A DNA stretch of 64,000 nt, from contig JACRMN010000024.1 of NCBI GenBank assembly GCA_016214955.1, forward strand, positions 62,001-126,000. The letters run 5' to 3'. The position numbers and the translations under genes are program-made. Shown here piece after piece: positions 1 through 64,000 of this stretch (within the stretch, counting starts at the first letter, position 1; each line of letters begins with the position of its first letter). Under the pieces are notes generated by a model that did not search any database, was not told the DNA's origin, and saw only the letters and a list, made by a program, of their open reading frames with translations. Source of the stretch: Deltaproteobacteria bacterium. GTDB lineage: Bacteria; Myxococcota; Myxococcia; Myxococcales; Anaeromyxobacteraceae.

Positions 1-116
1 ACCTGCTGGCTGTCGGCGGAGATCACCTCGCCGCCGCAGCGCCGCGCCAGCTCCACCGCCAGGGCGGTCTTGCCCGAGGCGGTGGGCCCGGCGACGACGA
101 GCAGGAAGGGGGTCAC
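1..116 (-). CDS. miaA: tRNA dimethylallyltransferase MiaA, N-terminal fragment
   Basis: Only the first 38 or so codons lie in the window, starting from a GTG at 116-114; the rest runs off the left edge. The visible protein has the P-loop GPTASGKT near residue 10, followed by the motif ISADSQQV, which together are characteristic of MiaA. The enzyme adds a dimethylallyl group to N6 of A37 in tRNAs that read U-initial codons. The start lies 6 bp after the stop of the thioredoxin-like gene at 123-713, so the two are probably co-transcribed. Identification rests on the N-terminus only. Confidence 0.85.
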
Positions 117-122
117 GCCTGC

Positions 123-713
123 CTACTTCGAGGCCGCCTCTTCCGGCCGCGAGATGCCCAGCGCCCGCTGCACCTCGGCGAGCAGGAAGGTCCTGGCGTC
201 CTTCCCGTAGCCCCGCTCGATGCGGGCGATGGTCCCGTCGCGCCGGATGATGAACACCGACGGCAGCGACGACTGCTCGCCCAGGTAGCGCCGGGCCAGC
301 AGGTTGAAGCGGTCGCCGAGCACCGGGTAGGTGACCTTGGCTGCGCGGATCTGCCTGCGCGCCAGGGCCACACCCTCCTCCTCGCGGTCGATGTTCACCG
401 AGAGGACCCGCAGGCCCTGGTCCCGGTACATCTGGTGGAGCTGCTGCAGGTAGGGCATCTCCTTCTGGCAGGGCGCGCACCAGGAGGCGAAGAAGGAGAG
501 GAGCACCGCGCGGCTGCCGGGGTCCTCCGGCTCGTCGCCGGCGAACCTGTCCAGGCTCACGAAGGCGGCGCCCGAGGCCTCCGGGTTCAGGGCCCGGAGC
601 TGGAAGGCCGGGGCCGGCTGCCCCTCCACCGGCAGGTCCTCCTCCGCGCCGGCAGCCGGGGCGAGGGCGAGGGCGGCGACGACGAGGGCGAAGTGGGTGC
701 GGGACAGGCGCAT
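123..713 (-). CDS. TlpA/ResA-like thiol:disulfide oxidoreductase (exported)
   Basis: The product is 196 residues: an N-terminal signal segment ending near AAGAEE, then a thioredoxin fold with the redox motif CAPC at about residues 79-82 in the context FFASWCAPCQKEMP. This is typical of TlpA/ResA proteins, which reduce or oxidise periplasmic protein thiols, often in cytochrome c maturation. A cis-Pro segment (SLPSVFII) is present further on. I prefer the ATG at 713: a CACAAT hexamer sits 7 nt upstream of it, matching the leaderless pattern seen elsewhere here. An in-frame ATG at 722 is possible. It is upstream of miaA and downstream of hisS on the same strand. Confidence 0.85.
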   Translation of the reverse strand: MRLSRTHFALVVAALALAPAAGAEEDLPVEGQPAPAFQLRALNPEASGAAFVSLDRFAGDEPEDPGSRAVLLSFFASWCAPCQKEMPYLQQLHQMYRDQGLRVLSVNIDREEEGVALARRQIRAAKVTYPVLGDRFNLLARRYLGEQSSLPSVFIIRRDGTIARIERGYGKDARTFLLAEVQRALGISRPEEAASK

Positions 714-778
714 CCCGGCCATTGTGCAACGAGTGGCGCGCCGCTGTCTGTCCACCGCCAAGGGGGGTCGATGTCTGC

Positions 779-2026
779 CTAGGTGGGCCGGAAGCGGTCC
801 GGCAGGTCGGCGAGGGCGACCGGGGTCTCCTCGCGCGTCTTCATGTCCTTGAGCTTCGCCTGGCCGCTGCCGACCTCCTTCTCGCCCAGGACCAGCGCGT
901 AGCGGGCGCCCACCCGCTCCGCCTGCTTGAACTGGCGCGCCAGCTTGCCGCCGCGGGCGTCGAGGTCGCAGGCCACGCCGGCCCGGCGCAGCGCCACCGC
1001 CCGCGACAGGCACTCGCGGGCGCCGGCCTCGTCGGCCGAGATGAGGAAGAGCTCCGGCTGGCGCGAGGGCACCGGCCGTCCCACCGCCGCCATCACCATC
1101 GCCAGCCGCTCCTGCCCGATGGCGAAGCCGATGCCCGGCGTGGGCGGGCCGCCCAGCGTCTCCACGAGCTTGTCGTAGCGGCCGCCTCCGGCCACCGACG
1201 ACTGGGAGCCGATGGCGTCGCTGGTGAACTCGTAGGCGGTGCGGACGTAGTAGTCGAGGCCGCGCACCAGGCGCGTGTCCACGGTGAAGGGGATGCCGAG
1301 CGCGCCCAGGCCGCCGGTCACGGCGGCGTGGTGGGCGGCGCAGCCGGCACAGAGCCGGTCGAGGAGCCGCGGCGCCTGGGCCAGCACCGGCTGGCAGCCC
1401 TCCACCTTGCAGTCGAGCACGCGGAGCGGGTTGCGCTCCATGCGGTCGTTGCAGTCGACGCAGAGCTGGCCCTTGCGCTCGCGCAGCCAGCCCTGGAGCT
1501 CCTGCAGGTAGGCCGGGCGGCAGGACCCGTCGCCCACCGAGTTGAGCTTGAGCTGCACCGCCACGCCCAGCGCCGCGAAGAAGTCGGCGGCCATGGCGAT
1601 CTGCTCCACGTCGATGGCCGGCTCGGCGATGCCGAAGGCCTCGATGTCGAGCTGGTGGAACTGGCGGTAGCGCCCCTTCTGCGGCCGCTCGCGCCGGAAC
1701 ATGGGGCCGAGGGCGAACCACTTCTGCGGCCCCTCGACGTGCAGGCCGTGCTCGATGAAGGCGCGCACCAGGCCGGCGGTGGCCTCGGGGCGCAGGCAGA
1801 GCAGCTCCTCTCCCTTGTCCTCGAAGGCGTACATCTCCTTCTGGACGATGTCGGTGTTCTCGCCGACGCCGCGGGCGTAGAGCGCGGCGTGCTCCACCAC
1901 CGGGACGCGGACCTCGCGGTAGCCGTAGCGGCCGAAGAGCTCGCGGGCCACCTGCTCCATCTCCTGCCAGCGGCCCACCTCGGCCGGCAGGAGGTCGTTC
2001 ATGCCCTTCACGCCCGGGATCTTCAT
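779..2026 (-). CDS. hisS: Histidyl-tRNA synthetase
   Basis: The protein is 415 residues, the normal size for bacterial HisRS. It shows the class II signatures: LRPEATAGLVRAF (motif 2 region), the histidine-specific RGLDYYVRTAYEF, and VAGGGRYDKLV. Residues about 190-225 carry a CxxC...CxxxxC-type cysteine cluster (CVDCNDR, LDCKVEGC) resembling the zinc-binding insertion of some bacterial HisRS. The C-terminal anticodon-binding domain is present (ALVLGEKE). The gene attaches histidine to tRNA-His in the cytoplasm. It lies between psd and the thioredoxin-like gene on the same strand, with 65 bp to the latter. Confidence 0.96.
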   Translation of the reverse strand: MKIPGVKGMNDLLPAEVGRWQEMEQVARELFGRYGYREVRVPVVEHAALYARGVGENTDIVQKEMYAFEDKGEELLCLRPEATAGLVRAFIEHGLHVEGPQKWFALGPMFRRERPQKGRYRQFHQLDIEAFGIAEPAIDVEQIAMAADFFAALGVAVQLKLNSVGDGSCRPAYLQELQGWLRERKGQLCVDCNDRMERNPLRVLDCKVEGCQPVLAQAPRLLDRLCAGCAAHHAAVTGGLGALGIPFTVDTRLVRGLDYYVRTAYEFTSDAIGSQSSVAGGGRYDKLVETLGGPPTPGIGFAIGQERLAMVMAAVGRPVPSRQPELFLISADEAGARECLSRAVALRRAGVACDLDARGGKLARQFKQAERVGARYALVLGEKEVGSGQAKLKDMKTREETPVALADLPDRFRPT

Positions 2027-2074
2027 GGGGGGCGGGTTGTAGCACGGTGTACGCCGCCGGGCACGGCCCCGGCC

Positions 2075-2929
2075 CTACCCTCCGGACCGGCCGCCGATGG
2101 GCTCGCCCACCCTCACCCGTTCCCCCGGGACGAGCCGCGGGGCCAGGGTCACGCGGCCCGGCTCGAAGAGCAGGATCACGGTCGACCCCATCTCGAAGGC
2201 ACCCAGCTCGGCTCCCTTCTCCACCGGGACGGGGCTCGGGTAGTCGTGCCGCTGCAGCGTGGCGCCGGGCAGGTTGGTGACCGGCACCGCGTGGTCGTAG
2301 AAGGCCCTCACCCGCCCGACGATGGTGGCCCCCACCGCCACCACGGCGCAGGTGCCCAGCGGCGTCTCCATCACCGTCACCAGCCGCTCGTTGCGGGCGA
2401 AGAGCCCGGGCACGTGGGCCACCGAGGCCTCGTTCACCGGCCAGAGGGTGCCGGGCACGTAGCGCCATCCGGTCACCGTCCCGGGGAGCGGGAAGTGGAT
2501 GCGGTGGTAGTCGCGCGGGGAGAGGTAGAGGGTGGCCCAGGCGCCGCCCGCGAGCTTGCGGGCCAGCGCGGCGTCGGCGAGCAGAGCCTCGGCGGTATAG
2601 TCCACCCCCTTGGCCTGCAGGAGCTTCCCGCCCTCGCTGAGCCCGCACTCCGAGACCACCCCGTCCACGGGCGAGACCGGCACGTCGGCGCCCGGCGCGA
2701 TGGCCCGGCGGCCAGGGAGCAGCGGCCGAGCGAAGAACTCGCCGAAGGTCCGGTACGCCTCGAGCGGCGGGCACTCGGAGAGGTCGATGCCGTAGCGGTC
2801 GGCGAAGGCCCGCATCGCGAACCGGAGGGGCCCGCCGGGGAGGCCGGCGCGGGTGGCGGCGCCGACGGCCCGGGAGAGGGCGTGCTTGGGCACCGCCCCC
2901 ATGGCGGCGATGAAGAGCTTGCCGCTCAT
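2075..2929 (-). CDS. psd: Phosphatidylserine decarboxylase proenzyme
   Basis: A 284-residue protein of the membrane-associated Psd family, which makes phosphatidylethanolamine by decarboxylating phosphatidylserine. The family's self-cleavage site appears as MGST (in [11 protein letters not shown]), where Ser becomes the pyruvoyl group; the common form is LGST. Other family segments are PVDGVV and [14 protein letters not shown]. The length is close to the short bacterial form. The start codon overlaps the stop of the upstream lipoprotein gene by 4 bp (ATGA at 2929-2926), so translation is probably coupled. Phosphatidylserine synthase is not in the window. Confidence 0.95.
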
Positions 2930-3759
2930 CGGGCCGGCGCGGGTGCGGGAGCGCCCTGTGCGGGCGCGGGTGCGGGTGCGGGGGCCTTGGGCGGCGTGGG
3001 CCCCTCCCACTTGAGCTTGGCGCCCGGAGGGAGCACCTCGCCCTTGGGCAGCGCGATGGTGCCGTCGGGCCGCAGCTCGCCCTGTACCTTGCGCTCCAGC
3101 TTCTGCTCCTTGGCGTCGGCGGCTTCCCGGACCTCGAGGAGCTTGCCCTCGGCGAAGAGCACCAGCCGGCCCACCTCCGCCGGGTGGGCCTTCTTGCAGG
3201 CCTCGGTGTCCTTGAGCCCCCAGGCCTGGCCCACCACCGCCTTGCCGTCGGAGCGCTCGATGCGCGCCGGCGCCTTGGCCTCGAAGCAGTCGCCCTTCGC
3301 CTTCTGAAACTCCTCGAGCGCCGTCCCCTCGGCCAGCGTCGAGGCCGGCCGCTGCGGCGCTGCCCTGGCGGCGTCGCCCCCGGTGGGCGCGGCGGGCGCC
3401 TCGGAGGGCGAGGTGCTCTCGCCGCCCGCGGCCGCGCCGGCACCGCCGGCCCAGGCGACCGGCGCGCCGGCCCCCTCCACCAGCCGGGCCCGGCGGGTCC
3501 GGTCCTCGGCCTGGGCGCGGAGCTCGGCGTCCACCTTCTCGCGCAGCGCCCGCGCGGCCTCGGCGTCGAGGCTGTCGGCGGGGACGCGCGAGAGCAGCTC
3601 CATCACCTGGGCCATCTCGGGCTGGGCGTAGGGGTCGAGGGGGGAGCGGGCCACCAGGCCGGCGTGGAGCTGCCGGGCCTTCTCGTAGTCGGGTGAGGGC
3701 TGGGGACGCTGGCATGCCGCCAGCCCCGTGGCCAGGGCCAGCGCGAGCGGGATTCGCAT
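2926..3759 (-). CDS. Lipoprotein of unknown function
   Basis: The 277-residue product starts with a short hydrophobic segment ending in a lipobox (GLAAC, Cys16), so it is predicted to be lipid-anchored. The middle is rich in Ala, Gly, Pro and charged residues; a more ordered part around residues 150-240 includes [16 protein letters not shown] and paired cysteines. The C-terminus is an Ala-Pro repeat (about 25 residues). I recognise no enzymatic domain. It overlaps psd by 4 bp, which hints at an envelope role, but this is context only. A TACACT hexamer ends 6 nt before the ATG, so the mRNA may be leaderless. Confidence 0.75.
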
Positions 3760-3837
3760 GGCCGAAGTGTAGCAGGGGAGCCGCGGCGAGGTCCCTTCCG
3801 GTTGACGGCTGCGGCCGAGGCCGGCAAGGGTGAGGCC

Positions 3838-4356
3838 ATGCGCATCGGCGCCCTGGCGGACACCCACGGTCACGCCGACCCCCGGCTGCCGGAGCTGTTC
3901 CGCGGCTGCGAGCTGCTCCTGCACGCCGGCGACGTGGGCTCGCCCGCGGTGCTGGCGGCGCTCCGGGCCATCGCGCCGGTGCGGGCGGTGCGCGGCAACA
4001 ACGACGTCGGCCCTTTCGGCGAGTCGCTGCCGGAGGCGCTGCGGGAGGCGCTGGGCCCTCTCGCGGCGGTGGTGCTCCACGAGCTCTGGGCGCCGGACCG
4101 GCTCTCCCCCGGCGCGCGCCAGGCGCTCCAGAGGCCGGCGCCGCTCGTGCTCTACGGCCACTCCCACCGGCCGGCGGTCGAGCAGCGGGAGGGCACGCTG
4201 TTCCTCAACCCGGGCAGCGCCGGGAAGAAGCGCTTCTCGCTGCCGCGCAGCGCCGCGCTGCTCACGGTGGAGGGGCGCACCGTCACCTTCGCGGTGCACG
4301 ACCTCGACGGGCCCGGCCTGCCGCTCCTCCTGTCGCCGTGGCGCGGCGACCTGTAG
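3838..4356 (+). CDS. YfcE/MJ0936-type metallophosphoesterase
   Basis: A 172-residue single-domain phosphoesterase. The metal-binding motifs are all visible in order: ADTHGH (Asp8, His10), HAGDVG, RGNND, YGHSHRP and LNPGS. These define the small calcineurin-like family of YfcE/MJ0936 phosphodiesterases, which cleave phosphodiester substrates in the cytoplasm with two divalent metals; the natural substrate is unknown. I chose the ATG at 3838 ([11 protein letters not shown]) over an upstream in-frame start at 3802 because AAGGGTGAGG just upstream can act as a ribosome site and the family begins directly with this strand. It is divergent from the lipoprotein gene. Confidence 0.88.
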
Positions 4357-4391
4357 GGCCTGCCGTGCCTCCCGCCGGGGCTGCGCCCCGC

Positions 4392-4420
4392 TTGAGCCGG
4401 AGCCCGGCGCGCCCTAGCAT
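4392..4420 (+). promoter_or_regulatory. Sigma70-like promoter of the glutamine amidotransferase gene
   Basis: TTGAGC at 4392-4397 and TAGCAT at 4415-4420 are separated by exactly 17 nt. The start codon follows only 8 nt after the -10 element, so transcription is expected to begin at or next to the ATG, giving a leaderless mRNA. No Shine-Dalgarno sequence is visible. Confidence 0.6.
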
Positions 4421-4428
4421 TCCCTACC

Positions 4429-5199
4429 ATGTGCCGCCTGTACGGCCAGCGCTCCGCCGCCACCGCCGGCGCTGCCGAGCCGCTCTGCGTGAGCCACAAC
4501 GCGCTCCGCTTCCAGTCCCACGTGCACCCGCACGGCTGGGGCGTGGGCTGGTGGCGCGCCGGCCGGCCCCAGGTGGAGCGCGGGGTGCTGCCGGCCCACG
4601 CCGACCAGGCCTTCTGCGACGCCTCCCACCGGGCCCGCTCCCGGGTGGTGCTGGCCCACGTCCGCGACGCCAGCGTGGGGGCGGTGACCGAGCGCAACAC
4701 CCACCCCTTCGCCCACGGCCCCTGGCTGTTCGCCCACAACGGCACCGTGGCCCGGTTCCGGCGCTCGGCGCGGGTGCGCGCCGCGCTGGAGGCCGAGATC
4801 GCGCCCTCGCTGCGGCGCAACCTGCACGGCGAGACCGACAGCGAGCGCTGCTTCTACCTCTTCCTCTCGCGCCTCGGCCGCTCCTGGCGCCGGGCCACGC
4901 TGGCAGAGGTGCGCCGGGCGCTGGCCGAGACCACTCGCATCGTCTCCGGCCTCGCCGATCCGGGCGCCGCCCGCCCCTCCTCGCTCAACTTCCTGGTCTC
5001 CGACGGGCGGCTCCTCGCCGCCGCACGCCGCGGCCGCACCCTGCACCTCCTGCGGCAGCCAGGCCCCTCGGGGCGGGTGGTCATCGCCAGCGAGCCCATC
5101 GGCAAGGGGCCCTGGCGCGAGGTGCCCGACGGCGGCTTCGTGGGCGTGGACCCGCGCGGCAGGCTGGTGGAGGGGGCGCTCCTGCCCCCGCGCCCGTGA
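4429..5199 (+). CDS. Class II glutamine amidotransferase (YafJ-like)
   Basis: A 256-residue Ntn-hydrolase. The protein begins MCRLYG, so after Met removal Cys becomes the N-terminal nucleophile, as required in class II amidotransferases. Supporting motifs are HPHGWGVGWW (glycine loop), VVLAHVRDAS, NTHPFAHG and FAHNGTV. It resembles the stand-alone YafJ/DUG3/EgtC group, which hydrolyse glutamine or gamma-glutamyl amides; the physiological partner is unknown. It is convergent with tsaE, 6 bp apart. The start is fixed by the catalytic Cys2, and a TTGAGC-N17-TAGCAT promoter ends 8 nt before the ATG. Confidence 0.85.
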   Translation: MCRLYGQRSAATAGAAEPLCVSHNALRFQSHVHPHGWGVGWWRAGRPQVERGVLPAHADQAFCDASHRARSRVVLAHVRDASVGAVTERNTHPFAHGPWLFAHNGTVARFRRSARVRAALEAEIAPSLRRNLHGETDSERCFYLFLSRLGRSWRRATLAEVRRALAETTRIVSGLADPGAARPSSLNFLVSDGRLLAAARRGRTLHLLRQPGPSGRVVIASEPIGKGPWREVPDGGFVGVDPRGRLVEGALLPPRP

Positions 5200-5205
5200 G
5201 GGGGC

Positions 5206-5811
5206 TCATCCTCCCGGACCGGACCTCGATCTCGACCCCGACCCCGACCCCGACCTCGACCTCGACCTCGGCTTCTTCTTCGCCCTCGCCTTCGCCCGGG
5301 AGGTGGACCGGCGCAGGGACTCCACGAGCACGGCGCCGCGCGCGCCAAGGCCCACCAGCTCCAGGTGGCGCGCGCCCGGGGCCCTCTCGTGGTGGGCGAG
5401 CCGCACCTCGAGCCGCTCGGGCGGGAGCAGTCCGGGGGCGCGGTCGGCCCACTCCACCAGCACCGCGCCCTCCCCGCCCAGCAGGTCCTCGAAGCCGGTG
5501 GCCGCCAGCTCGTCCTCGTCGGCGAGCCGGTAGAGGTCGGCATGGTGGATGGGGAGGCGGCCGAGGTAGGTGGCGACGATGGCGAAGGTGGGGCTGGCCA
5601 CCTCGCGCTCCGGCACGCGCGCGCCCCGGCAGATGCCGCGGACGAGCTGCGTCTTCCCGGCGCCGAGATCACCCACCAGCGCCACCACATCGCCCGGAAC
5701 GAGCGCCCGCCCGAGCCGCTCGCCCAGAGCCGCCGTTGCCCGGGCCGAGCGGGAGAGGAGGCGCAGCGTCGCCCCCGGGGGCCCCACGGCTACCGCCCCC
5801 ACGCTGCCCAC
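5206..5811 (-). CDS. tsaE: tRNA threonylcarbamoyladenosine biosynthesis ATPase TsaE
   Basis: The core is a TsaE ATPase needed with TsaB and TsaD for the t6A37 modification of ANN-decoding tRNAs. It has the P-loop GDLGAGKTQLVRG near residue 45, then SPTFAIV, HHADLYRL and VLVEWADR. The protein is 201 residues, about 40 longer than usual; the excess is a C-terminal tail that changes from KARAKKK into alternating Arg-Ser and Gly-Ser dipeptides, encoded by a 6-bp tandem repeat. The start is uncertain (GTG at 5811, with more GTGs shortly after). It overlaps the 3' end of nnr by 22 bp. Confidence 0.9.
   Translation of the reverse strand: MGSVGAVAVGPPGATLRLLSRSARATAALGERLGRALVPGDVVALVGDLGAGKTQLVRGICRGARVPEREVASPTFAIVATYLGRLPIHHADLYRLADEDELAATGFEDLLGGEGAVLVEWADRAPGLLPPERLEVRLAHHERAPGARHLELVGLGARGAVLVESLRRSTSRAKARAKKKPRSRSRSGSGSGSRSRSGPGG
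5223..5270. repeat. 6-bp tandem repeat inside the tsaE 3' end
   Basis: On the plus strand about eight consecutive hexamers of the form CTCGAC or CCCGAC run through this stretch, then decay into CTCGGC and TTCTTC-type units. On the minus strand they encode the alternating Arg-Ser/Gly-Ser tail of TsaE. Such a repeat is prone to slippage in multiples of six, which would keep the frame and only alter tail length. Confidence 0.8.
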
Positions 5812-7319
5812 ACCTGGCCGACGGCGTCGGCCAGATCGGCGGCCAGCAGGCCGCGCTGCCCGTGGCGCTGCGCCGCCAGGTCGCCGGCGCGCCCGTGCAC
5901 CCAGGCGCCGGCCCGGGCCGCGGCCCGGGCGTCGAGGCCGCCGGCCAGGAGCGCCCCCACCAGGCCGGCCAGCACGTCGCCGGTGCCGCCGCTGGCCATG
6001 CCGGCGTTGCCGCTGCTCACCAGCGCCGGTGCTCCGGCGGGGTCGGCCACCACCGTCCGCGCCCCCTTCAGCACCACCACGCAGCCCCAGGCCCTGGCCC
6101 GCTCGGCCGCCAGGCCGATGCGGTCGGCCTGCACCGCGGCGACGTCGGTGGCGCAGAGGCGGGCCATCTCGCCGGGGTGCGGCGTCACCACCGCGGGCGC
6201 CGGCAGCCCGGCCACGCCCTCGCGGCTGCCCGCCAGGGCGTTGAGCGCGTCGGCGTCGAGCACCGCCGGCAGGCGCGCGGCGGCGAGCAGGTCGCGCAGC
6301 AGGCCGGCGGTCTCCGGCCCCCGGGGGATGCCGGGCCCCACCACCAGCGCGTCGCTGCCGCGGGCGGCCTCGAGCAGGGGCGCCAGGTCCCCGCGCGCGA
6401 GCGGGCCGTTGCCCGGCAGCGGCAGGCTCATGGCCTCGGGCCGCCCGGCCAGCGCCAGCGGCAGCACCTCGTCGCGGGCCGCCAGCGTGACGAGCCCGGC
6501 GCCGCCGCGCAGCGCGCCGGCCAGGGCCAGGTGGGCCGCGCCGCTCTTGCCCGGCGAGCCGGCGATCACCAGCAGCCTGCCGGCGTCTCCCTTGTGGGCG
6601 TCGGGGGCGCGCGGCGGCACCAGCGCCCGCGCCTCCTTCTCGCCCAGGAGCTCGCAGGCCACCGGGACGCGCGCCGCCGCCTCGGGCGGGATGCCGATGT
6701 CGGCCACCGCCACCTCGCCGGCCAGCGCCGCGCCGGGGTGGAGCAGCAGGCCGCGCTTGGGGAAGGCGAAGGTGACGGTGCGGTCGGCCTCGACGCAGGC
6801 GCCCGGGGGGCGGCCGGTGTCGGCCGACAGCCCGGAGGGCACGTCCACCGCCAGCACCCGCGCGCCGGCGGCCCGCAGCGCCCGCAGCCGCTCGATGGCG
6901 GCGAGGAAGAGCCCGTCGGGCGCGCGGGAGAGGCCGGTGCCCAGCAGCGCGTCCACCAGGAGCTCCCCGGGCGCGGCGAGGATGGCGCCGGCATCGGCGA
7001 GGTCGCGGATGGGCAGGCCGGCCCGGGCCGCCTCCTCCCGGGCCTGGCGCGCGTCGCCGGCCAGCTTCGCCAGGGGCACGAGCGCCAGGGCCTCCACCTC
7101 GCGCCCGGCGGCGTGGAGGATGCGCCCGGCCACGTAGCCGTCGCCGCCGTTGTTGCCGGCGCCGCAGACGACGCGGATGCGGCCGCGGGGCGCCAGCGCC
7201 ACGGCGTGGGCCGCCACCGCCGTTCCGGCCGCCTCCATGAGCCGCATGCCGGGGATGCCCAGGCCGCGGATGGCGGCCTCGTCGATGGCCCTCATCTCGG
7301 CGGCGCCCACCAGCCTCAT
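5790..7319 (-). CDS. nnr: Bifunctional NAD(P)H-hydrate epimerase / ADP-dependent dehydratase
   Basis: A 509-residue fusion of the YjeF N-terminal epimerase (about residues 1-210; motifs RLMEAAGTAV, CGAGNNGGDGYV, DALLGTGL) and the ribokinase-like dehydratase (about 225-505; HKGDAGRLLVIAGS, VVTPHPGEMARL, MASGGTGDVLAG). Together they repair hydrated NADH and NADPH: the epimerase interconverts R and S forms and the dehydratase restores the S form using ADP. The ATG at 7319 overlaps the acpS stop by 4 bp (ATGA). Its end overlaps tsaE, an order of acpS-nnr-tsaE seen in many bacteria. Confidence 0.95.
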   Translation of the reverse strand: MRLVGAAEMRAIDEAAIRGLGIPGMRLMEAAGTAVAAHAVALAPRGRIRVVCGAGNNGGDGYVAGRILHAAGREVEALALVPLAKLAGDARQAREEAARAGLPIRDLADAGAILAAPGELLVDALLGTGLSRAPDGLFLAAIERLRALRAAGARVLAVDVPSGLSADTGRPPGACVEADRTVTFAFPKRGLLLHPGAALAGEVAVADIGIPPEAAARVPVACELLGEKEARALVPPRAPDAHKGDAGRLLVIAGSPGKSGAAHLALAGALRGGAGLVTLAARDEVLPLALAGRPEAMSLPLPGNGPLARGDLAPLLEAARGSDALVVGPGIPRGPETAGLLRDLLAAARLPAVLDADALNALAGSREGVAGLPAPAVVTPHPGEMARLCATDVAAVQADRIGLAAERARAWGCVVVLKGARTVVADPAGAPALVSSGNAGMASGGTGDVLAGLVGALLAGGLDARAAARAGAWVHGRAGDLAAQRHGQRGLLAADLADAVGQVWAAWGR

Positions 7320-7708
7320 GGCTCGCCCCTCTCCAGGATGACGCCTGCCACGGCCATCCCGCCGTCGTGGGTGAGGCTCAGGTGCATGCGGGTCACGCCC
7401 AGCGCCTCGGCGGCCCGGGCGGCGGCGCCGCCGAGCCGGAGCCGCGGCGGCCCCTCCTCGCGCAGCACCTCGACGTCGGTGAAGCGGATGCCGGCCGGTG
7501 CGCCCAGCGCCTTCATGGCCGCCTCCTTGGCGGCGAAGCGGGCGGCGTAGTGGGTGGCGCGGTCGTTGCGGGCGTCGCAGTAGGCCCGCTCGGCGTCGGT
7601 GAAGCACCGGGCCAGGAACCGGGCCGAGCGCTCGGCGGCTCGCCCCCCCGCCACCTGCCTGCGGATGCGGGCGATCTCCACCGCATCGATGCCGTAGCCG
7701 ACGATCAC
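7316..7708 (-). CDS. acpS: Holo-[acyl-carrier-protein] synthase
   Basis: A 130-residue phosphopantetheinyl transferase that converts apo-ACP to holo-ACP using CoA. It has the family's metal-binding Asp in [11 protein letters not shown], the segment [15 protein letters not shown], and [13 protein letters not shown] with the conserved Glu and Lys. [11 protein letters not shown] closes the fold. The start is a GTG at 7708 that overlaps the pdxJ stop by 4 bp, and its stop overlaps the nnr start by 4 bp, so it is translated within a tightly coupled block. Confidence 0.95.
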
Positions 7709-8439
7709 CGGCCCGCCGCGCCGGCGGCGAGGAGCTCCTTCATCTCGCGCACGGCGCGCTCCATGCCCACCAGTACCGCCCGGGCGACGATGGCGTGGCC
7801 GATGTTGAACTCCTCGATCTCGGCGATGGCGGCCACCGGGGCGGCGTTGCGGTAGTTGAGCCCGTGCCCGGCGGCCACCGCCAGGCCCAGCCTGGCCGCG
7901 GCCTTGGCGGCGTCGACGATGCGGGCCAGCTCCCGGCGCTGGTCGCCGGGGAGCCGGGCGTCGCAGTAGCGGCCGGTGTGGATCTCGATCACCTGGGCCT
8001 CGGCCCGGTGGGCGGCCCGCACCTGGTCCACGTCGGGATCGATGAAGAGCGACACCAGGATGTCGGCGTCGCGCAGGGTCTTGACGATCTTGCGGATGTG
8101 GTCCCGCTGCCCGGCGGCGTCGAGGCCGCCCTCGGTGGTCAGCTCCTCGCGCCGCTCCGGCACCAGGGTGCACTCGTCGGGCTTCACCTCGTAGGCGGTC
8201 TTCACCATCTCGGCGGTGGCGGCCATCTCCAGGTTGAGCCGGGTGGTCACCGTCTGGCGCAGCACGCGCAGGTCGCGGTCCTGGATGTGCCGCCGGTCCT
8301 CGCGCAGGTGGATGGTGATCTGGTCGGCGCCGCCCAGCTCGGCGAGCTGGGCCGCGGCCACCGGGTCCGGGTAGGTGGCGCGCCGCACCTGCCGCAGGGT
8401 GGCGACGTGGTCGACGTTGACTCCGAGCCTGGGTGCCAT
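7705..8439 (-). CDS. pdxJ: Pyridoxine 5'-phosphate synthase
   Basis: A 244-residue TIM-barrel enzyme that condenses 1-deoxyxylulose 5-phosphate with 3-amino-1-hydroxyacetone phosphate in the DXP-dependent vitamin B6 route. The N-terminus [16 protein letters not shown], then [32 protein letters not shown] and GHGLNYRN are hallmarks. An AGGGGGAGGA stretch 9 nt upstream of the ATG is a strong ribosome-binding site. It sits 15 bp after glmM and overlaps acpS by 4 bp; pdxJ-acpS pairing is widespread. Confidence 0.97.
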
Positions 8440-8454
8440 GGCCTGGTCCTCCCC

Positions 8455-9855
8455 CTACCCGAGCGCCCGGCGGAGCTCGCCGGCGATGCGGTCGGCGTGG
8501 GCGGCGATGACCTTGGCGTCGGGCCCCTCCACCAGCACCCGGGCCTTGTTCTCGGTGCCCGAGTAGCGCACCAGCACCCGGCCCTCGGCCTTGAGCGCCT
8601 TCTCCACCCCCTGCACCGCCTTCTGCAGGCCGGGGAGGCTGCCGAGCGGCTTCTTCTCCCGCACCGGCACGTTGATCTGCACCTGGGGCACCGGCTCGAA
8701 GCAGGCCGCCAGCTCGGAGAGCCCCTTGCCCTGGCGCAGCATCACCTCCAGCAGCTTGAGCGCGGCGCAGACGCCGTCGCCGGTGGTGACGTGGTCCAGG
8801 AACACCAGGTGGCCCGACTGCTCGCCGCCGAAGTTGAAGCCGTGGCGCCGCATCTCGTCCACCACGTAGCGGTCGCCCACCTGGGTGCGAACCACCCGGC
8901 CGCCCACCTCGCGGAGCGCCCGCTCCAGCCCCACGTTGCTCATCACCGTGGCCACCACCGTCTTCTTGGCCAGCAGCTTGCGGCGCAGCAGGTCGCGCCC
9001 GACGATGGCCATGATGGCGTCGCCGTCGACGATGCGCCCGCGCTCGTCGGCCACGATCACCCGGTCGGCGTCGCCGTCGAGGGCGATGCCGATCTGCGCC
9101 CGGTGCTTCACCACCGCCCGGGCCATGGCCTCGGGGTGCACCGCGCCGCAGCGGTCGTTGATGTTGCGCCCGTCGGGCTTGACGTTGAGTGCCACCACCT
9201 TGGCCCCCAGCTCGCCGAAGACCGCCGGGGCCACCCGGTAGGCGGCGCCGTGGCCGCAGTCCACCACCACCGTCATGCCGTCGAGGGTCAGGTCGCGGGG
9301 GAAGAGCGACTTGAGGAACACCACGTAGCGGCCGACGGCGTCCTCGATGCGCTGGGCCTTGCCGATGCGGTGGGCGGTGGGGCGGAGGGCGTGGAAGTCG
9401 CGGGCCCCGTCGCCGTCGCCCGGCCCGCCCAGCACCAGCTGCTCGATGCGCAGCTCGGTGGCGTCGGGCAGCTTGAAGCCGTCGCGGGCGAAGAACTTGA
9501 TGCCGTTGTCCTGGTAGGGGTTGTGGCTGGCGCTGATGACCACGCCGGCGTCGGCGCGCATCGAGTTGGTGATGAAGGCGATGCCTGGGGTGGGCAGCGG
9601 GCCGCAGAGCATCACGTCCACCCCCATGGAGCAGATGCCCGAGGCGATGGCCTGCTCCAGCAGGTAGCCGGAGAGGCGGGTGTCCTTGCCGATGACCACC
9701 CGGTGCCGGTGCGGCCCGGAGCGCATCAGGTAGGCGAGGGCCCGCCCGAGCTGCAGCGCCATCTCGGCGGTCATGGGGTGGACGTTGGCCACCCCGCGGA
9801 CGCCGTCGGTGCCGAAGAGACGGCGGGTGGATTCGCTCGGGCTCGTGGTGTTCAT
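8455..9855 (-). CDS. glmM: Phosphoglucosamine mutase
   Basis: A 466-residue alpha-D-phosphohexomutase that converts glucosamine 6-phosphate to glucosamine 1-phosphate for UDP-GlcNAc, peptidoglycan and LPS. Visible motifs are LFGTDGVRG at the N-terminus, ISASHNP with the phosphorylated Ser at about residue 110, ALDGDADR (metal-binding loop), and the sugar-specificity segment GGEQSGH followed by [12 protein letters not shown]. The order folP-glmM is common. A TTGATC-N17-TAGCTT promoter ends 8 nt before the ATG, so glmM can be transcribed separately from folP and probably without a leader. Confidence 0.97.
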
Positions 9856-9863
9856 GGGCCGCG

Positions 9864-9892
9864 AAGCTAGGCGGTCCCGCGCCGCCGATCAA
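9864..9892 (-). promoter_or_regulatory. Internal sigma70-like promoter of glmM
   Basis: Reading the minus strand, TTGATC (9892-9887) and TAGCTT (9869-9864) are 17 nt apart. The glmM ATG is 8 nt beyond the -10 element, so the predicted transcript starts at or next to the start codon. The -35 element overlaps the last codons and stop of folP. Confidence 0.6.
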
Positions 9893-10794
9893 GGACGCCG
9901 AGCGTCGCGCAGGGCCGCGGCCACGAGCGCCGCCTGCCGGGCCGGGGCCACGTCGTGCACGCGGACGAAGACCGCGCCCCCGAGCACCGCCGCGGTCACC
10001 GCCGCCAGCGTGGCCGGCAGCCGCTCCTCCACCGGAACCCCGGCCAGGGCGCCCAGGAAGCTCTTGCGCGAGGGGCCCACCAGCAGCGGCCGCCCCAGCG
10101 CCGCCAGCCGCGGCAGGTTGGCGAGGAGCTCCGCCGTCTGCCCGGCGGTCTTGGCGAAGCCGAGGCCGGGGTCGAGGATCACGCGCTCGGGACGCACGCC
10201 CCGGGCCACCGCCCGCGCCAGCGCCGCCGAGAGCTCGGCCACCACCTCCTCCACCACGTCGCGGTAGCCGGTGTGCCGCTGCATGTCGGCCGGCGTGCCC
10301 CGCATGTGCATCAGCACCGCCGGCGCGTCCCGCTCCGCCACGAGCTCGACCATGCCCGGGGCCGAGAGGCCGGCCACGTCGTTCACCAGGTCGGCGCCGG
10401 CGTCGAGTGCGGCGCGGGCAACGGCCGGCTTGCGCGTGTCCACCGAGATCGGCGCGCCGACGCCCCGGGCCCGCAGCGCCTGGACGACCGGCACCACCCG
10501 GCGGATCTCCTCGGCCTCCGGCACCTCGGGTGCGCCCGGCCGCGTCGACTCGCCGCCCAGGTCGAGCAAGTCGGCACCCTCGGCCAGCAGCCGCTCGGCC
10601 CGGGCCACCGCCGCCGCCGGGTCGAGGTAGCGCCCGCCGTCGGAGAAGGAATCGGGGGTGACGTTCACAACCCCCATGAGGAAGGGGCCCGCCCCCTCGA
10701 AGAGGCGGACCCCGATCTGCAGGCGCATGGCCGGTGTCCCGGGAGCCTGCGGCCCCGCCCCAGGAACGGCCTCTGGACGGGGAGGCTGGCTCAC
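9889..10794 (-). CDS. folP: Dihydropteroate synthase
   Basis: DHPS joins p-aminobenzoate to 6-hydroxymethyl-dihydropterin pyrophosphate in folate synthesis and is the sulfonamide target. The protein has MGVVNVTPDSFSDGG, LLDLGGESTRPG, VDTRKPAVARAAL, NDVAGLS, ILDPGLGFAKT and GPSRKSFLG, covering all the usual substrate-contact segments of the TIM barrel. The GTG at 10794 gives 301 residues and lies 10 bp after the ftsH stop; an internal ATG at 10728 gives 279 residues, closer to the family norm. No good Shine-Dalgarno sequence distinguishes them. Confidence 0.95.
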   Translation of the reverse strand: MSQPPRPEAVPGAGPQAPGTPAMRLQIGVRLFEGAGPFLMGVVNVTPDSFSDGGRYLDPAAAVARAERLLAEGADLLDLGGESTRPGAPEVPEAEEIRRVVPVVQALRARGVGAPISVDTRKPAVARAALDAGADLVNDVAGLSAPGMVELVAERDAPAVLMHMRGTPADMQRHTGYRDVVEEVVAELSAALARAVARGVRPERVILDPGLGFAKTAGQTAELLANLPRLAALGRPLLVGPSRKSFLGALAGVPVEERLPATLAAVTAAVLGGAVFVRVHDVAPARQAALVAAALRDARRP

Positions 10795-10804
10795 GCCCGG
10801 CGGT

Positions 10805-12730
<1,926 letters not shown>

Positions 12731-12782
12731 GGTTCTTCCCCTTCTCGCGAGGCCCCGGAGCGCCAGGCCTCGGAAACTCATC

Positions 12783-14198
12783 CTATAACAGGCTGCCACC
12801 GCCGTCGCAGGCCGGGGTTCGTGGGGCGGGGAGGAGCCGCAGCGCCCACCGCCTCCCCTCTCCGGCCTCCAGGCCGGCCGCCGTGACCCGGAGCTCCGGG
12901 ATCCAGAGGACCCGCCCGCCGGCGTCGGCCAGGAGCAGCAGGCGGTCGCGCCGCCAGCGGGCCACCTTGCAGTCGATGAGCCACGCCTTCAGCTTCTTCG
13001 ACCCCCGCCCGCGGGCCGGCCGGAAGCGGTCTCCGGGCAGCCGGGTCCGGAGCCACAGGGGCCAGGAGACCGCCCCCTCCCGCAGGAAGGGCCCCTCCTC
13101 CCCGGGAGCCTCGAACCGCAAGCAGAGGTTCGCCGCCGGGAAGGAAAAGGTGCCCGGCCCCGGCACGGGGAGGGCCAGCGGCTCCGCCGGTGGGAGCGGC
13201 GCCCCCACCTCCAGCCTGCCGCCGGCCACCCGGGCCTCGAGCCCGCCCGGCAGCGAGACCCGCCCCTCGCCCGGGCGGCCGAGGAGCCTCAGCACGCCCT
13301 CGACCCGGGCCGCCGAGAGCCCGCGCCTGCTCCCGGTCGCCAGCCTCCAGAGGAGGCGCACCGCCCGCCGCTGCACCGCCACCGGCGCCGAGGCCATCCC
13401 GTCGCGGTCGGCCGCGCCGCCGGCCACCAGCCTCCGCGCCCGGGCCTCCAGCGCCCGATCGTCGTCGCGCAGCAGGTCCGCTGCCCGGGCCAGGCTCCGC
13501 TCGGCCGAGGGCGACAGGGCCGCCAGCGCCGGCAGGATCTCGCGGCGGACCCGGTTGCGCAGGTAGGCATCGCCGGCGTTGCTCGGGTCCTCGAGCCATC
13601 CCAGCCCCCGGTCGCCCAGATAGGCCAGCACCTGGGAGCGCGACAGGTCGAGCAGCGGCCGCACCACTGCGGGCGCGCCGCGCCGGGGCGGGATGGCGCC
13701 CAGCCCGCGCGCGCCGGATCCGCGCAGCAGCCGCAGGATCACCGTCTCGGCCTGGTCGCTGCGGGTGTGGCCGGTGGCGAGCGCCTCTCCGCCTGCCGCC
13801 TGGCGCAGCGCCGCATAGCGCGCCCGGCGCGCCTGCTCCTGGCGGTTTCCGGCCCGCACCTCCACGCGCCGCGCCTCGAACGGCACGCCGAGCGCGCGGC
13901 ACAGCGCCCGGCAGTGCCCGGCGTCGCGCTCGCTGCCGGCGCGCAGTCCGTGGTCGACGTGGCAAGCGCGCACCGGCCCCACCTCCCCGCGCTGCGCGAG
14001 CGCCGCGAGCGCCGAGAGGAGCGCCGTCGAGTCGGGTCCGCCGGAGAGCGCCACCAGCACCGGCTCACCGGGCGCGAGCAAGGCGCGGCGGCGCAGCGTC
14101 CGCGCCACGGCAAGCTCGAAGGAGTGCAGCGGTCCGGCCCGCTTCGGGGGTCTAGGCAAGGCGGCTCCCGGGCCCCATCCTAGGTCCATCCACGGCAC
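12783..14198 (-). CDS. tilS: tRNA(Ile)-lysidine synthase
   Basis: TilS adds lysine to C34 of the AUA-reading tRNA-Ile. The protein has the PP-loop SGGPDST at about residue 53, [19 protein letters not shown] and the LEDPSN segment, then a TilS substrate-binding domain and a C-terminal domain ([17 protein letters not shown]). At 471 residues it has the full three-domain architecture. The start is uncertain: GTG at 14198 or ATG at 14189; neither has a clear ribosome site. It begins the minus-strand block that continues with ftsH 52 bp downstream, the same gene neighbours seen in many bacteria. Confidence 0.92.
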
Positions 14199-14271
14199 GC
14201 TGCACGGCGCACCGAGCCCCAGCGGAATAGGCGTCTCCGCCGCCTCGTTGGAGGGAGGCGAAGCGAATCAG

Positions 14272-14300
14272 TTGACGTGGGGTGGCCGCCCGCACAGTTT
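14272..14300 (+). promoter_or_regulatory. Possible promoter upstream of a small RNA
   Basis: TTGACG at 14272-14277 is followed 17 nt later by CAGTTT at 14295-14300. The -35 match is good and the -10 match is weak. It points toward the terminator at 14347-14379 with no coding sequence between them. Confidence 0.35.
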
Positions 14301-14306
14301 GTTGTT

Positions 14307-14379
14307 GGGCCTAGGGGTCCCCCCCCTCCCCCTCTGGGCCCACGGGGAGCCGGCAGAGATGCCGGCTCCTCACTTTTTC
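14307..14379 (+). ncRNA. Candidate small RNA of about 73 nt
   Basis: A short plus-strand segment between a promoter-like sequence and an intrinsic terminator. It can fold into two consecutive hairpins: GGGCC...GGCCC with an inner GGGG/CCCC stem around 14308-14342, then the terminator stem at 14347-14368. It contains no plausible reading frame. It could instead be an attenuator for read-through from the divergent region into the ribbon-helix-helix gene, although that gene has its own promoter downstream. Transcription is not shown by sequence alone. Confidence 0.35.
14347..14379 (+). terminator. Intrinsic terminator
   Basis: A perfect 9-bp stem, GAGCCGGCA (14347-14355) and TGCCGGCTC (14360-14368), closes a GAGA tetraloop and is followed by CTCACTTTTT. 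The T-run after the stem marks it as a plus-strand terminator. No coding gene lies directly upstream on this strand. Confidence 0.75.
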
Positions 14380-14420
14380 TGCGCGCTGCGGTCGCGGTGT
14401 AGCAGGAACTGCGACGTTTC

Positions 14421-14449
14421 TTGACCGCGCTGGGCCAGCGGCGTACAAG
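14421..14449 (+). promoter_or_regulatory. Sigma70-like promoter of the ribbon-helix-helix gene
   Basis: TTGACC at 14421-14426 and TACAAG at 14444-14449 are 17 nt apart, the best-matched promoter in the window. The predicted start near 14456 gives a leader of about 28 nt that contains GGAG upstream of the ATG at 14484. Confidence 0.7.
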
Positions 14450-14483
14450 CAACCAGATCTCCACACTTTTCGACGGAGTGACG

Positions 14484-14699
14484 ATGGCCGGCACCGACAA
14501 GCGTAAGCAGTCGCTGTACTTCCCCGAGGACATGCTCAACGAGATCCAGGCCGAGGCCAACCGGCAGGATCGCTCCCTGTCCTGGATCGTGCAGCAGGCC
14601 TGGCGCATCGCCCGCAGTGAGATCATGCGTTTCCCGTCGGTGAATGACGTGCTGTCCGGCGTCGCCCGCGAGGACGAGCGCGAGGAAAAGGGCGGGTAG
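14484..14699 (+). CDS. Small ribbon-helix-helix-like protein (TIGR04563 type)
   Basis: A 71-residue protein: a short basic N-terminus (TDKRKQ), a strand-like SLYFPEDML, then two helices (NEIQAEANRQDRSLSWIVQ and WRIARSEI) and an acidic tail. The pattern matches the MetJ/Arc-type fold and, from memory, the small TIGR04563 family found mainly in Myxococcota. It is probably a DNA-binding regulator working as a dimer; the target is unknown. I chose ATG 14484 because GGAG (14474-14477) sits at the right distance; an upstream in-frame start at 14421 lies inside the promoter. Convergence of a strong promoter and small size suggests high expression. Confidence 0.75.
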   Translation: MAGTDKRKQSLYFPEDMLNEIQAEANRQDRSLSWIVQQAWRIARSEIMRFPSVNDVLSGVAREDEREEKGG

Positions 14700-14723
14700 C
14701 TCGCAGCCCCTTCCTGCGGCGCC

Positions 14724-16019
14724 ATGTCGGACCCCACCACCCGCGGCGCGGGCGAGCCGGACGACCTCGGTCCTCCCGGTGAACCGGTGACGCAGACCGA
14801 GCTCGACCTCACGCCCAAGTCGTCCGGCGGGATGCCCGGCTGGGCCAAGGTCGCGGCCGTGGTCGCCGCGGTGGCCGTTGCCGGCGCGGCCGCCCTCGCC
14901 TACCGCAGCCACCACCGCAAGAAGGTGCTCCGCGAAGGGCTGGCGCGCGCACAGTCGCTGCTGCGCGCCGACACCTTCGCCGGCTACCGCGAGGCCTCGC
15001 GCCTCCTCGAGCCGCTCTCCGCGCTCGATCCCGTCGAGGCCGGCGCCATGCGCGCCTACGCGCTCGCCGCCCTCTTCGCCGACTACCGCGACCCCAAGGC
15101 CTCCGCCGAGGCCGAGGGGCTCCTCGTCGAGCCGGGCCGGGCGGCCGAGGTTCCGGAGGCAGCCCAGCTCGCCTACGCGGCGCTGGCGCTGGGCCGGATG
15201 GAGGTGGGCAATGCCGCCGGCTTCGCCGCCCGCACCCGCAGCGCCACCGGGCTCGCACTCCAGGCCCGGACCTCGCTGGCCGCCGGAAACCTGGGCGCCG
15301 CCAGCGAGCCGCTGGCCCGCGCCGTCCAGGCAGACCCCACGCTCCCCATGGCGCTGGCGCTGCGCGGCGACGTGCAGCGCCGCTCCGGCATCGCCGCAGA
15401 CGCCCTGGCCTCCTACCGCGGGGCGCTCGTCGCCTCGCCGAGCCATCCCCGCGCCACCTACGGTCTCGCCAAGCTGGCGCTCGCGGGCCAGGGCGATCCG
15501 GCCCAGGCGCGGGAGGCGCTCACCCGCATCCTCGACGACCGCGAGGGCACGCCGCGCAACGAGCGGGCCCGCGCCGCCCTCTACCTTGCCGCGTTGCAGG
15601 CCCGCGCCGGCGACCGGACCGGCGCCGCCGGCACCGCCGATCGCGCCGGGCTCGACCCCCAGGCCCGGGCGTGGCTGGAGAAGGCCGCCGGCGAGATGGA
15701 GCTGCACAGGGGGCCCTACCGCGTCGTCGGGGGCGCGCCGCCGGCGCTGGTCTCGGCCAGCGACGACGATCCCTACGTGGCCCCGCCCCCTCCGCCGCCC
15801 CGGGCCGAGCCCGGCCCGGCGCCCGCCAAGAAGGCGAAGGCCACGCTGGCCAAGAAGAAGGCCCCCGCCAAGAAGGCCACGGCCAAGAAGGCGAGCAGCA
15901 AGGCGAAGCCGCAGGCCAAGGCCACCGCCAAGGGCAAGGCCAAGCCGGCCGCCAAGAAGGGCTCGACCAAGAAGGCCCCGGCCAGGAAGCCGGCGCCCCG
16001 GAAGCCCGCCGAGCAGTAG
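14724..16019 (+). CDS. TPR-like membrane-anchored protein with histone-H1-like tail
   Basis: A 431-residue protein. Residues about 40-62 form one hydrophobic helix (VAAVVAAVAVAGAAALAY), preceded by an acidic N-terminus, so it is likely a type II inner-membrane protein or a cytoplasmic anchor. The middle (about 70-330) is Ala-rich helical repeat sequence with TPR character (for example ALRGDVQRRSGIAADALASY). A Pro stretch then leads to a C-terminal tail of about 70 residues made of AKK, KKAPAKKA and TAKK units, like histone H1 or myxobacterial Lys-rich DNA-binding tails. Function unknown; DNA or polyanion binding by the tail is inference. Confidence 0.7.
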   Translation: MSDPTTRGAGEPDDLGPPGEPVTQTELDLTPKSSGGMPGWAKVAAVVAAVAVAGAAALAYRSHHRKKVLREGLARAQSLLRADTFAGYREASRLLEPLSALDPVEAGAMRAYALAALFADYRDPKASAEAEGLLVEPGRAAEVPEAAQLAYAALALGRMEVGNAAGFAARTRSATGLALQARTSLAAGNLGAASEPLARAVQADPTLPMALALRGDVQRRSGIAADALASYRGALVASPSHPRATYGLAKLALAGQGDPAQAREALTRILDDREGTPRNERARAALYLAALQARAGDRTGAAGTADRAGLDPQARAWLEKAAGEMELHRGPYRVVGGAPPALVSASDDDPYVAPPPPPPRAEPGPAPAKKAKATLAKKKAPAKKATAKKASSKAKPQAKATAKGKAKPAAKKGSTKKAPARKPAPRKPAEQ

Positions 16020-16037
16020 CGCCGGGCGGCTCCCCCC

Positions 16038-16556
16038 TCAGCTCCCCTTGCCCGGCGGCTCCGGCCGCGAGTGGAGGATCACGATCTTCCCGGGGATGAA
16101 CTTGAGGTCCACGCGCCCGCGGGGCCTGTCCCAGCGCACCTGGCGCATGTCGATGAAGGCGTCGTCCCTGGTGGCCGTGCCCGGCTCCCCGAACCGCTCC
16201 GCCAGCACCTTGCCCAGGGCCTCGAAGACCTCGGCCCCGACGAACTTCTCGTGGCCCGCCACCAGGCTCACCAGCGCCAGCTTGCCGCCCTCGAACACGA
16301 AGCGGACGCGGAAGGCCTGGCCGCCGAGCTCGTGGCGCTCGATGCCGGCCGAGATGGTGTTGCCGTCGGCGAGCCTCTGCTCGGGCTCGAGCCGGGTGGC
16401 CTCCCCGGGAAAGGCCCTCAGCACCTCGTCGACGGTCATGCCCCAGCGGGCGGCGCGCCACTCGCCGGTGGCGCCTTCGGCCGGGCTGGCGGCGCGGGCC
16501 GGGCCGAGCGTGAGGCAGAGCGCGAGGAGGGCGGGGAGCGCAAGGTGGAGTCTCAT
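16038..16556 (-). CDS. Exported protein of unknown function
   Basis: A 172-residue protein with a clear signal peptide (LHLALPALLALCLTLGPARA) and a compact domain that begins WRAARWGMTVDEVLRAFPGEA. This opening resembles small periplasmic proteins in which a WGMT.DEV motif is followed by a beta-rich fold, but I cannot name a family with confidence. It is convergent with the TPR gene 18 bp away and divergent from the exported protein at 16674. Cellular location is predicted to be periplasm. Confidence 0.6.
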   Translation of the reverse strand: MRLHLALPALLALCLTLGPARAASPAEGATGEWRAARWGMTVDEVLRAFPGEATRLEPEQRLADGNTISAGIERHELGGQAFRVRFVFEGGKLALVSLVAGHEKFVGAEVFEALGKVLAERFGEPGTATRDDAFIDMRQVRWDRPRGRVDLKFIPGKIVILHSRPEPPGKGS

Positions 16557-16638
16557 GGGGCCATTCTCCCCGGACGGCGCCGGCGCGTCGACGGCCAAGG
16601 GCCGCGGTGCCACGGACAGCCGGCCGTTGCGGTTCCCC

Positions 16639-16667
16639 CTGACGGTCGGAGGCTCCCGGGCTAGGAT
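16639..16667 (+). promoter_or_regulatory. Promoter of the exported-protein gene at 16674
   Basis: CTGACG (16639-16644) and TAGGAT (16662-16667) are 17 nt apart, with the ATG only 6 nt after the -10 element. The expected transcript starts at the start codon. The same TAGGAT-N6-ATG arrangement recurs at 53409-53423. Confidence 0.55.
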
Positions 16668-16673
16668 GCTCGC

Positions 16674-17282
16674 ATGCACGCGACGCTCGCAGCCCTCCTC
16701 GCCTCGCTGGCGCTGGCCGCCGGCGCCACCCCCGCCGACCCGGCGCCCCCGGGCGAGGGCGAGGACCCGGTGCAGGTGCCACCCGGCTCGGCGGAGGACC
16801 AGGCGCTCTGGCGCGCCGGGCAGGCGGTGGCCCCGGACATCGGCCGGGCGCGGCTCAGGGCCAACAAGCTCCAGTGGGAGGCCCGCCAGGCCCGGACGCT
16901 GGAGCGGCTCGAGGCGCTGGCCAGGGCGGAGGCGGACCCGGCTGCGAAGAAGGCCGCCGACCTCCTGCCGCGCTACCGGGCCGCGCTGGCCTTCAACCAC
17001 CAGACCCTGACCCGCCAGTGGCCGGTGGACCCGACCCGCGGCTGCGGCTACTCGGTCATGGCCTTCGAGAGCGTCCTCTACTCCAGCGACCACCGGCGCC
17101 GCACCTCCCAGCTCACCGCGGCCCGCGAGGACCTGCAGGACTGCGTGACCCGCGCCGCACCGGCGGTGAAGGTGATGGCCGAGTCCAACCGGGACCTCGA
17201 GGCGCTCACCGCCGAGGTCCAGGCCGTCCTGCCGCCGATGGGCGTCGCCCGGCCGAAGCCCGCCACCCCCGCCAGGAACTAG
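16674..17282 (+). CDS. Exported protein of unknown function
   Basis: A 202-residue protein with a signal peptide (TLAALLASLALAAGA), a Pro/Glu-rich linker, and a helical body (residues about 45-180) rich in Arg and Ala with two cysteines (CGY, DCV) that could pair. No known domain is recognised. It is followed 18 bp later by another small exported protein, and then by a TM-anchored protein, so three unknown envelope proteins may form one transcript. A promoter ends 6 nt before its ATG. Confidence 0.6.
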   Translation: MHATLAALLASLALAAGATPADPAPPGEGEDPVQVPPGSAEDQALWRAGQAVAPDIGRARLRANKLQWEARQARTLERLEALARAEADPAAKKAADLLPRYRAALAFNHQTLTRQWPVDPTRGCGYSVMAFESVLYSSDHRRRTSQLTAAREDLQDCVTRAAPAVKVMAESNRDLEALTAEVQAVLPPMGVARPKPATPARN

Positions 17283-17300
17283 GCTCGAGGAGCCCATCTC

Positions 17301-17774
17301 ATGAAGCCGCTCGCCGCGCTCCTCCTCGCCGCTGCCCTGGCCTCGCCGGCCGTTGCCGGGGACCCCGCCTGCAAGGGCACCATCTCGGGGGCGGCCAGGG
17401 GCACCTTCACCTGCAAGCTGGGCGTGTTCGAGAAGGACGGCAGCCACTACCTGGTCATCGAGCCGCTCGGCCCGGTGGAGGGCATCCCCGGCTACTGGCC
17501 CGGCTCCTTCGAGCTCCCCGGCAAGCCGGAGGCCCGCCGCTACACGCTCGACCAGCTGGTGGCCGGCCGGGCCAGCGTCGGGGTCGAGGGCGGCGCCCTC
17601 TACAGCGCCACCAAGACCTCGAGCCAGCGGGGCGAGGTGACCCTCGAGTTCCGCAGCGTGAAGCCGGACAGGGGTGCGCCCGGAAGCTTCCGGGTGCGCG
17701 GCAGCTACCGCGCCCGGCTCCTGCCGGTGGGCGCCGGCAAGTCGGGCGAGGTGCTGCTCGACGTCACCTTCTGA
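17301..17774 (+). CDS. Small exported protein of unknown function
   Basis: A 157-residue protein with a signal peptide (PLAALLLAAALASPAVA) and a mature part predicted to be beta-rich (GTISGAARGTFTCKLGVFE, GEVTLEFRSV, SGEVLLDVTF). Two cysteines near the mature N-terminus (DPACKG, FTCKL) could form a disulfide. GAGGAG about 10 nt upstream of the ATG is a ribosome site. No family recognised. Its stop codon is in the same frame as the next gene, 9 bp before that gene's probable start. Confidence 0.6.
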   Translation: MKPLAALLLAAALASPAVAGDPACKGTISGAARGTFTCKLGVFEKDGSHYLVIEPLGPVEGIPGYWPGSFELPGKPEARRYTLDQLVAGRASVGVEGGALYSATKTSSQRGEVTLEFRSVKPDRGAPGSFRVRGSYRARLLPVGAGKSGEVLLDVTF

Positions 17775-17783
17775 GGCCTCCCT

Positions 17784-18410
17784 CTGCGCAAGCTCGCCTA
17801 CCTGGCCGGCGCCATCCTCCTGCTCGCCGGCGTGGGCGTGGTCGCCATCTACCTGCTCTCGCAGCCCGACTCCCCGGCGCCCGGCGCGCTGCCGCCCGCG
17901 GCCGCGGAGGCCCCCGCGCCCCCGCCCTCCGCCCCTGCGGCGGCGGCGCCCGACCTGAGCCGCTTCCAGGGCGGCAAGGCGCCCCCGGCCCCGATGGTCT
18001 ACGCGCCGGCACCGGTGCCGCCGCCCGACTCCTGGGAGGCGCTGCCCATCGCGCGAGAGCGCTCGCTGGGCCCGCTGGGCGGCGCCCTGCGCGCAGGCCT
18101 CGACCCGCTCTCGCCCCAGCTCTCGGCCTGCCTGCGCGCCGCCCCCCCGGCGCTGCCCGGGAGCACCACGGTCTCGGAGGCGGCGGGCGACGAGGACGTC
18201 TCCGACGGCGGCGGCATGCCGGCCGTGGTCCTCCACATCGAGACGCTGGAGGGCCGGCTCCGCATCGTGGACGCCCCGGTGCTCTCCTGGTCCGGGACCA
18301 GCGACGTGGCCATGGGCTGCGTCCAGCAGGCGCTGCGGGGCAAGTCCTTCGCGGCACCGGCGGCGCACGCCGGCCGGAAGCTGCGGGTCGCCTACGCCAT
18401 CCCCCAGTGA
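17784..18410 (+). CDS. Membrane-anchored protein with AgmX/TonB-like C-terminus
   Basis: An N-terminal TM helix (LAYLAGAILLLAGVGVVAIYLL) is followed by a Pro/Ala-rich linker and a C-terminal domain (GCVQQALRGKSFAAPAA...LRVAYAI). That ending resembles the C-terminal domain of myxobacterial AgmX-type and TonB-like proteins (Cys, Leu, F.AP, V.Y pattern); this is a weak match. The TM helix is only complete if translation starts at a CTG at 17784; the first standard start, GTG 17832, would cut the helix in half. No ATG lies between the upstream stop (17772-17774) and the helix. Confidence 0.5.
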   Translation: MRKLAYLAGAILLLAGVGVVAIYLLSQPDSPAPGALPPAAAEAPAPPPSAPAAAAPDLSRFQGGKAPPAPMVYAPAPVPPPDSWEALPIARERSLGPLGGALRAGLDPLSPQLSACLRAAPPALPGSTTVSEAAGDEDVSDGGGMPAVVLHIETLEGRLRIVDAPVLSWSGTSDVAMGCVQQALRGKSFAAPAAHAGRKLRVAYAIPQ

Positions 18411-18427
18411 AGGTCGCCCGGAGCGCG

Positions 18428-18457
18428 GCGGCGCGCCCGCCGGAGCGAGCGCGCCGC
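18428..18457. terminator. Hairpin between convergent genes
   Basis: A perfect 9-bp GC stem, GCGGCGCGC (18428-18436) and GCGCGCCGC (18449-18457), with a 12-nt loop lies in the 66-bp gap between two convergent genes. There is no T-run on either side, so terminator function is plausible from position only. Confidence 0.35.
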
Positions 18458-18476
18458 GACCCCGCCGCGACCTGCC

Positions 18477-20999
18477 TCACGGCCCGACCGGCACGCCCTC
18501 GGAGTACCTGAGCGGCACGCTGGGCTCGGCGCCCAGGCCGCCTTCGACGTAGGCCGGCAGCCCCTCGAGCGAGAGGGCGCTGGCGGCGCCGAGGTCGGCG
18601 AGCGGGGCACCGTCGATGATGGGCAGGTACTCCTGCACCTCGAGGGCCTTCCACAGGTAGGTGTTGCCCTGGCCGTCCTGCGCCTGCTGGCCGTCGGGGA
18701 TGCGCACCACCTTGGCCGCGATCGCCTGGGTCATCTGGTAGCCGGTGGCCTGGAGCTCGCGCCAGACGTCGGGCAGCCCGTTCACCCAGTTGCCGTCGAA
18801 GGCCAGGGCATAGGAGACGGCCACGCCGCTGCCGTCGGCCAGCGAGACCGGCTGGAGCTGGATGGGGTCGTCGAGGAGCCGCAGGACGCCCTGGGCGTCG
18901 TAGAGGAACTGCTGGGAGGCCCAGCTCTGGCCGGGATCGCTCGGGTAGTCCCAGCTGAACTGGTCGGGCAGGGGCACGCCGTTCACCGAGGCGCGCAGGC
19001 CGTACTCGCCCTGCGTCACCACGCTGCCTCCGGAGAGGAGCTTCAGGTAGGTGGGCGAGGCCGGGTTCACGTCGAAGGTCATGGTGGTGCCGGTGTCGCC
19101 CCAGAGCCGGCTGAAGACCGCACCCGCCGGGATCAGGGTGGAGAGGTTGCCGGGGTTGGCGGCGGTCTGGCGCTCGAGCTTCACCGAGCAGGTGCCGCCC
19201 TCGTAGCGGACCACGTAGGCGGCGCCGTTGCGGTTCAGGTAGTAGTCCTGGCCCTGCGGGAAGGTGAAGGGCTGGTCGCCGGCCCCGAAGGTCACCGTGA
19301 AGGTGGCCGGGTCGAAGGAGAGGACCTCCTTCCTCAGCCAGCCCGAGCCGTCCCAGACGATCCAGACCTGGCCGTTCACGCCGCCGCCGACGCTGGTGCC
19401 GGGCGTGGCGGTGAAGCCGGCGTCGGTGGCCTGGGGCGGGCCGTTGTTGCCCTGGGTGGCGATGTAGAGGCCGGGGCCCTTGGAGCCGGCGGGCTTCCAG
19501 GCCACCTGGGTGCAGCCCTGCATGCCACAGGCGCTCAGCCAGGCGCTGCGGGTGGTGTCGTCGGGACCGGGCAGGACCTGGCCCAGGCTGGCCTCGGCCA
19601 GGGTGAGGCTGCTGCCGCAGGTCTGGCCCGCCTGGCCCCAGCTGGCGTCGAGGCAGACGCTCCAGGCGGTGCCGTCGAAGCTCATGGCCAGCTGCCGGTT
19701 CTCCCAGGTGTTGACCACGGCGTCGCGCAGCGCCTCCAGCGAGCCGTTCTCCAGGGTGCGGCGCACCAGCGTGCCGGCGTAGCGCGGGCTGGTGGTGAAG
19801 GTCGGCGCCGCCTGGCCCTGCGGGACGTCGGCGCGGGTGACGGTGACGCCGGCGTCGAGCGTACCGCCGCTGGCCCAGATCTGGTGGCGGCCCTGCCAGG
19901 CGCCGTAGCTGCCCCAGACCTCGCCGCCGCCGGTGGGCGTGTAGCGGAAGGGGAAGCCGAAGGTCTTGCCGAAGTGGCGCGCGGCCTCGTCGCCGCTCAC
20001 CGCCTCGAAGAGGCCGTAGCGGTTGACCACCCGCACCGGCGAGGTCCGGTCCTTCACCGCGGTGAGGGGCGCGCCGGTGGCCGGCTCCTTGCGCAGCGAG
20101 ACCTGGCTGGCGTCGTAGACGTAGGTGACGGTGGCCTGGGGCGCGACGTTGCCGGGGCAGCCGCCGGACTGGCAGGCCTCCCAGTCCGGGAAGTAGACCT
20201 TGCCGTAGCCGCTGGTGGCCGACTTGTGGAGCACGCCGCGCGTCACCTCGCCGGACCAGTCGAGCTGGTTGAGCTGGATGACCGACTCGCCGGCGGCGCC
20301 GCGGGTGGCCTCGGCCACGAAGTAGCCCAGCGAGGCGTCCTCGGCGAACTTGGCGTGGAGCTTCCAGACACCGTAGTCGGCGTAAGAGCCGTCGGGGTTG
20401 CGGGTCGGCGCCTGGTAGATGCGCACCACCACGCGGATGAGGCGGAGCTGGCCGTCGCCCATGGACTGGCGCATCCACACCTTGACCACGTTCACGTCGG
20501 CGCCGTTCTCCTGCTCCATGGTGGAGTCCACCACCCACGGGATGACCTGCTTCCCGTTCTCCTCCACCCACGAGACCATGGCCTTGTAAGGTCCGGCGCC
20601 GACGTTGGCGGAGTCGGCGTAGTGGGTCTGGCCCATGGCCGAGAAGATGGTGTTGAGGATGTCGAACTGCGCCACCGCCCGCTCGTTCACGTAGCGGCGC
20701 ACCGGCACCGTCTCGTAGTCGCTGCCCGCCGCCGCGGCCAGGGCCCGCGCCGCCTGCGGCTTGGTCGCCGCGGCGCCTCCGCCCGAGGTCGGGATGGCCG
20801 AGATCTCGCTGGGGACGGCGATGCCGGAGACCGCGCCGCCGGTCCCGCCGCCCGTGCCGCCTCCGGTCCCGCCGCCCGTGCCTCCGCCGGCCCCACCTCC
20901 GGTCCCGCCCGCGGCCGCGGGCGTCGTGGTGCTGGCGCCGGAGCAGGCGCCGGCGAGGAGTGCCACGGTGAGGAGCACGGGGAGTCGGCGTGTGGTCAT
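18477..20999 (-). CDS. Large lipoprotein of unknown function with Gly/Thr-rich linker
   Basis: An 840-residue protein. The N-terminus has a lipobox (LLAGAC, Cys19), followed by a low-complexity linker of GGGT units at residues about 30-55. The rest is aromatic- and Gly/Thr-rich, typical of surface beta structure, with several Cys pairs (CQSGGC, CGMQGC, VCLD). No enzymatic motif is recognised. GAAGGATG at a good distance favours the ATG at 20999 over the one at 21008. It stands alone on the minus strand, divergent from glnS. It may be an outer-surface or adhesin-like lipoprotein, but this is inferred only from composition. Confidence 0.65.
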   Translation of the reverse strand: MTTRRLPVLLTVALLAGACSGASTTTPAAAGGTGGGAGGGTGGGTGGGTGGGTGGAVSGIAVPSEISAIPTSGGGAAATKPQAARALAAAAGSDYETVPVRRYVNERAVAQFDILNTIFSAMGQTHYADSANVGAGPYKAMVSWVEENGKQVIPWVVDSTMEQENGADVNVVKVWMRQSMGDGQLRLIRVVVRIYQAPTRNPDGSYADYGVWKLHAKFAEDASLGYFVAEATRGAAGESVIQLNQLDWSGEVTRGVLHKSATSGYGKVYFPDWEACQSGGCPGNVAPQATVTYVYDASQVSLRKEPATGAPLTAVKDRTSPVRVVNRYGLFEAVSGDEAARHFGKTFGFPFRYTPTGGGEVWGSYGAWQGRHQIWASGGTLDAGVTVTRADVPQGQAAPTFTTSPRYAGTLVRRTLENGSLEALRDAVVNTWENRQLAMSFDGTAWSVCLDASWGQAGQTCGSSLTLAEASLGQVLPGPDDTTRSAWLSACGMQGCTQVAWKPAGSKGPGLYIATQGNNGPPQATDAGFTATPGTSVGGGVNGQVWIVWDGSGWLRKEVLSFDPATFTVTFGAGDQPFTFPQGQDYYLNRNGAAYVVRYEGGTCSVKLERQTAANPGNLSTLIPAGAVFSRLWGDTGTTMTFDVNPASPTYLKLLSGGSVVTQGEYGLRASVNGVPLPDQFSWDYPSDPGQSWASQQFLYDAQGVLRLLDDPIQLQPVSLADGSGVAVSYALAFDGNWVNGLPDVWRELQATGYQMTQAIAAKVVRIPDGQQAQDGQGNTYLWKALEVQEYLPIIDGAPLADLGAASALSLEGLPAYVEGGLGAEPSVPLRYSEGVPVGP
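20835..20903. repeat. Tandem repeat encoding the Gly/Thr linker
   Basis: About five units of 12 bp, with minor changes, encode repeated Gly-Gly-Gly-Thr in the lipoprotein linker (minus strand). The units are near-identical in third positions, as expected for recent slippage. Confidence 0.75.
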
Positions 21000-21365
21000 G
21001 GGTGTCATCCTTCGGCAGGGGCCCGCCACGCGGGCGCGGGCTGTCGGCAGAGCACCCGCCGAGCCACGCGCAAACGGGCGCCGTTCCTGGCCGCCGGCAC
21101 TGCGGGTGCGGATGCGGTGGCGACCCGGCCCGATCCGGCAGAGGGCGCGAATCGTCCAGGCGTTGTTGGCGGTTGCGGCGCCGGGCGGTCCCGCGGTGCA
21201 GGGCGACCCGGTGCCGCGGCGAACCCCCGGGCGCCCGGCCCGAGCCCTCCCGCGATCGCCCGACGGGCCTTTCGCCCACATTCACCGGGCGTCACCAGGA
21301 CCCGGGTGTCTGCCGGCCCCGGCTCTCCTGTTGCCTGGCCGCGGCCGCTGCGATACACGCCCCGC
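21000..21365. other. Non-coding divergent region between lipoprotein gene and glnS
   Basis: This 366-bp stretch is GC-rich and shows no supported gene. Frames that cross it are continuations of the neighbouring genes or antisense frames. It contains a promoter-like element for glnS at its right end (21331-21359). I could not find a convincing promoter for the lipoprotein on the other strand. Confidence 0.6.
21331..21359 (+). promoter_or_regulatory. Possible promoter of glnS
   Basis: TTGCCT (21331-21336) and TACACG (21354-21359) are 17 nt apart and the glnS ATG follows 6 nt later. The elements are only moderate matches to consensus, but spacing and position repeat the leaderless arrangement seen at other genes in the window. 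Confidence 0.4.
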
Positions 21366-23582
21366 ATGCCGAGCAGCGCCCGCCCCAGCAACTTCCTCGC
21401 CGACATCATCGCCGCCGACCTGGCCGCCGGACGCAACGGCGGCCGGGTGGTGACCCGCTTCCCACCGGAGCCCAACGGGTTCCTGCACGTCGGCCACGCC
21501 AAGTCGATCCTGCTCAACTTCGGCCTGGCCCGCGCCTTCGGCGGCAAGGTCCACCTGCGCTTCGACGACACCAACCCCACCACCGAGGAGGTGGAGTACG
21601 TCGAGTCGATCCAGGCCGACGTCCGCTGGCTGGCCGGCGACTGGGCGCGCCTGACCTACGCCTCCGACTTCTTCGAGGACATGTACCGCTGCGCCGAGCG
21701 GCTCGTCTCCGAGGGGAAGGCCTACGTCGACAGCCAGCCCCAGGAGGTCATCCGCGAGCAGCGCGGGAGCTTCGACAGACCCGGCACCGCCAGCCCGTTC
21801 CGCGACCGGCCGGCCGCCGAGAGCCTCGACCTCTTCCGGCGCATGCGGGCCGGCGAGTTCGCGGACGGCGCCTGCGTCCTCCGGGCCCGCATCGACATGG
21901 CCCACCCCAACGTCATCATGCGCGACCCGCTCCTCTACCGGATCCGGCACGCGCACCACCACCGCACCGGCGACCGGTGGTGCATCTACCCCATGTACGA
22001 CTACGCCCATCCGCTGGAGGACGCCTTCGAGGGGGTGACCCACTCCATCTGCACGCTGGAGTTCGAGTCCAACCGCGAGCTCTACGACTGGGTGCTCGAC
22101 GCGCTGGGCCCCTGGGATCCCCGGCCGCGCCAGTACGAGTTCGCCCGGCTGGCGCTGGGCTACACCGTCCTCTCCAAGCGCAAGCTGCTCCAGCTGGTGG
22201 GCGAGAAGCGGGTCTCGGGGTGGGACGACCCGCGCATGCCCACCCTGGCCGGCCTGCGCCGCCGCGGCGTCACCCCCGAGGCGCTGCGCGACTTCGCCGA
22301 CCTCATCGGCGTCGCCAAGAACAACAGCCTGGTGGACATCGGCAAGCTGGAGTTCGCCCTCCGCGCCGACCTGGAGGGCCGGGCCCCGCGTGCCCTGGCG
22401 GTGCTCCGGCCCCTGCCCCTCGAGCTCACCAACTGGCCGGCGGGCCGCGTCGAGGAGCTCACCCTCCCCTGGTGGCCCGGGGAGCCGGAGCGCGGCGGCA
22501 GCCGGCCGGTCCCCTTCGGCCGCGACCTGCTCATCGAGCGCGAGGACTTCGCCGAGGAGCCACCGCCGGGCTGGAGGCGGCTGGCGCCCGGGCGCGAGGT
22601 GCGGCTGGCGGGCGCCTACCGGGTGCGCTGCGACGAGGTGGTGCGCGGCCCGGGCGGCGAGCCGGTGGCGCTCCGCGGGACCGTGGACCTGGCCTCCCTC
22701 GGCCCCGACGCCGAGAAGCGCGGCGGCGGCACCGTCCACTGGGTCCACGCCGGCCGCTCGCTCCCGGCCGAGGTCCGGCTCTACGACCGGCTCTTCGCCG
22801 TGGAGCAGCCCGACGCCGAGGCCGACTTCCTCCAGGCGCTCAACCCCGGGTCGCTGCAGCGCGCCCCCGGGGCGCGGATGGAGCCGGCCCTGGCCGCGGC
22901 CGCCCCCGGCAGCCGCTACCAGTTCCTGCGGCTCGGCTACTTCTTCGCCGACCCGGTGGACTCGCGGCCGGGCTCCCCGGCCTGGAACCGGACCATCACC
23001 CTCAAGGACACCTGGGCCCGGCCCGCCGCTCCGCCCGGGCTGCGCCGCGAGCCCCGGGCCCGCCCGGCCCCGCCCGCCGGACCCGCCTCGGCCGGCCGCT
23101 CCCAGGCGGACCTGCTGGCGACCGATCCCGCGGTCTCGGCCTACCTGCAAGAGGCGGTGGCCGCCGGCGCCGCCGAGCCCTCGGCCTCCCGCTGGCTGGT
23201 GAACGAGCTCCTCGGCCTGGCCCGCGGCACGCCACTGCCCGCCCTGCCGCTCTCCGGCGCCGGCTTCGGCCGCTTCGTCTCGCTGGTGGACGCCGGCAAG
23301 GTGACCTCCGCCGGCGCCAAGACCCTGCTCGCCGACCTGGTGGCGGGCGGCGGCGAGCCGGCCGCGAGGCTGGCGGCGCTGGGTCTGGCCCGCGTGGACG
23401 ACCGCGCCGCCGTGGCCGCCGCCGTGGCCCGGGCCCTGGCGGCCCAGGGGCCGCAGGTGGAGCGCTACCGCGCCGGCGAGAAGAAGCTCCTGGGCGTGCT
23501 CCTGGGCGCCGCCATGCGCGAGACCGGCGGCACGGCCGACGCCGCGGTGGTGCGGCAGGCCCTCCTCGAGCAGCTGGGGTGA
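21366..23582 (+). CDS. glnS: Glutaminyl-tRNA synthetase with C-terminal YqeY/GatB-like domain
   Basis: A 738-residue class I synthetase. The catalytic part has FPPEPNGFLHVGHAKS (HIGH motif HVGH at about residue 41), RFDDTNP and the KMSKS-like VLSKRKL. It is followed by the beta-barrel anticodon-binding region up to about residue 560 (ending RTITLKDTWA). An Ala/Pro linker then leads to about 170 extra residues (DLLATDPAVSAYLQEAV ... SAGAKTLLADLV) that resemble the GatB/YqeY tail domain. GlnRS-YqeY fusions are known, for example in Deinococcus, where the tail aids tRNA binding. The ATG at 21366 is clear. Confidence 0.95.
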   Translation: MPSSARPSNFLADIIAADLAAGRNGGRVVTRFPPEPNGFLHVGHAKSILLNFGLARAFGGKVHLRFDDTNPTTEEVEYVESIQADVRWLAGDWARLTYASDFFEDMYRCAERLVSEGKAYVDSQPQEVIREQRGSFDRPGTASPFRDRPAAESLDLFRRMRAGEFADGACVLRARIDMAHPNVIMRDPLLYRIRHAHHHRTGDRWCIYPMYDYAHPLEDAFEGVTHSICTLEFESNRELYDWVLDALGPWDPRPRQYEFARLALGYTVLSKRKLLQLVGEKRVSGWDDPRMPTLAGLRRRGVTPEALRDFADLIGVAKNNSLVDIGKLEFALRADLEGRAPRALAVLRPLPLELTNWPAGRVEELTLPWWPGEPERGGSRPVPFGRDLLIEREDFAEEPPPGWRRLAPGREVRLAGAYRVRCDEVVRGPGGEPVALRGTVDLASLGPDAEKRGGGTVHWVHAGRSLPAEVRLYDRLFAVEQPDAEADFLQALNPGSLQRAPGARMEPALAAAAPGSRYQFLRLGYFFADPVDSRPGSPAWNRTITLKDTWARPAAPPGLRREPRARPAPPAGPASAGRSQADLLATDPAVSAYLQEAVAAGAAEPSASRWLVNELLGLARGTPLPALPLSGAGFGRFVSLVDAGKVTSAGAKTLLADLVAGGGEPAARLAALGLARVDDRAAVAAAVARALAAQGPQVERYRAGEKKLLGVLLGAAMRETGGTADAAVVRQALLEQLG

Positions 23583-23655
23583 GGGACCGCACGCCCGGCT
23601 GGTCATCCGGGGCCGGTTTGGGCTATCACGACAGGCCCAGCCGCGGAGTCCCCAC

Positions 23656-24726
23656 GTGCAGCAGACAGAGAACCTGAACATCCAGGCGTTCGAGGAGATG
23701 GCGTCGCCCACCGAGGTGCACGCCCGCCTGCCGCTCACCGAGGTATCGGCCGAGTCGGTGGTGCGCGCCCGCACCGCCATCCAGGCCATCCTCGATGGGC
23801 GCGACCGCCGCCTCTTCGTGGTGGTCGGCCCCTGCTCCATCCACGACACCGAGGCCGGCCTCGACTACGCCCGGCGCCTGCGGGCGCTGGCCGACGAGGT
23901 CCAGGAGACGATGCTGCTGGTGATGCGGGTCTACTTCGAGAAGCCCCGCACCTCGGTCGGCTGGAAGGGGCTCATCAACGACCCCTTCATGGACGACACC
24001 TTCCGCATCGACCTCGGCATGGAGAAGGCGCGCCGCTTCCTCCTCGACGTCACCGCCCTGGGGCTGGGCGCGGCCACCGAGGCCCTCGACCCCATCGGCC
24101 CGCAGTACCTCGGCGACCTCATCGCCTGGACCGCCATCGGCGCCCGCACCTCCGAGTCGCAGACGCACCGCGAGATGTCCTCCGGCCTCTCCACGCCGGT
24201 GGGATTCAAGAACGCCACCGACGGCGACGTGGAGGTGGCGGTCAACGCCATCGTCTCCGCCGGCCGCCCCCACGCCTTCCTGGGCATCAGCGCCCAGGGC
24301 CGCTCGGCCATCGTCCGCACCCGCGGCAACCCGCTCGGCCACCTGGTGCTGCGCGGCGGCGGCGGGCGGCCCAACTTCGACACCGTCAGCATCTCGCTGG
24401 CCGAGCAGGCCCTGCAGAAGGCCGGCCTGCCCCAGAACATCGTCGTCGACTGCTCCCACGCCAACTCCTGGAAGAAGCCGGAGCTCCAGCCGCTGGTGCT
24501 GCGCGACGTGGTCCACCAGATCCGCGAGGGCAACCGCTCGGTGGTGGGCGTGATGATCGAGAGCTTCCTCGAGGCAGGCAACCAGCCCATCCCGGCCGAC
24601 CGCAGCAAGCTCAAGTACGGCTGCTCGGTGACCGACGGCTGCGTGAGCTGGGAGACCACCGCCAAGATGCTGCGCGAGGCCGCCGCCGTGCTGCGCGAGG
24701 TGCTGCCGGGCCGGCAGCGGAGGTAG
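23656..24726 (+). CDS. 3-deoxy-7-phosphoheptulonate (DAHP) synthase, class I
   Basis: A 356-residue enzyme of the AroF/AroG/AroH type that joins phosphoenolpyruvate and erythrose 4-phosphate in the first step of aromatic amino-acid synthesis. Signature segments: VVVGPCSIHD, VMRVYFEKPRTSVGWKG, DPIGPQYLGDL, ARTSESQTHRE, VGFKNATDG, VDCSHANS and DGCVSWETT. The N-terminal extension of about 45 residues is the usual site for feedback regulation by aromatic amino acids; which one cannot be told from sequence. The start is a GTG 73 bp after glnS. No other aromatic genes are nearby. Confidence 0.95.
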   Translation: MQQTENLNIQAFEEMASPTEVHARLPLTEVSAESVVRARTAIQAILDGRDRRLFVVVGPCSIHDTEAGLDYARRLRALADEVQETMLLVMRVYFEKPRTSVGWKGLINDPFMDDTFRIDLGMEKARRFLLDVTALGLGAATEALDPIGPQYLGDLIAWTAIGARTSESQTHREMSSGLSTPVGFKNATDGDVEVAVNAIVSAGRPHAFLGISAQGRSAIVRTRGNPLGHLVLRGGGGRPNFDTVSISLAEQALQKAGLPQNIVVDCSHANSWKKPELQPLVLRDVVHQIREGNRSVVGVMIESFLEAGNQPIPADRSKLKYGCSVTDGCVSWETTAKMLREAAAVLREVLPGRQRR

Positions 24727-24800
24727 CGCTCCGCCCCGCCCGGGGGCGCGGGTGCCGGGCGCGGCGGTGCTAGCATCCGCCGCCCTCCCGGAGGTGGCCC

Positions 24801-26858
24801 GTGCTCAACCTGCTGCTCCCCGCCCTGCTCGCCGCCGCACCGGCCGCGCCCCCGCCGCTGCGGGCAGCGGTCGACGAGGCCGCCGCCGCCCTGGTGAAGC
24901 GCCACGGAGAGGCCCACCGCCCTTCCATCGAGCGCGGCCTCCGCCAGGCCGCCGCGCTGTGGCGCCCGGCCGACGGGGACGCCCGGGCCTTCCGCGCCCT
25001 GGCCGAGGAGCAGTTCAGAGCCAGCCCGGAGGAGCGGGAGGCCCTGCTGGCCCGCTTCGAGCGGGTGCTGGAGCAGCTCGACGGCACCGCCGCCGAGGCC
25101 AACCGCGCCCTGCGCTGGGCCACCGACGTGGACCGGGGGCCGGTGCTCCCGGTCGACCCGCTCTTCGCGGCCCTCGACGCCGGGGCACACCAGGACGAGG
25201 ACCTCTTCGCCGGCAAGCTGGCCTTCGTTGCCCTGCTCAACTTCCCCCAGGCCACCCCCGAGGAGCGGCAGGCCCAGGGGGCGGGCTGGAGCCGGCGCCG
25301 CTGGGCCGAGGACCGGCTGACGAGCCGCTTCGCCCTCCGCGTCCCGGCCTCGGCAACCCAGGCGATGGCCCGCGCCGCGGCCGACGCCGAGATCTACATC
25401 GCCGGGTACAACCTCTGGGTCCACCACCTGGTGACCGGCGACCCGCGCCAGCCGGAGCGGCTCTTCCCCGCCGGCCTGCGGCTCCTCTCCCACTGGAACC
25501 TGCGCGACCAGATCCGGTCCGACTACGCCGGCGAGGGCGGCCTGCCGCGCCAGCGGCTCCTGCAGAAGGCCATGGAGCGCATCGTCGACCAGACCATCCC
25601 GGCGGCGGTGGTGAACGACCCCGCCGTGGACTGGAACCCCTTCACCAACCAGGTCTGGCCGGCGCCGGCCGCCGCCATCGAGGGAGGCGCGCCCCCGCGG
25701 GCGCGAGTGGATGGGGCCCGCGAGCCCGACAGGCGCTACGCCGTGCTCCTCGACCTCTTCCGGGCGGGGCGCCTGGCCGACCCCTGGTCGCCGGCCACGC
25801 CCACGCTGGTGCAGCGCCGCTTCGACCTCGACCGGGGCCTGCCCGAGGCCCGGGTGGTGGCCCTGCTCCGCGAGGTGCTCGACGCGCCGGTGCGGCCGCG
25901 CCTGGCGCGCCTCATCGAGAAGCGCATGGGGCGCAAGCTCGAGCCCTTCGACATCTGGTACGACGGCTTCCGGCCCCGCTCGCGGCACGCCGAGGCCGAG
26001 CTGGACGCGCTCACCCGGCAGCGCTACCCCGACGCCGACGCCTTCCGGCGCGACCTGCCGCGCATCCTGGGCGCGCTGGGCTTCGCCCCCGAGAAGGCCC
26101 GCTTCCTCGCCGAGCACATCGCCGTCGATCCAGCACGCGGCTCGGGCCACGCCCAGCCGGCCGGCCGCCGCAGCGACCTCTCCCGGCTGCGCACCCGCGT
26201 CGGCGCCGGCGGCATGGACTACAAGGGCTACAACATCGCCGTCCACGAGCTGGGCCACAACGTCGAGCAGGTCTTCAGCCTCCACGGGGTGGACTCCACC
26301 CTGCTCGCCGGCGTGCCCAACAACGCCTTCACCGAGGCGCTGGCCTTCGTCTTCCAGGCCCGCGACCTGGAGCTGCTGGGGCTGGGCAGGCCGGACGCCG
26401 AGGCCCAGGGGCTGCAGGCCCTCGACGCCTTCTGGTCCACCGCCGAGATGGCCGGCGTGGCGCTGGTGGACATCGGGGTCTGGCGCTGGATGTACCAGCA
26501 CCCGCGGGCCACCCCGGCGGAGCTGCGCCAGGCCACGCTCCGCGCGGCCCGCGAGGTCTGGAACGCCCACTTCGCGCCGCTCTTCGGCGTCCGCGACTCC
26601 CCGCTCCTGGCCGTCTACAGCCACATGATCGGCTACCCGCTCTACCTGCCCGACTACCCGGTGGGCTACCTCATCGCCTCGCAGGTGGAGGAGAGGCTCC
26701 GCGCCGAGCCGGCGCTGGGGCCGGAGTTCGAGCGGATGGCGCGCATCGGCAAGGTGGCGCCCGACGTCTGGATGCGGAGCGCCGCCGGCGAGGCGGTCTC
26801 GGCGGGCGCGCTGCTCCGCGCCGCCGCGGCGGCCCTCGACGTGGAGGAGAGGCGCTAG
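24801..26858 (+). CDS. Secreted zinc metallopeptidase-like protein (HELGH)
   Basis: A 685-residue protein with an N-terminal signal segment. The zinc motif HELGHN is at residues about 482-487, and a candidate third ligand, Glu512 in AFTEALAFVF, follows 26 residues later; this is the gluzincin arrangement used by M3-like oligopeptidases. The rest is helical with many Arg and Ala, as in M3/M2 families, but I cannot place it in a known family. GGAGGTGGCCC precedes the GTG at 24801. It ends on a CTAG shared with the opposite-strand kinase gene, so the two stops overlap. Confidence 0.7.
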   Translation: MLNLLLPALLAAAPAAPPPLRAAVDEAAAALVKRHGEAHRPSIERGLRQAAALWRPADGDARAFRALAEEQFRASPEEREALLARFERVLEQLDGTAAEANRALRWATDVDRGPVLPVDPLFAALDAGAHQDEDLFAGKLAFVALLNFPQATPEERQAQGAGWSRRRWAEDRLTSRFALRVPASATQAMARAAADAEIYIAGYNLWVHHLVTGDPRQPERLFPAGLRLLSHWNLRDQIRSDYAGEGGLPRQRLLQKAMERIVDQTIPAAVVNDPAVDWNPFTNQVWPAPAAAIEGGAPPRARVDGAREPDRRYAVLLDLFRAGRLADPWSPATPTLVQRRFDLDRGLPEARVVALLREVLDAPVRPRLARLIEKRMGRKLEPFDIWYDGFRPRSRHAEAELDALTRQRYPDADAFRRDLPRILGALGFAPEKARFLAEHIAVDPARGSGHAQPAGRRSDLSRLRTRVGAGGMDYKGYNIAVHELGHNVEQVFSLHGVDSTLLAGVPNNAFTEALAFVFQARDLELLGLGRPDAEAQGLQALDAFWSTAEMAGVALVDIGVWRWMYQHPRATPAELRQATLRAAREVWNAHFAPLFGVRDSPLLAVYSHMIGYPLYLPDYPVGYLIASQVEERLRAEPALGPEFERMARIGKVAPDVWMRSAAGEAVSAGALLRAAAAALDVEERR

Positions 26859-29425
26859 CGCGGCGCGCGGGCCAGCGTGCGCTCGAAGCGCGGGTCGGCG
26901 CGCAGCGGTGCGAAGCGCGGGTCCACGCGGGCCGCGGCCGCGGTGATGAGCCCGTCGGGCCGCGCCAGCACCTGGTGGAGCGCCGCCAGCGCCCAGTCGG
27001 GCTGGCCGGCGGCGGCGGCGATCTCCACCGTCAGGCGCAGGAGCGGCGTCCGGCGCCCCTCCTCGCGGGTGTCGGCCGCTGCCTGGCGCAGCTCGGCCAT
27101 GGCCTCCTCGCCCCGGCCCACGCCCGCCAGGGCGCGCGCCAGGAAGAGCCGCTGCAGGCCCCAGCCGGGCGCCTCGGCCACCGCCCGCCGCAGCGAGGGC
27201 ACGGCCTCCTCGAAGGCGGCCCGCGCCTCCCGGTCCCTCCCCAGGGCCGCCAGGGCGGTTCCGGAGAGCAGGGCCCGCGGCAGGTGGGGCGAGGTGGAGA
27301 AGGGCTCGGGGAGGCGCCCCGCCTCGGCGAAGGCCAGGGCCTGCTCGGGCAGGAGCGAGAAGAGCTGGTAGAGCGACCAGGCGCCGTCGCCGGTGTTGGG
27401 CAGGTCGCGGGGCAGCTCCTCCACCGCGCGCCGCGCCGGCGCCAGGTCGCCGTCGCGCCAGGCGGGGATCAGGGCGCAGAGCACCAGGGCGTGGATGTCG
27501 CCGGGGGCCAGCGTCCGGGCCAGCGCACAGGTTCGGCCCGCCTCGTCGTAGCGCCGCGCCCGCGCCTGGTCGGCCGCCAGGGTGACCGACACCAGGTAGG
27601 AGCGCGGGTCGCGCAGCAGCGCCTCCTGCATGTCGGCCAGGCCGGCGTCGAGGTGGCCGGCGAGCGTGCGCAGCTCGCCCAGGCCGAGCCGCAGCCCCAC
27701 GTCGTTGGGCGCATCCCGGACCGCGGCCTCGTACTCGCGCAGCGCCTCCGGGTAGTTCCTCTCGCAGAAGTACAGCCAGGAGGCGGTGGCGGCGTGGGCG
27801 TGCGGAAGCTCGGGCTGGAGGGCCCGAGCCCGCTCGGCGTGGAGCTTGCCCCCCGCGCAGTCGCCTCGCGCCTCGGTCTGGACGATGGCCAGCCAGGCGT
27901 GGGCCAGGGCGAAGCTCGCGTCGCGGGCGGCCGCCTTGGCCAGCAGCTCCTCGGCCATCTGGTTGTCGGCCTCCACCCCCACCGAACGCTGCCAGTAGTA
28001 GACGCCGCGCCGGAAGAGCTCGTAGGCCTCGGCGTCGCGGGTGGGAGGCTGGACCAGGGCCTTGCGCTCGCCGGCGCTGAGGGTGGCGCCCAGCGTCTGG
28101 GCGATGTCGAGCGCCACCTCGCTCTGGATGGCGAAGACGTCGGAGAGGTCCCTGTCGTACCGCTCGGCCCAGAGCGGGTGGCCGCCGGCCGGATCGACGA
28201 GCTGCACGGCGATGCGCACCCGCTGGCCGGACCGCTGCACCGTGCCCTCGAGCAGGGCCGCCACGCCCAGCTCGGCGGCGATGTGCCTGGGGTCCCGCGG
28301 CCCCTCGCGGTAGCCCAGCACCGAGCCGCGGGCGATGACCCGCAGGCCGGACACCTTGGCGAGCTGGGTGATGAGCTCGCCGTGGATGCCCTCGGCGAAG
28401 AGGGCGTCGTCGGGGTCCGACGAGAGGGTGGCGAAGGGCAGCACCGCCACCGAGGGCGTCCCGGCCCCGGGCGGGCGCGCCAGCCGGTTCCCGAGGATGC
28501 CGCCCACGGCGGCGGCGGCGAGGAGCAGCGCCGCCGCGCCGGCCCAGAGCCCCACCCGCTTGCCCCGCGGGCGGGCCGACGCCAGCGGCTCCAGCGCCTG
28601 CAGGACCGCCTGGCCGTCGCGCGTGCGCGCCGCCGGGTCCCGCTCCAGCATCCGCGCCAGCACCGGCCAGAGCCGGCGGTGGCCCAGCAGCTCCGGGGGG
28701 GCGGGCCGCTCCGGCGCCGGCGTGGCCCGGCCGGTCTCCGAGGGGAACGGCAGCTGCCCGGAGAGCATCTGGTAGAGCATCACCCCCAGGGCGTAGACGT
28801 CGGCCCGCTCGTCCTCGTGGGCGCCCGACCCCTGCTCCGGCGCCATGTAGGCCGGGGTCCCGCCGCTGACGCGCTGGCGGCCGAAGGCGTGGGCCATGCC
28901 GAAGTCGAGCACCTTGACGGCGCCGCCTTCGCAGAGGAACACGTTGGAGGGCTTCAGGTCGCGGTGGACGACGCCGGCGGCGTGGGCGTGGGCCATGCCG
29001 CGGGCCACCTCCACCGCCACCCGCAGGGCCTCGGAGCGCGGCAGGGGGCCGCCCTGGAGCCGCTGCGCCAGCGTCTGGCCGCGCAGCAGCTCCAGCACCA
29101 GGTAGGGGCCGCGGTCGCAACGCCCCACGTCGAAGAGGGTCACCAGGTTGGGATGGGAGAGCCGGGCGATGGCCTCGGCCTCGCGCTCCAGCTGCTCGCC
29201 GCCCAGGTCGCTGGTCCCGGGGCGCACCGCCTTGAAGGCCACCAGGCGGCCCAGCTCCCTGTCGCGCGCCTCGAAGACCACGCCGAACCCGCCCCGGCCC
29301 AGCTCGCGCACCATCTCGAACCGGCCGATGATCTCGCCCGGGAGGATGAAGCTCTCCCAGGCGTCGCCCGGGTCGGTGGTGGCGGCCAGCTCCTTGAGGA
29401 GGGCCGACAGCGCCTCGGGCTGCAT
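26855..29425 (-). CDS. Membrane Ser/Thr kinase with TolB/FlgO-like domain and TPR tail
   Basis: An 856-residue protein. Kinase domain at about residues 36-285 with all key motifs: GRGGFG loop, Lys65 (AFKAV), HRDLKPSN (154-161), DFG (174-176), and GTPAYMAPEQ. One TM helix follows (about 291-313). Residues about 324-460 begin SVAVLPFATLSSDPDD, a domain often found after signalling modules (FlgO/TolB N-like, also in adenylate cyclases). The remainder is a series of TPRs. It probably senses or scaffolds something on the outer face and phosphorylates cytoplasmic targets. ATG 29425 is preferred; GTG codons just upstream are possible. Paralogue of the gene at 61535. Confidence 0.88.
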   Translation of the reverse strand: MQPEALSALLKELAATTDPGDAWESFILPGEIIGRFEMVRELGRGGFGVVFEARDRELGRLVAFKAVRPGTSDLGGEQLEREAEAIARLSHPNLVTLFDVGRCDRGPYLVLELLRGQTLAQRLQGGPLPRSEALRVAVEVARGMAHAHAAGVVHRDLKPSNVFLCEGGAVKVLDFGMAHAFGRQRVSGGTPAYMAPEQGSGAHEDERADVYALGVMLYQMLSGQLPFPSETGRATPAPERPAPPELLGHRRLWPVLARMLERDPAARTRDGQAVLQALEPLASARPRGKRVGLWAGAAALLLAAAAVGGILGNRLARPPGAGTPSVAVLPFATLSSDPDDALFAEGIHGELITQLAKVSGLRVIARGSVLGYREGPRDPRHIAAELGVAALLEGTVQRSGQRVRIAVQLVDPAGGHPLWAERYDRDLSDVFAIQSEVALDIAQTLGATLSAGERKALVQPPTRDAEAYELFRRGVYYWQRSVGVEADNQMAEELLAKAAARDASFALAHAWLAIVQTEARGDCAGGKLHAERARALQPELPHAHAATASWLYFCERNYPEALREYEAAVRDAPNDVGLRLGLGELRTLAGHLDAGLADMQEALLRDPRSYLVSVTLAADQARARRYDEAGRTCALARTLAPGDIHALVLCALIPAWRDGDLAPARRAVEELPRDLPNTGDGAWSLYQLFSLLPEQALAFAEAGRLPEPFSTSPHLPRALLSGTALAALGRDREARAAFEEAVPSLRRAVAEAPGWGLQRLFLARALAGVGRGEEAMAELRQAAADTREEGRRTPLLRLTVEIAAAAGQPDWALAALHQVLARPDGLITAAAARVDPRFAPLRADPRFERTLARAPR

Positions 29426-29580
29426 CACCCGCGATGGGGCATCGCGGCCCGTCTCGTCGCGGGGCGGCTGCACGTGTCGCTCGTCCAAAGCGTGCAGGGT
29501 ATCAGGCACTCCGGGCCCTGTCTCGCGACCGCGGGTGGCGGCTCCGGCGGATCCTCCGGCGGAACGCCTTCGGCCGCCGG

Positions 29581-30243
29581 TCAGGCCTGGGGGGCTCCGG
29601 AACGCAGCGCCTCGGCGAGGACGCTGGCCCAGATCGGGCTCGGCGCCCCCCGCTCGGCGAAGCGGACGCCGGCCAGGGCCCCGGCCCCGCCGGCCGACGA
29701 CCAGCAGACGACGCCGGGGATGTCCACGGCGCGGCGGCCGTTGCCGACGCGGAGCCGTACCGACTGGCCCACCGTGGGCCGGATGCCCGCCCAGCGCAAC
29801 GCGCAGCCCTTCTCGCTGATGGTGGTGGTGTTGGCGTAGACGCCGGAGCCGTTCCACTCCACCACCACGGGCATCTTCACCAGGTAGCGAATGGGACGCT
29901 GGAGGAAGCGCACCTCCTGCCCGCGGGCCGCGGCCACCAGCATGCGGATGGCCGGGAGGCTGTCGGCGTCGGGGTGCAGCTCGACCACCGGGTGGCCGTC
30001 GGTCCGGTGGATGCCCACCACCGTCCCCAGGACCGTGGCGGCGACCGACTTGCCGGCCAGCTGGACGCGCACGGCGGCCTTGTCGCGCAGCCGCGGCGCG
30101 AAGGGCGCCGGAACGATGAGCCGTACCGTCTGGGGCCGCCACGCCTCCAGCCACTCCTTGGGCGGCAACCTCACCGCGAAGTTCACCATGCGCTCGCTCA
30201 CACCGAACGAGGACGATCCGTCCGGGGTCGGGGTTACCCTCAT
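29581..30243 (-). CDS. PilZ-like c-di-GMP domain protein, motif partly degenerate
   Basis: A 220-residue protein with a beta-rich N-terminal part (about 20-115) and a PilZ-like C-terminal part. The c-di-GMP motifs are seen as RPIRY (in place of RxxxR, residues about 127-131) and TTISEKGCAL (the NxSxxG region, with Ile at the position of Asp/Asn). The changes may weaken or abolish binding. PilZ proteins transmit c-di-GMP signals to motility or exopolysaccharide machinery. It lies upstream of the kinase gene on the same strand with a 155-bp gap, and downstream of the transaminase; a dyad at 30306-30325 is in its upstream region. Confidence 0.7.
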   Translation of the reverse strand: MRVTPTPDGSSSFGVSERMVNFAVRLPPKEWLEAWRPQTVRLIVPAPFAPRLRDKAAVRVQLAGKSVAATVLGTVVGIHRTDGHPVVELHPDADSLPAIRMLVAAARGQEVRFLQRPIRYLVKMPVVVEWNGSGVYANTTTISEKGCALRWAGIRPTVGQSVRLRVGNGRRAVDIPGVVCWSSAGGAGALAGVRFAERGAPSPIWASVLAEALRSGAPQA

Positions 30244-30305
30244 GTTCTTTGGATTTCCGGCTGCGCCGGCTCGCCTGCGGTACCCTCGAAGGTGCGGCAG
30301 GATAT

Positions 30306-30325
30306 TGTCCCCTCAACTGGGGACA
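30306..30325. promoter_or_regulatory. Inverted repeat, possible operator or hairpin
   Basis: TGTCCCC (30306-30312) and GGGGACA (30319-30325) form a perfect 7-bp dyad around a 6-nt centre, 60-80 bp upstream of the PilZ gene start. It could be a regulator site or, as RNA, a stem-loop in the gap after the transaminase gene. No U-run follows. Confidence 0.4.
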
Positions 30326-30348
30326 GGCCAGCACCTGGCGGGGTGGCG

Positions 30349-30362
30349 ACCCCCGAAGGGGT
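30349..30362 (-). terminator. UUCG-type hairpin after the transaminase gene
   Basis: On the minus strand this reads ACCCC-TTCG-GGGGT, a 5-bp stem with the very stable UUCG tetraloop, starting 12 nt after the transaminase stop at 30374. There is no U-run after it, so it may be a weak terminator or an RNA-end stabiliser. Confidence 0.35.
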
Positions 30363-30373
30363 GTAAGTCGTTC

Positions 30374-31744
30374 CTACTTCTGCGGGCGGGACAGGAACTT
30401 CCTGTGGAATTCCGCAATCCTGCCGACAACCGTCTCGATCTGGTCGAGGGGTGGGAGGATCGTGGTCCGGAAGTGCCAGGTGCCGTCGGCCTGCCCGAAG
30501 CCGGAGCCCGGCACCACGCAGATGCCGGTCTCCTCCAGCAGCGCCAGGCACCACTGCCCATCGGTGACGCCCGGGGGAAGCTGGATCCGCGGGAAGGCGT
30601 ACATCGCGCCAGCCACCGGGTTGCAGCGGATGCCCTCCACGGCGTTGAGCCCCCGTTCCACGATCGCGGCCCGCCGCCTGAGCGAGTCCTGGATCTCCCG
30701 CCTCTCGCGGTCGTAGACGGCGAACGAAGGCTCGCCGGCCCTGGGCGGGCGCACCATCAGGTAGGTGACGATCTGGCCCACCGAGTTGGAGCAGAGCGCC
30801 ACCGACTGGTGCTTGGTGAGCTCCTCGAGCACGTCCGCGGGGACGTTGCGGCACTCGACGTAGCCGCCGCGGTGGCCACACTCGCCCAGGAAGCCCTTGC
30901 TGGTGGAGTGGAAGCTGAAGAGCGCCACCTCCCGGTCGCCGCGCCGCGCCTGGGCGCCGGCGAAGGAGACGAAGCGGTCGCCGGCGCGCCAGACGTTCTC
31001 CTGGTACACCTCGTCGGCGAGGATGGCGAGGTCGTGCTGGCGCGCGAAGTCGAGCACCATCCCCACGTCCTTCTCGGAGAGCACCGCGCCGGTGGGGTTG
31101 CCGGGGTTGATGACCACGATGGCGCGGGCCTTCACGCCCCGCGCCGCCGCGCCGGCCACCGCCTCCTCCAGCGCCTGGCGGGAGAGGCCCCAGTCGGCCC
31201 GCTCGTCGGTCTGGTAGGGGATGGGCGCGCCGCCGAAGAGCGTCAGCGTCGCCGAGTAGAGCGGGTACTGCGGGACGGGGATGAGGATGCCGTCCTTCTC
31301 GCCGGCGATGAGGAGCCGGAGCACCGCCTGCGCCGCCTTGCTGGCGCCGTCGGTGAGGTAGATGGCCTCCGGGTCGGAGGGGATGCCGTCGCGCTCCTGG
31401 ATGAAGCGGGCCACCGCCTGGCGGACGAAGAGGAAGCCCTTGCTCTCGGTGTAGGCGCCCAGGCCGCTGCCCGACTCCCGGGCGATGGTCCGGGCCGCCT
31501 CGACGGCGTCGGCGGGGAAGGCGCCGGGGGCGCGCTCCAGGACCTCGGGGTACTCGGCCAGCGCCAGCACCTGGCGCACCCAGGTGAGCGGCCGCTGGGC
31601 CAGGGCCTGGGGGTTCCCGATGTTGCAGTAGATGACCTGGCGGCCCTGGCGCTCCAGCTCCTGGGCGCGGGCCACGATGGGGCCCCGGACCGCGTACTGC
31701 ATGTCGCGGACCGCGCGGCAGAGGTTGTCGAGGCGGATGCCCAT
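30374..31744 (-). CDS. Alanine transaminase (eukaryote-like ALT type)
   Basis: A 456-residue PLP-dependent class I/II aminotransferase. The motif FHSTSKGFLGECGHRGGY contains the PLP-binding Lys and matches closely the alanine transaminases of eukaryotes and some bacteria, which form pyruvate and glutamate from alanine and 2-oxoglutarate. Also visible: IGNPQALAQRPLT, YLTDGASKAAQ, VINPGNPTGAVL and ADEVYQENVW. The N-terminal segment (about 30 residues, MQYAVRGPIVARA) is typical of this subgroup. A TAGGAT -10-like hexamer is about 35 nt upstream. Divergent from the amino-acid importer at 31955, which fits a link in amino-acid use. Confidence 0.92.
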   Translation of the reverse strand: MGIRLDNLCRAVRDMQYAVRGPIVARAQELERQGRQVIYCNIGNPQALAQRPLTWVRQVLALAEYPEVLERAPGAFPADAVEAARTIARESGSGLGAYTESKGFLFVRQAVARFIQERDGIPSDPEAIYLTDGASKAAQAVLRLLIAGEKDGILIPVPQYPLYSATLTLFGGAPIPYQTDERADWGLSRQALEEAVAGAAARGVKARAIVVINPGNPTGAVLSEKDVGMVLDFARQHDLAILADEVYQENVWRAGDRFVSFAGAQARRGDREVALFSFHSTSKGFLGECGHRGGYVECRNVPADVLEELTKHQSVALCSNSVGQIVTYLMVRPPRAGEPSFAVYDRERREIQDSLRRRAAIVERGLNAVEGIRCNPVAGAMYAFPRIQLPPGVTDGQWCLALLEETGICVVPGSGFGQADGTWHFRTTILPPLDQIETVVGRIAEFHRKFLSRPQK

Positions 31745-31816
31745 GGTCTCTCTCTCGGCTCCCCGGGTTGGGCGTCCATCCTAGCAGAGGGAGCCGCGGG
31801 CCGGATGCGGCGCGCA

Positions 31817-31845
31817 TTGACATCCCCGCCCCGCCAAGCTACCCC
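31817..31845 (+). promoter_or_regulatory. Promoter of the amino-acid importer operon
   Basis: A perfect TTGACA at 31817-31822 with TACCCC at 31840-31845, 17 nt apart. The leader to the ATG at 31955 is about 105 nt. The -10 element is poor, which may mean dependence on an activator. Confidence 0.5.
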
Positions 31846-31954
31846 ACGGCCCACGCTTTCCCTTCACAGCGCGGCCGCGCCACCGGCAGCCGCGGAACCG
31901 CAGCGGCGCCGGACCATCGGCCCCAACGTCACAGTGCAAGGAAGGAACCCGCGA

Positions 31955-32716
31955 ATGAGACCGTCGAGCAAGCTCGTGGCCCTGGCCCTGACCCTCACCG
32001 CCACCAGCGCGGGAGCCCGCACCTTCGAGGAGATCAAGAAGGAGGGGAAGATCGTGGTCGCCACCGAGGGCGCCTACCCCCCCTTCAACTTCTTCCGCGG
32101 CCCGAGCCTCACCGGGTTCGAGGTGGAGCTGGCCGAGGCCATGGTGAAGAAGATGGGGCTCGGCATCGAATGGCGCGCCCTCTCCTTCGACGCCCTGCTG
32201 GCCGGCCTGCGCCAGGACCGCTGGGACATGGTCATCGCCTCCTTCGGCATCACCGAGGAGCGGTCTCGCGCCGTCACCTTCACGGCGCCCCACTACTGCT
32301 CGGGCGGCATCGTCGTCTCCCGCGACCCCGCCATCCGCACCGCCAAGGACCTGGCCGGGAAGGTCGTGGCCGTGCAGGTGGGCACCACCTACCTGGAGAA
32401 CGTGAAGAAGCTGCCCGACGTCAAGGAGGTGAAGACCTTCCCCCAGGACACCGACGCCCGCAGCGCGCTGCAGGGCGGCCGCGTCGACGCCTGGGTCACC
32501 GACCGGTTCGTGGCCAAGGCGGCCCTGGAGGCCAACCCCGGGGGCGGCATGAAGATGGGGGACTTCGTCTTCGTGGAGAAGATCGCCACCGCGGTGAAGA
32601 AGGGCAACACCTCGCTGGCCGCCGCCGTGGACAAGGCGCTCGCCGACCTGGTGGCCGACGGCACCTACGAGGCCCTCTCCAGGAAGTACACCGGCGAGGA
32701 CATCCGCTGCCGCTAG
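31955..32716 (+). CDS. Amino-acid ABC transporter, substrate-binding protein
   Basis: A 253-residue periplasmic binding protein of family SBP_bac_3. It has a signal peptide (KLVALALTLTATSAGA), then GKIVVATEGAYPPFNF, a typical first strand with aromatic ligand contacts, TGFEVELAEAM, WDMVIASFGITEERS (the Arg that binds the ligand carboxylate is in this area), and AVQVGTTY. The ligand is a polar amino acid; which one cannot be told. AAGGAAGGA is the ribosome site for ATG 31955. It is the first gene of an operon that continues with permease, ATPase and an outer-membrane porin. Confidence 0.93.
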   Translation: MRPSSKLVALALTLTATSAGARTFEEIKKEGKIVVATEGAYPPFNFFRGPSLTGFEVELAEAMVKKMGLGIEWRALSFDALLAGLRQDRWDMVIASFGITEERSRAVTFTAPHYCSGGIVVSRDPAIRTAKDLAGKVVAVQVGTTYLENVKKLPDVKEVKTFPQDTDARSALQGGRVDAWVTDRFVAKAALEANPGGGMKMGDFVFVEKIATAVKKGNTSLAAAVDKALADLVADGTYEALSRKYTGEDIRCR

Positions 32717-32747
32717 CCGCGGCCGCCGCGCCTCCGGCGCCCGCCCC

Positions 32748-33530
32748 ATGAACGGACTCCTCTCCCTCTGGCCGAGGGGCTGGACCCGCGAGCAGCGCTC
32801 CAGCGCCACCATCGTGGCCGCCGGCGCGCTGCTGGTGGCCATCCTCATCCTGGCCGGGCGGCTGCTGGCGCTCCTCCCCGAGCCCATCGGCCCCTCGGCC
32901 GCGGAGCTGGCCGCCGGCACGTTGATCACGGTGGAGCTCACCGTGCTCTCCGGGCTGGCGGGCGTGGGCGTGGGGGTGCTGGCCGCGGTGGCCAAGATGT
33001 CGCCGCTGCGGATCGTGCGCTGGCCGGCCGACTTCTACATCTGGTCGGTCCGCGGCACGCCGCTGCTGGTGCAGGTGCTCTTCGTCTACTTCGCGCTGCC
33101 GGAGATCGTCCCGGTCCAGCTCTCCGACTTCAACTCGGCGGCGGTGGCCCTGACCCTCAACGTCGGGGCCTACAACGCCGAGGCCATCCGCGCCGGCATC
33201 CAGGCCGTGCCCCGGGGCCAGACCGAGGCCTCCCGCTCGCTGGGCCTCTCTCCCATCCAGACCTTCCTGGACGTCATCTTCCCCCAGGCCTTCAAGATCT
33301 CCCTGCCGCCGCTGGTCAACAACATCGTGGCGCTGCTCAAGGACTCCTCGCTGGCCTACGTCATCGGGGTGGCCGAGCTCTCCAACATCGGCAACCGGGT
33401 GAAGACCGCCACCTTCCAGCCGGTCCCGGTGTTCCTGACCACCGCCGCCATCTACCTCATCCTCACCACCGTCCTCACCGAGATCTCCGGCGCCATCGAG
33501 GCCCGGCTCGACGTGGAGCAGCGCCACTAG
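32748..33530 (+). CDS. Amino-acid ABC transporter, permease
   Basis: A 260-residue membrane protein of the HisM/GlnP family with about five TM helices. The ATPase-docking loop is visible as NAEAIRAGIQAVPRGQTEASRSLGLS, the EAA motif of polar amino-acid permeases. An additional hydrophobic stretch near the N-terminus (SSATIVAAGALLVAILIL) adds one TM. Only one permease gene is present, so it probably works as a homodimer. It lies 31 bp after the binding protein and 3 bp before the ATPase gene. Confidence 0.93.
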   Translation: MNGLLSLWPRGWTREQRSSATIVAAGALLVAILILAGRLLALLPEPIGPSAAELAAGTLITVELTVLSGLAGVGVGVLAAVAKMSPLRIVRWPADFYIWSVRGTPLLVQVLFVYFALPEIVPVQLSDFNSAAVALTLNVGAYNAEAIRAGIQAVPRGQTEASRSLGLSPIQTFLDVIFPQAFKISLPPLVNNIVALLKDSSLAYVIGVAELSNIGNRVKTATFQPVPVFLTTAAIYLILTTVLTEISGAIEARLDVEQRH

Positions 33531-33533
33531 GCC

Positions 33534-34292
33534 ATGTCCACCGCTCCCGCACACGCCCGCAGCCCGCTCATCACCGCCGAGCTCGTGAACAAGCACTTCG
33601 GGCCGGCCCACGTGCTGCGCGACGTCACCACCTCGTTCTTCCAGGGCGAGGTGGCGGTGATCATCGGGGCCTCGGGCTCGGGCAAGTCCACCTTCCTGCG
33701 CACCCTCAACCGGCTGGAGAAGCACGACTCCGGGCGCATCGTGGTGGACGGCATCGCGCTCACCGACGACGTGAAGAACCTCGACGCCATCCGGCGCGAG
33801 GTGGGGATGGTGTTCCAGCAGTTCAACCTCTTCCCCCACCTCTCGGCCCTGGAGAACGTGACCCTGGCGCCGCGCCGGGTGCGCAAGACGCCGCGCGCCG
33901 AGGCCCGGCAGAAGGCGCTCGAGCTCCTGGCGCGGGTGGGCCTGGCCGACCACGCCCACAAGCACCCGCACCAGCTCTCCGGCGGCCAGCAGCAGCGGGT
34001 GGCCATCGCGCGCTCCCTGGCCATGCAGCCCAAGGTGATGCTCTTCGACGAGCCCACCAGCGCCCTCGACCCCGAGATGATCAACGAGGTGCTGGACGTG
34101 ATGAAGGACCTGGCGCGCTCGGGGATGACGATGGTGGTCGTCACCCACGAGATGCGCTTCGCCCGCGAGGTGGGCGACCGCATCCTCTTCTTCGACCACG
34201 GGCAGCTGCTGCAGGAGGCACCGCCCGCGCAATTCTTCGACGCCCAGCAGAACGACCGGATCCGGGCCTTCCTGGGCCAGATCTCGCACTGA
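33534..34292 (+). CDS. Amino-acid ABC transporter, ATP-binding protein
   Basis: A 252-residue ATPase of the GlnQ/HisP group. Walker A is GASGSGKST, the Q-loop is in MVFQQFNLFPHLSALENV, the signature is LSGGQQQRVAIAR, and Walker B is VMLFDEPTSALDPE. The H-loop His is in VVVTHEMRFA. It powers the import system of the preceding two genes. Stop to the next gene (porin) is 32 bp, with an AAGGAG ribosome site, so transcription likely continues. Confidence 0.95.
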   Translation: MSTAPAHARSPLITAELVNKHFGPAHVLRDVTTSFFQGEVAVIIGASGSGKSTFLRTLNRLEKHDSGRIVVDGIALTDDVKNLDAIRREVGMVFQQFNLFPHLSALENVTLAPRRVRKTPRAEARQKALELLARVGLADHAHKHPHQLSGGQQQRVAIARSLAMQPKVMLFDEPTSALDPEMINEVLDVMKDLARSGMTMVVVTHEMRFAREVGDRILFFDHGQLLQEAPPAQFFDAQQNDRIRAFLGQISH

Positions 34293-34324
34293 CGCAATCG
34301 CAACCCGAACAAGGAGACGCGCGC

Positions 34325-35692
34325 ATGACGCTCCACCGAATCCTCGCCACCCTCCCCGCCGCGGCCCTGCTCCTGGCCGGCGGCGCCGCCTCCGCGCAGA
34401 CCGCCGAGGAGAAGCTGGCCGCCGAGGTCACCAAGCTGCGCCAGGAGGTCGAGCAGCTCAAGGGCCGGGCCGACGAGGCCGACGTCCGGGCCCGGGACGC
34501 CGTGGTGCTGGGCGACATCCCCGGCTCCTTCCGGCTCCCCGGCACCGACCTGTCGCTGCGCCTCTACGGCTTCGTCGAGCTCGACTGGGTCCACGCCTTC
34601 CGGGGCGACAACTCCGACATCGACTACTCCACCTTCGCCCCCTACCTGCCCATCAACGGATCGCCCCAGGCCAGGAAGACCAACCGCGACTACCTCGACG
34701 TCCGGGCCTCCCGCCTCGGCCTGGAGACCGCCTACCCGACCCGGTTCGGCGTCCTCCAGACCAAGATCGAGGGCGACTTCAACAACGAGCCGCGCACCGG
34801 CAACGCCGCGGTGTACGGCAGCGACCGGAACGTCTTCACCCAGCAGCAGACCAACAGCTACGGCTTCCGCGTTCGCCACGCCTACGGCGCCTTCGCCGGC
34901 CTGCTCGTCGGCCAGACCTGGTCCACCTTCATGGACGTGGACAACTCGCCGGAGACGCTGGACTACAACGGCCCCATCGGCTCGACCTTCATCCGCCAGC
35001 CGCAGATCCGCTACACCTACGGCACTCCCGACTACGGCAGCTTCACCGTGGCCCTCGAGAACTCCTCCAGCTACGCCCTCGACGAGACCGGCGCCGCCCT
35101 GGCCTCCAGCCACTCGCGCCTGCCCGACCTCGTGGTCCGCTGGGACAAGGGCTTCGGCTGGGGCTCGATGTCCATCCGCGGCGTGACCCAGGAGACCCGC
35201 GTCGACGACGGCGCCAGCGTCGGCCAGGCCCGCGGCTGGGGCGCCGGCGGCACCGTCTTCGTGAAGACCCGCGGCAACCAGGACTTCCTCTCGGTGGCCG
35301 TCACCTACGGCGACGGCATCGGCCGCTATTTCAACTACGTCGAGGGCGCCGCCTTCGACTCCGCCGGCCGCAAGGTGCTGCTGGAGCGGGCGCTGGGCAT
35401 CGTGGCCGGCTACCAGTACAAGGTCAGCCCCGAGCTGCGCTTCAACCTGGTCTACGGCTTCCAGCAGAACTTCGACAACGGCTACACCGACTTCGCGCGC
35501 GCCAACGGCCTCGACTCCGGCCGCTTCGGCGTGAACCGCATGGTGCAGCAGGGCCACTTCGGCCCCATCTTCACGCCGGTGAAGGGCGTGGACATCGGCG
35601 TCGAGGGCATCTGGGCGGACCGCAAGACGCTGGCGGCGGAGCACGGCGAGGACATCCGCCTGAACTTCATGGCCAAGTACTACATCAACTGA
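34325..35692 (+). CDS. DcaP-like trimeric outer-membrane porin
   Basis: A 455-residue protein with a signal peptide (AAALLLAGGAASA), a short coiled coil (about residues 28-60, EEKLAAEVTKLRQEVEQLKG), and a 16-strand-type beta barrel ending in YYIN, with alternating hydrophobic residues and an aromatic-rich C-terminus. SFRLPGTDLSLRLYGFVELDW and ASRLGLETAYPT match DcaP-family porins, which take up dicarboxylates and other small organic acids. Co-location with the polar amino-acid ABC genes suggests that it carries the same ligand across the outer membrane. Followed by a strong terminator. Confidence 0.88.
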   Translation: MTLHRILATLPAAALLLAGGAASAQTAEEKLAAEVTKLRQEVEQLKGRADEADVRARDAVVLGDIPGSFRLPGTDLSLRLYGFVELDWVHAFRGDNSDIDYSTFAPYLPINGSPQARKTNRDYLDVRASRLGLETAYPTRFGVLQTKIEGDFNNEPRTGNAAVYGSDRNVFTQQQTNSYGFRVRHAYGAFAGLLVGQTWSTFMDVDNSPETLDYNGPIGSTFIRQPQIRYTYGTPDYGSFTVALENSSSYALDETGAALASSHSRLPDLVVRWDKGFGWGSMSIRGVTQETRVDDGASVGQARGWGAGGTVFVKTRGNQDFLSVAVTYGDGIGRYFNYVEGAAFDSAGRKVLLERALGIVAGYQYKVSPELRFNLVYGFQQNFDNGYTDFARANGLDSGRFGVNRMVQQGHFGPIFTPVKGVDIGVEGIWADRKTLAAEHGEDIRLNFMAKYYIN

Positions 35693-35718
35693 TCCACCAG
35701 CCCGGCGCGGCGGACCTG

Positions 35719-35750
35719 GGGGCGGCCTTCGCGGGCCGCCCCTTCGTCTT
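35719..35750 (+). terminator. Intrinsic terminator of the amino-acid importer operon
   Basis: A 9-bp stem GGGGCGGCC (35719-35727) and GGCCGCCCC (35734-35742) with a 6-nt loop (TTCGCG) is followed by TTCGTCTT. It begins 27 nt after the porin stop and ends the operon 31955-35692. Confidence 0.75.
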
Positions 35751-35867
35751 GCGCGATGCGGTCTGGCGACGCGCGTCGGGCCACCGCGCCCCGCTCGAGC
35801 GACCCGGAACGGGGGCTTGTAGGCGCCGCGCCAAAGGCGTTGGCTCAGTGCGGAAGGAGATTCCTCC

Positions 35868-36140
35868 GTGAAGAAGTCCGAATGGCATCGCTACTGGACG
35901 GAGCGGATGCACGCCGGCCCGGCGCCGCAGGCGCACGTCGCCGCGCCAGCGCCCTCCGAGCCGCACGCGCACAACGAGTCGGCGCGCGCCGGGAAGAAGG
36001 CCACCTACGCCTACGAGGCCACCGTTGGGCGCCCCTCCCGCAAGTCGTCTCGCAAGGGCGCCAACCGGCAGAAGAACGACGTGCAGTTCCGGAACAAGCA
36101 GCGCACCGGCGAAGGCCGCCCTCCCCCCGAGGGCCGGTAG
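35868..36140 (+). CDS. Small basic protein of unknown function
   Basis: A 90-residue, strongly basic protein (Arg, Lys, His) with a start MKKSEWHRYWTERMHAG and a C-terminal stretch of SRKSSRKGANRQKND. No signal peptide or TM segment. The composition suggests binding to nucleic acid or the ribosome, but no family is recognised. The GTG start at 35868 has GGAAGGAGA in front; this Shine-Dalgarno sequence can pair with TCCTCC directly before the start codon, so initiation may be modulated by a small hairpin at 35852-35867. Confidence 0.55.
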   Translation: MKKSEWHRYWTERMHAGPAPQAHVAAPAPSEPHAHNESARAGKKATYAYEATVGRPSRKSSRKGANRQKNDVQFRNKQRTGEGRPPPEGR

Positions 36141-36327
36141 GCGGCACACGGGTCGACCGGGACGGGGCGCGGTGCCGCGGCAACGGCACCGTGCGCGCCG
36201 GTCACGCCTGAACGGCGGCCGGCGCTCGCAACCGCATGATCTTGCAGGTGTCGCCCGGTGGTCCGGCCCGTGCAAAACGACGGGAGTGACGCTGCAAGCG
36301 CCGCTCGACCCGCAGCCGGAGCTCGCC

Positions 36328-36810
36328 ATGAGAACCACCCTGCTCGCCCTCCTCGCCCTCCCCTCGCTGGCCCTTTCCGGATGTGTGCACACCTACGCCA
36401 CCACCCAGACCTGGGGCGACCCGCAGGCCCAGGCCGCCCCGCAGCAGCCGCCCTGGGTCCGCTACGGTCGCGTCGAGTCGATCCGGGAGACGGTCTACCG
36501 CCAGCAGGGTGACCCCGCCGGCGGGGCGGTGGCCGGCGCCCTCATCGGTGGCCTGCTGGGGAGCGCGCTCGGCGGCCACCACGGCCACTACGGCTATCAC
36601 CACAGCGGCGCCGGGGCGCTGGTGGGCGCGGTCGGCGGGGCGATGATCGGCGCCGCCGCCAGCCAGGGGCAGGGCGAGAGCCGCAGCTACCAGGTCTTCG
36701 TGCGCTTCGAGGATGGCGGGCTCGAGCCCTTCGTCTTCCGGGACGGCTTGCCGTTCCAGGTGGGCGACGAGGTGGCCTTCTCGCCCCAGGGGCTGATGCG
36801 CCGGCAATGA
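36328..36810 (+). CDS. Glycine-zipper outer-membrane lipoprotein
   Basis: A 160-residue protein with a lipoprotein signal (LALSGC, Cys19). It contains a glycine-zipper 2TM region (GGAVAGALIGGLLGSALGG then GALVGAVGGAMIGAAAS), separated by a His-rich HHGHYGYHH loop that may bind metal. The final part (RSYQVFVRFEDGG) fits the SlyB/YMGG family of envelope-stress lipoproteins. Role: outer-membrane integrity, by family. Single gene; the upstream 187 bp contain no gene. Convergent with the NnrS-like gene. Confidence 0.82.
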   Translation: MRTTLLALLALPSLALSGCVHTYATTQTWGDPQAQAAPQQPPWVRYGRVESIRETVYRQQGDPAGGAVAGALIGGLLGSALGGHHGHYGYHHSGAGALVGAVGGAMIGAAASQGQGESRSYQVFVRFEDGGLEPFVFRDGLPFQVGDEVAFSPQGLMRRQ

Positions 36811-36889
36811 CAGGCGGCGGCTCCCGGCTCCCACGCCCGGCGGCGGCCTCGCGCCCCGCCGGGCGCTCGCGTTCCCACCTCCTCGCGGC

Positions 36890-38071
36890 TCAGCGGGCCG
36901 GCGGCGATCCGGAGAGCGAGGGCAGCACCAGCGCGGTCCAGGCGGCCAGCGCACCGGCGAAGGCGGCCCCGGCAACCGCCAGCCAGGCGGCGACTCGGGT
37001 GAGGTCCAGGGCCGCCGCGACCCGCGCGGCGAAGGCGCCCGCCAGGAGGAGCGCCGTGGCCCGCAGCGCCGGCGGGCTCCCGGCCAGCGCCGCGGCTCGC
37101 GGCGACCCGCCGAGCACCACCGGGACCGCCAGCGCCAGCGCAAGCTGGGCGTAGCCGCCCACGAAGAGCACGTGCAGGGCGGCGCCGTGCAGGCGCGGCG
37201 AGAGGGCCCCGAGGGCGAAGCCGGCGGGAACCATCCAGGCACCCAGCCAGACAAGCCTCCGGTGCAGTCCGGGCAGCGCCGGCCACCGGTGGATGCCGGC
37301 CGAGAGCACCAGCGCCGCGGCGGCCACCGCCGCCCGCAGCCCGAAGCCCGCCTGCTCGCCGGCCCAGGGCTCGAGCGCGAAGGAGGCCTGGAAGAGCACC
37401 GCCGCCGCGAGGTGACCGAGCGCCCGATGCTGCGCGCCGCCCCGCTCCCCGGCCGCCTGTACCTCGCCCCGGGTGATGACCGGCAGCAGGACGCCGCCCA
37501 CGCCCACCACCAGCCCGGCCAGGAGGCCCTGGGTGAGCAGCCCGCGCCCCACCACCCAGGCGCCGGGGGCGCTGGCGCTTCCGAGGAGCGGCGCCAGTGC
37601 GGCCAGCAGCGCCCCGCAGAGCCCGGCGGCCAGCGAGACGGGGAGCCAGGCGAAGGCCGGCGGCAGGCCGGCGCGCGCCCGGCCGACCATGCGACGAAGC
37701 GTGAAGGCGAGCGCCAGGGTGGCCAGCGCCAACCAGCACAGGTAGGAGGCCAGCGCGGCGTGGAACCAGGCGCAGGCGGCAGAGCCGGCGGCCAGCGCGG
37801 CGCAGGCGAGCACCACCCAGCCGGCCGGAGGGTCGGTGCCGGTGCGCCGCGGCAGGAAGGTGAAGAGGAAGCCGAGCGCGAAGCAGGTGAGGAAGCCCTG
37901 GAGCTGCGCCGCAGAATGGAAGAGGGCCAGCGACCCGCCGCCGGCACCGCGCAGCGCGAAAGGGAGCACGGCCAGGAGACCGAGCAGCGCTCCCAGCGGG
38001 AAGAGCAGGCGGTGGGGCTCCTGGCGCCAGCCGGGCGCCGGTCGACGTGCCGGGGTCGTCATTCCGGCCAT
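36890..38071 (-). CDS. NnrS family membrane protein
   Basis: A 393-residue protein with about 12 hydrophobic helices. Motifs ALFHSAAQLQGFLTCFALGFLFTFLPRRTG, AWVVGRGLLTQG and VGVGGVLLPVITRGE fit the NnrS family, haem- and copper-containing proteins that protect against nitrosative stress in denitrifiers; exact function is not settled. Conserved His residues (in LFHSAAQLQG and ARLHGAALHVLFVGG) are candidate haem ligands. Start at ATG 38071 or 38062 (MTTPARRP). No nitrite or NO reductase genes are nearby. Confidence 0.85.
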   Translation of the reverse strand: MAGMTTPARRPAPGWRQEPHRLLFPLGALLGLLAVLPFALRGAGGGSLALFHSAAQLQGFLTCFALGFLFTFLPRRTGTDPPAGWVVLACAALAAGSAACAWFHAALASYLCWLALATLALAFTLRRMVGRARAGLPPAFAWLPVSLAAGLCGALLAALAPLLGSASAPGAWVVGRGLLTQGLLAGLVVGVGGVLLPVITRGEVQAAGERGGAQHRALGHLAAAVLFQASFALEPWAGEQAGFGLRAAVAAAALVLSAGIHRWPALPGLHRRLVWLGAWMVPAGFALGALSPRLHGAALHVLFVGGYAQLALALAVPVVLGGSPRAAALAGSPPALRATALLLAGAFAARVAAALDLTRVAAWLAVAGAAFAGALAAWTALVLPSLSGSPPAR

Positions 38072-38293
38072 GGTGGCAAATCCGGCGGTGCGCGCGCCTC
38101 TCCGCGCCCCGGTTGGGCCGGGGGACGGGGACTCGGCCGCCGGCGATCCGGAGGGCGCCGTCGAAGCCGTGGCGACGTCGACCATGCCGGGGCGGCCTGC
38201 GCGGGCGGGCGGGCGCGAGCCTGTCGACGCGCGGCCGAGGGTCGGCGAGGATCCGGTGCCTGTGGGCGGCGCTATGCTGGCCCGCGACTCGCC

Positions 38294-39055
38294 ATGGCCC
38301 GCCTCGATCCCGTCCTCGACCACCCGCTCGTCTCGGCCCGCTATTTCTTCCCGCGCTCCTGCCACCTCGCCGATCCGGTCCTGGTCGAGGCCGGCGACGC
38401 CACGCTGGCCTGCGCCGCCTTCCGCCCTCACCCCGGAGGCCCGACGCTGCTCCACTTCCACGGCAACGGCGAGGTGGTGGCCGACTGGCTGGAGGGCTTC
38501 CCCGGGCTGGTGGCCTCGATGGGCGCCAACCTCTTCCTGGCCGAGTACCGCGGCTACGGCATGTCCACGGGGGCCCCGCAGCTCGGGCGGATGCTGGAGG
38601 ACGTGGCCCGCCTGGTGGAGGCCTGCGGCGCGCCCCCGGAGCGGCTCGTGCCCTTCGGCCGCTCGGTGGGCTCGATCTTCGCCATCGAGGCCGCGGCCCG
38701 CTGGCCGGTGGCCGGCCTGGTGCTCGAGAGCGGCGTGGCCGATCCGCGGGAGCGGCTGCGGCTGCGGCTCGACCCGAGGGAGCTGGGGGTCTCCGAGGAG
38801 GACTTCGCCGCCTCCTGCGCTCGCCGCCTCGACCACCGGGCCAAGCTCGCCCGCCACCGGGGCCCGACGCTGGTGCTCCACGCCGAGGACGACGACCTCG
38901 TCCCGCCCGACAACGCCCGGCGCCTGGCGTCCTGGACCGCCGGGCCGGCAGAGCTCCGCCTGCTGCCGCGAGGGGGCCACAACGCCATCCTCTCGGAGAA
39001 CCTGGAGGCCTACGCCGGCGCCCTGGCCGACTTCCTGGCGCGGCTCCCGGGCTGA
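38294..39055 (+). CDS. Alpha/beta hydrolase
   Basis: A 253-residue alpha/beta-hydrolase. HFHGNGE forms the oxyanion region, FGRSVGSIFAIEAA has the nucleophile elbow G-R-S-V-G, DDDLVPP holds the likely catalytic Asp, and GGHNAIL holds the His. This matches small serine hydrolases related to the BEM46/FrsA group; substrate unknown. No signal peptide, so cytoplasmic. TATGCT lies 17 nt before the ATG and may serve as a -10 element. Divergent from the NnrS-like gene by 222 bp with nothing else recognisable. Confidence 0.82.
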   Translation: MARLDPVLDHPLVSARYFFPRSCHLADPVLVEAGDATLACAAFRPHPGGPTLLHFHGNGEVVADWLEGFPGLVASMGANLFLAEYRGYGMSTGAPQLGRMLEDVARLVEACGAPPERLVPFGRSVGSIFAIEAAARWPVAGLVLESGVADPRERLRLRLDPRELGVSEEDFAASCARRLDHRAKLARHRGPTLVLHAEDDDLVPPDNARRLASWTAGPAELRLLPRGGHNAILSENLEAYAGALADFLARLPG

Positions 39056-39093
39056 GCTTGCCCCGGGGGGCGCGGCCGTCGGAAGCTGGGAGG

Positions 39094-39582
39094 ATGGACG
39101 GAGGCGTGCAGGAGAAGCCCGCGGCGCGCGGGCCGGCGGGCCTGCGCTGGGCCTACTTCCTGGTGGGCTGGGTCTTCTTCGCGCTCGGCCTCCTGGGCGC
39201 CTTCCTCCCGGTCCTCCCCACCACGCCCTTCATGCTGCTGGCGCTCTGGGCCTTCTCGCAGAGCTCGCGGCGCTTCCACGACTGGCTCTACCACCACCGG
39301 GTCTTCGGCCCGTCGCTGCAGGCCTGGCGGCGCGAGCGGGTCGTCCCCCGCGGCGTGAAGGCGGTGGCCTTCTGCTCGATGGTCGCCAGCCTGCTCTACG
39401 TGGGCCTGCGGGTGCGTCCGTCCTGGTGGGCGCTGGGAGCCATGGCGGGCGTGATGCTGGCCGGCGCCCTCTTCCTGCTCTCGGTGCCGAGCCGCCCCTC
39501 GTCCGCGGTGGCGCGGGGCGATCCGCTGGCGGATCCTCCCCCGCCCGCGGATGGAGGAGCGGCCGGGGGCGGCCAGCGCTAG
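39094..39582 (+). CDS. DUF454 (YbaN-like) inner-membrane protein
   Basis: A 162-residue protein with the DUF454/YbaN pattern: a first helix ([38 protein letters not shown]) containing PTTPFML, then [15 protein letters not shown] and a second membrane part of two helices. Function unknown in the family. ATG 39094 is chosen because GGGAGG precedes it; the long frame upstream of that is antisense or out of frame with the hydrolase. 39 bp separate it from the hydrolase gene, so they may share a transcript. Confidence 0.85.
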
Positions 39583-39688
39583 CAGGCGTCGAGCTCCAGC
39601 AGTCGCCCCTTGCGCACCGCCCCTCCCGTGCGGTATCCGCCCTCCCGGGCCGATCCGCCAAGGGACACCGGTCGGCCCCGGGGAGCCC

Positions 39689-40411
39689 ATGGGACGCATC
39701 TTCGAAACGCGCAAGGCTACGATGTTCGCCCGCTGGAACCGGATGGCGAAGGTCTTCACCCGGATCAGCAAGGACATCGCCATCGCCGTGAAGTCCGGCG
39801 GGCCCCACCCCGAGAACAACCCGGCCCTCCGGCGCGCGCTGCAGAACGCCCGCGGCTCCAACATGCCCAAGGACAAGGTCGAGGCGGCCATCAAGCGCGC
39901 CAGCGGCCAGGACCAGCAGGCCTACGAGGTGGTGCTCTACGAGGGGTACGGTCCCCACGGCGTGGCGGTGGTGGTGGAGACGGCCACCGACAACGGCGTG
40001 CGCACCGTGGCCAACGTGCGCATGCACTTCAAGAACCACGGCGGCAACCTGGGCACCACTGGCAGCGTGGCCTTCCAGTTCCAGAAGATGGGCGTCTTCC
40101 GGCTGGCGCCCGAGGGGCTCGACCTGGAGGCCCTGGAGCTGGAGCTCATCGACCACGGTCTCGAGGAGATGGGCGAGAGCACCGGCGAGAAGGGCGAGAA
40201 GCAGGTGGTCATCCGCTGCGCGTTCCAGCACTTCGGCCAGCTCCAGGCCGCCCTCGAGGAGCGCAAGCTCCCGGTGATCTCGGCCGAGTCGGAGTACGTG
40301 GCCCAGACGCCGGTGCAGCTCCCCGAGGAGCAGGCCAAGGAGGTCCTCGAGATGGTGGACGCCCTGGAGCAGGACGAGGACGTGCAGCGCGTCTTCCACA
40401 ACCTGGCCTGA
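39689..40411 (+). CDS. YebC/PmpR-type transcriptional or translational regulator
   Basis: A 240-residue protein of the YebC/TACO1 family with [28 protein letters not shown] and [18 protein letters not shown] as the most conserved parts. The N-terminus is the variant [23 protein letters not shown] rather than the MAGHSKW form. Family members were described as transcription regulators and more recently as helpers of translation through difficult sequences (the mitochondrial TACO1 and bacterial YebC work). No ruvC or ruvA genes are nearby, though they often are for canonical yebC. Confidence 0.9.
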
Positions 40412-40430
40412 GCGGAGCGGCCCGCTCCGC
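40412..40430 (+). terminator. Hairpin directly after the YebC-type gene
   Basis: GCGGAGCG and CGCTCCGC (8 bp) with a 3-nt loop begin right at the stop codon. No T-run follows. Likely a terminator or 3'-end stabiliser. Confidence 0.4.
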
Positions 40431-40525
40431 CCCCATCGACCTACAGCGGAGCCCCCTCCAAGGTCGGGGCCCGGGCCACCCTGGCGCCGCCGCAACCCTC
40501 CCCCGGGATGACTCAGGGTGAACAA

Positions 40526-40545
40526 CGTCCCGGCAGTGTGGGACG
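40526..40545. promoter_or_regulatory. Inverted repeat upstream of the PstS-like gene
   Basis: CGTCCC (40526-40531) and GGGACG (40540-40545) form a 6-bp dyad with an 8-nt centre about 205 nt before the ATG. It could be an operator for the cassette 40751-44841. Confidence 0.3.
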
Positions 40546-40750
40546 GTGTCCGCCGCCGCGATGGACCGCCGCCAACGCCCTCCGGAGCCACCCCGAGCCA
40601 CTTTCGTCGCGCCGTGCGGGGCTTCTCGCCGCGAAGCCGTGCCGGAACGGCCGTTGCAAATCGAAGTGGCCGAGTCCCGCCGGGCCCGGGTCCAACACCC
40701 GAGCTCGCACGCCATCCCCGCCGGGGACCTTCTCTCACCAGGAGCAGCGC

Positions 40751-41701
40751 ATGTCCCTTCCGCTAGCCGCCGCGCTCGCCGCCGCCTTCCTCGGCGCCGA
40801 CGCTCCGCGCGTGGATCCCGCCCTCCCCGCCTACCGGCCCGCCTCGTCGCTCTCCGGCACCCTGGCCGTCGGCGGCTCCGACACGCTCGACCCGGTGGTC
40901 CAGCTCTGGCTCACGGGCTTCCGCAACGCCCACCCCAACGTGCAGGTCCGCTCCTCTGCCCAGGGCTCCGAGGCCGGCTTCCTGTGCCTGCTGGAGAGCA
41001 CCTGCGGCGTCGCCACCATGAGCCGCGAGATGAGCAAGGTGGAGGTGGCGGCCTTCGAGGCCAAGCACGGCCACGCCCCGACCCGCCTCGTCGCCGCCGT
41101 TGGCGCACTGGCGGTGTTCGTCCACCCCAGCAACCCCCTCGGCTCCATCTCCATGGAGCAGCTCGATGCCGTGTTCTCCATGACCCGCAAGGCGGGCGGG
41201 AAGGAGCCCATCACCTCCTGGGGCCAGCTCGGCCTCTCCGGCGACTGGGCCGGCCGGCGCGTGACGCCCTACGGCCGCGACGAGCACTCCGGCACCCGGA
41301 ACTTCTTCAAGGAGAAGGTGCTGCTGAAGGGCGACTTCCGCCCCTCCGTCAACGCCATGGGCGATGCCCAGTCGCAGCTCGAGGCGGTGATGCTCGACGC
41401 CACCGGCATCGCCTACGGCTCCTTCAACGACGTCAACTCGATGGTCAAGGTGCTGCCCATCGTCCAGCCGGGCGGCGCCGCCACCGCGCCCACCATCGAC
41501 GCCATCATGAACGGCAGGTACTCGCTGGTGCGCTTCTTCTACATCTACGTGAACCGCGCCGCGGGCAAGCCGCTGCCGCCGCTGGTCTCGTCCTTCGTCT
41601 CGTACGGCCTCTCCAAGGACGGGCAGACCCAGGTGGCAGCCGCCGGCTTCATCCCCATCCCGGCCGATCTGGCCAAGTCCTCGCTCCAGCGCATCCAGTG
41701 A
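40751..41701 (+). CDS. PstS-like substrate-binding protein
   Basis: A 316-residue exported binding protein of the PstS-type fold (PBP_like_2). A short signal segment precedes the family start TLAVGGSDTLDPVVQLWLTGF. The ligand site of the phosphate-binding group is recognisable in GGSDT, SREMS and RDEHSGTRNFF. No pstC, pstA or pstB is in the window. Its stop overlaps the next gene's GTG (GTGA at 41698-41701), so it is translated with a kinase-like protein; this suggests a ligand-sensing role rather than transport. CAGGAGCAGCGC precedes the ATG. Confidence 0.82.
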   Translation: MSLPLAAALAAAFLGADAPRVDPALPAYRPASSLSGTLAVGGSDTLDPVVQLWLTGFRNAHPNVQVRSSAQGSEAGFLCLLESTCGVATMSREMSKVEVAAFEAKHGHAPTRLVAAVGALAVFVHPSNPLGSISMEQLDAVFSMTRKAGGKEPITSWGQLGLSGDWAGRRVTPYGRDEHSGTRNFFKEKVLLKGDFRPSVNAMGDAQSQLEAVMLDATGIAYGSFNDVNSMVKVLPIVQPGGAATAPTIDAIMNGRYSLVRFFYIYVNRAAGKPLPPLVSSFVSYGLSKDGQTQVAAAGFIPIPADLAKSSLQRIQ

Positions 41702-43341
41702 CCGGGAGCGGACAGCCAGGGTCCTCGGGCCCGGCGGAGGCCGGCTCCACCATCGGCGGCTACCGCGTGCTGCGCCCCTGCCCCGTCGGCGAGCAGGACG
41801 AGCCCTGCTTCCTGGTCTGGGACCCGGCCTCCCGCCAGCAGGCGGTGCTCCAGACCCATCCCTCCACGCCTCCCGAGGGGCGGAAGATCCTCCTGGCGCG
41901 CTTGCAGAACGACGCCGACGTCTCGGCGGCCCTGGCCCACCCCGGCGTGGTCCGCGTGCTGGGCGTGGGGACCGATCCCGTGAGCGGGCCCTTCCTGGTC
42001 CGCGAGTTCGTCGACGGCCCCAGCCTCCGGGCGCTGCCGCACATGGAGGTGGACCTGCAGGCGGCGCTCTCCATCCTGATCCAGGCGGCCCACGCGCTGG
42101 TGGCGGCCGACGCCGCGGCGGTGGCGCCGCGCAACCTGCGGCTCGAGCACCTCTTCATCACCCGCAGCGGACAGGTGAAGGTCACGGTCTTCGGGCGTCC
42201 GCACATCACGCCGCCGGCCCCGGCCACCAGCGCCTACGACCTGGCGCGCGTCGGCCTGGAGCTCATCACCGGGCAGGACCCCTTCCCGGCCGGCGAGGCC
42301 CAGGGCGCGCCGCGGATCCCGGTGGCGCTCGACAAGGGGCTGACGTCGGCCTTCACCCGCGCGCTCTCCCCTTCTCCCGAGAGCCGCTTCCCGGGCCTCA
42401 TCCCCTTCGTGCAGGTGCTGGTCGCGGAGGCGCCGCTCAGCGAGGAGATCCGGGCCGAGCTCCTCGAGCTCTCCGACCGGACCGACCCGATCCTCGGCGA
42501 GGCGTGTGTCGCCGCCTGGGCACGAGACGTCTGGCGCGAGGGGCAGGTGCCGACCAGCACGCCGGTCCCGGAGCAGCCCGCGGGCCTCCCGCTGGCCTCG
42601 CCGCCCACGCTCCGGCTTGTCACCGAGCCGCCCGGCGGAGCCTCCGCTCCGCCTCTCAGGCCGCCCGCCGCGGCCGCGCCTCCCCCCGCGACGGATCGGG
42701 CCCCCGGCCGCGCCGCCGCCCCCGTCGCCTCGCCCGCGCCCGTCGTGCCGGACGCAGCCCGCGCCTCCGGCACCGCGACGCACCCCCCGCCCAGGCCGCG
42801 CCGCTCGGCCGCCTGGATCGCCCTGACCGTGGCCGCAGCAGCCCTGACGGCGGGGGCCTGGTTCACCCTCTCCGGCCGCCCGCGGATGGTGGAGGTGGTC
42901 ACGGCGCCGCCGGGCGCGCAGGTGCGGCTGGGCGGAAGGCTCCTCGGCAACGCGCCGCTGCGGGTCGCCGTTCCCCGGGAGGGAGGCTCCGTCGTCCTCT
43001 CGCTCGAGGGCTTCCTGCCGCGGGAGGCCGCGTTCCGGCCCGGCGAGGAGCGGCTCGAGGTGGCCCTGCAGCCCGTTCCGCCGCCGCCGCCGCCACCGCC
43101 CCCCGAGCCTGCGCCGCAGGAGCGGCCGCCCGAGGTGCCTGCCGGTGCCGCCGCGGTGGAGGCGGCGCCACCTGCCGCCGTGCCAGCGCCCGAGCCGATG
43201 CCGGAGAAGCCGGCCGAGCCCAAGGCGGCCCGGCCCGCGAAGGCCAAGGCCAAGCCCGCCAGGAAGGCCCCGGCGAAGCCTCCGCCCAGGAAGGGCTTCG
43301 ATCTCTTCCAGCACCTGCAGAAGGAATCGGAACGGGGCTAG
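41698..43341 (+). CDS. Kinase-like protein without catalytic residues, TM helix and PEGA domain
   Basis: A 547-residue protein. Residues about 20-250 align with a Ser/Thr kinase fold, but the key residues are changed: the VAIK lysine position reads Gln, HRDLKPEN reads PRNLRLEH (about 144-151), and DFG reads VFG (164-166). It should therefore be a pseudokinase. A Pro-rich linker is followed by one TM helix (about 370-390) and a PEGA domain (VEVVTAPPGAQVRLGGRLLG), then Pro and Lys/Ala-rich tails ending FDLFQHLQKESERG. The PEGA domain lies outside. GTG start overlaps the PstS-like stop by 4 bp. Confidence 0.8.
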   Translation: MTGSGQPGSSGPAEAGSTIGGYRVLRPCPVGEQDEPCFLVWDPASRQQAVLQTHPSTPPEGRKILLARLQNDADVSAALAHPGVVRVLGVGTDPVSGPFLVREFVDGPSLRALPHMEVDLQAALSILIQAAHALVAADAAAVAPRNLRLEHLFITRSGQVKVTVFGRPHITPPAPATSAYDLARVGLELITGQDPFPAGEAQGAPRIPVALDKGLTSAFTRALSPSPESRFPGLIPFVQVLVAEAPLSEEIRAELLELSDRTDPILGEACVAAWARDVWREGQVPTSTPVPEQPAGLPLASPPTLRLVTEPPGGASAPPLRPPAAAAPPPATDRAPGRAAAPVASPAPVVPDAARASGTATHPPPRPRRSAAWIALTVAAAALTAGAWFTLSGRPRMVEVVTAPPGAQVRLGGRLLGNAPLRVAVPREGGSVVLSLEGFLPREAAFRPGEERLEVALQPVPPPPPPPPPEPAPQERPPEVPAGAAAVEAAPPAAVPAPEPMPEKPAEPKAARPAKAKAKPARKAPAKPPPRKGFDLFQHLQKESERG

Positions 43342-43359
43342 CCCCGCTCCGCCCCGCCG

Positions 43360-44841
43360 GTGCGCCCCAGCCTCCTCCGCGGCACGCTGCCCGCCCTGGC
43401 GCTGGCCTGTGGCTGCGCCGCGAGCCCTCTGCTCCCCGAGCGGCCCTCCGATCCGGTCGAGGCGCGGATGGCCACGGCCGTCGAGAAGACCCTCTTCGCC
43501 GTGCCGATGGCCGACGAGCGGGAGGCCACGGTCCGCGCCTACCTGGAAGGCGGACTCTCCGCCCTCGCGGTCCGCGACCCGGTGCTCCGCGTCGCCGTTC
43601 TGGACCGGGCCATCCGGGTCGGCGGTCCCGGCGGCGAGCACTCGCCGATCCCCCTGCCCGGGGGCTGGGAGGAGGGCGCCGATCGGCTGCGCGGCGAGAT
43701 CGCGCTCGCGGTGGCGCGCGCCGTCGGCGAGCTCCGGCGCCGGTCGCCGGCCCTGGCCGCGCTGCCTCCCGGCACCGTCGAGGAGCTCTTTTTGCGCGGG
43801 GCGCTGGGCCGGATCGATCCCGAGGGGCTCGTCCACCGCGCGCGCGACCTGCCTCCTCCCGCCGCGCGGCCCGCCGGATCCGTGGGCCTCGTGCTCCACG
43901 CGACCCCCGCCGGGGCCGAGGTGATCGGGGTGCTGGCGGGAAGCCCGGCCGACGAGGCCGGCATCGAGCGGGGCGCGCTGTTGCTGGCCGTCGACGGCCG
44001 GAGCACGGCCGGCCTTCCCGCGCCGGCGGTGGAGGCGCGCCTGCAGGGCGAGCTGGGCTCGCGGGTGCAGCTCGAGGTGCGCGGCCGGACCGGCCGCCGG
44101 GCGCTGGAGCTCTCGCGCCGGCGGGTGGTGCCCGTCCTGGGCCGGCCGGAGCGGCTGGGGGCGGGCCTTGTCTGGCTGCGGCCCCACGGCCTCGCCGGCG
44201 GCCTCGGCCGGGTGCTGCTCCAGGCGGTGCGCGACGCCGCCGGAGCCGGCGCGGTGCTGGACCTGCGCGGCAATCCCGGGGGCCCGCCAGCGGTCGTCGG
44301 CGAGGTGGCCGGGCTGTTCGTGGAGCGCGGCCGGCTCTACGCCGTCGCCGGACGCGACCCGGCCGTGGTCGAGAAGGCGGGCGGCGAGACGCCGCTGGCC
44401 CACCTGCCGCTGGTGGTGCTCGTGGACGAGGCGACGGCGGGGAGCGCCGAGCTGCTGGCCGCCTCCCTGCAGGACCACCGCCGCGCCGCCGTGGTCGGCA
44501 GCCGCACCGCCGGCCGCGGCGTGATCCAGGTGACCCATGAGCTCGGCCCCTCCCCGGACGACCTCCAGATCCGGGTGACTGCCGGGCGGCTGGCTCGCCC
44601 CGGGGGCGCGCGCATCCAGGGCGCGGGCGTGCAGCCGGACCTGTGCACCACCCACCCGCAGCCCTCCGGGTCGGACGGCGAGGAGCTCCCGCGACTGCTC
44701 GCCCTGCCGCGGGGGGACTGCCCGCGACGCCGCCTGGAGCCGCCGCCCGGCGGGCCGGACCGCGAGGTGGCGCTCGCCGCCTCCCTGCTGCGGTCGCCGG
44801 CGCTCCTCGAGCAGGCGCTGCGCCGGCCGCCGGCGCGCTAG
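43360..44841 (+). CDS. S41/PDZ peptidase-like lipoprotein with altered catalytic residues
   Basis: A 493-residue protein with a lipoprotein-like signal (ALACGCAAS). A PDZ domain lies at about 180-250 (VIGVLAGSPADEAGIERGALLLAVDG), then an S41 C-terminal-processing-peptidase fold (VLDLRGNPGG, VLVDEATAGSAELLAASLQDHRRAAVVGSRTAGRGVIQV). In active CtpA/Prc the Ser is at S-A-x-E and a Lys sits in GKG; here these read G-S-A-E and GRG, so both catalytic positions appear substituted. It may be a binding or scaffold protein. Start GTG 43360, 18 bp after the pseudokinase gene. Confidence 0.75.
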   Translation: MRPSLLRGTLPALALACGCAASPLLPERPSDPVEARMATAVEKTLFAVPMADEREATVRAYLEGGLSALAVRDPVLRVAVLDRAIRVGGPGGEHSPIPLPGGWEEGADRLRGEIALAVARAVGELRRRSPALAALPPGTVEELFLRGALGRIDPEGLVHRARDLPPPAARPAGSVGLVLHATPAGAEVIGVLAGSPADEAGIERGALLLAVDGRSTAGLPAPAVEARLQGELGSRVQLEVRGRTGRRALELSRRRVVPVLGRPERLGAGLVWLRPHGLAGGLGRVLLQAVRDAAGAGAVLDLRGNPGGPPAVVGEVAGLFVERGRLYAVAGRDPAVVEKAGGETPLAHLPLVVLVDEATAGSAELLAASLQDHRRAAVVGSRTAGRGVIQVTHELGPSPDDLQIRVTAGRLARPGGARIQGAGVQPDLCTTHPQPSGSDGEELPRLLALPRGDCPRRRLEPPPGGPDREVALAASLLRSPALLEQALRRPPAR

Positions 44842-44877
44842 CGGGCCCTCCCCGGGACCCCCGCGCCGGTGGGCCCG
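44842..44877 (+). terminator. Possible terminator after the S41-like gene
   Basis: CGGGCCC (44842-44848) and GGGCCCG (44871-44877) can pair as a 7-bp stem with an inner CCCGGG/CCGG structure. No T-run. It lies between two operons and could separate them. Confidence 0.3.
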
Positions 44878-44918
44878 ATGGTATCGTCGCGCCTCTCGAC
44901 GACGCACCCGGAGGACGC

Positions 44919-46136
44919 ATGAAGACCCGCCTCGCGGCGCTCGCCCCCCTGACCCTGGCCGTGCTGCTCGCCCTCCCGGGGCCGGCGAGGGCCGCGGCCC
45001 GCTACCACATCGGCGTCATCACCGGCACGGTCTCCCAGTCGGAGGACGACCTGCGGGGCGCCGAGGCGCTCATCGCCGAGTACGGCGACGTGAAGGGCGG
45101 GGGGATGATCCAGCACCTCACCTATCCCGACAACTTCATGACCGAGCAGGAGACCACCATCTCCCAGATCGCGTCGTTGGCCAACGACCCGCTGATGAAG
45201 GCCATCGTCATGAACCAGGCGGTGCCCGGGGCCACCGAGGGGTTCCGCCGGGTGCGCGAGGCCCGCCCCGACATCCTGCTGCTGGCCGGCGTGCCCCAGG
45301 AAGACCCGCTCGTCATCTCCTCGGTGGCCGACCTGGTGATGCGCAACGACTTCGTCTCCGCCGGCTACCGGGTGGTCTGGACCGCCAAGCAGCTCGGGGC
45401 CAGGACCTTCGTCCACATCTCCTTCCCGCGTCACATGAGCGTCGAGACCCTGACCCGCCGCCGGATGATCATGGAGCAGGCGGCCCGCGACCTGGGCCTC
45501 ACCTTCGTCTTCGAGACCGCACCCGACCCGACCAGCGACGTGGGCGTCGTCGGCGCCCAGCAGTTCATGCTGGAGAAGGTGCCCCAGTGGGTGCGGAAGT
45601 ACGGCAAGGAGACCGCCTTCTACGCCACCAACGACGCCCACACCGAGCCGCTCATCAAGCAGGTGGTGGAGCACGGCGGCATCTTCGTGGAGGCCAGCCT
45701 CCCCTCCCCGCTCCTCGGCTACCCCGGGGCCCTGGGAATCGACCTCAAGGCCGAGAAGGGCAACTTCCCCGCCATCCTCAAGAAGGTGGAGGCGGCGGTG
45801 GTGAAGAAGGGCGGCACGGGGCGGCTCGGCACCTGGGCCTACTCCTTCGGCTACTGCGCCACCGCCGGCATGGGCCAGCACGCCATCAACGTCCTCGACG
45901 GCAAGTCCAAGATGACCAGCATGACCGACCTCTTCCAGGCCTTCGGCAAGTACACCCCGGGCTCGCGCTGGGGCGGCGCCTGGTACGTGGACGCCTCCAC
46001 CGGCGTCCGGCTGAAGAACTTCGCCCTGCTGCTCCAGGACACCTACGTCTTCGGACGCGGATTCATGAAATCGGCGGAGATCGACGTCCCCGAGAAGTAC
46101 CTGAAGATCCAGTCGGGCCTGCGGAAGAGGCCCTAG
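44919..46136 (+). CDS. DUF3798-like ABC transporter substrate-binding protein
   Basis: A 405-residue exported protein with a signal peptide (LTLAVLLALPGPARA). The mature part starts YHIGVITGTVSQSEDDLRGAEALI and contains FYATNDAHTEPLIKQVVEHGGIFVEA, the two-lobe alternation seen in type I periplasmic binding proteins. From memory it fits DUF3798, which is uncharacterised. Its position directly before an RbsA-like ATPase and two permeases makes it the binding protein of that importer. GGAGG lies 8 nt before the ATG. Ligand unknown; a nucleoside or sugar is likely from the ATPase and permease types. Confidence 0.78.
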   Translation: MKTRLAALAPLTLAVLLALPGPARAAARYHIGVITGTVSQSEDDLRGAEALIAEYGDVKGGGMIQHLTYPDNFMTEQETTISQIASLANDPLMKAIVMNQAVPGATEGFRRVREARPDILLLAGVPQEDPLVISSVADLVMRNDFVSAGYRVVWTAKQLGARTFVHISFPRHMSVETLTRRRMIMEQAARDLGLTFVFETAPDPTSDVGVVGAQQFMLEKVPQWVRKYGKETAFYATNDAHTEPLIKQVVEHGGIFVEASLPSPLLGYPGALGIDLKAEKGNFPAILKKVEAAVVKKGGTGRLGTWAYSFGYCATAGMGQHAINVLDGKSKMTSMTDLFQAFGKYTPGSRWGGAWYVDASTGVRLKNFALLLQDTYVFGRGFMKSAEIDVPEKYLKIQSGLRKRP

Positions 46137-46154
46137 GCGGGAGCGGGCTCCGAC

Positions 46155-47762
46155 ATGGTGGGCGGCGCGCCGGCACTCCGGCTGCGGGGGATCGGCAAGT
46201 CCTTCGGCGAATCCCGGGTCCTCGAGGACGTCTCCCTCGAGGTGGCCCCGGGCGAGGTGGTCGGGCTCGTCGGCGAGAACGGCGCCGGCAAGTCCACGCT
46301 GATGCGCATCCTCTTCGGCATGCCGATCATCCGGGAGACCGGCGGCTACCAGGGCTCGGTCGAGGTGGCCGGCCAGGAGGTGCGCTTCCGCTCCCCCTTC
46401 GACGCCCTCGACGCCGGCATCGGCATGGTCCACCAGGAGTTCTCGCTCCTGCCCGGCTTCACCGCCGCCGAGAACATCCTCCTCAACCGCGAGCCGCTGC
46501 GCCGCTCGGCCCTCGACGAGGTCTTCGGCGAGCGGCTCTCGCTCCTCGACCGGGCCGCCATGGAGGCCCGGGCCCGGCGCTCCATCGAGCGGCTGGGCGT
46601 GCCGCTCGACCCGGCCATGCTGGTCAAGGAGATGCCGGTGGGCCACCGGCAGTTCACCGAGATCGCCCGCGAGCTCGGGCGCGAGGGACTCCGGCTGCTG
46701 GTGCTCGACGAGCCCACCGCCGTGCTCACCGAGAGCGAGGCCGCCACCCTGCTCGGCCGGCTGCGGGCTCTGGCCGCCGAGGGCGTGGCCATGATCTTCA
46801 TCTCCCACCGGCTCGGCGAGGTGCTCTCGCTCTGCCAGCGGGTGGCGGTGCTGCGCGACGGGCGGCTGGTGCAGGACCTGCCGGCCGGGCGCACCTCGGT
46901 GCGCGGGCTGGCGGCGGCCATGGTGGGCCGGGAGATGGCGGCCGCCACCGGCGCCGAGCCCCGGACCTTCCCCGCCGGCGAGCCGCTGCTCGAGGTCGAG
47001 GGGCTGTGGGTGGACATGCCGGGCGAGACGGTGCGCGACGCCACCTTCTCGGTGGCCCGCGGCGAGATCCTGGGCATCGGGGGACTCGCCGGCCAGGGCA
47101 AGCTCGGCATCCCCAACGGCCTCATGGGGCTGCACCCGGCGGGCGGGCGGGTGCGCTACCGCGGCCGGCCGCTGCCCCTGGGCGAGCCGCGGGCGGCGCT
47201 AGAGGCCGGGCTGGCCTTCGTCTCCGAGGACCGGCGCGGGGTGGGCCTGCTGCTCGACGAGGGCATCGACTGGAACGTCGCCTTCGGGGCCATGCAGGTG
47301 CAGGGCGCCTGCCTGCGCCCGCTCCTCGGCGGCCTCCTGCAGTGGCGGTCCGACGCCGCCATGGCGTCGCTCGCCGCCGGGTACGTGAAGGAGCTGGAGA
47401 TCCGCTGCACCGGCGTGCGCCAGAAGGCCGGGACGCTCTCGGGGGGCAACCAGCAGAAGGTGTGCCTGGCGCGGGCCTTCGCCCTCTCGCCGGAGCTGCT
47501 CCTGGTGGCCGAGCCGACCCGCGGGATCGACGTGGGAGCCAAGGAGCTGGTGCTGGCGGCGCTCCGGCGGCTCAACCGCGAGCGGGGCACCACCATCGTG
47601 GTCGTCTCCTCGGAGCTCCACGAGCTGCGGTCGCTGTGCGACCGCATCGCCATCGTCTACGAGGGGCGCATCGCCGGCCACCTGCCGGCCTCCGCCGCGC
47701 TGGAGGAGCTGGGACTGCTCATGGCCGGGGCCGCCACGGCCCCGCCGCCGGAGGCCCGGTGA
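46155..47762 (+). CDS. RbsA/BmpA-type ABC transporter, double ATP-binding protein
   Basis: A 535-residue fused ATPase with two nucleotide-binding domains. The first has an intact Walker A (GENGAGKST), Walker B (LLVLDEPTAVL) and a degenerate signature (PVGHRQFTEIAREL). The second has a degenerate Walker A (GLAGQGKLGI) but a good signature (LSGGNQQKVCLARAF), LLVAEPTRGIDVGAKE and an H-loop replaced by Ser in VVVSSELHEL. This asymmetry is normal for sugar and nucleoside importers. 18 bp after the binding-protein gene; overlaps the first permease by 4 bp. Confidence 0.93.
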   Translation: MVGGAPALRLRGIGKSFGESRVLEDVSLEVAPGEVVGLVGENGAGKSTLMRILFGMPIIRETGGYQGSVEVAGQEVRFRSPFDALDAGIGMVHQEFSLLPGFTAAENILLNREPLRRSALDEVFGERLSLLDRAAMEARARRSIERLGVPLDPAMLVKEMPVGHRQFTEIARELGREGLRLLVLDEPTAVLTESEAATLLGRLRALAAEGVAMIFISHRLGEVLSLCQRVAVLRDGRLVQDLPAGRTSVRGLAAAMVGREMAAATGAEPRTFPAGEPLLEVEGLWVDMPGETVRDATFSVARGEILGIGGLAGQGKLGIPNGLMGLHPAGGRVRYRGRPLPLGEPRAALEAGLAFVSEDRRGVGLLLDEGIDWNVAFGAMQVQGACLRPLLGGLLQWRSDAAMASLAAGYVKELEIRCTGVRQKAGTLSGGNQQKVCLARAFALSPELLLVAEPTRGIDVGAKELVLAALRRLNRERGTTIVVVSSELHELRSLCDRIAIVYEGRIAGHLPASAALEELGLLMAGAATAPPPEAR

Positions 47763-48802
47763 GCGGCGCCCGCAGGCTGCTGGCCGAGTTCGGCCTGCCC
47801 CGGGTGATCATCGCCCTGTTCCTCCTCGGTCTCTTCGCCGCCGCGCCGCTCGTGGGCGTGAGCCTGGCCGCCTCGCTCTCCGACACCGTGGTGCGCTTCG
47901 GGATGAACGGCATCCTGGTGCTGGCGCTGGTGCCGATGATCCAGTCGGGCTGCGGCCTGAACTTCGGCCTGCCGCTCGGCGTCCTGGCCGGCCTGCTGGG
48001 CGCCACGCTCAGCATCGAGATCGGCCTCACCGGCCCCGGCGGCTTCGCGGCTGCCGCCGGCATCTCCCTGGGCTTCGCCGCCCTCTTCGGCCTGGGCTAC
48101 GGCGTGCTGCTCAACCGGGTGAAGGGCGGCGAGATGATGATCGCCACCTACGTGGGCTTCGCCTCGGTGATGTTCATGTGCATGGCCTGGCTGGTGCTCC
48201 CCTACCGGAGCCCGACCATGATCTGGGGCTTCGGGGGCGAGGGGCTGCGGACCACCATCTCGGTGGAGGGCTTCTGGCTCCGCGTCCTCGACGACTTCCT
48301 CTCGGTGCGCATCGGCGAGGAGTTCCGCTTCCCCACCGGGCTGCTGCTGGCCTTCGGGGCCGCGGCCGCGCTGGTGTGGGGGTTCTTCCGGCTCCGGGTG
48401 GGCACGGCCATGACCGCCGCGGGCCAGAACCCCGTCTACGCCCGGGCGGCGGGCGTGGACGTGGACCGGATGCGCACCCTCTCGGTGGTCCTCTCCACCA
48501 TGCTGGGGGCGCTGGGCATCCTGGCCTTCCAGCAGAGCTTCGGCTTCATCCAGCTCTACCAGGGGCCGTTCTACATGGCCTTCCCGGCGGTGGCCGCCAT
48601 CCTCATCGGCGGGGCCAGCGTCAGCCGGGCCAGCCTGGTCCACGTGCTGGTGGGCACCTTCCTGTTCCAGGGCATCCTCACCATGACCCCGTCGGTCATC
48701 AACTCGGTGGTCAAGGCCGACATGTCCGACGTCGTCCGGGTCATCGTCTCCAACGGGATGATCCTCTACGCGCTGACCCGTCGCCCGGCGGAGGGACGAT
48801 GA
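47759..48802 (+). CDS. Sugar/nucleoside-type ABC permease, subunit 1
   Basis: A 347-residue membrane protein of the BPD_transp_2 family (RbsC, YufP and related), with about 8-10 hydrophobic helices. Family segments: LVPMIQSGCGLNFGLPLGVLAGLLG, GTAMTAAGQNPVYARAAGVDVDRM (coupling-helix region) and AILIGGASVSRASLVHVLVG. The GTG start overlaps the ATPase stop by 4 bp and its stop overlaps the second permease start by 4 bp (ATGA), so the set is translationally coupled. The Cys in QSGCGLNFG is notable in the membrane segment. Confidence 0.9.
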   Translation: MSGARRLLAEFGLPRVIIALFLLGLFAAAPLVGVSLAASLSDTVVRFGMNGILVLALVPMIQSGCGLNFGLPLGVLAGLLGATLSIEIGLTGPGGFAAAAGISLGFAALFGLGYGVLLNRVKGGEMMIATYVGFASVMFMCMAWLVLPYRSPTMIWGFGGEGLRTTISVEGFWLRVLDDFLSVRIGEEFRFPTGLLLAFGAAAALVWGFFRLRVGTAMTAAGQNPVYARAAGVDVDRMRTLSVVLSTMLGALGILAFQQSFGFIQLYQGPFYMAFPAVAAILIGGASVSRASLVHVLVGTFLFQGILTMTPSVINSVVKADMSDVVRVIVSNGMILYALTRRPAEGR

Positions 48803-49890
48803 ACCGCCTGCGCCGGCTCCTGGCCGAGAACGCGGTGGTGCTGCTCTTCGCGGCCCTCATCGCCGCCGCCATCCCGCTCTCCGGAGCGCCGCCGCTCTAC
48901 CTGCTCCAGGAGGTGCTGACGCGCCTGGGGCGCAACGCGGTGCTGGTGCTCTCGCTCCTGCTGCCGGTGATGGCCGGCATGGGGCTCAACTTCGGCATGG
49001 TGCTGGGCGCCATGGCCGGGCAGATCGGCCTCATCCTGGTGACCGACTGGGCCATCGTGGGCCTCCCGGGCCTGACGCTGGCGGCCATGCTGGCCACGCC
49101 GGTGGCGGTGCTGCTCGGCTGGCTCTGCGGCGCGGTGCTCAACAGGGCCAAGGGCCGGGAGATGGTCACCGGGTACATCCTGGGCTTCTTCGTGAACGGC
49201 CTCTACCAGCTGGTGGTGCTCTACGCCATGGGGAGCCTGATCCCCATGCTCAACCCGGAGCTGGTGCTCTCCCGCGGCTACGGCGTGCGCAACGTCATCA
49301 ACCTCACCGGCGTGCGCCAGGTGCTCGACCGGCTGGTGCCGGCGCGCATCGGCGGCATCCAGCTCCCGGTGTTCACCTACGCCCTCATCGCCGCCATGTG
49401 CCTCTTCGTGGTCTGGTTCCGGCGCACCAAGCTGGGCCAGGACATGCGTGCGGTGGGGCAGGACCGGGCGGTGGCCGACGCCGCCGGCATCCCCGTGGAG
49501 CGGACCCGCATCCTGGCGATCGTGCTCTCCACGCTGCTGGCCTGCTACGGCCAGATCGTCTTCCTGCAGAACCTGGGCACCCTCAACACCTACAACTCCC
49601 ACGAGCAGGCCGGCATGTTCTCCATCGCCGCCCTGCTCATCGGCGGCGCCTCGGTGACCCGCGCCTCCATCCCCAACGTGCTGGTGGGCGTGGTGCTCTT
49701 CCACCTGCTGTTCATCGTCTCCCCCACCGCCGGCAAGAACCTGGTGGGCTCGGCCCAGCTCGGCGAGTACTTCCGGCAGTTCGTGAGCTACGGGGTCATC
49801 GCCGTGGCCCTGGTGCTCTACGCCTGGCGCAAGCAGGCGGGCGAGCAGCAGGCCCGCGCCGCCCTGCGGGGCCCGGGGGTGGGCACGTGA
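48799..49890 (+). CDS. Sugar/nucleoside-type ABC permease, subunit 2
   Basis: A 363-residue membrane protein paralogous to the preceding one. It keeps the same landmarks: LLPVMAGMGLNFGMVLGAMAGQ, GQDMRAVGQDRAVADAAGIPVERTR and ALLIGGASVTRASIPNVLVG. The two subunits probably form a heterodimeric channel, as in nucleoside (BmpA-linked) importers. ATGA overlap with subunit 1 on one side and with the small exported protein on the other (GTGA, 49887-49890). Confidence 0.9.
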   Translation: MNRLRRLLAENAVVLLFAALIAAAIPLSGAPPLYLLQEVLTRLGRNAVLVLSLLLPVMAGMGLNFGMVLGAMAGQIGLILVTDWAIVGLPGLTLAAMLATPVAVLLGWLCGAVLNRAKGREMVTGYILGFFVNGLYQLVVLYAMGSLIPMLNPELVLSRGYGVRNVINLTGVRQVLDRLVPARIGGIQLPVFTYALIAAMCLFVVWFRRTKLGQDMRAVGQDRAVADAAGIPVERTRILAIVLSTLLACYGQIVFLQNLGTLNTYNSHEQAGMFSIAALLIGGASVTRASIPNVLVGVVLFHLLFIVSPTAGKNLVGSAQLGEYFRQFVSYGVIAVALVLYAWRKQAGEQQARAALRGPGVGT

Positions 49891-50354
49891 GCCGGACCCG
49901 CCGCCGCGCGTTCCTGCGGGCCGCGCTCCTCGCCGGCGCGGTGGTGCTGGGGGCCTGGCTGGCGCGGACCGGCCGGGCCCATACCCTGTTCCTCGACAAT
50001 GCGGCGGTGACCCTCGGCGGGCAGGAGCACCCGGCTCCCGGCGCCGTCGAGGTGAGCCTCGACGGTGGCAAGCCGGAGGTGCTGGAGCAGGCGGAGCGGG
50101 CCATGCGCCAGGTGGTGGGGCCGGTGCACCGGCTGGCCATCGAGGTCCGCCAGGGGCCCGGCGGGCCGCGGCGCGTGGAGCGGGAGATCAGGCTGCCCTT
50201 CGGGTGGGACGCGGCGGTGGTCTCGCTCCCCGCGGCGCTGGCCGGCGCGCCGGCCGGGGCGGTGGTGACCCGCTGGCAGCCGCCGCCGCCCGAGGATGCC
50301 CCGGCCGAGCAGATGATCCAGCAGAAGGACGCCGACGTGCTGCCGCAGCGCTAG
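49887..50354 (+). CDS. Small exported protein in the ABC importer operon
   Basis: A 155-residue protein with an N-terminal signal or TM segment after a TRRRAF twin-Arg-like start ([21 protein letters not shown]), then a mature part beginning [16 protein letters not shown]. The Arg-Arg start raises a Tat route but the match is incomplete. No family is known to me. Its GTG overlaps the second permease stop by 4 bp, so it belongs to the importer. It could be an accessory subunit at the periplasmic face. The mature domain looks beta-rich. Confidence 0.65.
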
Positions 50355-50386
50355 CCGCCCGGCCGCCGCCGCGATAGGAGGAAGCC

Positions 50387-50779
50387 ATGAACGCCAGGCA
50401 GCGCAGCGCCCACCGGCAGAAGCTGCTGCGGCTCCGCGCGGCCACCCTGGCCGCCGACCCGGCCCGCATCGAGCCCAACCGCAGGGACCCGGTCAGCACC
50501 GGCGTGGCCGACGAGGACGCCCAGGCGCTCTCGGAGATGCTCCAGGTGCTGGCCTCGCAGCGCAACCGCGGCCAGGCGGAGATGCTGGGGCGCATCGACA
50601 GGGCGCTGGCCCGCCTGGCCGCCGAGCCCGACGACTTCGGCCTGTGCGAGGAGTGCGAGGAGCCCATCCCGCCGCGGCGGCTCGAGGTGATGCCCTGGGC
50701 GCTTCGCTGTGCCCCCTGCCAGGCCAGGACCGAGCCCAGGCTGGGCGTGCCGCGCCGCAAGATCACCGACTACCGCTGA
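50387..50779 (+). CDS. TraR/DksA-type zinc-finger protein
   Basis: A 130-residue protein: a helical N-terminal part with a possible coiled coil ([30 protein letters not shown]) and a C-terminal C4 zinc finger CEEC...CAPC ([28 protein letters not shown]). This is the DksA/TraR layout. Such proteins insert a coiled coil into the RNA-polymerase secondary channel and modulate transcription with ppGpp. The acidic tip of DksA (DxxDxA) is not obvious here (VADEDAQA may stand in). AGGAGG precedes the ATG. Confidence 0.88.
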
Positions 50780-50790
50780 AGGAGCCCGCC

Positions 50791-51177
50791 GTGCGCATCC
50801 TCCACACCATGATCCGCGTCGGAGACCTGGAGCGAAGCCTGGCCTTCTACACCCAGGTGCTGGGCATGAGGCTGCTGCGCCGCAAGGACTACCCCGACGG
50901 CCGCTTCACCCTGGCCTTCGTCGGCTACGGGCCCGAGAGCGAGGCGGCGGCGCTGGAGCTGACCCACAACTGGGACACGCCGGCCTACGAGCTCGGCAAC
51001 GGCTTCGGCCACGTGGCGCTGGAGGTGGACGACGCGGCCGCCGCCTGCGCCGAGATCAAGAAGCGCGGCGGCGTGGTGACCCGCGAGGCCGGCCCCATGA
51101 AGCACGGCACCACCGTCATCGCCTTCGTCCAGGATCCCGACGGCTACAAGATCGAGCTCATCCAGAAGAGCGCATGA
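50791..51177 (+). CDS. gloA: Lactoylglutathione lyase (glyoxalase I)
   Basis: A 128-residue enzyme of the vicinal-oxygen-chelate fold. Metal ligands and family segments are visible in order: [16 protein letters not shown] (His5), [10 protein letters not shown] (Glu), [11 protein letters not shown] (His), and [11 protein letters not shown] (Glu). The size matches bacterial nickel-type GlxI. It detoxifies methylglyoxal as its glutathione adduct. GTG start at 50791 with AAGGAG before it, only 11 bp after the TraR-like gene, and an ATGA overlap with the next gene. Confidence 0.93.
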
Positions 51178-52337
51178 GCCGCAGGCCGGGACTGGTGGGC
51201 GGGCGCCGGGCGCTCCTCGCCGCCCTGCTGCTGCTGGGCCCGGCGACGGCGCGCGCCGGCCCCATCGCCTCCCGGCCCCTCGGGCTCTCCACCGGCGGCG
51301 CCTTCGGCAGCCTGTTCCTCGAGCCCACCGGCTCCGACGCCCGGGGCCTCCCGGGCGCCGAGCTGGAGATCTCCTGGTCGCTGGCCAACGACTGGGGCGC
51401 GCCGGTCCCGCTCCGCGCCGGCGCCCGGCGGATCTGGATCCAGACCGACGTGCAGACCGACTCCCTGGCGGTGCGCCTGCGGCTCCCCTGGGCGCAGCTC
51501 CTCGGCCAGCCTCCGGGCAGCCCCTGGGACCGGCTCTCCACGGCGGTGGAGGCCAGGCTGGTGCAGCACTGGGGCGGGTGGACAGACAGGCCCATCGAGA
51601 CCTGGCACGGCTGGGTCGGCTCCACCAACTTCGGGCGCGCCAGCTTCGAGCGGGACCGGGTGCGGGTGCTGGCCCTGGATCTCGAGACCGGCCGCGGGCT
51701 CCGGCTGGAGGACCCGCGCCTCTCGCCCGGCGACCTGGTGCTGCGCACCCAGCTGCTCCTGGCCCAGGGCGGTCGGAGTCCCCTCGGTGCCGACCTGGCC
51801 CGCTGGGGCCTCTCGGCCCGGCTCGACGCCAAGGTGCCGATCGGCAGGCCGTCGACGCTTGGCGGCTCCGGCGGCTGGGACGCCGGCGCGGCGCTGCTCA
51901 CCACCGCCGAGCTCCTGCCCGGCCTCACGCTCCACGCCCTGGCCGGCGCGACGCTGATCTCACCCCTCCCCGCCTCCCTCCCGCTCCCCGTCCAGCCGCT
52001 GCGCCTCTTCGGCGAGCTCTCGCTGGCGATGCAGCTCGGCCCCTGGGCGCTCCTGCTCGAGGGCCGGGTCTCCGGCCCCATCGCCCGCGACCTGTCCCCG
52101 CTCCCGGAGGTGTCGCCGTTCCAGGTCGAGGCCTCCGCCTACTACGGCCTGGCGCTCGCCGCGAGCCGCGTCGGCTTCGGCCTGCGCAGGGGCGCCGTCA
52201 CCTTCTGGCTCTCGGAGGACTGGTCCCTGGGCGCCGCGCCGCGCGCCACCGGCGCCAGCAACTGGTTCTACAACTCCAACGCCCCCGACCTGGCGCTGGG
52301 GCTCCAGTGGACCGTCCCGCTCGGAGCGGGCCGCTGA
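51174..52337 (+). CDS. DUF3187-like exported protein
   Basis: A 387-residue protein with a signal peptide ([18 protein letters not shown]). The mature part is Gly-, Leu- and Arg-rich with regular strands and ends [21 protein letters not shown], which resembles uncharacterised DUF3187 outer-membrane proteins (the match is from memory). Likely an outer-membrane beta barrel. Its ATG overlaps the gloA stop by 4 bp, so it is in the same operon, though a functional link is not obvious. Confidence 0.6.
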
Positions 52338-52394
52338 CCCAGCCGGGTGCGCCCTTGCCGGGCGATCCCCGCGCCCTTAGAACATGCCACTCGC

Positions 52395-52413
52395 GCCGGC
52401 CGTGAAGGCCGGC
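52395..52413 (+). promoter_or_regulatory. Hairpin in the 5' leader of the DoxX gene
   Basis: A perfect 7-bp stem GCCGGCC (52395-52401) and GGCCGGC (52407-52413) with loop GTGAA lies 9 nt before the Shine-Dalgarno GGAGG of the gene at 52435. It could also end read-through from the gene upstream. No T-run. Confidence 0.35.
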
Positions 52414-52434
52414 CGCACGCGCGGAGGAACGGCC

Positions 52435-52857
52435 ATGGCGGACCAGGCAGCGGTGATGGAGTCGGCGAGCAGCGCCGCGGGCGGCAAGGGGATGCTCTGG
52501 GGCGGGCGGATCTTCACCGCCATCCCGGTGCTGCTGATGGCGATGAGCGGCGTGATGAAGCTGGCGCGGCCGCCCCAGGTGGTCGAGGGGTTCGTGGGGA
52601 AGTTCGGCTACCCGGCGAGCGCCATCGTGCCCATCGGCCTCGTCGAGCTGGCCTGCATCGTGCTCTACGCCATCCCCCGCACCTCGGTGCTCGGGGCCAT
52701 CCTGGTCACCGGCTACCTCGGGGGCGCCACAGCCACCCATGTGCGCGTCTCCGACGCCTGGGTGGCCCCCGTCCTGGTGGGGGTGATGGCCTGGGGCGGC
52801 CTGTTCCTGCGCGACGAACGGCTGCGCCGCCTGCTGCCGCTGCGGCGCGACTCCTGA
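52435..52857 (+). CDS. DoxX family membrane protein
   Basis: A 140-residue protein with four predicted helices. Segments GGRIFTAIPVLLMAMSGVMKL, VELACIVLYAIPRTSVLGAILVTGYLGGATATHVR and WGGLFLRDERLR match DoxX-like proteins (PF13564 type). The family is linked to redox and sulfur-related stress, but no single function is established. The ATG 52435 is favoured over an upstream start at 52384 because GGAGG AAC lies ahead of it and the N-terminus then fits the family. Confidence 0.85.
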   Translation: MADQAAVMESASSAAGGKGMLWGGRIFTAIPVLLMAMSGVMKLARPPQVVEGFVGKFGYPASAIVPIGLVELACIVLYAIPRTSVLGAILVTGYLGGATATHVRVSDAWVAPVLVGVMAWGGLFLRDERLRRLLPLRRDS

Positions 52858-52901
52858 CGCCACCCGCCCCCGGCCGCGGTACGCTCGGGCTGGGAGGGGC
52901 C

Positions 52902-53372
52902 ATGGGCGGTCGGGCGGAATGGATGCGGGAGGCGCTGCGCCTGGCGCGGGACAACGTGGCCGCCGGCGGCGGCCCCTTCGCGGCGCTGGTGGTCCGCGGC
53001 GGCGCGGTCGTCGCCACCGGCGTCAACCGCGTGGTACCCGACGGCGACCCGACCGCCCACGCCGAGGTGGTGGCCATCCGCGAGGCCTGCCGCCGCCTCG
53101 GGTCGTTCGACCTCTCCGGCTGCGAGCTCTACGCCTCCTGCGAGCCCTGCCCCATGTGCGCCGGCGCCATCGGCTGGGCCCGCCTCGCCCGGGTCCACTA
53201 CGCGGCGGCGCGCGGCGAGGCAGCCGCGGCGGGCTTCGACGACGAGCGGCTCTGGGCTGACCTGGCACGCCCGCCGGAGGCGCGGACTCCGCCCGCCGAG
53301 CGGCTCCTGGCCGACGAGGGGAAGGGGCCGTTCACCGCCTGGCTCGCGCGCGCCGACAGGCGCCGCTACTGA
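52902..53372 (+). CDS. Nucleoside/guanine deaminase (CMP/dCMP-type zinc fold)
   Basis: A 156-residue cytidine-deaminase-fold protein. The zinc site is HAEVVAIREACRRLGSFDLSGCELYASCEPCPMCAGAIGWA, with HAE and PCPMC. GFDDERLW at the C-terminal side is like guanine deaminase GuaD of Bacillus rather than TadA. It may therefore deaminate guanine to xanthine. The related adenosine deaminase TadA cannot be fully ruled out. Ribosome site GGGAGG ahead of ATG 52902. Confidence 0.85.
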   Translation: MGGRAEWMREALRLARDNVAAGGGPFAALVVRGGAVVATGVNRVVPDGDPTAHAEVVAIREACRRLGSFDLSGCELYASCEPCPMCAGAIGWARLARVHYAAARGEAAAAGFDDERLWADLARPPEARTPPAERLLADEGKGPFTAWLARADRRRY

Positions 53373-53420
53373 CCGGGAGCGGCCGTGTTCCACCGGCGGG
53401 CCGCGGGCTAGGATGTCTCG

Positions 53421-54056
53421 ATGATCCCCGCCGCCACCCTGGCCGCCGTCGCCCTGGCCTCGCTGATCCTCGCCGCCACGCCCGGCCCGGCCGTCCTCTA
53501 CATCGTCGCCCGCAGCGTCCACCAGGGCCGGCGCGCCGGCGCCCTCTCGGCGCTGGGCGTGGCGCTGGGCGGCATGCTGCACGTCACCGGCGCTGTGGTG
53601 GGCTTCTCGGCGCTGCTCGTCTCCTCGGCCACCGCCTTCGCGGCGGTGCGCTGGGCCGGCGCGCTGTACCTGGTCTGGATCGGAGTGAAGACGCTGCGCT
53701 CCGGCGGCGACGGCGCCGCGGTGGCGGTTCCCCCGCCCGCCCCGCCCCGGCAGCTCGTGGCCCAGGGCTTCGTGGTCAACGCCCTCAACCCCAAGACCGC
53801 CCTCTTCTTCCTCGCCTTCCTGCCCCAGTTCGTGGACCCGGCGCGGGGCAGCGTGGCCGGCCAGATGCTGGTGTTCGGCATCACCTTCCTGGCGGTGGCC
53901 ACCAGCTCCGACCTGACCTACGCGATGATGGCCGGCACCATCGCCCGCAAGCTCCCGCGCACGCCCGGCTCGCGGCGCACCGCCCGCTGGCTCTCCGGCG
54001 GGGCCTACATCGCGCTGGGCGCTGGCGCGGCCCTGGCCGGACAGCGGCACCAGTAG
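53421..54056 (+). CDS. LysE/RhtB family exporter
   Basis: A 211-residue inner-membrane protein with about six helices of the LysE family, which exports amino acids and related compounds. Landmarks: LAATPGPAVLYIVARSVHQGRRAGALSALGVALGG, GALYLVWIGVKTLRSGG and NPKTALFFLAFLPQFV. Substrate is not predictable. TAGGAT (53409-53414) lies 6 nt before the ATG, giving a probable leaderless start. The next gene begins 8 bp after it. Confidence 0.9.
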   Translation: MIPAATLAAVALASLILAATPGPAVLYIVARSVHQGRRAGALSALGVALGGMLHVTGAVVGFSALLVSSATAFAAVRWAGALYLVWIGVKTLRSGGDGAAVAVPPPAPPRQLVAQGFVVNALNPKTALFFLAFLPQFVDPARGSVAGQMLVFGITFLAVATSSDLTYAMMAGTIARKLPRTPGSRRTARWLSGGAYIALGAGAALAGQRHQ

Positions 54057-54064
54057 GCGCCCGC

Positions 54065-55084
54065 ATGCACGTGCTCCTCATCGGCGGCAACCGCTTCGTC
54101 GGCCGGCTGCTCGCCTGGCGCCTGCTCGCCGGCGGCCACCGGGTGACCCTGCTCAACCGCGGCAACGTCGCCGACCCCTTCGGCGAGCGGGTGGAGCGGC
54201 TCCGGGCCGACCGCGCCGGGCCGGACTTCGAGCGGCTGCTGGAGGGCCGGAGCTTCGATGCGGTGGTGGACCTGGCCGCCTACACCGGGGAGGACGGCCG
54301 CCGCGCCGCCGCGCTGCTCGAGGGGCGGACGCGCCACTACCTGATGGTCTCCACCGGCCAGGTGTACCTCGTCCGCGAGGGCTGCCCCCACCCGGCCCGC
54401 GAGCCGGCGCGCGAGGAGTACTACGACGGGCCGGTGATGGCCCGCCCGGAGGACCCGGCCGAGCGCGACGACTGGGAGTACGGGGTCGGCAAGCGGGCCT
54501 GCGAGGACGCCCTGGCCGCGGCCCGCGGCTTCCCGGCGACGCGCGTCCGCATCCCCATGGTCAACGGGCCGCTCGACTACTTCCGCCGCATCGAGCGCTA
54601 CCTCTGGCGGCTCGCCGACGGTGGCCCGGTGATCCTGCCCGGCGGCGGCGCCCACCGCGTCCGCCACGTGGACGGCTCCGAGGTGGCGCGCTTCCTGGCG
54701 AGCATCCTGCTGCGGGAGGACACCTTCGGCCGGGCCTACAACCTGGCGCAGGAGGAGACGCCCACGCTGCGCGAGCTCGTCGAGGCGCTCGGGCGCCTCC
54801 TCGGCAGCGGCGCTGCCATCGCCGAGCCGCCCGCCGAGCGGGTGCGGGCGGCCGGGCTGGACCCCGCGGTCCTCTCGCCGTTCCACGACCGCTGGATGTC
54901 CTTCCTCGACCCGGGCCGCGCCCGCGACGAGCTGGGCTTCCGCCACGCCCCGCTCGAGCATTGCCTGGCCGCGGTGGTGAGCAGCTTCACCTGCCACACC
55001 CGCGCCGACAGGCCGCCCGGCTGCGAGCGGCGCGCGGAGGAGCGGGCGCTGGCGCTCGCCTTGGCTTCGGGAGGCGCAGGTTGA
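54065..55084 (+). CDS. NAD-dependent epimerase/dehydratase-like (extended SDR)
   Basis: A 339-residue short-chain dehydrogenase of the extended type. The N-terminal Rossmann motif is IGGNRFVGRLL, with DLAAYTGE and a YGVGKRACED segment that fits the catalytic Tyr-xxx-Lys. IPMVNGPLDYFRRIERY and YNLAQEETPTLRELV are like NAD-dependent epimerases/sugar-nucleotide modifying enzymes; substrate unknown. Last codons overlap a TTG that could begin the MFS gene. Confidence 0.85.
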   Translation: MHVLLIGGNRFVGRLLAWRLLAGGHRVTLLNRGNVADPFGERVERLRADRAGPDFERLLEGRSFDAVVDLAAYTGEDGRRAAALLEGRTRHYLMVSTGQVYLVREGCPHPAREPAREEYYDGPVMARPEDPAERDDWEYGVGKRACEDALAAARGFPATRVRIPMVNGPLDYFRRIERYLWRLADGGPVILPGGGAHRVRHVDGSEVARFLASILLREDTFGRAYNLAQEETPTLRELVEALGRLLGSGAAIAEPPAERVRAAGLDPAVLSPFHDRWMSFLDPGRARDELGFRHAPLEHCLAAVVSSFTCHTRADRPPGCERRAEERALALALASGGAG

Positions 55085-55116
55085 CGGGCGCCCGCCCCGG
55101 GGCTTACTCCAGCCGC

Positions 55117-56583
55117 GTGCGCCAGACGCACCGCCGCCTCACCGTCGTCGCCCTGCTCCTCGGCCTCTTCCTGGCCGCGGTGGAGATGACCGTGGTCTCG
55201 ACCGCCATGCCCACGGCGGTGGGCGACCTGGGCGGCCTGCACCTCTACGCCTGGGCCTTCTCGGCCTACATGCTCACCGCCACCGTCTCGGTGCCCATCT
55301 ACGGGAAGCTGGCCGACCTGCGCGGCCGCAAGCCGGTGATGCTCACCGGGGTGGCGCTCTTCCTGGTGGGCTCGATGGCCTGCGGGCGGGCCACCACCAT
55401 GGAGCAGCTCGTCGCCTTCCGGGCGCTGCAGGGGCTGGGCGCGGGCGCCATCCAGCCCATGGCGCTCACCATCGTCGGCGACCTCTTCGACCTGAAGCAG
55501 CGCGGCCGGATGCAGGGCATCTTCGGCGCGGTGTGGGGCGTGGCCGGCCTCACCGGGCCGCTGCTGGGCGGGGCGCTGGTGCACTGGCTCTCCTGGCGCT
55601 GGGTCTTCTACGTCAACGTGCCGCTGGGGCTGGGCTGCGCCGCGGTGCTGCAGGCCGCCTACCACGAGGAGGTCGAGCGGCACGACCACCGACTCGACCT
55701 CCTGGGCGCGCTGCTCCTCGCCGGGGCGGTGACGGCGGTGCTGCTCGCCACCCGCTCGCGCGCCACCGGGGCCTGGGCGCTGCCGGCGGCGGTGCTGCTC
55801 GGGCTCCTCTTCGTCTTCGTGGAGCGGCGCGCCACCGAGCCGCTGCTCCCGCTCGACCTCTTCGCCCACCGGGTCATCGGCGTGGCCTCGGCCACCGGAG
55901 CCCTGGTGGGCGCGGCCATGATCGCCACCGTCACCTTCGTGCCGCTCTACGTGCAGAGCGTGCTCGGCGGCAGCCCGACCGCCGCCGGCGGCGCCATCGC
56001 CCCCATGGCCATCGGGTGGCCCGTCGCCTCCGCGCTCTCCGGGCGAGTCCTGCACCGGGTGGGCTACCGGCCGCTCATCCGCGGCGGGCTCACGGTGAGC
56101 TTCGCGGCGGCGCTGGGCCTGGCCCTCCTGCTCCGGCCAGGGGCCCCGGGCTGGCTGCCCCAGCTCCTCACCGCCCTCTACGGCGTGGGGCTGGGGCTCG
56201 CCAACACGCCCACCGTGATCGCGGTGCAGACGAGCGTGGACTGGAACCGGCGCGGCGTGGCCACCGCCTCGACCATGTTCTTCCGCACCATCGGCGGGAC
56301 GGTGGCGGTGGGCATCCTGGGCGGCCTGCTGGCGGCCTCGCTCTCGGGCGGCCCGGCCACCGCCGAGCAGGTGGAGCAGCTCCTCGGGCCGGAGCGGCGG
56401 CTCCTCGATCCGGCGCTGCTGGCCTCGGTCTCGGGGGCCCTGCAGCACGGCATGGAGCGCGTCTTCTGGGCCTCGGCCGCCATCGCCGGCGCCGCCCTGG
56501 CCGTGGGCCTGACCTTCCCGGCCGTTCCCATCTCTCGTGTGCCGCCGCCGGCCGTCGCCGCGGCGCCGGCCGGCAAGGAGTAG
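55117..56583 (+). CDS. MFS drug-efflux transporter (EmrB/QacA, 14-helix type)
   Basis: A 488-residue transporter. Motif A is seen as GKLADLRGRKPVML, motif C as GLTGPLLGGALVHWLSWRWVFYVNVPLG, and motif D1 in MTVVSTAMPTAVGDLGG; the two halves are linked by four extra helices, which gives the DHA2 (14-TM) architecture. A second conserved part, ANTPTVIAVQTSVDWNRRGVATASTMFFRTIGG, is typical of EmrB. Starts possible at GTG 55117 or TTG 55081; the former puts the first helix right after the N-terminus. A small membrane-protein gene starts 4 bp downstream. Confidence 0.92.
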   Translation: MRQTHRRLTVVALLLGLFLAAVEMTVVSTAMPTAVGDLGGLHLYAWAFSAYMLTATVSVPIYGKLADLRGRKPVMLTGVALFLVGSMACGRATTMEQLVAFRALQGLGAGAIQPMALTIVGDLFDLKQRGRMQGIFGAVWGVAGLTGPLLGGALVHWLSWRWVFYVNVPLGLGCAAVLQAAYHEEVERHDHRLDLLGALLLAGAVTAVLLATRSRATGAWALPAAVLLGLLFVFVERRATEPLLPLDLFAHRVIGVASATGALVGAAMIATVTFVPLYVQSVLGGSPTAAGGAIAPMAIGWPVASALSGRVLHRVGYRPLIRGGLTVSFAAALGLALLLRPGAPGWLPQLLTALYGVGLGLANTPTVIAVQTSVDWNRRGVATASTMFFRTIGGTVAVGILGGLLAASLSGGPATAEQVEQLLGPERRLLDPALLASVSGALQHGMERVFWASAAIAGAALAVGLTFPAVPISRVPPPAVAAAPAGKE

Positions 56584-56587
56584 CGGC

Positions 56588-56842
56588 GTGCGCGGCCGGC
56601 AGGCGCTCGCCTGGCTCATGGCGCTCGGCCCGGGCGCGGGCGTGGCGGCCTGGGTGGCGCTGCGCTGGGGGCCGGGACCCCTGGGCTTCGCGCAGGCGCT
56701 CCTCTTCGGCGCGGTGCTGGGGCTGGGCGTCACCGGGCTCATGGCGTTCCTCCTCGCCTGGCTGCCCTGGTCGCTGGAGCGGCTCGGCATGGCCCGGCTG
56801 GCCCGCTGGCTGCGCGGCTGGTGGGATCCCGACGCGCGCTAG
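56588..56842 (+). CDS. Small membrane protein of unknown function
   Basis: An 84-residue hydrophobic protein with two predicted helices (LAWLMALGPGAGVAAWVAL and AQALLFGAVLGLGVTGLMAFLLAWLPW). GTG 56588 gives a short, clean N-terminus; the frame extends upstream into the MFS gene but there is no need for that. It lies 4 bp after the transporter stop, so it is likely co-translated with it. Family not recognised. Confidence 0.55.
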   Translation: MRGRQALAWLMALGPGAGVAAWVALRWGPGPLGFAQALLFGAVLGLGVTGLMAFLLAWLPWSLERLGMARLARWLRGWWDPDAR

Positions 56843-56966
56843 GCCGGGATCGGGCCGGCCTCGAAGGGGTGAGGGACCCCGGCGACCCGGACGGTGGGTT
56901 GACGGCGGAGGGGCCGGGGAACAACGTTGAGGATCCCGGAGCGGCCCGGGCCGAAGGGGGTAGCCG

Positions 56967-57401
56967 ATGGAGGTCATCGAGAAGGCGACCCCGGGCGACC
57001 TGCCCGCCATCCGGGAGCTGCTCTCTCGCCTCGAGCTGCCGGTGCAGGACCTGGGCGCCGAGAACCAGACCTTCCTGGTGGCGCGCGACGGCGGCGTGCT
57101 GGCCGGGTGCGTGGCGCTGGAGACCTACGGCGAGGTGGCGCTGCTCCGTTCGCTGGCGGTGCAGCCCGGCCGGCAGAAGGTGGGCCTGGGTCACGCGCTC
57201 CACGACCAGGCGCTGTCGCTGGCCCGCGAGCTGGGCATCCGCGACCTCTACCTGCTCACCACCACCGCCGAGCGGTTCTTCGCCCGCGCCGGCTACGCGC
57301 GCGTGGACCGCGGCGCCGCGCCGGCCGACCTGCGGGGCAGCCACGAGTTCCGGACGCTCTGCCCGACCGACGCCGTCTGCATGGCGCGGAAGCTCACCTA
57401 G
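56967..57401 (+). CDS. GNAT acetyltransferase (ArsN2-like)
   Basis: A 144-residue acetyl-CoA-dependent N-acetyltransferase. The CoA-binding part is in LRSLAVQPGRQKVGLGHALHDQA, and the ending FFARAGYARVDR ... EFRTLCPTDAVCMARKL has the LCP..A.CM pattern that, from memory, is used for ArsN2 and the related ArgA-like acetyltransferases. No ars genes are close, so the substrate is open. Its stop codon TAG overlaps that of the GreB-like gene on the other strand through one CTAG. Confidence 0.82.
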   Translation: MEVIEKATPGDLPAIRELLSRLELPVQDLGAENQTFLVARDGGVLAGCVALETYGEVALLRSLAVQPGRQKVGLGHALHDQALSLARELGIRDLYLLTTTAERFFARAGYARVDRGAAPADLRGSHEFRTLCPTDAVCMARKLT

Positions 57402-57868
57402 GGGAGCGGCCGCTCGGCGCTCACCGCCACCACCCGCACTCGCCGGGTGCCCTCGGGGCGCGGGAGCTCGGCCTCGTCGCCGGCGCGCCGCCGCAGCAGG
57501 GCGCGCGCCACCGGCGAGTGGACGCTGATGAGGCCGCGCCGCGGATCCACCTCGTCCGGCCCGACGATGCGCCAGGCGCTCGACCGGCCCGCGTCGTCCT
57601 CCACCGTCACCCAGCGGGCGAAGGCCACCTCGCCCTCGGGTGCCGCCTCCGGCCCCAGCACGGTCAGCGCGGCCAGCGTGGCCTCGAGGAGCGCCACCTG
57701 CGGCCCCGGCGTCGACCCGCCGGCGGCGCGGGCCCCGGCGAGGCGCGAGCGGAGCGCCGCGGCTCCCTCGGGCGTCACGTACCGGACCTCGCCGGGCGCG
57801 AGGCGCGGGGCCGCGCGCACCACCGGCCCCGGGTCGGGCGTCTCCTCGCTGGTGAAGGCCTTGGACAC
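57398..57868 (-). CDS. GreA/GreB-like transcription factor with shortened coiled coil
   Basis: A 156-residue protein. The C-terminal part (WVTVEDDAGRSSAWRIVGPDEVDPRRGLISVHSPVARALLRRRAGDEAEL) clearly matches the GreB C-terminal domain. The N-terminal coiled coil is short, about 40 residues instead of 75, with only sparse acidic residues at the tip, so the Asp/Glu pair that works in RNA-polymerase transcript cleavage is not evident. It may bind RNA polymerase without cleavage activity. GTG start at 57868; TACACT lies 6 nt upstream, suggesting a leaderless start. Confidence 0.82.
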   Translation of the reverse strand: MSKAFTSEETPDPGPVVRAAPRLAPGEVRYVTPEGAAALRSRLAGARAAGGSTPGPQVALLEATLAALTVLGPEAAPEGEVAFARWVTVEDDAGRSSAWRIVGPDEVDPRRGLISVHSPVARALLRRRAGDEAELPRPEGTRRVRVVAVSAERPLP

Positions 57869-57919
57869 GGAGCGAGTGTAACGCCGGGTCCACCCGCCAC
57901 CCAGCCTTCCAGCGCCCGC

Positions 57920-58405
57920 TCAGGCCCCGCCGCGCGCCAGGCCGTTGGTGGGATCTCCCTCCGCCACCATCGCCGCCAGCACCGCCCGCTCCGCCTCGCC
58001 GGGAAGCCGGCCCGAGAGCGACGCCTCGATGACCGTGACCCCGGCCTGGTTGGTGAAGACGGCGCTGCCCTTCGCCCGCCCCTCCCCGTCCACCTCGAGC
58101 AGCGTGAAGCGGCAGGTGACGGTGTCGCCGAAGTGGACCGGCTTCTTGAAGCGGAAGTCCATGCCGCTCGCCAGCCAGCCGATCTGCCCGCCCAGCTCGG
58201 TGAGGAGGCTGCCCACCAGCAGGCCGTGGCAGATGAGGTCCGGGATGCCCTTGGCCGCGGTGAAGCGGCGCTCGTAGTGGACCGGGTTGTAGTCGCGCGA
58301 CAGGTCCCCGAAGGCGCGGGTCTCCTCCTCGGTGAAGGTGCGGGCCACCGCGAAGCAGTCTCCAGGGCGCAGGCCCGCGATGGCTCTCTGCCGGATGCTG
58401 GACAT
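57920..58405 (-). CDS. MaoC-like (R)-specific enoyl-CoA hydratase
   Basis: A 161-residue hot-dog-fold hydratase. The hydratase-2 motif is seen as FGDLSRDYNPVHYERRFTAAKGIPDLICHGLLVGSL, with the catalytic Asp (DYNPVH) and His. Such proteins hydrate trans-2-enoyl-CoA in fatty-acid or PHA metabolism. ATG 58405 is preferred, since its N-terminus (MSSIRQRAIAGLRPGDCFAVARTF) is typical; a longer frame exists upstream without support. Divergent from the multihaem cytochrome gene over 257 bp. Confidence 0.88.
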   Translation of the reverse strand: MSSIRQRAIAGLRPGDCFAVARTFTEEETRAFGDLSRDYNPVHYERRFTAAKGIPDLICHGLLVGSLLTELGGQIGWLASGMDFRFKKPVHFGDTVTCRFTLLEVDGEGRAKGSAVFTNQAGVTVIEASLSGRLPGEAERAVLAAMVAEGDPTNGLARGGA

Positions 58406-58520
58406 GTGCCGAGCGTTGCACGCCGCCCCGCGGGCCGGCAACCGCGCGGCGGGGAGCCGGCCGTGTCCCTCGGGCGAGGGGCAAGGGAGGGGGGACGACC
58501 CGCTCCGCAGCGCCCGCTTC

Positions 58521-58535
58521 GTCACTATGAGTGAC
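58521..58535. promoter_or_regulatory. Inverted repeat in the divergent maoC-like/cytochrome region
   Basis: GTCACT (58521-58526) and AGTGAC (58530-58535) form a perfect 6-bp dyad with a 3-nt centre. The half-site GTCACT recurs at 58606-58611. Position about 130 bp upstream of the cytochrome start codon. Candidate operator. Confidence 0.4.
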
Positions 58536-58569
58536 TCCTCGGCGCGCAGCGACCGCCACACCCCGCAGC

Positions 58570-58583
58570 GTGTGACATCACAC
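58570..58583. promoter_or_regulatory. GTGTGA-CA-TCACAC dyad upstream of the cytochrome gene
   Basis: A perfect 6-bp inverted repeat with a 2-nt centre. The half-sites look like those of CRP/FNR-family sites (TGTGA, TCACA) but the spacing is 2 rather than 6, so it is not a classical CRP site. It may bind another dimeric regulator of the multihaem genes. Confidence 0.4.
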
Positions 58584-58662
58584 CGCGTCGAGGCGCGAAC
58601 CACCAGTCACTGAATGCTGCTAGTTCTTGGGCTCCGCTTCGCTTCCCCGTCCGAGGTCAACC

Positions 58663-60318
58663 GTGATCCGCGACGCTGCGATCCACCTCCCCGCCGGCCG
58701 GGCCCTGCTCTCGGCCGCCATCCTGGTGCTCACCTGTCACGCTCCGAGCGCACGGGCGCAAGCCGCCTGCGATCCGGCGACGTCGGCGCTGGGCGCACAC
58801 CTGAGCCACTCGCGCGACAGCTTCGCGCGCACGGCGCTGGCGTGCACCGAGTGCCACGCCCCGGTCTGCGCCACCAACCAGGCCGAGACGCTGCTCTTCG
58901 GCGCGCTCGCCAGGAAGGACGGCGCCCAGCCGGCGTGGGATCCGGCCTCGCGCACCTGCAGCGGCGTCTACTGCCACGGCGCCACCCTGGCCGGCGGCCC
59001 CACGGGCCCGGTGGCCTGGGCGTACGTGGACCCATCCCTGCCCCGGCCGCTCTCGCAGCAGTGCACCCTGTGTCACGGCTTCCCCCCGTCGGCGCCGCAC
59101 GAGGCCGTCCAGCCCACCGCGTGCCGGGGCTGCCACGCCTCGGCGGCGGCCGATGGCTCCGTCGACGTCGCCGGCGGGCTGCACGTGGACGGGAAGCTCG
59201 ACGTCTCCGGCGGCGCCTGCGGGAGCTGCCATGGGAACCCACCCGCCACCGGCGCCCACGTCGCCCACTACGGCCTCGAGGGCGGCAGCGGCTCCTCCGA
59301 CCTCTCGATCCTCCAGGACCGGTACCCGGACGCGTCCCCGACCACTGCACCGGCGGTGTACGCCTTCGGCTGCGGCAGCTGCCACCCGGTGACCCCGTCC
59401 ACTCCCTCGACACACCGGAACGGCACCGTCGACGTCGTGCTCTGGGAGGGGGCTGCGCCCGCGGCCACCCTGAAGGGCAGGGCGCTGGCCAGCGCGAGCT
59501 ACGACCCCGCCACCGGGACCTGCAGCGGCGTGTACTGCCATTCGAGCGGCCAGGAAGCGCCGGCCTATCGGTCCACCCCGGGCTGGTTCTCGGGAGCCCA
59601 CCTGGGCTGCGCCAGCTGCCACGACAACCCGCCGGCCTATGCCTCGGGCGGCGCCGGCTCCGCCACCGCCAACAGCCACCTGGGGCTCGCCGACGACGGC
59701 TACGAGTTCGGCCACTTCCTCGGCATGCCCGGCGCCTGGCACAGCAGCAAGCACGGTGGCGCCTGGGGCGCCGGGCAGGACGCCGCGCCCATCACTTGCC
59801 AGACCTGCCACTACGCCACCACCGACCCCGCCAACACCGGGCCCAGCGGCTTCTACTACCTGGACACCACCGGCAACTACGCGCTGGAGGGCGGTGACCC
59901 GGGCCGCATCTCCTGGGGCTGGCAGGCCTCGATCCAGTGCGCCAGCTGCCACGGGGCGGGAGGGGCCGCCACGGGAACCGGCAAGGTCCTGCCCCTCCGG
60001 CACGTGAACGGGACGCGGGACGTGACCTTCGACCCCCGCACCACCCTGCCCCCCATCCCCTGGCTCCCCGCTGCTCCCAACACCCCGGTGCGCCCGTACT
60101 GGGTGACCGATCCCGGCCTGGCGGGCTACTGGCCGTCGGGGCTCACCTGGACGGGGACGACCCTGTCGTTCGGCCTCGACACCTCGGCCTACGACCCGGC
60201 CACCAAGACCTGCACCAGCGTGGCCTGCCACGTCGCCGAGCAGCGGCCGGTCTGGGGCAGGCCGTACCAGTACTACACGAACGCTTCGGCGACCTGTTAC
60301 ACGTGTCACCCGATGTGA
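58663..60318 (+). CDS. Multihaem c-type cytochrome (CxxCH and CxxxxCH motifs)
   Basis: A 551-residue protein with a signal peptide (ALLSAAILVLTCHAPSARAQA). Nine CxxCH motifs (CTECH, CTLCH, CRGCH, CGSCH twice, CASCH twice, CQTCH, CYTCH) and three CxxxxCH motifs (CSGVYCH twice, CTSVACH) suggest up to 12 covalently bound haems. The CxxxxCH/CxxCH pairing recalls the TIGR01904 family in Geobacter and Anaeromyxobacter. Extracytoplasmic electron transfer is expected. I chose GTG 58663 (GAGG upstream) over TTG 58627. Haem attachment is by family inference. Confidence 0.87.
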   Translation: MIRDAAIHLPAGRALLSAAILVLTCHAPSARAQAACDPATSALGAHLSHSRDSFARTALACTECHAPVCATNQAETLLFGALARKDGAQPAWDPASRTCSGVYCHGATLAGGPTGPVAWAYVDPSLPRPLSQQCTLCHGFPPSAPHEAVQPTACRGCHASAAADGSVDVAGGLHVDGKLDVSGGACGSCHGNPPATGAHVAHYGLEGGSGSSDLSILQDRYPDASPTTAPAVYAFGCGSCHPVTPSTPSTHRNGTVDVVLWEGAAPAATLKGRALASASYDPATGTCSGVYCHSSGQEAPAYRSTPGWFSGAHLGCASCHDNPPAYASGGAGSATANSHLGLADDGYEFGHFLGMPGAWHSSKHGGAWGAGQDAAPITCQTCHYATTDPANTGPSGFYYLDTTGNYALEGGDPGRISWGWQASIQCASCHGAGGAATGTGKVLPLRHVNGTRDVTFDPRTTLPPIPWLPAAPNTPVRPYWVTDPGLAGYWPSGLTWTGTTLSFGLDTSAYDPATKTCTSVACHVAEQRPVWGRPYQYYTNASATCYTCHPM

Positions 60319-60388
60319 ACCCGCCATGCCGGGGCGCGGCCGGACGGCAGCAGGAGGCTCCGTGGTTCGGGAAGGGCTGGAGGACGCC

Positions 60389-61069
60389 ATGGTTTCGACG
60401 TCGATGAGCGTGCGCTCGGGGCTGCTGATCGCACTCGCGGCCGCGGGGCTGACCGCGGGAGGGTGCGGCGGCGAGCGGCCGGGCGCGGCAGGCGAGCCGG
60501 AGACCCGGTCGGCGGCTGCCGTCACCGTCGTTCCCTGCTCCCCCGTCGCGGCGCACCCCAAGCACGGCGCGACGAGCTGTGCCACCTGTCACCTTTGCCG
60601 CGGCGCCGGCGAGGAGGACAGGGGAGGCGTGGTCTTCGACCCCGCGGGAACGGCCGTGGCCGCCGGCCAGCCGGCGCCCTCGTTCGACAAGGCGTCGAAG
60701 TCCTGCACCAGCGTCGCCTGCCACGGCGTGGCGCCTGGCACCTTCGCCTACTACTTCCCGGGCGGCGACGGCGAGCCCGAGCTCGTCACCTTCGCCTACG
60801 GTGGAACCCCGCAGCCCACCCCGTCCTGGCAGACCACGGGCCTGGGCTGCGGCGGCTGCCACGGCAACCCTCCCCGCAACGCCCTCTGGCACTCCGGCTA
60901 TCACGGCGGGCAGGGGCCGACCGGCGCCGCCAACCAGTGCCAGTTCTGTCACCCCGACGCGACAGGGGCCAACGGGGTCGGCACCGCCATCACCAACGCC
61001 GCGCTGCACGGCAACCGGGTCGTCGAGGTGGTCGCCCGGTGGCGGTCGAGCTGTTACGGATGTCACTGA
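60389..61069 (+). CDS. Multihaem c-type cytochrome, possible lipoprotein
   Basis: A 226-residue exported protein with a possible lipobox (TAGGC, Cys26) and four CxxCH motifs (CATCH, CGGCH, CQFCH, CYGCH, the last at the very C-terminus), plus one CxxxxCH (CTSVACH), so five haems. It resembles a short version of the protein at 58663 and probably passes electrons to or from it. GGAGGACGCC precedes ATG 60389. 70 bp after the larger cytochrome gene; the same operon is likely. Confidence 0.85.
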   Translation: MVSTSMSVRSGLLIALAAAGLTAGGCGGERPGAAGEPETRSAAAVTVVPCSPVAAHPKHGATSCATCHLCRGAGEEDRGGVVFDPAGTAVAAGQPAPSFDKASKSCTSVACHGVAPGTFAYYFPGGDGEPELVTFAYGGTPQPTPSWQTTGLGCGGCHGNPPRNALWHSGYHGGQGPTGAANQCQFCHPDATGANGVGTAITNAALHGNRVVEVVARWRSSCYGCH

Positions 61070-61092
61070 GCCTGGGACCCCACGGAGGAGCC

Positions 61093-61440
61093 ATGGAACG
61101 GATGAGGTACGCCGCGCTGGCGGTGCTCGCGCTCTGGGCCGGGACCGCGAGCGCGGAACAGCGGCTGGGCGTCGATGTGTACAGGCGAGCGGAGTTCCTG
61201 GCGTCCCGTACGGCGCTGGTGAAGCAGTCTGCTGGGGTCGAGGCCGCCTGCTATCGCACGGCGGACAAGCCCGACGCGGTGCAGAGCTACTACCTGAAGT
61301 CGCAGGGCTTCGCCCGCCAGGAGGGCAACGTCCTGCGCCGCGGGCAGGTCGACGTGGTCCTGCATCCCCCGGCCGCCAACCCGCGAACGGGCGTCGTGAG
61401 CCGCTACACGGTGTTCTGCATCATGCAGGCGGTCGACTAG
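61093..61440 (+). CDS. Small exported protein downstream of cytochrome genes
   Basis: A 115-residue protein with a signal peptide (AALAVLALWAGTASA) and a mature domain of about 90 residues with two cysteines (AACYRT, VFCIM) and no haem motif. The domain has regular strands (YYLKSQGFARQEGNVLRRGQVDVVLHPP). Family not recognised. GGAGGAGCC precedes ATG 61093, 23 bp after the cytochrome gene, so it may be a partner or assembly factor. Confidence 0.6.
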   Translation: MERMRYAALAVLALWAGTASAEQRLGVDVYRRAEFLASRTALVKQSAGVEAACYRTADKPDAVQSYYLKSQGFARQEGNVLRRGQVDVVLHPPAANPRTGVVSRYTVFCIMQAVD

Positions 61441-61534
61441 CGTCGCGCTGACGGCGCGCCGGACCGGCCCTTCCGCGTGGCGCCTGTGCCCGGCCGCTGC
61501 TAACCTGCCCCGGTCCACCTGCCGCGGGGGCGGA

Positions 61535-63388
61535 GTGCCCGAGGTCGAGCCACAGTCCGAAGCCGGGGCCGAGCAGCTGCCCGGAGATCTCTCCCGGCTG
61601 CTTCGAGAGCTGGTCCAGGCCCCACCCGCCGAGCTGGGCGGTGCCTGGGACCAGTGGCTCTGGCCCGGCCAGGTGGTGGCCCACTTCGAGCTCTTGCGGG
61701 AGATCGGCCGCGGCGGTTTCGGCGTCGTCTGGGAGGCCCGCGACACCCACAGCGGCGCGCGGGTGGCCTTCAAGGCCCTGCGGGCCGGCGGCGGCGCCTC
61801 GCCGCGCGAGGACCGGCTGCTGCGGGAGGCGGAGCTGGCCTCGCGCCTCACCCACCCGGGCATCGTCGCCTTCCGGACGGCAGGGCGGACCGAGCACGGA
61901 CCCTACCTCGTCCTGGAGCTGCTGCACGGGCGCACGCTGGCCGAGCGGCTGGAGGCGGGGGCCGTCGCCCCGCGCGAGGCGGTGCGCGTGGGCCTGGCCG
62001 TGGCGGAGGCCGTCGCCCACGCCCACGCCCAGGGGGTGGTCCACCGCGACCTCAAGCCGGCCAACGTCTTCCTCTGCGACACCGGCGAGGTGAAGGTGCT
62101 CGACTTCGGACTGGCCCACGCCTTCGGCCACCGGCGCGTGGGCGGCGGCACGCCGGCCTACATGGCCCCGGAGCAGTGGCGCGGCGCGCCCGAGGACGAG
62201 CGGACCGACGTCTTCGCGCTCGGCGTGATGCTGTACCGGATGCTGGCCGGCGCCCTGCCGTTCCCCGGCGAGCGGGGGAGCGCCGGCCCGGGCGCCTGCC
62301 CGGCGCCGGAGCTGGAAGTGCCCGGCGCGCCGGAGCTCGGCCGGCTGGTGGCGCTCCTGATCGAGGAGGACCCGGTCCGGCGCCCCCGCGACGGCGAGGC
62401 GGTGGTGGCGCCGCTGGCCCGGTGCCTCGCCGAGCTCGAGCGCGCGCCCGAGTCGGCGGTGCGGCAGCGACCGCGCGGGGCGGCGGAGACGGCGCCGCCC
62501 ACGGCAGGGCAGGCCCAGGCGGAGGAGTACTGCGTGCGCGGCCGGCAGTTCCTCCGCGAGGTCCGCAAGGCCAGCCTGCTCTTCGCCCGCGAAATGTTCG
62601 CCCGCGCCATCCGCGTGGACCCTGGCTCGGCGCTGGCCCAGGCGGGCTACGCCGAGGCCATCGCCCTCCTGCACCTCTACTACCCGCCCGACCAGGCGCA
62701 GCTCGCCGAGGCCGACCGGGCCAGCCTGCGCGCCATGGCGCTCGCCCCGGACCTGGCGGCCGCCCACGTGGCCCGGGGCCTGACCCTCTTTCGCCTCCGG
62801 CGCGGCGCCGAGGCCCGGGAGGCCCTGGAGCGGGCCATGGCCATGGACCCGTCGCTCTCCGAGGCCTACTACTACGCCGCGCGCACCGCCTTCGAGGACG
62901 GGCGGATCGCGGACGCGGCAGCGCTCTTCGCCAGCGCCGCCCGGGTCCGGGAGAGCTACCCGGCGAGCTTCTTCGCCGCCCAGGCGCTGGAGGCCCTGGG
63001 GCGCCGGGAGGAGGCGCGGGCGGCATACGCCGAGGCGCTACGGGTGGTGGAGCGCCACATGGACCTCAACCCCGACGATCCCCGGGCGGCCACCATGCGG
63101 GCGGTGGCCCTGTGCCGCCTCGCCCGGCCCGACGAAGGGCTGCACTGGGCCGAGCAGGCGCTGGCCATCGATCCGCAGGACGCGGGCGTCCGCTACAACG
63201 TGGCCTGCCTCTACGCCCTGGAGGGCCGGACGGAGGAGGCCTTCGCCCGCCTGGCGGAGGTGGTGAAGGTGGGCTTCGGCTCGGCCGACTGGTTCCGGCG
63301 CGACCCCGACCTGGCCTCGCTCCGCGGCGACCCGCGCTTCGAGCGGCTCATGGCCGAGTCCGCCGCGGCCTCGCGGAACGGCCCCTAG
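61535..63388 (+). CDS. Cytoplasmic Ser/Thr kinase with TPR tail
   Basis: A 617-residue protein. Kinase domain about residues 48-300 with intact motifs: GRGGFG loop, Lys80 (AFKAL), HRDLKPANVFL (170-180), DFG (190-192), GTPAYMAPEQ. No TM helix follows, unlike its paralogue at 26855-29425. The C-terminal half (about 330-610) is TPRs, ending in ...LRGDPRFERLM, the same ending as the paralogue. Starts at GTG 61535. Its stop overlaps the opposite-strand CoA-transferase stop through a CTAG. Role unknown; the TPR tail likely recruits substrates. Confidence 0.88.
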   Translation: MPEVEPQSEAGAEQLPGDLSRLLRELVQAPPAELGGAWDQWLWPGQVVAHFELLREIGRGGFGVVWEARDTHSGARVAFKALRAGGGASPREDRLLREAELASRLTHPGIVAFRTAGRTEHGPYLVLELLHGRTLAERLEAGAVAPREAVRVGLAVAEAVAHAHAQGVVHRDLKPANVFLCDTGEVKVLDFGLAHAFGHRRVGGGTPAYMAPEQWRGAPEDERTDVFALGVMLYRMLAGALPFPGERGSAGPGACPAPELEVPGAPELGRLVALLIEEDPVRRPRDGEAVVAPLARCLAELERAPESAVRQRPRGAAETAPPTAGQAQAEEYCVRGRQFLREVRKASLLFAREMFARAIRVDPGSALAQAGYAEAIALLHLYYPPDQAQLAEADRASLRAMALAPDLAAAHVARGLTLFRLRRGAEAREALERAMAMDPSLSEAYYYAARTAFEDGRIADAAALFASAARVRESYPASFFAAQALEALGRREEARAAYAEALRVVERHMDLNPDDPRAATMRAVALCRLARPDEGLHWAEQALAIDPQDAGVRYNVACLYALEGRTEEAFARLAEVVKVGFGSADWFRRDPDLASLRGDPRFERLMAESAAASRNGP

Positions 63389-64000
63389 CCTGCCCGCTGG
63401 CGCGGCGTGCGGGGGTGCTCGCCGGACCAGGCGAGCCGGAAGCCCTCGCCCGTCATCACCGGCCGCGGCACCTCGAGCGGCGCGCCCTGCTCGGGCAGCA
63501 CCACGCCCGCCGGGCTCCGCAGCAGCGCCGCCACGTCGGCGCCCGGGACCACCTCCGCGAGCTCGAGCCCGCGCGGCGTGAGGCGCAGCGTGCCATCGGT
63601 GGTCGCGTACCAGACCTGCTGCCCGCGCCGCAGCGCCTCCTCGCCGCGGAAGGTGATCTCGTCCACCCGCTCCACCAGCTTGGGCTTCCCGGCCCGCAGG
63701 AGGCGGATGCGCCCGTCCTCCAGCGCCACCCGGGCGCCGGCCGCCGAGGCCCCCACGAAGATCACGGTCCGCGCGGCGCTGGAGACGTCGATGAAGCCGC
63801 CCGGCCCGACGTAGTCGGCGGCCCGCGGTCCGCGCCGCGAGACGTTGACGTCGCCGCCGCGCCCCACCTGGAGGAACCCGAGGACCGCCACGTCCAGCTC
63901 CTCGCGCATGAAGCGGAACATCTGCACCGAGGAGAGGTGGCGCTCGGGCCGGATGGCCGCGCCGAAGAAGACCCCGGGCACCGGCAGGCCGCCGAAGGCG
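63385..64000 (-). CDS. Propionate/acetate CoA-transferase (YdiF-like), C-terminal part
   Basis: The gene begins beyond the right edge; about 205 C-terminal residues are visible and no stop interrupts up to 64000. GRGGDVNVSRRGPRAADYVGPGGFIDVSS matches the second half of YdiF-type CoA-transferases (GNVNVSRFG...GPGGFIDI), followed by the typical VEDGRIRLL and RGLELAEVVPGADV. The catalytic Glu lies upstream of what I can confirm. The family moves CoA between short-chain acyl-CoAs and carboxylates. Its stop overlaps the kinase gene stop on CTAG. Confidence 0.82.
   Translation of the reverse strand, partial: AFGGLPVPGVFFGAAIRPERHLSSVQMFRFMREELDVAVLGFLQVGRGGDVNVSRRGPRAADYVGPGGFIDVSSAARTVIFVGASAAGARVALEDGRIRLLRAGKPKLVERVDEITFRGEEALRRGQQVWYATTDGTLRLTPRGLELAEVVPGADVAALLRSPAGVVLPEQGAPLEVPRPVMTGEGFRLAWSGEHPRTPRQRAG

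Follow-up and report, generated by a model that had tools for sequence, protein, structure and literature searches.

The window, a stretch of 64,000 nucleotides on contig JACRMN010000024.1 of an Anaeromyxobacteraceae genome assembly (5.3 Mb, 30 contigs), contains three genes, here termed A, B and C, that follow one another in the same orientation on the + strand (Table 1). The ATG of A is preceded at six bases by AGGAG, B starts with GTG at 41698, so that the four overlapping bases (GTGA) are shared with the stop codon of A, and C starts with GTG at 43360 after a gap of 18 bp; these coordinates and spacings are all as the first-pass annotation had given them. The A-C stretch deviates neither in GC content nor in codon use, and GC3 is normal at 0.93-0.95 in long intact frames, while the coding scores of B and C (0.29 and 0.36 per amino acid, respectively) are the lower ones of the region. 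A 10-bp inverted repeat, CGGAACGGGGCTAGCCCCGCTCCG, at 43328-43351 includes the stop codon of B, lies immediately 5' of C and is terminator-like on the - strand only. Upstream of A is yebC (39689-40411), and 77 bp past C begins an operon for a DUF3798 ABC transporter (44919-50354; Pfam), which comprises a DUF3798 binding protein, an ABC ATPase, two permeases and a DUF6672 protein.

Table 1. Features of the three-gene cassette and of a second PstS-type locus in the host genome.
Feature	Coordinates	Strand	Basis or remark
Gene A, transporter-less PstS-type periplasmic binding protein, 316 aa	40751-41701	+	PF12849, TIGR02136, solved relatives
Gene B, transmembrane Hanks-type pseudokinase with PEGA domain, 547 aa	41698-43341	+	Overlaps A by 4 bp
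B, pseudokinase domain, ~residues 20-235, cytoplasmic	41755-42402	+	Alignment with five active Hanks kinases
B, degenerate catalytic loop, VAPRNLRLE where VHRDLKPEN is canonical	42121-42147	+	Same alignment
B, VFG replacing DFG	42187-42195	+	Alignment with active Hanks kinases
B, predicted transmembrane segment, ~residues 371-389, PRPRRS just before (positive inside)	42808-42864	+	Hydropathy scan
B, PEGA domain, residues 399-447, extracytoplasmic by topology	42892-43038	+	PF08308
Gene C, S41/PDZ pseudoprotease, probable lipoprotein, 493 aa	43360-44841	+	Pfam, motif alignments
C, PDZ domain, residues 188-241	43921-44082	+	PF17820
C, S41 core, residues 292-428	44233-44643	+	PF03572
C, Gly361 at catalytic Ser position	44440-44442	+	Homolog alignments
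C, Arg386 at catalytic Lys position	44515-44517	+	Homolog alignments
Second transporter-less PstS-type protein and sensor histidine kinase	Contig C3, ~152.3-154.5 kb (L224:5272-7470)		

The product of A matches PF12849 above the Pfam cut-off (E 1.3e-29), while its match to the curated PstS family TIGR02136 (E 5.7e-54) scores 183.3 bits, under the cut-off of 206.6. Among solved structures, A is closest to the phosphate-binding proteins 4omb and 4pqj (E 2e-77), and the alignment with them extends over the whole length from the mature N-terminus onward. The R-x4-SGT and MSR stretches are retained, and at the SGT anion-binding loop YGRDEHSGTR of A aligns with FGRNSVSGTY of 4omb, in keeping with the PBP_like_2 fold. 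A is thus similar to the P. aeruginosa-type PstS (4omb, 4pqj) over its full length, in the mature N-terminus (VDPALP-Y) and in the SGT loop, but differs from it by the lack of adjacent pstCAB, by the pseudokinase gene next to it and by the lower TIGR02136 score; the aeruginosa PstS is, to go by its title, the topic of a 2014 paper in FASEB J (cited in PMC5498041). As the first-pass annotation had remarked, no PstC, PstA or PstB gene adjoins A. The host genome encodes four PF12849 proteins besides A, and a complete pst operon with its own PstS is located on a separate contig (C12), in the order PhoB-PhoR-PstS-PstC-PstA-PstB-PhoU, where PstS was named from its PF12849 match and the others were read from their translations. 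Because this operon lies elsewhere in the genome, A is regarded as a transporter-less PstS and not as the PstS of the main transport system. Among relatives, the closest homolog of A is 39% identical and lies inside a pst operon. The host genome carries a second transporter-less PstS-type protein, the gene of which precedes that of a sensor histidine kinase by 3 bp (Table 1). Elsewhere, at L099 and L100 (G035:C78, ~55.6-82.8 kb) and also at L101-L103, L234 and L235, PstS-like proteins form arrays with up to about ten members; these arrays lack pst transporter genes and adjoin a TonB-dependent receptor, a response regulator and a sensor kinase, and similar sets with a TonB receptor, a PepSY protein and several substrate-binding proteins are present on Azoarcus and Paraburkholderia plasmids.

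B combines a PEGA domain (PF08308, E 9.9e-6, over the cut-off) with weak Pfam kinase matches (0.004 and 0.065) and a match to the PknB family NF033483 across residues 65-166 (E 4.1e-14). The PRPRRS stretch before the hydrophobic segment places the kinase domain inside and the PEGA domain, which is followed by a Pro/Ala/Lys-rich tail, outside. When aligned to active Hanks kinases from the same window and from relatives, B has lost the Gly loop and the VAIK Lys, and reads APRNLRLEH instead of HRDLKPEN, so that the loss of the VAIK Lys, the HRD Asp and the DFG Asp described in the first-pass annotation is confirmed. Furthermore, the whole activation segment with APE/SPEQ is missing, which the first-pass annotation had not mentioned. 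By its motifs B is a bacterial Hanks-type pseudokinase, with a recognisable kinase domain from which all three catalytic residues have been lost. Among the other PEGA proteins of the host genome is a kinase that reads HRDLKPDN and appears to be active, so that the combination of kinase and PEGA domain is present there in active form, of which B is a dead version. The window encodes two Hanks-type kinases (26855-29428 on the - strand and 61535-63388 on the + strand) that carry TPR repeats, retain intact motifs and served as active references. An AlphaFold model of B, built from 3 sequences, was too poor to use (pLDDT 42).

Bacterial Ser/Thr pseudokinases have received little experimental study, but some that act by binding are known (PMC12599244). 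The transmembrane pseudokinase EssB/YukC serves as a scaffold; its Gly loop is degraded, all three motifs are lost and the activation loop is shortened (PMC12599244). B resembles it in having a cytoplasmic pseudokinase domain, one transmembrane segment, an extracytoplasmic part and the same degraded elements, but its outer part is a PEGA domain and no type VII secretion genes were seen adjoining; the YukC/EssB family is absent among the Pfam matches of B at E up to 1. The clean absence of the activation segment, as in EssB/YukC, suggests that B is a long-standing pseudokinase. The pseudokinase domain of MviN (ActPs3 family) is likewise membrane-linked and Hanks-type with a deletion in the activation loop, and recruits an inhibitory protein (PMC12599244); the pattern of B matches it in part, although B is not fused to a flippase. 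In Myxococcus, EcpK has been proposed as a scaffolding pseudokinase (PMC12004946).

C consists of an S41 core (PF03572, E 6.1e-28) and a PDZ domain (PDZ_6, PF17820, E 6.5e-9), and scores 130.3 bits against the curated Prc family TIGR00225, under the cut-off of 218.6. Judged by eye, as were the signal peptides in general, VRPSLLRGTLPALALAC is compatible with a loosely defined lipobox (Cys17 in LALAC), and C is probably a lipoprotein. Where all 19 Myxococcota S41 proteins of relatives that were compared read SASASE...GKG, with which 21 homologs from a genome scan agree, C reads TAGSAE...GRGVIQ. The HMMER alignment to the solved C-terminal-processing protease 9ku0 puts Gly361 and Arg386 in the same register, and the replacement of the catalytic Ser by Gly and of the Lys by Arg, as originally proposed, is borne out by all of these comparisons and by the Azospirillum homologs. 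The latter, plasmid proteins that are 33% identical and the only near full-length relatives of C found, read SASSAE...YGKGSVQ and share with C its N-terminal region as well as a pair of C-terminal Cys residues. The Azospirillum plasmid S41 subfamily (L231-L233, ~5.9-7.5 kb) is itself marked by the N-terminal extension, the C-terminal Cys pair and SASSAE. Given that the Ser following the catalytic one is ancestral in this subfamily, Ser362 of C corresponds to the non-catalytic neighbour, and in TAGSAE the nucleophile has been cleanly lost rather than moved. That C is still a protease, using Ser362 one position past the usual site together with another base, is very improbable, since the Azospirillum homologs rule out a moved nucleophile and the Lys is also changed to Arg. 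A frameshift cannot account for the motif losses either, because the flanks remain in frame and GC3 is normal. The surroundings of the altered dyad are well conserved (Asp301-Leu-Arg, Gln390, the PDZ domain and the C-terminal Cys pair), and C looks like a catalytically dead member of the Azospirillum SASSAE subfamily. An AlphaFold model from 22 sequences was too poor to use (pLDDT 51).

Retinol-binding protein 3 (IRBP) has a non-protease role and works as a binder. It is S41-related and was matched by C (PDB 9frx), but unlike C it is an animal multi-module protein with another domain order. The literature searched yielded no account of a bacterial S41 pseudoprotease. Compared with the CtpA-type S41 C-terminal-processing proteases (9ku0/9jr1, 7rpq), C has the same PDZ domain and S41 core, but the catalytic Ser and Lys are replaced, C is itself a probable lipoprotein, and it has the extra N-terminal region and the C-terminal Cys pair found in the Azospirillum homologs. 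For P. aeruginosa CtpA, a passage of PMC11021448 states that the protease is inactive before the lipoprotein LbcA binds.

The A-B-C gene order was absent from 60 relatives searched with A, B and C separately, which also lacked a close ortholog of C, and, searched with A, from 145 genomes at the class level; with C as query, neither the order nor a close ortholog of C was found at the family (24 genomes) and phylum (146 genomes) level. A scan of ~85,000 species returned no close C ortholog and only generic proteases (~30%), nearly all of them alphaproteobacterial; the scan relies on short peptide patterns, so that distant orthologs may escape it. In 17 genomes of the family, none of A-C lies next to yebC. 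At the loci checked beside A-like proteins, there was no kinase with an HRD[LIV]K motif and none matching B; viral contigs searched with the kinase alignment gave no match, and neither did plasmids searched with B, while A matched on plasmids only ordinary PstS and transporter-less PstS-like proteins. The cassette is therefore confined to one species in the sample, which includes two congeners whose genomes are 81% and 87% complete and in which it could fall in an assembly gap. Likewise, none of the 60 relatives yields a match to the DUF3798 protein at E 1e-60, so that the whole 40.7-50.4 kb stretch appears to be lineage-restricted.

Gene packing and topology make a joint role of the three proteins in the envelope plausible. 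The first-pass annotation had proposed a shared function across the envelope; the kinase domain inside, the PEGA domain and C outside, and the tight coupling of the genes speak for this, whereas the search for the same order in other Myxococcota genomes revealed no conservation between species, an outcome that this annotation had itself named as refuting and that weakens the case for a shared function. Since the order is repeated in no genome examined, we infer the shared function from packing, topology and precedents, just as ligand, physical complex, direction of signalling and output are parts of a proposed model. In this model A, which derives from PstS and would no longer serve a pst transporter, may act in the periplasm by binding phosphate or a comparable oxyanion, and C, derived from a C-terminal-processing protease, could hold a peptide or protein with its PDZ domain and substrate groove. 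B would join both to the cytoplasm, with the PEGA domain and the long Pro/Ala/Lys-rich tail outside, and its pseudokinase domain may recruit or regulate partners through binding, without phosphorylation. We tentatively favour the reading that A, B and C are expressed together and form an envelope sensor or scaffold that is specific to the lineage and works without catalysis. This is in view of the gene packing, the fold signatures that persist in both degenerate enzymes, the conserved surroundings of the altered dyad in C, the R-x4-SGT loop kept by A, the pst operon located elsewhere, the PstS-type protein/histidine kinase pair in the host, the known kinases activated by solute-binding proteins and the pseudokinases that act by binding. 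In pairs of a solute-binding protein and a sensor histidine kinase, the binding-protein gene is directly 5' of that for a membrane signalling protein, as in A-B, but the partner of A is a Hanks-type pseudokinase. Many kinases that are activated by a solute-binding protein adjoin its gene, but a recent test indicated that a functional link or interaction between such neighbours is not always present (PMC11113362).

Next in rank, and somewhat unlikely, is that the three genes form one transcription unit with unrelated jobs, in which A would be a spare phosphate-binding protein, B a scaffold derived from a kinase and C a pseudoprotease with a partner of its own. The missing conservation of gene order is consistent with this, as are the separate settings of the nearest relatives, which are found in pst operons (A), as free-standing active kinases (B) and alone in Azospirillum (C). 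However, the 4-bp overlap and the 18-bp gap imply co-translation or tight co-expression, and three envelope proteins including two pseudoenzymes are improbable as a random set. Unlikely is also a relaxed selection, by which an active kinase and an active protease have recently lost function and are heading for loss. Both active sites are lost, the coding scores of B and C are the lower ones of the region and only a single species is represented, but the frames are long and intact with normal GC3, B lacks its activation segment as cleanly as EssB/YukC does, and C has kept the remaining S41 core despite the changed dyad. Least probable of these readings is that A, B and C belong to the downstream DUF3798 ABC transporter operon, as an accessory to it or in its regulation. 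This operon lies on the same strand, with no terminator-like site on the + strand, and may have arrived together with the cassette, given that the DUF3798 protein is also absent from the 60 relatives. Against this, none of the relatives was found to carry both, the transporter already possesses a binding protein (DUF3798), and a separate promoter would fit into the 77 bp.

The favoured sensor or scaffold could be taken further, to a transmembrane complex that consists wholly of repurposed parts and signals by binding alone, with a catalytic step in none of the three proteins, although this stronger form is doubtful. The arrangement has so far been seen in one species, which calls for as much caution as it merits interest: a cassette that couples a pseudokinase and a pseudoprotease to a phosphate-type binding protein would provide a compact test of catalysis-free sensing at the envelope.
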